Origin: a virus
DNA length: 21,005 nt
Reading direction: 5' to 3' (one strand)
Virus record (IMG/VR): IMGVR_UViG_3300021425_000229
Location: 1 to 21,005 of that record
The stretch's first letter is position 1, and each line of letters starts with the position of its first letter. Made by a program: the position numbers and the translations under genes. This document shows, one piece after another, positions 1 through 21,005 of this stretch. The notes beneath the pieces were generated by a model. It saw only the letters and a list, made by a program, of their open reading frames with translations, did no database searches and was not told the DNA's origin.

Positions 1-517
1 GACGCATCCAATCAACACAAGGTTGAACCCACTTGATGACATCACTATCATCAAAGTGTTCCTTCAGTGGTTTAGATTCAGCATTGCGAAGATCATCTTC
101 AGCAAAGTATTCTGTATGTGGTGCAATAATAAACTTTTGAGTTACTATTTCAGGGAACTCATAGGTGATAGTATTCTCAGTGAAGATACGTTCTCCACCC
201 CAACCAAGAAAATCTCCCTGAAAGATACGATCAGTGCGTGGGAGTTTATCATATGCAGCATGAAGAACTTCTGCCACATAATCATCATAATGCAAGTCAA
301 TCTCTTCATGAGAATGTGCAATACGAATCTTCTTTTTGTTGAATACTGCTTTCGTACCAACAAAAAATGTGCCAGTGGCAGGATCAGTTCCCCATACAAT
401 CGCAGGAGATCCATCCATCTTCACAGATGCACTTGTGAAGTTGTAGAGAAGATCAATGACAGAAAGATCACCAGTCAAAATGCAATCTTCTGGATGTTCT
501 TGATGCTTGTTTTGCAT
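1..517 (-). CDS. KxDG protein, ligase/nucleotidyltransferase-like (3' end truncated)
   Basis: The window holds the first 172 codons; the gene runs off the left edge without a stop. The start is ATG at 517, with AAAGGAAC just upstream as ribosome binding site, 19 bases after the stop of the SprT-like gene. Seen: SVKMDGSPAIVWG (residues 31-43), then FFVGTKAVFNKK (51-62) and FQGDFLGWGGER (99-110). Lys33-x-Asp35-Gly36 matches motif I of the covalent nucleotidyltransferase superfamily (DNA/RNA ligases, capping enzymes), where the lysine carries AMP or GMP, and QGDFL could stand for motif III. I recall similar conserved proteins in T4-like cyanophages annotated as unknown. A nicking-repair or RNA-repair ligase is the natural guess, but motifs IV and V lie outside the window, so the activity is inferred. 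No transmembrane segment is visible. Confidence 0.85.
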   Translation of the reverse strand, partial: MQNKHQEHPEDCILTGDLSVIDLLYNFTSASVKMDGSPAIVWGTDPATGTFFVGTKAVFNKKKIRIAHSHEEIDLHYDDYVAEVLHAAYDKLPRTDRIFQGDFLGWGGERIFTENTITYEFPEIVTQKFIIAPHTEYFAEDDLRNAESKPLKEHFDDSDVIKWVQPCVDWMR

Positions 518-536
518 GTTTGTTCCTTTGACTCTC

Positions 537-1016
537 CTAAGATACTTGAGCACAGAGACGATTTGGGAATCCTTGCACCACCTTGTCAACTGTCATAAGA
601 CCCCTATCTATCAAATACTCTTCATACAATACTTCTTCCATATATCTTGCTTCTACCTCATGTGGTTGATGCCAATAGTCGTAATTCTCTACAGGTTCTT
701 TACAATAGCACATTTTTCCATGCCGAATCCGCAACAGACCATCTACCCATTGCTTCATATGAATCAGTTCATGCAAAAGAGTTTTTGTATATAACTCTTT
801 GTCCATGTAGGTATCCAATTCGATCAAGAAATCTCTTGGACGATAAGATTCATCTGTCGTATCACAATATCCATAAACTTGCTCACGTTTTAGACCACGA
901 TGTAAAACTTCAATGGTAATCTTGTGCCGTGGGAAATACTTATTCAGAAACCAAGAGGTAACATCCTGACAGAGGTTCTTAGAATAACCATATCCAGAAG
1001 TGAAGACGTAAGACAT
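537..1016 (-). CDS. SprT-like zinc metallopeptidase
   Basis: A complete 159-residue protein with a gluzincin core: LLHELIHMKQWVDG (residues 80-93) contains HELIH, whose two histidines would bind zinc with Glu83 as catalytic base. The segment PHEVEARYMEEVLYEEYLI (118-136) gives a likely third metal ligand and the helix typical of SprT-like proteins. The size fits a stand-alone SprT-like domain; the Cys-rich zinc ribbon of cellular SprT appears absent, with only C103 and C105 close together. The family includes proteases of DNA-protein crosslinks (Spartan), and similar genes are common in T4-like cyanophages. The start ATG at 1016 has the context CTGGGGCACATG, shared with the 137-aa and helicase genes, and follows a sigma-70-like promoter. 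The phage substrate is unknown. Confidence 0.85.
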   Translation of the reverse strand: MSYVFTSGYGYSKNLCQDVTSWFLNKYFPRHKITIEVLHRGLKREQVYGYCDTTDESYRPRDFLIELDTYMDKELYTKTLLHELIHMKQWVDGLLRIRHGKMCYCKEPVENYDYWHQPHEVEARYMEEVLYEEYLIDRGLMTVDKVVQGFPNRLCAQVS

Positions 1017-1078
1017 GTGCCCCAGTGAAGAAACCAGATGAACGATGAAACAAAAACAAGTTTTTCTCTTGCAGTCAT

Positions 1079-1107
1079 ACTATACAATTAATAATTTGAA
1101 ATTGGAA
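1079..1107 (-). promoter_or_regulatory. sigma-70-like early promoter for the SprT-like gene
   Basis: On the minus strand a -35-like TTCCAA (1107-1102) is separated by exactly 17 bases from a -10-like TATAGT (1084-1079), about 60 bases before the ATG at 1016. The -35 is weak (three or four matches). The sequence just upstream, GTGGCACACACATCTTCC, aligns with the sequence upstream of the promoter at 3156-3184 (GTGTCACATAAATCTTGC), which supports a shared regulatory design. Confidence 0.45.
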
Positions 1108-1139
1108 GATGTGTGTGCCACCTCTTCAACTGGTTTATG

Positions 1140-1391
1140 TTATTCAAATTCACCATAATGATCGTATTGTTGTCTATTGACACACGATGCAAATGAAGGA
1201 TCATTATACTCAACAACTTGCCAATTTTTGCGAGTTGTTCCACACTGAATTATATTTTCTTGAATGTCTTTTAACAAATACTCAACACATTCTTTGTCGT
1301 AAGTTTCAAACTTACCTGCTTCATATGCAATGTTGAGTGTCCGATAGATGAGTTTAAATTCATCCTTAGTAATTCTAAATGCAGTTTTCAT
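1140..1391 (-). CDS. hypothetical protein, 83 aa
   Basis: A small soluble-looking protein beginning MKTAFRITKDEFKLIY, with predicted helices in the first 50 residues and two or three scattered cysteines; no motif or membrane segment is recognised. The ATG at 1391 lies 3 bases after the stop of the PD-(D/E)XK-like gene, and a CTGGAG ribosome binding site sits inside the last codons of that gene, so the two are probably translated from one message. The coding region is followed by the 123-base gap that carries the promoter of the SprT-like gene. Function unknown. Confidence 0.7.
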   Translation of the reverse strand: MKTAFRITKDEFKLIYRTLNIAYEAGKFETYDKECVEYLLKDIQENIIQCGTTRKNWQVVEYNDPSFASCVNRQQYDHYGEFE

Positions 1392-1394
1392 TGA

Positions 1395-1946
1395 TCAGAA
1401 CTCCAGGTAAGATTCGATTGCTTGGTTAATTTTATCAGACAATCTTGTGGGAGGTTGAATAGCATTAACAATACCTAGATCACATTCATAGTAATCACCG
1501 AGTTTGAGTTCAATCATAGCACCATCAGCACCTTCTTGATACAAACTACGAGCATATTCATCTTCAACAACAACCACACGACGAGCAGTAAGATCTACCA
1601 CCAACATGTAATCAAAGGTCTTGTTCTGTCGGAAATCTTCAACAGTTTTCTTCTCACTGAGAAAAGATTTAACTTTGAACTTCTTAGTAGCATGAATGTC
1701 TTTACGTTTGAAGAATAGGTTTTTACCCATCTTCATCTCGATCTTGTCATCACCATAGACAAAATCGTAACCAGTCTGATCTACACGAACGAGACCAGAA
1801 TACTTTGCAAGTGCTTTTTCAACCGCAGTTGCACGGGCAAAATTATCAGCATTGGAACTGAATCCAGGATCGTTGTAAAGAGAATCTACAACACCAAAAA
1901 CTTTGTTCCAGTTGACCTGGGTTTCCAGATGATCAATAAGATGCAT
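1395..1946 (-). CDS. PD-(D/E)XK-like nuclease candidate, 183 aa
   Basis: A TTG codon at 1952 would add two residues; I prefer the ATG at 1946 (MHLIDHLETQVNW), although neither has a good ribosome binding site. With that start, AVEKALAKYSG (41-51) supplies a glutamate on an early helix, YDFVYGDDKIEMKMGK (60-75) supplies Asp61 and Glu70-x-Lys72, and FFKRKD follows. Glu helix, Asp, then E-x-K at the end of a beta-strand is the active-site layout of the PD-(D/E)XK nuclease fold, and the strand pattern after it (FDYMLVVDLTARRVVVVED) agrees. Known members include restriction, repair and recombination nucleases. No recognition domain can be named. It could be a structural relative without activity. 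It is followed 3 bases later by the 83-aa gene. Confidence 0.75.
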   Translation of the reverse strand: MHLIDHLETQVNWNKVFGVVDSLYNDPGFSSNADNFARATAVEKALAKYSGLVRVDQTGYDFVYGDDKIEMKMGKNLFFKRKDIHATKKFKVKSFLSEKKTVEDFRQNKTFDYMLVVDLTARRVVVVEDEYARSLYQEGADGAMIELKLGDYYECDLGIVNAIQPPTRLSDKINQAIESYLEF

Positions 1947-2060
1947 AACCAAAAATGTAATGAAAGTAGGTTTGGATAAGATTAAAAATCATGTTTTATT
2001 GCCACCAATTTACCATAAATCTTGGCATAGAACATTCGAGTGAACTTATCATTATCTTCC

Positions 2061-2438
2061 TTAGTTCTTCTCATAATCAGCATTCATCTTTCCCCATTCA
2101 GCATCACGTTTCATAAACTCCTGATATTTCTTCTCCAGGTCCTCATCCATGGTGAGTTCATACTCTTTACAGACCTTACGTTGGTCTTCTTCATTAGTGT
2201 AATTATTGAAGACCAGTGACATAGCACCAGAACGAATAGACTCAGGAGTCATACCCACACAGAGCATGAACTTCTCAAATAACTTGAAATACTGCTTGCA
2301 ACTGAGATCAGCAGCAGGTGCAGTGATCTTGTAATGCTCTTCAGGGATGAAGTCAACAGCATCATATCCAGTGCTGTAGTCATATGTGTAAGTAGCATCA
2401 AATTTGAATTGAACTTCTGCTTCGTAGGTCATGTCCAT
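2061..2438 (-). CDS. hypothetical protein, 125 aa
   Basis: An acidic protein with an aromatic-rich start (EVQFKFDATYTYDYSTGYDAVDF) suggesting a beta-hairpin, then helical segments and a charged C-terminal helix. No known motif is seen. Two starts are possible: ATG at 2438, or ATG at 2432, which would form a classic ATGA overlap with the stop of the upstream 67-aa gene. The gene is followed by a 114-base gap before the PD-(D/E)XK-like gene; in that gap I see no clear promoter and no convincing hairpin. Function unknown. Confidence 0.75.
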   Translation of the reverse strand: MDMTYEAEVQFKFDATYTYDYSTGYDAVDFIPEEHYKITAPAADLSCKQYFKLFEKFMLCVGMTPESIRSGAMSLVFNNYTNEEDQRKVCKEYELTMDEDLEKKYQEFMKRDAEWGKMNADYEKN

Positions 2439-2632
2439 GCTCTCATAAATTCATCAAGGGTGAAGATGTCATCAGTCTGTGTCTCTTCTACTAGTTCATC
2501 ATAGGATAGATCCTTGATGCTGTCAAGGTATTCTTCTGGTGTGGGGTCTGTATCTGGGTCAAAATCATCATGGCACAGAAAAACATACTCATTGTAAAGT
2601 GCGTCAATCAGTTGTTCTTTAGAAACGCTCAT
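2429..2632 (-). CDS. small acidic protein, 67 aa
   Basis: MSVSKEQLIDALYNEYVFLCHDDFD and LSYDELVEETQTDDIF show a highly acidic, helical protein without membrane segments. The ATG at 2632 is preceded by AAGGACA, a good ribosome binding site that lies inside the coding sequence of the overlapping 33-aa gene. Small acidic proteins of this kind are common in early regions of T4-like phages, where many bind host enzymes or mimic DNA, but nothing here identifies a partner. It overlaps the 125-aa gene downstream by 10 bases. Confidence 0.75.
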   Translation of the reverse strand: MSVSKEQLIDALYNEYVFLCHDDFDPDTDPTPEEYLDSIKDLSYDELVEETQTDDIFTLDEFMRAWT

Positions 2633-2720
2633 TGTCCTTGTTGAGATAATTGAACCAGGGTGAAAAGAGTGCTAGTGCTGCCCATACAACACTAGCAAGG
2701 ATGATAGTAACGTATATCAT
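2619..2720 (-). CDS. 33-aa single-pass membrane peptide
   Basis: ATG at 2720 overlaps the TGA of the 137-aa gene as ATGA, and the frame ends at TAA (2621-2619) inside the start of the next gene. The peptide begins MIYVTIILASVVWAALALF, a nearly unbroken hydrophobic stretch of about 20 residues, then SPWFNYLNKDNERF, a short polar tail. This is the layout of a small inner-membrane protein. It fills a gap that would otherwise be empty, and the start/stop overlaps on both sides match the packing of the surrounding genes, so translational coupling is likely. There is no strong ribosome binding site of its own. Its role is unknown; phage peptides of this type often act on host membranes or in lysis timing. 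Confidence 0.6.
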   Translation of the reverse strand: MIYVTIILASVVWAALALFSPWFNYLNKDNERF

Positions 2721-3130
2721 CGTTGGTAAAGATAACCACCTGCCCAGTCTGCATTTTCCAGCAACCACTCACGTTGTTCAATCAATCGCAAGTCATAACG
2801 TACACCTTTGGCAGGAGACTTCCAACTGGCAGACTTATACACTTCACCAGTCTTCTTGTCAACAAAGGCATGAACCGAACGGGAAGCAGGACGATTGTTG
2901 TTGGGAACTTCCATGATGATCTTGTGATACTTGCGACCAGACTCGATCACAAACTTGTAGACAGGAGCATCATAACCACCGACTTTGCCATGGTTACGAT
3001 CCTTGAAGTTCTGCTCTAGAGCATCACAGAGCATCAGAGTCCACTTGCGAACATTCAGTTCGATGGTATTCTGAGCATCACGTTGAGCACAGAAGTCAGA
3101 GAAGTCTTGACGAAGTGCAGTGGTGGTCAT
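2717..3130 (-). CDS. conserved-looking hypothetical protein, 137 aa
   Basis: A basic, soluble protein. The first 45 residues (MTTTALRQDFSDFCAQR onwards) look helical; the remainder is probably beta-rich, with YHKIIMEVP, HAFVDKKTGEVYKSASWK and GVRYDLR, a strand-turn-strand pattern suited to nucleic-acid or protein binding. I recall very similar proteins in T4-like cyanophages without assigned function. Start ATG at 3130 has the context CAGAAGCACATG and lies 25 bases after a -10 hexamer, so it is the first gene of a leftward early unit that continues into the 33-aa, 67-aa and 125-aa genes. Confidence 0.8.
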   Translation of the reverse strand: MTTTALRQDFSDFCAQRDAQNTIELNVRKWTLMLCDALEQNFKDRNHGKVGGYDAPVYKFVIESGRKYHKIIMEVPNNNRPASRSVHAFVDKKTGEVYKSASWKSPAKGVRYDLRLIEQREWLLENADWAGGYLYQR

Positions 3131-3155
3131 GTGCTTCTGTATTGATTACGAATGT

Positions 3156-3184
3156 AATATACAGAGATTTGAAGGGGTCTGCAA
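3156..3184 (-). promoter_or_regulatory. sigma-70 early promoter for the 137-aa gene
   Basis: On the minus strand TTGCAG (3184-3179) and TATATT (3161-3156) are separated by exactly 17 bases, an excellent match to a bacterial housekeeping promoter. Transcription would begin near 3149 and give a leader of about 20 bases ahead of the ATG at 3130. The host RNA polymerase would use it early in infection. Confidence 0.65.
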
Positions 3185-3190
3185 GATTTA

Positions 3191-3214
3191 TGTGACACTT
3201 ATTTGAGTGGCACA
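3191..3214 (-). terminator. stem-loop after the 67-aa gene; possible terminator or operator
   Basis: TGTGACACT (3191-3199) can pair with AGTGGCACA (3206-3214): a 9-base stem with one mismatch and a 6-base loop. It starts 2 bases after the stop of the gene at 3217-3420 and ends 6 bases upstream of the -35 of the next promoter. There is no U-run after it. It could end the late transcript of the accessory block, or act as an operator of the early promoter. A 16-base segment of it recurs exactly, inverted, at 12624-12639. Confidence 0.4.
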
Positions 3215-3216
3215 TC

Positions 3217-3420
3217 TCATTCCTCAGATGCTTCTCTTAGCATACTATCAACATTATCCAACAATTCATCAGCACTAACGATAGTTTGGATATTATGAAT
3301 CATTGAAGCAATTTCTTTAATTAGAAATGGTTTTTCATTTCTTGCTGCAAATGCAAGTGCTTCTCTAAGATTATCGGATGCTGCATCTAATGATTGTCTT
3401 ACTTGATCTGAAAGTGCCAT
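3217..3420 (-). CDS. small helical protein, 67 aa
   Basis: The protein begins MALSDQVRQSLDAASDNLREALAFAARNEKPFLI and looks like two amphipathic helices joined near NEKPF. The ATG at 3420 has TTAGGAAT upstream as ribosome binding site, inside the 19-base gap after the twin oxygenase gene. I recall similar short proteins in T4-like cyanophages, without function. It is the last gene of the accessory stretch and is followed by the stem-loop at 3191-3214. Confidence 0.75.
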   Translation of the reverse strand: MALSDQVRQSLDAASDNLREALAFAARNEKPFLIKEIASMIHNIQTIVSADELLDNVDSMLREASEE

Positions 3421-3439
3421 TGTTTAATAATTCCTAATT

Positions 3440-4894
3440 TTATACTACCCAAGTGATCATAGAATATCGAGTTCCAGAAGTTACTGGAAGAATTTCGTGG
3501 GGATACATGAAATTTGATGGGAAAATGAGAACATCTCCAACATCAAGTTTATATACTAATTCACGATCAAATAAAGCAACTTCTCCACCTTCATACCCAT
3601 TATTCATTGACATTATAATTGTCAATGTTCTAGGTTCTAACTTAAATGAATCTGTATGTTGAATATAAAAATCACCCACTTCATATTTTAAGAGTTCATA
3701 ACCACTATCTTCTTGAATTTCTAATTCTTTTGGTGATCCTGGATTATTATTTCTATACTCTTCAACTAAATCTTTAACAATTTCAAATAATTTATCATCA
3801 ATCGATTGTCTAATTTCAGGATTTTGTTCAATAATATCTTTCTCAGATGTTGAAATCTGACTACATCTGCGAGCACTTGGGTCATATCCAGATCCAACTA
3901 TTGTTGGTTCCCAAAGGTCTGATTCTACATACTCATTTAGAATATCATCACAAAAATCTGGATCAATAACCTCCTTACCATACCAAATAAAATCTTTTAG
4001 TTGTGACGAAGATTTTTCATTAGAAGATTTTTCATTAGATTCTTCCTTTGGTTTAGGTTTGTTGATTAGATTTGGAGAATCTTTTTTAATTAAAAATTCT
4101 TCATATTTTTTATTGCATATTACAACTTCATCAAAATCTACAAATTCTTCTTCATCTTGGATTTCTTCAATTTCAATGTCCGATTGCCTATTCAACACAT
4201 CATTTCTTTGCTTTTTAATAGCATTGAAAAATGTATTATCATTATCACATTCACTTTCTCTACGATTTCTAGGCAAAATTAAATTTTTTCTAGATTTATT
4301 GGATTGATCTTGCATGTCCTCATACTCCTCTATTAAAATATCTAAATTTTTATTATTCATTGGTTCCTTATCAAAATAATTAGGAGCACAATAACCACGA
4401 CTTCTCACATAATGTAAAAAGAATTGTGCATATTCTGTTCCTTCAAACTTGTTTCTCCAATGTGGTGCAATACACCCTAAGTATAGCATACCATCACCAG
4501 GATTTAAAGTAATACAACGTTCATCACCTTCTGGTGTTTCAATATAAATTGGCCAAGGTTTATCACCTCCCAAATGAAGAGTTACAGATATTTCACACGA
4601 TAAACGATCACAGTGCTTAGTAAGGACAGCTCCATTATGATATATTCTAGAATAAACATATGTTGGTAAAACTGTCTCACCAATAATTTCACCAACAAAT
4701 GGTGTTTTGTTTGCAAGCACCTCTAAAGCAGGAATATAGTCATACTTTGACAAACAATTTGGTACTTGTTGGTCACCTTCAAAATTTAATTTTTTACTAT
4801 CAGCATGAAATTCTTTTTCTAATTTTTTAGCATGTTCTGGACTAATAAAATTGGGAACAACTAAGTAGTTGTTCCTCAACAACTCATTATTCAT
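3440..4894 (-). CDS. twin-domain 2-oxoglutarate/Fe(II) oxygenase, 484 aa
   Basis: Two complete double-stranded beta-helix oxygenase domains in one chain. Domain 1 (about 1-175): LTKHCDRLSCEISVTLHLGG (91-110) gives His94-x-Asp96, and APHWRNKFEG (143-152) gives the distal His145; the usual 2OG-binding Arg is not obvious, with Arg147 or Lys149 as substitutes. Domain 2 (about 300-484): YIQHTDSF gives His413-x-Asp415, YEGGEVALFD is the PKHD/prolyl-4-hydroxylase-type strand, YPHEI gives His466, and GTRYSMITW gives Arg476. A charged, probably disordered linker (about 180-300, rich in E, D, K, S) joins them. The family hydroxylates proteins, small molecules or nucleobases. It sits downstream of two fibre genes and the NATAAATA box at 6630. 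No ribosome binding site is clear; the gap to the upstream gene is 9 bases. Confidence 0.85.
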   Translation of the reverse strand: MNNELLRNNYLVVPNFISPEHAKKLEKEFHADSKKLNFEGDQQVPNCLSKYDYIPALEVLANKTPFVGEIIGETVLPTYVYSRIYHNGAVLTKHCDRLSCEISVTLHLGGDKPWPIYIETPEGDERCITLNPGDGMLYLGCIAPHWRNKFEGTEYAQFFLHYVRSRGYCAPNYFDKEPMNNKNLDILIEEYEDMQDQSNKSRKNLILPRNRRESECDNDNTFFNAIKKQRNDVLNRQSDIEIEEIQDEEEFVDFDEVVICNKKYEEFLIKKDSPNLINKPKPKEESNEKSSNEKSSSQLKDFIWYGKEVIDPDFCDDILNEYVESDLWEPTIVGSGYDPSARRCSQISTSEKDIIEQNPEIRQSIDDKLFEIVKDLVEEYRNNNPGSPKELEIQEDSGYELLKYEVGDFYIQHTDSFKLEPRTLTIIMSMNNGYEGGEVALFDRELVYKLDVGDVLIFPSNFMYPHEILPVTSGTRYSMITWVV

Positions 4895-4903
4895 ATTTTA
4901 TAA

Positions 4904-6226
4904 TTAATTAGATTTATCTATTACATTTTTTAATGCGGAGAACCATTTAACTGCTTTATCTACTGGGAATTCAGTATCTTTATTTTCATTACTGGTAAGA
5001 GATGTATAAAGCTTTTCTGGATCAATTTCATCCATAAGTGCAATAATATCGTCTACAGAATGTTCATTCTTAGATATTTCATTTGCATTTTCATATAAGT
5101 TATTAAGTAAATTTTGAGTAGATGATAATTGTTTCTCAGTACCATCAATAGATTCATCTAAAATTGTGTTTGTAATTTCAGCTTGCTGTTCTAATAATAA
5201 AGTAGAATCTGGGCCCATACCATTTTCAACTATAGATTGTAAATGCATTCTATCTTCTTCAAGAGTTATTCTTTCACGATATATTTGATCTGCAAGTTTT
5301 TCATATTCGGCAAGGTTTGAAGATACTTGATTTTCATAGTTTTGTCTCCTCTCAAGCATGTCATTGATAATTTGTTGATTTGTTTCCCACTGAATAGTGA
5401 GAGCCTCTTTTTCAGCTTGAATTTCCAACTTTCTATTATCTAATCTCTCATATTCCTCTTGAATTAATTGATGATCTAACTCTTTCTGTCGTTCTAGAAG
5501 AACTTCTTTCTCAGCTATATGGATTTCACTTTCTATAGATTCTTTTTCAAGTCTATCCTTTTCTTTTGCAAGTAAATCTTGATATTCTTTTCTTTCCTCT
5601 ATAAAAAGATCCTTTTGTTTCTCAAAATCGATTAAGAGTCTTTCATAATTTTTCTGAAGATCTAATTCTTTATTTTTGAAATACTCGTCTGCTTTTTGAG
5701 TTTCTAATGCAAGTAATTCTTGTTCATGGGCAATTTTTTGCCTTTCAATGGCCATTTTAGCAGTTTCTTGATCATATACTTCTTTTTGTAAGAGACGAGA
5801 TTGCTCATCAAAAAGTTCTTCTCTTTCATCACGAAGTTCTTTATTTTGTCTTTGAAGATCTTCAATAACTACAAGTTGTGCTTCCTTTTCAAGTTTATCG
5901 AGATTCAATTCTTCAATTTGAGCAGCAAGATTTTCCTCTTCTGCTATAGCAGCAGCAAGCTCTTTCTGCTCATAAATTGTCAAAAATTCATTGAAATAAT
6001 TTAAGTAAGGTTTTACAATACTATCAAATTCTTCTTCACCGAAAATTTTATTGGGGACGGGTTTTTGTCCAGGTATATCTTCATACTCTAGTGAACCATT
6101 ACCATCCTTCCATTGAATAGCATGAATATGTTTATCATTAAAATCCCAAGGTGCATTGTCCTCAAGATCAATAGTTTTCCCATCAACGATAATTTTTTTA
6201 TCTTCAGGAATAATAGAAATTTTCAT
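4904..6226 (-). CDS. long coiled-coil protein, possibly fibre-associated, 440 aa
   Basis: Residues 1-65 form a compact domain (IIVDGKTIDLED, IHAIQWKDGNGSLEYED) resembling small domains I associate with phage tail-fibre assembly proteins. Residues about 80-345 are almost continuous coiled coil, very rich in E, K, Q and L with heptad spacing (LAAQIEELNLDKLEKEAQLV and onwards). The C-terminus (VDDIIALMDEIDPEKLY, then a short amphipathic helix VDKAVKWFSALKNVI) may be a docking element. No signal peptide or membrane segment. The ATG at 6226 overlaps the stop of the Cys-rich gene as ATGA. Position behind the two collar fibres suggests a fibre chaperone or a rod-like fibre component, but a structural role is inference. 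Confidence 0.8.
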   Translation of the reverse strand: MKISIIPEDKKIIVDGKTIDLEDNAPWDFNDKHIHAIQWKDGNGSLEYEDIPGQKPVPNKIFGEEEFDSIVKPYLNYFNEFLTIYEQKELAAAIAEEENLAAQIEELNLDKLEKEAQLVVIEDLQRQNKELRDEREELFDEQSRLLQKEVYDQETAKMAIERQKIAHEQELLALETQKADEYFKNKELDLQKNYERLLIDFEKQKDLFIEERKEYQDLLAKEKDRLEKESIESEIHIAEKEVLLERQKELDHQLIQEEYERLDNRKLEIQAEKEALTIQWETNQQIINDMLERRQNYENQVSSNLAEYEKLADQIYRERITLEEDRMHLQSIVENGMGPDSTLLLEQQAEITNTILDESIDGTEKQLSSTQNLLNNLYENANEISKNEHSVDDIIALMDEIDPEKLYTSLTSNENKDTEFPVDKAVKWFSALKNVIDKSN

Positions 6227-6609
6227 TGTTGCTCCTCTTCGGATTTTGGTAGTAATTTTTCTTCAGTATTATCTATACCTTCTATTTGTTCAAAATATTC
6301 TGAGACGTTGACACCTTGGGACTCACACATATCAAGATACATATTACCTACAGCATCTAACATATTTTGATTTGATTGATGCGCATTTACCATTTCATTT
6401 CTAAAGGATTCTACAGCAGAACTAGTAGAACGTTGCTGTTGACTATTTTCAATCATAAGCATTGGCATCCAAGATATTGAACATTGCCAATGATCTACTT
6501 GTTGTCCAGTATTTGGGTCCATTCCCACGATATGCGTGTACCAAGCACACTTATGTTCAACACAATCTTTTTTAATCAGTGGACACCACTTACCAGATGA
6601 TTTAGTCAT
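6223..6609 (-). CDS. Cys-rich conserved phage protein, 128 aa
   Basis: The N-terminal third carries four cysteines, CPLIKKDCVEHKCAWY (C9, C16, C21) and HWQC (C43), with nearby histidines, a possible small metal-binding knuckle (zinc or iron-sulfur). The pattern CPLI-x3-C-x4-CxWY followed by a hydrophobic stretch (SWMPMLMIENSQQQR) and a helix recalls a family I have seen in marine and other tailed phages without function. The rest is helical and acidic. It is translationally coupled to the coiled-coil gene (4-base overlap) and stands behind a NATAAATA box, so it is probably expressed late with the fibres. Confidence 0.8.
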   Translation of the reverse strand: MTKSSGKWCPLIKKDCVEHKCAWYTHIVGMDPNTGQQVDHWQCSISWMPMLMIENSQQQRSTSSAVESFRNEMVNAHQSNQNMLDAVGNMYLDMCESQGVNVSEYFEQIEGIDNTEEKLLPKSEEEQQ

Positions 6610-6629
6610 GAGTTAAAAATTCATTGTTT

Positions 6630-6637
6630 TATTTATT
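6630..6637 (-). promoter_or_regulatory. T4/cyanophage-type late promoter box (AATAAATA)
   Basis: Minus-strand AATAAATA within TTATAATAAATAAAAC lies 20 bases before the ATG at 6609, in the 43-base gap after the Arg-Pro fibre gene. It matches the NATAAATA late-promoter consensus described for T4-like cyanophages. It would drive the Cys-rich, coiled-coil and twin-oxygenase genes. Confidence 0.6.
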
Positions 6638-6652
6638 ATAACACACCAGTGG

Positions 6653-7936
6653 TTAAATACCAAATTTAGTTGCCGCATCTTCAATTTCACATAAAATAAC
6701 ATCAATATATTGTACTCTTAAAGGTGAAAGAGAAATATTCCAAGATACTGGAGCTGGATTAAATGGGTGTGTATGTCCAAGTCCACCACCAGTTGATGAT
6801 GTTGCTGGTGCTTGAGTATTTTGGTTTCTAATAGTACCACCAGGTGATAATGTTCTAAAAGCAACTCTTACACTACTTGTAGCAGGATATCTTTGAACAA
6901 CACGATATGCTCTCGGTTGTCTATATGATTGAGGATTTCTTTGACTTACTGGAACTCGATATGATCTTGGTTGTCTGGCGGGATTTCTTTGAGTAAAAGG
7001 ATATCTGCGTCTATAACTTACTGGTTGTCTATTTCTTACAGAAAATGGGTTTCTACCGCTATTTGGTTGCCTAAAACTTTGTGGCTGTCTTTGAGGAATG
7101 GCGTTTCTCCCAGAGACAGGGTTTCGAAACTGTCTTCTTTGTCTCCAACCAAATCCCCCATTTATTCGGACTCCCCTGGGTTGACGGCCTGGTCGTGGTC
7201 GGAGCCAACCAAATGGGTGAGGCACGAGCGCCCACACCCTTTGATTGACAGGTATTCGAACTCCAGCAATCGGATTTCTCCATCTTCCACCATCTTGTCT
7301 AAAAGAAAATGGTTGTCTCCATGTACTAGGAGAACGAAATGAGACAGGTCTTCTAAAATTAAATGGTTGTCTTGCGTTAGCAGGATATCTTCTTCTATAA
7401 CTTCGTGGTTGTCTTTGTCTTACAGAAACACCATATCTTACACTAACCCTTTGATTTATCGGTTGCCTTACAGATACTGGTTGTCTAAAATTAATAGGAA
7501 CTCTATTATTTTGAGTTACTCTCCTACTATTTCTAACATTATATCCTCTCGGTTGCCTATTTTCTTGTCTAAAAGGTGATGATGATGCAGAAGATCTATA
7601 TGAATTTGGATTACTTCCAGTATTATGTGTATGTGCTGGAAGTTGAGCCTCTGTAAGTGTTGTCTCTTCTACACTTCCACTCATATCTGCGGATACTGGA
7701 CCATTCGCACCAGCATCAGTAAAAAGTGTGCTTATAGAATATATTCCATAAAAACTTCCACCATTTCCACTTACTACTCTAAGTGTTTTATCGTTGTGAG
7801 TATTATCTTGAACCCAACCAGTAGGAGCAGATGCCTGATAGAATACCATTGTAGTATTCTCAGGAATAATTCCATAATATGTGTTTAATTGAGTAGTATT
7901 ACCAAAAGTAATACCATCTACCTGTAAAATTGACAT
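6653..7936 (-). CDS. tail-collar fibre with Arg-Pro-rich insert, 427 aa
   Basis: Residues 1-107 and 373-415 align by eye with the neighbouring 177-aa fibre: MSILQ, YGIIPENTT, VFYQASAPTGW, TLRVVSGNGG, LPAHTHN, then GLGHTHPFN and LRVQYIDVILCE. These are hallmarks of the phage tail-collar domain, in which paired H-x-H histidines may bind metal as in T4 gp12. Between HTHN and GHTHPF lies an insert of about 265 residues built from degenerate hexapeptides R-(Q/N)-P-x-S-x (RQPVSV, RQPFSF, RNPFSV, RQPRSY), very rich in Arg, Pro, Gln and aromatics. A good ribosome binding site (TTGAGGAATATCT) precedes the ATG. Likely role: receptor-binding tip fibre with an extended basic loop. Residues 213-266, where the repeat breaks down, have much higher GC. 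Confidence 0.85.
   Translation of the reverse strand: MSILQVDGITFGNTTQLNTYYGIIPENTTMVFYQASAPTGWVQDNTHNDKTLRVVSGNGGSFYGIYSISTLFTDAGANGPVSADMSGSVEETTLTEAQLPAHTHNTGSNPNSYRSSASSSPFRQENRQPRGYNVRNSRRVTQNNRVPINFRQPVSVRQPINQRVSVRYGVSVRQRQPRSYRRRYPANARQPFNFRRPVSFRSPSTWRQPFSFRQDGGRWRNPIAGVRIPVNQRVWALVPHPFGWLRPRPGRQPRGVRINGGFGWRQRRQFRNPVSGRNAIPQRQPQSFRQPNSGRNPFSVRNRQPVSYRRRYPFTQRNPARQPRSYRVPVSQRNPQSYRQPRAYRVVQRYPATSSVRVAFRTLSPGGTIRNQNTQAPATSSTGGGLGHTHPFNPAPVSWNISLSPLRVQYIDVILCEIEDAATKFGI
6821..7615 (-). repeat. degenerate 18-bp repeats encoding R-Q-P-x-S-x in the collar fibre
   Basis: About 40 imperfect six-codon units, seen on the plus strand as recurring GGTTGTCT and GGATTTCTTTGA words. Longer copies also occur: AGGATATCTGCGTCTATAA near 7000 and AGGATATCTTCTTCTATAA near 7382, each followed by ACTT-(A/C)-x-TGGTTGTCT. 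The array stays in frame throughout. Such arrays usually change by slippage and unequal recombination, so length variation between relatives is expected. Confidence 0.8.
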
Positions 7937-7945
7937 AGATATTCC

Positions 7946-8479
7946 TCAACTAAAACGACAAAGGATTACATCAATATATTGAACTCTCATATCAACATTT
8001 CCTGTATATGGAGATGAAGATCCAACAAATGGGTGAGTATGTGCTTGCCCTCCTCCAGTTGGTGACGTTGCAGGAGCATTAGCATTAACTGCACGACCAC
8101 CAATACCAGGAGATCCTGGACTAACATTAACAGAAGAACCTGCGTTATGAGTATGACCAGGAATTTGTTGGATAGTTAATGTTGTATCTCCAACACTACC
8201 ATCTGCTGTTACATTTCCAGAAATTGGACGAGTAGAGTTGGGAAAAATTGTTGTAAATGGCTGTCCCCCAGGACCAGCAGTTCCACCAGATCCAAAACCA
8301 CCACCAGTTCCACTTACAACCCTAAGTGCTTTATTGTCATGGGAAGTAACTTGTGTCCAACCACTAGGAGCAGAAGACTGATAAAACACTGCTACACTAT
8401 TTTGTGGAATAATTCCATATTTTGAATTTAAAACCGTAGAATCACTAAATTGTATACCACTCGTTTGTAAAATTGACAT
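7946..8479 (-). CDS. tail-collar fibre protein, 177 aa
   Basis: A compact collar-domain protein: MSILQTSGIQFSDST, YGIIPQNSVAVFYQSSAPSGW, ALRVVSGTGGGFG, IPGHTHNAGS (H-T-H pair), GGGQAHTHPFVG (second H-T-H pair) and the C-terminal strand MRVQYIDVILCRFS. This is the phage tail-collar (T4 gp12-like) arrangement without insert, with a Gly/Pro/Ser loop of about 30 residues where its downstream paralogue has about 265. The two genes are 9 bases apart and clearly came from a tandem duplication. Late expression is indicated by tandem NATAAATA boxes about 30 bases upstream. Probably a virion tip or fibre protein at the cell surface contact. Confidence 0.85.
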   Translation of the reverse strand: MSILQTSGIQFSDSTVLNSKYGIIPQNSVAVFYQSSAPSGWTQVTSHDNKALRVVSGTGGGFGSGGTAGPGGQPFTTIFPNSTRPISGNVTADGSVGDTTLTIQQIPGHTHNAGSSVNVSPGSPGIGGRAVNANAPATSPTGGGQAHTHPFVGSSSPYTGNVDMRVQYIDVILCRFS

Positions 8480-8506
8480 ATTATACAGTTCTATCTATCA
8501 TTAGTT

Positions 8507-8518
8507 TATTTATTTATC
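8507..8518 (-). promoter_or_regulatory. tandem late promoter boxes (GATAAATAAATA)
   Basis: Minus-strand GATAAATAAATA contains two overlapping NATAAATA matches (8518-8511 and 8514-8507), 27 bases before the ATG at 8479. It overlaps the stop codon of the oxygenase gene at 8514-9176, so the fibre genes can be switched on independently of the oxygenase operon. Confidence 0.6.
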
Positions 8519-9176
8519 CAATATTAAATGCAATCGAAATTCTAGTTTCTTCACTAAAATGCGGTTTCACATAATGTGCTATAGTGGATGGCATAATATA
8601 GAGATGTCCAACTTTTGGAGTAATTGCCCATTCACACATATTAGGTAAATCTGCAAACATATTATTATGGCAAAGTGCATCGCATCTAAGTAAATGCAAT
8701 TTTCCATCCCCATCGAGCATATTTTTTGGTACTGATGGATAATATAGCCCTATAAGATTGCACCCAGGATGAGTATGATGAACGTTATATCCATATCCAG
8801 TATTAATATTAATCCACCATCCAATGGAATTATCATCTAATCTATATTCAATCTTAAATTCTTCAAGTATTTGATTTGATAAATCTACAGCATTTCTTGC
8901 TAAATTTTGAATTCCTGGTGTTAGATTTTTTAAAATATGAGATAATTCATAAACATCACTTTGCCAACCTCCACCATGGTTAGATTTTTTAACTCCTTTT
9001 GGGAATGCTTTCATCAAATCTAAACATTCATTTTTAATGATATCATTATCGATTTCCAACTCAAAATCATAGAATGGAGTAACAAATATATCTTTCTTAT
9101 CAAGGTTTTTAACTATCAACTCTTCAAAATTTTCATCAGAGTCAATAGATGTTTCATAAAATTTATGTTCAGCCAT
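8514..9176 (-). CDS. 2OG-Fe(II) oxygenase, TIGR02466-like, 220 aa
   Basis: Seen in order: GWWININTGYGYNVHHTHPGC (119-139), LIGLYYPSVP, a loop with CDALCHNN, WAITPKVGHLYIMPSTIAHYVKPH (183-206), and EETRISIAFNIG at the end. The double-stranded beta-helix residues are His134-x-His136 as iron ligands, distal His201, and Arg212 for 2-oxoglutarate. This matches the putative 2OG-Fe(II) oxygenase family that ends in RxSIxFN. CGGAG about 8 bases before the ATG is a good ribosome binding site, and the gene overlaps the preceding oxygenase by 8 bases. Substrate unknown. It is the last of four consecutive oxygenases and directly precedes the collar fibres. Confidence 0.85.
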   Translation of the reverse strand: MAEHKFYETSIDSDENFEELIVKNLDKKDIFVTPFYDFELEIDNDIIKNECLDLMKAFPKGVKKSNHGGGWQSDVYELSHILKNLTPGIQNLARNAVDLSNQILEEFKIEYRLDDNSIGWWININTGYGYNVHHTHPGCNLIGLYYPSVPKNMLDGDGKLHLLRCDALCHNNMFADLPNMCEWAITPKVGHLYIMPSTIAHYVKPHFSEETRISIAFNIG

Positions 9177-9891
9177 TTTTTTTCTCCGTTAAAAAGAACA
9201 CTTGATTTATTCTATATTCTGCATTACTCCAATGATCTGCAAAATAGTTTTCACCAGTTAAATTCATACTATGATAATAATATGAACCCTCAAACATCAC
9301 AAAACGATTAAATTTAGATCTAAGTCTAAGTATAACTTCCCAGTAGCTTTTTGGTTCCCATGGTTTACCATGTTCATCTCTGTCTGCATTATTTTCATCT
9401 AATGGAAGAATATCAGGTCTATCAGTAAAACGAGGTTTATAAAGGTTAGTTCCTATTTCATCATACTTACTTAAATAGCATATTCCATTATATCCGCTAT
9501 CGTGATGTGGCCACCAATAATGACTTTCACATAGTTCTGTTTTACTAAATCTGCTAAAATTCGTAACAATATCATTGTCATTTGCTTCTTGAAAGCATAT
9601 TTCACCCAAAGATTTCATTAGATTTTCCATACCTGGATGTTGCATCATATGCCTACGATCTTCAAAATCAATTGTATTTCTAGACATTTTATCCGTTTTC
9701 CATTCTTCGGTCATTTTCCATAATGGAGGCTCTACAGAAGTTAGATAATCATATACATCGTATGGTCTTTTATAAAAATCATCCATCCAGTAAATATTAC
9801 TTACTTTATCCTCATCAACAAACTCAATGATATTCATATTAGAAAAATCATTAGTTTCAAATAAACTTAGATCATCAGTAAATTTTTTCAT
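9169..9891 (-). CDS. 2OG-Fe(II) oxygenase-like protein (DUF6445-like), 240 aa
   Basis: Core pieces: SHYWWPHHDSGYNGICYLSK (123-142) with His129-x-Asp131, LRSKFNRFVMFEGSYYYHSMN (190-210) with distal His207, and YRINQVFFL (226-234) with Arg227. The strand order and the sentence-like pattern PHxD, NRxVxFxG-x3-YHSM, YRxNQVFF resemble a group I know as DUF6445, regarded as 2OG-Fe(II)-oxygenase-like. ATG at 9891 overlaps the upstream stop as ATGA, with AAGGAAAT 9 bases earlier. It has little similarity to its oxygenase neighbours outside the iron site, so the four genes are not recent duplicates. Substrate unknown. Confidence 0.8.
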   Translation of the reverse strand: MKKFTDDLSLFETNDFSNMNIIEFVDEDKVSNIYWMDDFYKRPYDVYDYLTSVEPPLWKMTEEWKTDKMSRNTIDFEDRRHMMQHPGMENLMKSLGEICFQEANDNDIVTNFSRFSKTELCESHYWWPHHDSGYNGICYLSKYDEIGTNLYKPRFTDRPDILPLDENNADRDEHGKPWEPKSYWEVILRLRSKFNRFVMFEGSYYYHSMNLTGENYFADHWSNAEYRINQVFFLTEKKNG

Positions 9892-10451
9892 AAAAATATT
9901 TCCTTTATTTTTTTATCATCTAAACAAAATCCGAATACCCACAATATTCTCGGAGTATTACCTTCAGTTCTAGTAACTTCATGGTAAACTTCCGATACTT
10001 GATATATCATAAGATCTTGTGAGGTAAGATCATCATATTTTACACCATCAACAATAATATGTCCACCAGTCTCTGCTTGCTGCGTAATAACATTAAAATG
10101 AACAGTTTTAGTTCCCGAATAATATACGGGATCGATATGTTCAACTATATCACCTCCCCCATATCCAATACCATTTACGATCCCATGACTATATGATGGT
10201 GGACTTTTATATCCCTCAAGACCAAAGTGATCAATAATTCTTTGCTTTATAATAAAAGCCGATACTGGATAATTTATATTTGGAGCAATCGATTCATTTG
10301 CAACTCTCGTGGTAAATCTTGTCGCAGCATTAAATGTATCCATTTTAGCATCTTCAAAGATTTCTCTATTGCAATTTGCAAGAGTCCATTGATTTAATTG
10401 ATTTACAATATTTTTTGATATAAAATTTCTTAAAATAAAGCATTTATTCAT
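9888..10451 (-). CDS. 2OG-Fe(II) oxygenase, prolyl-4-hydroxylase-like, 187 aa
   Basis: I place the start at ATG 10451 because GAGGT lies 9 bases upstream; an ATG at 10460, overlapping the previous stop as ATGA, would add MIN. Counting from that longer form, GYGGGDIVEHIDPVYYSGTK (99-118) supplies His108-x-Asp110, TVHFNVITQQAETGGHIIVDG is the core strand pair, VYHEVTRTEG supplies distal His160, and TPRILWVFGFCL supplies Arg171. Strand order and the ETGGHI turn are close to prolyl-4-hydroxylase-type enzymes (where EGGEL is common). No signal peptide, so it acts in the cytoplasm. Substrate could be protein, small molecule or base; the neighbouring Arg-Pro fibre is one candidate. Confidence 0.8.
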   Translation of the reverse strand: MNKCFILRNFISKNIVNQLNQWTLANCNREIFEDAKMDTFNAATRFTTRVANESIAPNINYPVSAFIIKQRIIDHFGLEGYKSPPSYSHGIVNGIGYGGGDIVEHIDPVYYSGTKTVHFNVITQQAETGGHIIVDGVKYDDLTSQDLMIYQVSEVYHEVTRTEGNTPRILWVFGFCLDDKKIKEIFL

Positions 10452-10456
10452 ATTAA

Positions 10457-11086
10457 TCATACCTCAAATGGAGGTCGATCAAATTCAGATACAATATTAA
10501 ATGATAAAATTAGTCTAGGAACATTTGATAAATTTGGTTCTGTATAGTGAAGAACATATGATGGAAAGAATATTAAAGATCCTTCATAAATTTCCATAGG
10601 AAGAAAATTTAGATTCATTTCATCGCATAAATTTGGATTTAAAAATACAGTCGGAGTATGATGTTTTGGATCAAATTCAATGAAACATACAGCACTAAAT
10701 CCAGACACTCCATGATTGTGAGTAGAATGCTGTTTTCCCATACTTGCTTTTTCAAACCAAGTAGTACACACTTCAACACTACAATCAAATGTATCAGAAA
10801 GTATTTCTAATTCATCTCTCAATATATTGGTAATTTCTTCATCATAATTTTCTCCAGTATCAAAATTATGATGATAATCAGTTTCTACATCATGAGGTGT
10901 TTCTCTTTTATTCAGCACCTTAAAAACTTCTTTTTGAGATTTTCTAGATTCATATATCTCAAGAAGTGCTTTCTTTTTCTCTTTCCAATTTTTTACTCTT
11001 AGGTGAAGAAGATGATTCGAAAACATTGGAAGCAAATAGTCATCTCCCTTATTTGGGGGATCGACATACAAAGAAAAATCTGCCAT
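10457..11086 (-). CDS. 2OG-Fe(II) oxygenase, TIGR02466-like, 209 aa
   Basis: WFEKASMGKQHSTHNHGVSG (110-129) gives His123-x-His125, FSAVCFIEFDPKHHTPTVFL is the following strand pair, EGSLIFFPSYVLHYTEPN (168-185) gives distal His180, and VPRLILSFNIV gives Arg191. This is the same fold and motif order as the gene at 8514-9176, but the two differ strongly in the N-terminal half. There is no clear ribosome binding site: an A/T-only stretch precedes ATG 11086, 6 bases after the 74-aa gene. It is the first of the four oxygenases, and no promoter is visible in front, so it may be read through from the helicase unit. Confidence 0.85.
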   Translation of the reverse strand: MADFSLYVDPPNKGDDYLLPMFSNHLLHLRVKNWKEKKKALLEIYESRKSQKEVFKVLNKRETPHDVETDYHHNFDTGENYDEEITNILRDELEILSDTFDCSVEVCTTWFEKASMGKQHSTHNHGVSGFSAVCFIEFDPKHHTPTVFLNPNLCDEMNLNFLPMEIYEGSLIFFPSYVLHYTEPNLSNVPRLILSFNIVSEFDRPPFEV

Positions 11087-11092
11087 TTTTAA

Positions 11093-11317
11093 TTAATTAC
11101 TTTTTAATTTGGAGTTCTTTTTTTGATATTTTAGCACATCTTTCAATGCTGTGTCAAACTTTCGGTATACTTTATCAATTTGCTTTCCTTCAACAATTAA
11201 CATCCACGTTTTATCTCCAATCATTGGAATAACAACAAAGTTTCCATCATCAGAGCAATATTGTGGAATATAATTTGGTTCTAGAATTGTTGAGTTATCA
11301 AAACTATATTTTTTCAT
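11093..11317 (-). CDS. hypothetical protein, 74 aa
   Basis: A small basic protein: MKKYSFDNSTILEPNYIPQY, then FVVIPMIGDKTWMLIVEGKQI (two likely strands) and a lysine-rich C-terminal helix (ALKDVLKYQKKNSKLKSN). The ribosome binding site AAGAGGTG is formed by the last codons of the helicase, whose stop lies 3 bases before this ATG, so it is coupled to the helicase. No motif recognised; the basic tail would suit nucleic-acid binding, but that is a guess. Confidence 0.7.
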   Translation of the reverse strand: MKKYSFDNSTILEPNYIPQYCSDDGNFVVIPMIGDKTWMLIVEGKQIDKVYRKFDTALKDVLKYQKKNSKLKSN

Positions 11318-11320
11318 TAT

Positions 11321-12559
11321 TCACCTCTTGATTACAGAAACAGCAGCATCACCTTGTTCAAATACAATGTCAACAACCTTCTGCACTTTCTCCGCAGTTT
11401 GGATGCCAACTTTATTGAAAGCAGGGATGCAAACAAGTCCGTAAGACTTTGTATATTGGTCTAGTTGACCAGGAACAATGGTGCCATTGCGAAGACCAGC
11501 AGCATCATCCTTATGCAGTCGGATCACACGTCCAATGGTCTGACTGATGCCAATATAGTCCATAGACCGCATGAAGATCACAGCATTGAGACCAGAGACG
11601 TTAATGCCCTCCGAAAGGATGCTGTGATGGAGCACAACAAACTTCTTCGAGTCGTCCTTACCCCAGGCACTTAGAGTCTCAAAGAACACCTCTCGATTGA
11701 CCTTACGACCATCAATCACTGCACCAGTCTTGGCAGTGATATACATGTAAGAATAACCGCGGATCTCCAGTTGGAAGCAGAAGTCAGACTGACCAATCAG
11801 GTTGACAATGTTCTTTGTGGACTTAGAGCAGATCAGTGCTTTATCTGCACCAGTATCATCAATGGTTTTGATTAGATGTGCAGAGTCCCGAACAGGAACA
11901 TCAGGATAGAGTTCTGCATTGTCCAACTCATTGACAATAACCTTAGGAGGAATGATAAAACCACCAGAAACTAGTTCAGGTGCGGGAACTTGGCAGATCA
12001 CATCACCATAAACTTCCCGATCATTCATGCCAGGTTTCATTACCGTAGCAGAGTGTTTCGGAGTCGCAGTAAAGAAATAGCAACGATCAGCATCGTTGCT
12101 GAAAAACTCAGTAGCAGGAAAGAAATTACGGGTGACGGAATTGTGTGACTCATCGAAATAAATGGTATTGACTTCAATATCTGCCTGCTGTACTTTATGC
12201 AGGGAGTGATAAGTGGTAAAGATAATGCAGGAATCACCAGCAGTTCGAGCAACATTAGCAAACATATGAATCTTGTCTGCTTTGGTGCTGCTGAAGTGCT
12301 GAGTTTCTCCAGAATGAACATGCATCACATGAACATTCTCAGTGCCAATGATCTCAAGAAACTCAGAGCAAAGTTGCTCAGCAAGCAAGATGCGAGGAGC
12401 AACAACAACAATGGTGCTAGCAGACTTTTGGATGCTGCGTAGAGAATCCATGATTGCCATTAGAGTCTTACCACCTCCAGTTGGGACAATCACCTGCCCT
12501 TTGGTGTGCTCAAGCATGGCATCCAAAGCACGTTGTTGATGTGGACGGAGTTGAATCAT
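11321..12559 (-). CDS. superfamily 2 DNA/RNA helicase, 412 aa
   Basis: Numbered from ATG 12559: Q-like LRPHQQRAL (4-12), Walker A PTGGGKT (26-32), motif Ia VVVAPRILLAEQL, Walker B/motif II DESH (136-139), motif III TATPK (164-168), then the second RecA domain with EGINVSG (motif V) and SQTIGRVIRLHK (motif VI, arginine finger). This is an ATP-driven SF2 translocase of the type III restriction-subunit/UvsW-like branch, acting in DNA repair, recombination or replication restart. Length is near that of other phage SF2 helicases. The upstream ATG at 12580 touches the -10 box and would not be transcribed normally, so I choose 12559, preceded by CTGAGGCAC. GC is visibly higher than in the oxygenase cluster (for example 27 of 60 against 16 of 60 bases in sampled lines). 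Confidence 0.9.
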   Translation of the reverse strand: MIQLRPHQQRALDAMLEHTKGQVIVPTGGGKTLMAIMDSLRSIQKSASTIVVVAPRILLAEQLCSEFLEIIGTENVHVMHVHSGETQHFSSTKADKIHMFANVARTAGDSCIIFTTYHSLHKVQQADIEVNTIYFDESHNSVTRNFFPATEFFSNDADRCYFFTATPKHSATVMKPGMNDREVYGDVICQVPAPELVSGGFIIPPKVIVNELDNAELYPDVPVRDSAHLIKTIDDTGADKALICSKSTKNIVNLIGQSDFCFQLEIRGYSYMYITAKTGAVIDGRKVNREVFFETLSAWGKDDSKKFVVLHHSILSEGINVSGLNAVIFMRSMDYIGISQTIGRVIRLHKDDAAGLRNGTIVPGQLDQYTKSYGLVCIPAFNKVGIQTAEKVQKVVDIVFEQGDAAVSVIKR

Positions 12560-12580
12560 GTGCCTCAGTTGGATGAACAT

Positions 12581-12609
12581 AATATAGAACCCCTCAACCG
12601 AAAAGTCAA
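12581..12609 (-). promoter_or_regulatory. sigma-70 early promoter for the helicase
   Basis: On the minus strand TTGACT (12609-12604) and TATATT (12586-12581) are spaced by exactly 17 bases, close to consensus. ACCCCT and AGGGGT (12614-12609 and 12594-12589 on this strand) flank the spacer as a 6-base inverted repeat that could be an operator. It decides the helicase start in favour of ATG 12559. Confidence 0.7.
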
Positions 12610-12623
12610 GGGGTATGGACCGA

Positions 12624-12639
12624 TCAAATAAGTGTCACA
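12624..12639 (+). repeat. inverted copy of the 16-base TCAAATAAGTGTCACA element
   Basis: TCAAATAAGTGTCACA here is the exact reverse complement of 3191-3206. It overlaps the last codon and stop of the methylase gene and lies 14 bases upstream of the helicase -35. The second stem arm present at 3206-3214 is missing here. Confidence 0.6.
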
Positions 12640-13534
12640 CCTTCACAATGAGGATCTCATGAGAGTCCTTTTTGCTATGTTCTACACCTCGTTCTTTCTT
12701 ATATTTTCCTACTCTTTTTTCACCTGCTTGGTATGAATAATGCCACTCAGGATAGTAGAGATCAAAGTCTTTGTAATACTCTCGAATTGTCTCACAATTA
12801 TTGTAAGAGAGAATAAAACTGCCTTTATGATTGTGTAGGAGATCTCTCAACTTTTCATGATCAAATCCAGTATGATGAACTCCAATATTGCAGTTAGGAT
12901 ACATTGGTTTCAACATCTTATTATCCGAATCTTTATCCAAGTAATATGGTGGATCAAGATATAGTAAATCCTTTGGAAAATTAGGAATCACTTGATCAAA
13001 TGATTGTTCCTCTACATGTAATTTTGGATTCCGATAAGATCGAATATAATGTACCATCTTATCCCACTTCGTCTGACTCTCATAAATCTTACTCATCCAT
13101 CCCATATACATGGGTCCATAAGAAAGATTATGATTGAAGTAATAATATGCAGCAGCAGTAATGTCATCTAATTGGATAGGATCACGTTTGTAGTGATCTG
13201 TCTTCCAATCTTTGAGCATTTCTTGAGTATAATCCCACCGAACTAGTTGTTCTTTAATATACTCATAGTTTGGTTTAGTAGGAACTAACTCCTGAAGTTT
13301 ATCTGCAAACTCATTAGGTGAGTTCAACAAAACATTCCAGAAGTTGACAAGTGCATGAAAGATGTCAAATCCATGCACATCAATTCCTAACTCAGATGAC
13401 CACTTTGATTCTAAAGAACCTCCCCCAATAAAGGGGGAGATGATCCGTTCTGGATATGGAAGTTTGGGAATATATTCAGTAATAATCTTATATGCCTTAG
13501 ATTTACCACCAGCATAACGAATTGGAGTTTTCAT
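12635..13534 (-). CDS. DNA adenine-N6 methyltransferase, D12 class, 299 aa
   Basis: PIRYAGGKSKAYKII (4-18) is the N-terminal motif X of Dam-type enzymes, ISPFIGGGSLESKW (32-45) is the FxGxG S-adenosylmethionine motif, GFDIFHALVNFW contains the acidic motif II residue, and LYLDPPYYLD (191-200) is the catalytic DPPY of motif IV. The order X-I-target region-IV marks the alpha/D12 class, and length is typical (T4 Dam and E. coli Dam are slightly shorter). It methylates adenine in DNA; GATC is the commonest target of this class, but the site here is not known. Its ATG overlaps the stop of the GIY-YIG-like gene as ATGA, so the two are made together. Confidence 0.92.
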   Translation of the reverse strand: MKTPIRYAGGKSKAYKIITEYIPKLPYPERIISPFIGGGSLESKWSSELGIDVHGFDIFHALVNFWNVLLNSPNEFADKLQELVPTKPNYEYIKEQLVRWDYTQEMLKDWKTDHYKRDPIQLDDITAAAYYYFNHNLSYGPMYMGWMSKIYESQTKWDKMVHYIRSYRNPKLHVEEQSFDQVIPNFPKDLLYLDPPYYLDKDSDNKMLKPMYPNCNIGVHHTGFDHEKLRDLLHNHKGSFILSYNNCETIREYYKDFDLYYPEWHYSYQAGEKRVGKYKKERGVEHSKKDSHEILIVKV

Positions 13535-14097
13535 TTAGTCTTACGATCGATCTTGTATTGTCCAAATGCTTCGTGGATATTAGCAGGAAGTGATACACCA
13601 GTTTCCTGATAATTCCACTTTGGATAGTTTCCTTCAATAGTATTATACTGCATCAAGCAGTTTTCTTCAATACCCTTAGCACTTACAGGAACTGTAATCT
13701 GTTCGGACTTAAACAGACCAGGAACATCAACAACAATCGGATCCATGTAGATCATATAAACTTCTACCTTGTTACCTTTGTCCAGTTCTTCCCTCATGAA
13801 CCAGTTGATAGCAAAACGATTGATACCAGGGTCATCTTGACCAGCACTGAGATAAAAACCCATGCAACCCTGAATGCCACTCTTAGTGGAAGATTGTCCG
13901 ATTTTGTAGATCTCTCCATTCACACACAGAATGTAGACAAGAGAGACATGCTTGGTCTTCAACTTCTTGGGGAAGTTGGCATCATAGTTCATTACAAGTT
14001 TGGTCTTGTAAAGAACATGCTTAGGACCAGAATAAACATCAGTCCCGTGAACAATCTCACCAACTCGGAGAGCATTGGGAACGTCAGTGATCAGCAT
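13531..14097 (-). CDS. GIY-YIG-like nuclease candidate, 188 aa
   Basis: HVSLVYILCVNGEIYKIGQS (50-69) has VYI and, 7 residues after it, YKIG, which matches the paired GIY...YIG strands of that nuclease family. Further pieces fit: Arg94 (NRFAINWFMREE) as possible catalytic arginine, and GIEENCLMQYNTIEGNYPKWN (142-162) with Glu144 and Asn162, where restriction enzymes of this type have their metal-binding Glu and conserved Asn. The arginine lies farther from YIG than usual, which lowers certainty. I recall similar proteins in T4-like cyanophages. The overlap with an adenine methylase makes a restriction-like or host-DNA-degrading role plausible. The stretch 14098-14173 upstream has no gene and holds a probable promoter. 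Confidence 0.8.
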   Translation of the reverse strand: MLITDVPNALRVGEIVHGTDVYSGPKHVLYKTKLVMNYDANFPKKLKTKHVSLVYILCVNGEIYKIGQSSTKSGIQGCMGFYLSAGQDDPGINRFAINWFMREELDKGNKVEVYMIYMDPIVVDVPGLFKSEQITVPVSAKGIEENCLMQYNTIEGNYPKWNYQETGVSLPANIHEAFGQYKIDRKTK

Positions 14098-14118
14098 TGC
14101 TTTGTTTGAACTGAAGTC

Positions 14119-14147
14119 AGTATAGGGCAGACTAAGGGCAGAGTCGG
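14119..14147 (-). promoter_or_regulatory. possible sigma-70 promoter for the nuclease/methylase pair
   Basis: TATACT (14124-14119) is a good -10; 17 bases upstream stands CCGACT, a poor -35 with only its GAC in register. It lies 21 bases before ATG 14097 in the only gap between the late virion block and the early block, where a promoter is needed. Confidence 0.35.
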
Positions 14148-14173
14148 AGCAGAGTGGACAGTTCTAAAATTGG

Positions 14174-15847
14174 TCAACTAATCAGAACAAATGGTGCTGT
14201 TGTAACCTTTGCGAGTTTATTTTTATTATTTTTTGCCTTAAATTCTTTAACAAATGCTTCTTCTGTCAGCACTCCTTTCTGTTTAGAGTGAAAAACTTTT
14301 GATCCTTTCTTAGACATAAGACCATAAAGTGTCAAAGATATTTGCTTCTTAAAGTATTTTTTAAGATCCGCACCTTGTCTAGTATACATCCAAAGACCTT
14401 GTGCATGAACATAATCATTTTGTAAGGTTTTTGGTACACCAGTAACTTTCATATTATCCTTGTCAATTTTTGCTAACTCCCCATGTGGTGCATTTAGTCC
14501 TTTATTTTTACAAAGTTTAGATACTGCAATTCTATATTCTTGAAATGAATCCTTTTTATTACCTGTAGCGTTATCATATTTTATACAGAAATCTTTAATT
14601 ACTTTGTTATCAGGAGCATCATATAAAACTAATACATTCTTTTTAACCATTCTTATTACTTTTGCATATTCTGCTTTAAGATTTGCTGGAATATTTCCTT
14701 TTTCGACTGCGAAGTTAAATCCTTTTTCTCTGATTGATATTACTTCACGAACCATTTGATTATATCTTGGATACCTTTTTAGAATAGGAAGTGTCACTGC
14801 ATAAGAAGCACCACCAACAAATCCCATTTGACCTTGTTCAGCAGCATTAAAACCAGATCTACCAATCTGCAAATTAATTTTAGCAACTTTATCTGAAATA
14901 TCTACAGCTTTATAATTAAGTTTAAAATTAACAGAAAATACTGCTCTAGGTTCTGTAGGTAATATTTCTACAACTTCTACCATATCATCAATCAATTTAA
15001 ATAATTCTGATCTATTTTCAATTTCTGATACTCTCGCAAGAAATTCAGTATATGGATCCAAATATAACTCTAAACCTTTTCCAGCACCAGCAATAGTACC
15101 AACAACTTTAAGATCTGCTTTTCTATTTGATGGAACTTTCTTTAACGAAATTCCAATCATATCTCTAGATGCAAAATGTTTATTAGTTAATGTTCTGAAA
15201 GTATTTTGACCTGTTGTTCCATGAGCAAGATTATTTAATATATCCATATCAGATACATTACTGCCATATATTTTTTCTTCATATTCTCTAAGGATCTCAT
15301 TTTCTTTAGACTTCTTTACTAAGATAATATCGATAGACGAAAGAATGTCTGCACCAACACTACTAGGTAAATTGAGTGCATCCATTGTTCTTTTCAATGA
15401 TTTGTCTTTCACAGAAATCATAAATTCTGATGCTTGATCGTGAACAACATATTGATTCAAACCACCAACAATTGATGTTGTTTTAAGAGACTCTGCTGTT
15501 GAATATGCAGATTTAATCTCTCCATCTAAACGAGTAGGACCACCTTCAGGAGTAGAGTGATCTTTACCATCAGGAAAATCTTCTCTAAATTTTTTCAAAC
15601 TATAACTATCACCAGATCCACTTTTCTCTAATGCTTTTCTCTCATTAGCATAGATATCTTTAATTCTTTTTATATCAAAGTTTGGTGCTAAATTACCTTT
15701 AAGTGTTGCTAAACCAGACTCATCATTATTAAAGTAATAATCACGAATGATTTTACTAAAATCTTGGATATTTGCAGAACTTTTATTATTACAAAAGTAA
15801 CTAATGGCAACACATGTAATTGCTTCTCTAGGAGTAGTTTGTGCCAT
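14174..15847 (-). CDS. late protein of unknown function, 557 aa
   Basis: A large basic, soluble protein with no signal peptide or membrane segment. I do not recognise a family with certainty. One segment is suggestive: LSSIDIILVKKSKE (169-182, Asp173) followed by MIGISLKKVPSNRKADLKVVG (230-250, Ser234-x-Lys236); a D-x-I-x-V strand followed by an iSxK strand is a variant of the PD-(D/E)XK nuclease signature. An upstream piece, ASEFMISVKDKSLK (139-152), also has the S-x-K pattern. The C-terminal 120 residues are Lys-rich. It follows an AATAAATA box by 26 bases, so it is expressed late, as a virion component or packaged enzyme. The ribosome binding site AGAG is modest. Confidence 0.75.
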   Translation of the reverse strand: MAQTTPREAITCVAISYFCNNKSSANIQDFSKIIRDYYFNNDESGLATLKGNLAPNFDIKRIKDIYANERKALEKSGSGDSYSLKKFREDFPDGKDHSTPEGGPTRLDGEIKSAYSTAESLKTTSIVGGLNQYVVHDQASEFMISVKDKSLKRTMDALNLPSSVGADILSSIDIILVKKSKENEILREYEEKIYGSNVSDMDILNNLAHGTTGQNTFRTLTNKHFASRDMIGISLKKVPSNRKADLKVVGTIAGAGKGLELYLDPYTEFLARVSEIENRSELFKLIDDMVEVVEILPTEPRAVFSVNFKLNYKAVDISDKVAKINLQIGRSGFNAAEQGQMGFVGGASYAVTLPILKRYPRYNQMVREVISIREKGFNFAVEKGNIPANLKAEYAKVIRMVKKNVLVLYDAPDNKVIKDFCIKYDNATGNKKDSFQEYRIAVSKLCKNKGLNAPHGELAKIDKDNMKVTGVPKTLQNDYVHAQGLWMYTRQGADLKKYFKKQISLTLYGLMSKKGSKVFHSKQKGVLTEEAFVKEFKAKNNKNKLAKVTTAPFVLIS

Positions 15848-15873
15848 TAGTTACTCTATAAATCTCTGAGATA

Positions 15874-15881
15874 TATTTATT
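15874..15881 (-). promoter_or_regulatory. late promoter box (AATAAATA)
   Basis: Minus-strand GAAAATAAATATATC contains NATAAATA 26 bases before ATG 15847, in the gap after the 986-aa gene and just beyond the stem-loop at 15897-15925. Confidence 0.6.
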
Positions 15882-15896
15882 TTCTCAACCCTAACA

Positions 15897-15925
15897 AAGG
15901 TATTCTAGCAAGATTTAGATACCTT
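15897..15925 (-). terminator. stem-loop after the 986-aa fibre gene
   Basis: On the minus strand AAGGTATCTA pairs with TAGA-(A)-TACCTT: ten base pairs with one bulged A and an 8-base loop, starting one base after the stop codon. The following bases (TGTTAGGG) are not a U-run, so it may be a weak or factor-dependent terminator or an RNA-stabilising end. Confidence 0.5.
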
Positions 15926-15926
15926 G

Positions 15927-18887
15927 TCAAGCATATACTCCACCATCAATTTCCACATTAACAACATTCAATACCTCTTTTGTTTCTTCACCAGTTACTA
16001 CATTCCCTGCTTCAAAGATTGTTTTTATACCAAGATTTGTGTTAAAATTGACGTACAGATTCTTAACTTCAAGTTCAGATGGCAAACCATTACTCAATAG
16101 ATAACGATCTCTACCTACACCAAGTCCAGCATCTGTTACATCAGTACGAATAGCAACTCTTCCTTCAGAGTTATCATAGTAAATCGCAGCATACTTATGA
16201 GTTGAAAGTCCAACATCATATCTTGCCATTACAATGCCAACATCACCACTATTTCCAAGTCCTACATTTGGTGGGATGAGGTTACCTTCTGTTGTTGGAT
16301 CTTCAATAAGACCTATTGTGAGAAGATTATCTCTTATATCAACATCTTGAACATTTAATCGTGCTTCTATTCCATTGAAGAAAGCACTATTGGCAGATAC
16401 ATCACTTGTAATTGCAACGTTACCTGTACCACCTTCCATTGAAATACAAATAGTTCCATCACCAGCCCGCATTGTGCCAGTTCCAACTTGTAGATCACCA
16501 GTGGCAGTGGTCTTTAAATCACTATCCATCAAGATATTTTCTTGACCATTACTTGCTCTTATAGCATCACCACCAACTTGAATAGCACCAGCAAATATAG
16601 TATTCTGATTACTTTGTAGTGTTATATTTGTATCACCAGTTCCTGCCTGAATAGTGTTACCTTCAACTCTAAGATTACCAGTAACACTTGTCAGTTCCTG
16701 ACCATCAAACATTGTAATGTTAACGTTTCCATCAGCTGATAGAATGTTATTTCCACCAACCTGAATGTCACCTGCAAAAATTGTTTTAGTAACATCAACC
16801 ATTGTGATATTAGTTTGATCGAATCCAGTTCGAATCTCATTTCCACCAACGATAATAACTCCAGGAAATTCTACATATGTTCCTGCGCTTCCTACTTGAA
16901 TTGCAGTAGCACCATCATCAGCCTGAATTACATTTTTACCAAGTCTCAAGAATCCAGTTAATTCTGTAATATTGTTTCTAATAGTTGCAATACCTATATC
17001 ATTAGCACCAATTACAAGATCCTCAGCTGATTTGTAAATATCTCCTCTTTGTGGGTCGTTTGCAATGGAAAATACATTACTTCCTGCAAAAATACTTGTT
17101 CCACCAACTGTAATATTTCCATTAAATATTGTATCTAAATCATTGAACCTTATTACTGTTACACCAGTTCCAGATCGTATATCATTTTCAGTTACTTGTA
17201 ACCTTGTTACTTGAGTTAATCCACTTCTAATAGAAGTAATACCATCATTATCACCCTGACCAATGTCAACCCAAACAGCATCACTTCCAATCTTGAGAGC
17301 ATGTACACCATAATTCAATAAGTCGAAGGTAAGTTCTGGAAATTCCTCGGTTGCCTTGATAGCAGTTCCAAGTACATTTAAATTATTATGGACAAATAAA
17401 CTTGTACTAAAAGCATCAAGATAAAAACCTGGATTTACATATAATTCTCCTCCCGCATCAGTTTGAGCAAGTCCAGAATTTGCCATTGCTGGAAAGAAAA
17501 ATTCTGGATCTATAGTATTTGTTTCGTCTGCTTTATAAAGATCTACATTATTTGCTTGGAATGCAGTTGCAACGAAAGCATTATTAAAACCATCACTAAT
17601 AACATTTAAAAATCCATTAATTGTTGCAATACCAAGATGATTAAATCTTCCCGAACTATCCAAATACTCAACTTCAACTTTACCTGGACCAACTTGGAAT
17701 AATACTTCATCAGGATCTGTCCCACCTGCTCCAGCTACCTTTGCGTAAGACATGGTTGCAAAACCACTTACGTCTAGATTCACCATATCTGCATAACTAC
17801 TTTGATTTAAAGATGATCCAACACTTAGATTCTCTAAAAATGCACTATTCCATCTTGCACTATCTGAACCAATTCCTGGTGCAGGGTCTTCAAGGGGAGT
17901 AACTAATAAATTACTTACGAAATAAGAGTCTCTTAGGTTTATTTCAGTTCTGTTTTGTGGTGCAATGCCAGAATATGGTGAAGTACTAGTAATACCAATT
18001 ACAATTGATGGAGATTCAAACTCTATACTATTGTATACGTAGTTTGTAACGGTCTCTCCTCCTTCACTATCTTTCATTTCGGTATTGAGGCCAGTACCAA
18101 CAACAAGACCATAAGTAACACTCAAACCAGCACCAAGTCTTGTATATCCCTCATTAACTTGCAATCCACCATCAATTTCAACTGCTGGCAATCTTCCTTG
18201 TGGATCACCATCTCTAAGATCTAGTCTATTTGTTGTAGCTATAAATCTTGATGGACCTCTAGTACCAGAAGAACGAAGTGAATAAACGGTTAGTGGCGCA
18301 TTAATAATTACATCAGTTCCAAATCCAGCATTTGTTTGTACCTCAAATCCTATAGGAAAATTATCAAATGTTTGAAATGTATTATACCCAACAACACTTT
18401 CACCATTAAATTTAGATTTTCCAAATACTTCTAAAGATAATTCATTTGAAAGGGAAGAATTATCTGTATCAATAACAACTAAATATGTGGAAATTCCGTT
18501 GCGTCCTCTAGAAACTGGTGTTTCTACTTGTCCAACATAAACAGTTCCCATCCCAGTATCACGGGAAAGAGTTGAAACACCAGTAACAACTAAATTTTTT
18601 GTTGTAGCTAATCCAGAAACATTTAGATTAGCAAATGTAATTCCAGCACCTGTAGCAAAGATATCTCCTTCAATATAAACATCATCTAACAAATAAGTTT
18701 CATTGAAGTTAATTAATGGATCTTCTGATCCTCTATTGGTCACTTCATTTAGGTAGGCATTAACACCACTGCCAATACCAACACCACCTAACATTATCAA
18801 AGATGTGTTGATACCTATATTTTGGTTAGCATCTGTGACCTCAACAAAAGATGCAAATTGAGATAGTTCTCTACTATTCCTAGTCAT
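15927..18887 (-). CDS. large fibre-like virion protein with beta repeats, 986 aa
   Basis: The N-terminus (MTRNSRELSQFASFVEV, NIGINTSL) resembles the shared attachment segment of cyanomyovirus structural proteins. The rest is rich in G, N, T, V and I with short strands. From about 561 to 827 there is a clear tandem repeat of 29-31 residues: NITVGGTSI, VIIVGGNEI, DIQVGGNNI, NLRVEGNTI, AIQVGGDAI, DLQVGTGTM, each followed by x-A-x-x-G-x-x-N-I-x-(M/L). This suits a repetitive beta-solenoid or trimeric beta-fibre. The C-terminal part (VGIVMARYDVG, HKYAAIYYDNSEGRVAI) resembles a domain common in T4-like cyanophage virion proteins. AGGGA precedes the ATG; a late box lies upstream. Only two cysteines at most. 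Likely a tail or short fibre; exact position on the virion unknown. Confidence 0.85.
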   Translation of the reverse strand: MTRNSRELSQFASFVEVTDANQNIGINTSLIMLGGVGIGSGVNAYLNEVTNRGSEDPLINFNETYLLDDVYIEGDIFATGAGITFANLNVSGLATTKNLVVTGVSTLSRDTGMGTVYVGQVETPVSRGRNGISTYLVVIDTDNSSLSNELSLEVFGKSKFNGESVVGYNTFQTFDNFPIGFEVQTNAGFGTDVIINAPLTVYSLRSSGTRGPSRFIATTNRLDLRDGDPQGRLPAVEIDGGLQVNEGYTRLGAGLSVTYGLVVGTGLNTEMKDSEGGETVTNYVYNSIEFESPSIVIGITSTSPYSGIAPQNRTEINLRDSYFVSNLLVTPLEDPAPGIGSDSARWNSAFLENLSVGSSLNQSSYADMVNLDVSGFATMSYAKVAGAGGTDPDEVLFQVGPGKVEVEYLDSSGRFNHLGIATINGFLNVISDGFNNAFVATAFQANNVDLYKADETNTIDPEFFFPAMANSGLAQTDAGGELYVNPGFYLDAFSTSLFVHNNLNVLGTAIKATEEFPELTFDLLNYGVHALKIGSDAVWVDIGQGDNDGITSIRSGLTQVTRLQVTENDIRSGTGVTVIRFNDLDTIFNGNITVGGTSIFAGSNVFSIANDPQRGDIYKSAEDLVIGANDIGIATIRNNITELTGFLRLGKNVIQADDGATAIQVGSAGTYVEFPGVIIVGGNEIRTGFDQTNITMVDVTKTIFAGDIQVGGNNILSADGNVNITMFDGQELTSVTGNLRVEGNTIQAGTGDTNITLQSNQNTIFAGAIQVGGDAIRASNGQENILMDSDLKTTATGDLQVGTGTMRAGDGTICISMEGGTGNVAITSDVSANSAFFNGIEARLNVQDVDIRDNLLTIGLIEDPTTEGNLIPPNVGLGNSGDVGIVMARYDVGLSTHKYAAIYYDNSEGRVAIRTDVTDAGLGVGRDRYLLSNGLPSELEVKNLYVNFNTNLGIKTIFEAGNVVTGEETKEVLNVVNVEIDGGVYA
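16407..17207 (-). repeat. 30-residue tandem beta repeats in the fibre-like protein
   Basis: Copies start near residues 561, 590, 645, 676, 706, 737, 767 and 797. Consensus: G-x-(I/L)-x-V-G-G-x-x-I-x-A-x-x-G-x-x-N-I-x-(M/L). Spacing between the last five is 30 or 31 residues; one unit around 615 is degenerate. Confidence 0.7.
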
Positions 18888-18943
18888 CTATTATTCCCTA
18901 GCTAGGTGGTTCTCTTAAGAGTATTTAGTTTCTCATAATCTGC

Positions 18944-18951
18944 TATTTATT
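18944..18951 (-). promoter_or_regulatory. late promoter box (AATAAATA)
   Basis: NATAAATA match 56 bases before ATG 18887. The leader it would produce contains two perfect 10-base palindromes, CTCTTAAGAG (18912-18921) and CCTAGCTAGG (18897-18906), the second overlapping the ribosome binding site. Confidence 0.55.
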
Positions 18952-18965
18952 CTAAGAGTTCTATC

Positions 18966-19301
18966 TTAAACTACGACTGTAGATAGTGTTCCAGAATTAT
19001 CAACAATAATACGATATTCAGTCCCATTTGGAGAGGTTAGAATAGTACCTTGAGATGTATTAACACCAACTTTAACATCACCAACAACATCCAAAGATAC
19101 ACCTGGTTGTGTGGAACCTATGCCCACAGAATAACCAGAACCAACAATAACATCTGATTGAACTTTACCACCAATCGTTACATCCGTACTAATCGCAACA
19201 GTATTTGCGTTTATATTTAAATTGGTGGGACTTGTTAGATTGGGTGTACCAGAAGATCCAATTAATTCTATCTTCTTTACACCAAAATTCTTATCTGCCA
19301 T
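18966..19301 (-). CDS. small virion structural protein, 111 aa
   Basis: Starts MADKNFGVKKIELIGSSGTP, then NLTSPTNLNINANTVAISTDVTIGG and VGIGSTQPGVSLDVVGDVKVG, and ends with strands EYRIIVDNSGTLSTVVV. The opening matches, from memory, the N-terminal segment found on many T4-like cyanophage structural proteins; the VGIGST-QP-x3-LDVVGD piece is typical of fibre repeats. It is short enough to be a single attachment/adaptor module of a fibre. Its late box lies 14 bases before the ATG, which leaves a very short leader; no strong ribosome binding site is visible. Confidence 0.8.
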   Translation of the reverse strand: MADKNFGVKKIELIGSSGTPNLTSPTNLNINANTVAISTDVTIGGKVQSDVIVGSGYSVGIGSTQPGVSLDVVGDVKVGVNTSQGTILTSPNGTEYRIIVDNSGTLSTVVV

Positions 19302-19315
19302 AAGTCTTTTTTAGT

Positions 19316-19323
19316 TATTTATG
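19316..19323 (-). promoter_or_regulatory. late promoter box (CATAAATA)
   Basis: CATAAATA overlaps the stop of the protease gene and lies 14 bases before ATG 19301. Spacing is tight, so the transcript would be nearly leaderless. Confidence 0.45.
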
Positions 19324-21005
19324 ATTGGGTAAAATCTATTCCTTCAATATTAACTCCTTCTACAGAAGATTTTTCATTATTAGCAAATGGATTGAAAAGA
19401 ACTCTTGGAGTTGTATCTCTCAATGCAGTTGTACTTCCCCAGTAACTACGATTTGTAAAATCTGGTTGAGAATCTCTTAGTGGTGCTAACACTGATCCGT
19501 GATCAAACAACCAATTTCTCACGTCAACTCTTGTTGCATCTGGTTTTGATTGTAAATATAATGCAAGAACACCAGTTACATTTGGTGCAGCCATGCTTGT
19601 TCCTTGTAAGTAGTTAATAAAGTAACTAAAATTTCTTGGATCAAAATATCCAGTGTTCCATGGGCAAAGAATATCACCACCAGCAGCAGTTATATCAATT
19701 CTTGGTCCTCTATTTGTATAATCATCTAATGTTTCTTGACCGACACTATAATATTCGGATAAAGCAGCAACACTAATTACTGCATCTGGTTTTCCTTCAT
19801 GACCAACTGCTGGAGTTCCACCTCTACACCAATAACTATCATAATCAGATTTAGTATAATAAAATGTTCCTGTTAAAAATTCATTATTATAATCAACACC
19901 ACCAACATCATCTTGCTTAGATTTTGAATTACCAGCAGAACATACAAAAATTACGTCTTGACAATCTGGATCATCTAGAAGTTCGTCCATTGTAGTTTGA
20001 CCACTTACTTTTCGAGTTGTAAACTCAAAATAAACACTATTTCTATTTAAAAAGTAGATAGAATCATATGCTTCACCAAGATATTCATCACCACCATCAG
20101 TGTAGGTAGTTCCTCTAAATGTTGCACTAGAAGCTAAGTCTTCTCTCACAAATTGTCTATGTCCCCAACTACAATTTACAATCGTTGGATTTCTTCTTCC
20201 AGTTTCTGGATTGATTGGTTTATTTTTATGCCATACCTTAATATAATCAAATCCATCAGATGGTTCTGCCCATCCAATATCAGAACGATCTATACAAGCA
20301 ATGGTCCAAAGATTTGCTTCAAATGCAAGACCAAATTGATTACCCGCAGCAGTTCCTCCAACGTGAGATCCGTGCCAAGATCCATTAAAAGTACTCGATT
20401 CTAAAGCATTTGCTACATTATAATTTGTATATGGAGATGATCCTGGAGAAACTAGACCAAAATCCTCCCAAGTATATGTTCCAGCTTCTTCTGGACCATG
20501 TAATAAAATATCTCTAACTCTTGTACTATTTTTATCAACAAAAGATGTAACACCTGGTTTTAAGAATTCTGGATGATCCCAACGAATTCCAGTATCCATA
20601 ATTACAACATCAACATTTTTTCCAGTAAATTGATATTTAATATCAGCACTCACATCAATTTCTGATCCAAAAGGATCATCTCTGTATCCATGACGATGTA
20701 AACCCCATTGAGTAAAATCTAAAAGAGCATTATCAACTGGTGTTGGATCTCCACCTGCTCGTTTATGTCTGATATCACTATTTTTATATCTAAATGCATC
20801 AGAATGACGATCAAATTCCTCATCAAATTTTCTTTGTTCTAAACAAGTTGGATTGTAAGTAGAAGACTCTTCAACCCATTCAATCTTAGGATGCTGTCTT
20901 AAAACTTCTGCTTCTTCTGCAGAAATTTGATACACTGCCCTCTTTGTTGAAAAGGGCATTTCAGCAGTGCAGTCTATTCTTCTGTTTGGTATGCCATCAA
21001 TTTCA
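19319..21005 (-). CDS. subtilisin-like serine protease (5' end outside the window)
   Basis: The frame stays open to the window edge (EIDGIPNRRIDCTAE precedes the first internal Met at 20959) and that Met has no ribosome binding site, so the true start lies further right. Numbered from that Met: the start of the visible part (KRAVYQISAEEAEVLRQHP) resembles the end of an I9-type propeptide; then the S8 triad: DVVIMDTGIRWDHPEF (Asp122), NGSWHGSHVGGTAAG (His196), LQGTSMAAPNVTG (Ser455), with oxyanion Asn344 in CSAGNSK. All catalytic residues are present, so it should be active after removal of the propeptide. Insertions between His and Ser make it longer than subtilisin. Just upstream of fibre genes in late order, it may mature a virion or fibre protein or be carried on the particle; that is inference. 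Confidence 0.92.
   Translation of the reverse strand, partial: EIDGIPNRRIDCTAEMPFSTKRAVYQISAEEAEVLRQHPKIEWVEESSTYNPTCLEQRKFDEEFDRHSDAFRYKNSDIRHKRAGGDPTPVDNALLDFTQWGLHRHGYRDDPFGSEIDVSADIKYQFTGKNVDVVIMDTGIRWDHPEFLKPGVTSFVDKNSTRVRDILLHGPEEAGTYTWEDFGLVSPGSSPYTNYNVANALESSTFNGSWHGSHVGGTAAGNQFGLAFEANLWTIACIDRSDIGWAEPSDGFDYIKVWHKNKPINPETGRRNPTIVNCSWGHRQFVREDLASSATFRGTTYTDGGDEYLGEAYDSIYFLNRNSVYFEFTTRKVSGQTTMDELLDDPDCQDVIFVCSAGNSKSKQDDVGGVDYNNEFLTGTFYYTKSDYDSYWCRGGTPAVGHEGKPDAVISVAALSEYYSVGQETLDDYTNRGPRIDITAAGGDILCPWNTGYFDPRNFSYFINYLQGTSMAAPNVTGVLALYLQSKPDATRVDVRNWLFDHGSVLAPLRDSQPDFTNRSYWGSTTALRDTTPRVLFNPFANNEKSSVEGVNIEGIDFTQS

Follow-up and report, generated by a model that had tools for sequence, protein, structure and literature searches.

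The window, by which we mean the whole 21,005-base stretch of DNA analysed, is an entire IMG/VR record of a T4-like marine cyanophage whose closest isolate is Synechococcus phage S-SCSM1 (Kyanoviridae). A single unbroken block of same-strand genes, with intergenic gaps of -8 to 43 bases, leads from a helicase gene through four 2OG oxygenase genes that overlap by 4 to 8 bases (oxD, oxC, oxB and oxA, hereafter the run) and two collar-type fibre genes to a gene for a twin-domain oxygenase (Table 1). The gene set and coordinates given for these enzymes by the first-pass annotation (run, 8514-11086; twin, 3440-4894) proved correct, as did its observation that the oxygenases enclose two collar fibres; a Cys4 gene and a coiled-coil gene also lie inside the region. 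In S-SCSM1, gene content and order from the helicase to the twin oxygenase are identical to those of the window, with two more oxygenase genes thereafter, and the order is also kept in about 25 metagenomic contigs. Given this conserved order, the cassette arrangement is beyond chance. The Cys4 gene, found in more than 600 IMG/VR stretches, encodes a probable assembly or metal protein. The coiled-coil protein measures 431-502 aa at loci whose fibre carries the insert described below, as against 81-350 aa at loci without it. A Dam-type methylase gene lies near the cassette (12635-13534), in a slot that holds nblA in S-SCSM1.

Table 1. Features of the oxygenase and fibre region of the window, in order of position
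Feature	Coordinates	Strand	Remarks
Twin-domain 2OG oxygenase	3440..4894	-	C half PF13640 1.6e-13; general collar-fibre module
Coiled-coil protein	4904..6226	-	N-terminal relative adjoins fibres in P-SSM2
Cys4 protein (C9, C16, C21, C43)	6223..6609	-	Constant collar-fibre partner
ATAAATA late-promoter-like box	6630..6636	-	Before Cys4 gene
fibR, collar-type fibre carrying the insert, 427 aa	6653..7936	-	N and C ends homologous to fib2
257-aa Arg/Gln/Asn/Pro insert of fibR	6845..7615	-	Between two HTH (HxH collar) motifs
fib2, short collar-type fibre without insert, 177 aa	7946..8479	-	66-87% identity in close relatives
Two overlapping ATAAATA late-promoter-like boxes (8507/8511)	8507..8517	-	Before fib2, across oxA stop codon
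oxA, 2OG oxygenase, PF13759/phrog_81/TIGR02466-like	8514..9176	-	PF13759 1.4e-14
oxB, 2OG oxygenase-like, phrog_1644, DUF6445-like	9169..9891	-	phrog_1644 1.2e-27
oxC, 2OG oxygenase, no Pfam family	9888..10460	-	Model pLDDT 94.7; structure matches
oxD, 2OG-Fe(II) oxygenase, PF13759/phrog_81	10457..11086	-	PF13759 1.2e-10; H-x-H, H, R conserved
74-aa protein	11093..11317	-	Constant position between helicase and oxD

The six 2OG-Fe(II) oxygenase domains that the first-pass annotation had recognised, each by an H-x-D/H, a distal H and mostly an R, are real: they are backed by Pfam, PHROG and structure matches, and the motifs are conserved in all six, with no R listed for dblN, the N half of the twin protein. 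The metal-motif residues are invariant across the oxygenase alignments down to 30-48% identity. An H-x-D/E...H triad is present in oxB (H129-x-D131, H207, with R227), oxC (H108-x-D110, H160, with R171), dblN (H94-x-D96/H145) and the C half of the twin protein, dblC (H413-x-D415/H466/R476), while oxA and oxD have a conserved H-x-H...H, with R, as a putative ligand set. The double-stranded beta-helix fold is indicated by the structure models for oxC and both twin domains and by Pfam for oxA and oxD. The match of oxA to TIGR02466 (7.7e-15) is under that model's cut-off. So is that of oxB to DUF6445 (3.5e-4), and the fold assignment of oxB rests on this weak match together with its PHROG matches. 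The PHROG labels "minor coat protein" for oxB and "endonuclease V" among these oxygenases look like mis-annotations.

Profile searches gave no significant family match for oxC, which is assigned to the superfamily by its predicted structure. The models were computed from alignments whose rows came from the window and IMG/VR only. With the oxC model, Foldseek returned the halogenase WelO5 (2.9e-8), PHD (3.7e-8) and P4H (4.2e-8), and the VIA Z was 15.4 to both PHD and vCPH. Although WelO5 ranks first, WelO5-type halogenases have Gly or Ala in place of the metal-binding Asp, and Asp110 is invariant in 17 oxC sequences; we therefore rejected a halogenase assignment and expect hydroxylation. Prolyl hydroxylases (PHDs and P4Hs) lead for both oxC and the twin C domain but are tied with WelO5 and SnoN, and the fold matches also take in halogenases and epimerases. 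For the twin protein, the best Foldseek match was OGFOD1 (2.2e-11), followed by Tpa1, P4H and PBCV-1 vCPH, the whole-chain match being of low resolution (pLDDT 72, large rmsd). Its N half, which matches PHROG 2954/3531 at 1e-61, is predicted to form a separate beta-rich domain. PHROG 2954 is labelled ferrochelatase; we rejected this identity for dblN, which has no Pfam ferrochelatase match, carries an H-x-D...H motif and in its model resembles twin-domain 2OG oxygenases instead.

Both fibres are of the collar type, and the S-SCSM1 homologue of fib2 is annotated as a virion protein. The fibR insert comprises 57 Arg, 32 Pro, 26 Gln and 21 Asn, with neither Lys nor Cys; Asn, Ser and Tyr are frequent as well. 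The first-pass annotation overstated its repeats as "dozens of R-Q-P", since we counted 12 exact R-Q-P and 25 R-x-P. In the inserts of 31 distinct relatives the fraction of Arg is 0.12-0.34 and that of Pro 0.07-0.14, Lys is near zero, and Gln or Asn replaces Arg in some. Among 12 window-type phages the insert is 257-258 aa long, and 70 of its 76 Arg columns and 22 of its 29 Pro columns are at least 90% conserved. Distances between successive prolines are almost exclusively even: 326 are of six residues against about 60 in shuffles, whereas distances of 1, 3, 5 and 7 were seen 7, 15, 6 and 6 times against 112, 87, 68 and 53. In the window insert, positions of one parity hold 30 of 32 Pro, 0 of 14 Phe, 1 of 24 Val, 1 of 26 Gln and 1 of 11 Tyr. 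Pro and Arg fall on one parity and Phe, Tyr, Val and Gln on the other. Judged from this pattern in the sequence, the insert would adopt an extended, beta-strand-like register with two faces. Such a register speaks against collagen, a polyproline helix or an unstructured tail, and a collagen-like Gly-X-Y fibre was rejected: the inserts have about 4% Gly and periods of 2 and 6, not 3.

Because the Cys4 gene accompanies collar fibres both with and without an insert, it could serve as an independent anchor for asking which genes travel with the insert. The best 80 of its more than 600 stretches were pooled with loci from other searches, and loci with enough upstream sequence were clustered at 90% identity of the Cys protein. 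Inserts were called with a composition window, as counts of [RQN]xP had missed four of them (L012, L016-L018). Insert and run occurred together in 13 clusters, neither occurred in 19, and no cluster had one without the other (best 80 of more than 600, pooled). Clustering at 95% gave 21 with both and 24 with neither in the same sample; at 80% there was one mixed cluster, looser clusters merging both kinds of locus. Among these same pooled loci, oxA and oxB were upstream of the fibres in no insert-less collar locus, and a sister module, whose fibres are short, has no run yet retains the Cys gene, the coiled coil and the twin oxygenase. Anchoring on oxC instead, we found an insert fibre in 33 of the 35 loci with enough downstream sequence, and no relative in which the run occurs without an Arg-Pro fibre; the two exceptions contain one distant oxC, not the run, next to ribonucleotide reductase genes. 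Four insert-less loci (L106, L134, L137, L139) likewise have a distant oxC-like gene on its own, which indicates that the insert is tracked by the run rather than by the oxC family as such. In a tree of the twin N domain every insert locus falls in one clade (support 99/93, all bootstraps). The counts thus reflect one acquisition, kept over considerable divergence, and Fisher p-values for the pairing are inflated by this shared descent. In tblastn, the whole fibre gave S-SCSM1 and otherwise only weak hits to the collar; the insert is probably masked by the low-complexity filter.

The twin oxygenase behaves differently. It or its relatives lie downstream in 58/58 loci with the insert and in 43/49 without (best 80 of more than 600, pooled) and, since it accompanies the collar-fibre module in either case, it is not insert-specific. 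The best explanation is that it serves the collar fibre generally, acting on fib2 or a common collar part. Of the earlier proposal that all six domains may modify the repeat fibre, the part concerning the four-gene run is supported, as a fibre-linked set, by its strict association with the insert and by a second lineage that repeats the pairing; the part concerning the twin oxygenase, about as common beside insert-less fibres, is not supported.

That second lineage emerged from a search blind to oxygenases, with a DNA pattern for R-Q-P-x-x-[YF]-R-Q-P, which recovered the window-type cassette and another group in T4-like marine phages. (Matches to a QQP pattern were mostly unrelated Pro/Gln-rich proteins.) The fibres of this group are encoded by two tandem genes of [RQ]-x-P-F-T-Y units, without a collar domain and in the same even register. 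Downstream, in 5/5 contigs, lie a GT8-like gene, a small gene, a PF13640 oxygenase, phrog_7084, a PF13759 oxygenase and neck genes. The GT8-like gene, between fibres and oxygenases, is by sequence a probable glycosyltransferase (4e-4 in one copy). In a search anchored on the PF13640 oxygenase (best 80 of 221), every locus that had 5 kb or more of upstream sequence carried repeat fibres there (45/45). The two oxygenase sets share the family PF13759; tblastn queries with the fibre or the oxygenase of the second lineage matched no isolate. The two lineages' fibres differ at both ends, so the pairing of oxygenases with repeats probably arose twice, and the repeats themselves may be homologous.

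The first-pass annotation had cautioned that the run has no late box in front, and rightly so: ATAAATA boxes precede fib2 and the Cys4 gene, and a search of the coding strand found none ahead of the run. Both boxes are retained in most relatives, which keep TAAATA at the fib2 box position. ATAAATA is the informative form, the late consensus CTAAATA being no more frequent than expected by chance.

Taken together, these results make it reasonably probable that the run is a fibre-maturation cassette that hydroxylates the insert of the neighbouring fibre. Its enzymes, which lie in the helicase block lacking a late box, could be produced ahead of late fibre expression and be ready for the nascent chain. 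Hydroxylation, likeliest of Pro and/or Arg on the polar face, would precede or accompany trimerisation of the chain, in which the insert probably forms an extended beta-structured shaft or tip between the two HxH collar motifs. We hold the fibre to be the substrate with the same fair degree of confidence and proline to be the target with somewhat less; Pro and/or Arg hydroxylation seems the most likely mechanism. The substrate, residue and timing are inferred, as is any effect on the virion, which may be changed stiffness or receptor binding. More tentatively, at a little less than an even chance, we suggest a general fibre-hydroxylation system in marine T4-like phages, in which Arg/Gln-x-Pro repeats are served by dedicated 2OG sets in at least two unrelated fibre types, one with subsequent glycosylation.

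The alternative that survives best, though we consider it unlikely, is that the run reprogrammes host metabolism through 2-oxoglutarate/NtcA signalling or small molecules and lies near the fibres only because this stretch of the genome is variable in T4-like marine phages. Published accounts of cyanophage 2OG genes take this view: 2-oxoglutarate/NtcA effects or DNA repair were proposed earlier (PMC3037559), and the authors of S-SCSM1, who counted 24 such genes, proposed host reprogramming (PMC9602691). Marine T4-like phages are rich in these genes, most of which are distant from the fibres. The region adjoining the fibres is hypervariable in related phages (PMC7029224), and related oxygenases elsewhere lie near RNR or DNA genes (L061, L158). 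What this view leaves unexplained is that the run is missing from every insert-less sister locus (best 80 of more than 600, pooled) and that the same pairing recurs in the second fibre lineage (best 80 of 221). Slightly less credible still is that the fibre is modified, but at sites other than Pro and Arg (Asn, Tyr or the collar part), or that oxidation prepares it for another modification, for example glycosylation. With four different oxygenases, several sites are to be expected; Asn, Ser and Tyr abound in the insert, and the second lineage has its GT8-like gene. Against this, few features of the insert are as well conserved as its Pro spacing and its Arg and Pro columns. It appears improbable that the targets are glycans or lipids of the cell surface or the phage that receptor recognition requires, with the insert fibre binding the surface so modified: in S-SCSM2R the Cys gene and twin oxygenase adjoin glycosyltransferases, but neither the window cassette nor the S-SCSM1 interval from helicase to twin oxygenase contains recognisable sugar genes. 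Modification of DNA bases, which the nearby methylase might evoke, is very improbable, as no domain matched TET/JBP or AlkB-type families in profile searches and the methylase slot is taken by nblA in S-SCSM1.

In marine cyanophages, few unexplained genes are as common as those for 2OG oxygenases, which are usually classed under host metabolism. No hydroxylated bacteriophage fibre is known to us, and we found no link between phage 2OG enzymes and tail fibres in the open-access literature. Should fibre hydroxylation by the run hold, a subset of these genes would be fibre-maturation enzymes with a structural role that bears on receptor binding, and oxygen-dependent hydroxylation of viral surface proteins would extend from giant viruses to bacteriophages. 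S-SCSM1, a cultured phage with an existing virion proteome, makes this reading directly testable.

Several known systems resemble the cassette in part. P-SSM2 (PSSM2_027-031) combines the same Cys gene with a relative of the coiled-coil gene and an oxygenase like dblN, next to a Pro-rich repeat fibre, but its collar-fibre repeat is Gly-X-Y (collagen-like) and the four-gene run is absent. The bacterial P4Hs of B. anthracis (3itq/5hv0) and P. putida (4j25), nearest solved relatives of dblC by sequence profile (5e-5), had structures solved with EF-Tu or are linked to it, and their substrates differ. Like the twin protein, the ribosomal prolyl hydroxylases OGFOD1 and Tpa1 have two double-stranded beta-helix domains per chain; unlike them, the twin protein keeps the metal motif in both. 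The closest parallels are PBCV-1 vCPH (PDB 5c5t), among the best fold matches of both oxC and the twin protein, and the mimivirus collagen lysyl hydroxylase/glycosyltransferases, virus-encoded enzymes proposed to modify the virus's own repeat proteins (PMC9546862, PMC5802723). Those viruses infect eukaryotes and their repeats are Gly-X-Y collagen, whereas the window comes from a bacteriophage, its repeat has a beta register and is not collagen, and its run has four distinct oxygenases.

In IMG/VR, over 600 viral stretches encode the Cys4 protein 3' of collar fibres, as does a Roseobacter podovirus; it is an unnamed and very common partner of fibres.

A second, unrelated lineage of repeat fibres in marine T4-like phages also lies beside oxygenases. 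Its module (L294-L298, and L303-L382, the best 80 of 221 matches to its PF13640 oxygenase) comprises tandem [RQ]xPFTY repeat fibres followed by a GT8-like gene, two 2OG oxygenases with a phrog_7084 gene, and then neck genes. This module is widespread, and tblastn with its fibre or oxygenase matched no isolate.

In the window, a hairpin with TATATT 3' of it stands shortly upstream of the helicase gene. Base changes in relatives preserve the pairing of the hairpin, and the two elements together are a candidate terminator and/or promoter with operator. The Dam-type methylase and endonuclease genes occupy a slot held by nblA in Synechococcus phage S-SCSM1; a protease gene lies amid tail fibre genes.

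Features of the window
Feature	Position	Strand	Details
Cys4 protein	6223-6609		C9, C16, C21, C43
Hairpin	12589-12614	minus	ACCCCTTGAC-TTTTCG-GTTGAGGGGT; UUCG-type loop
Methylase, endonuclease	12635-14097
Protease	19319-20959		subtilisin-like; PHROG 3677, 9e-29

In S-SCSM2R (locus L056, 9299-18810), the Cys gene and twin oxygenase have no fibre next to them; downstream lie glycosyltransferases, family 25 among them, together with a radical SAM maturase and an amidinotransferase. In Pelagibacter phage Mosig (locus L060, 5757-10842), a Gly-rich fibre immediately precedes a run of six 2OG-type genes, accompanied by a haem oxygenase and a PcyA-like gene. Mosig is a further fibre-oxygenase pairing, with a repeat of a different kind.
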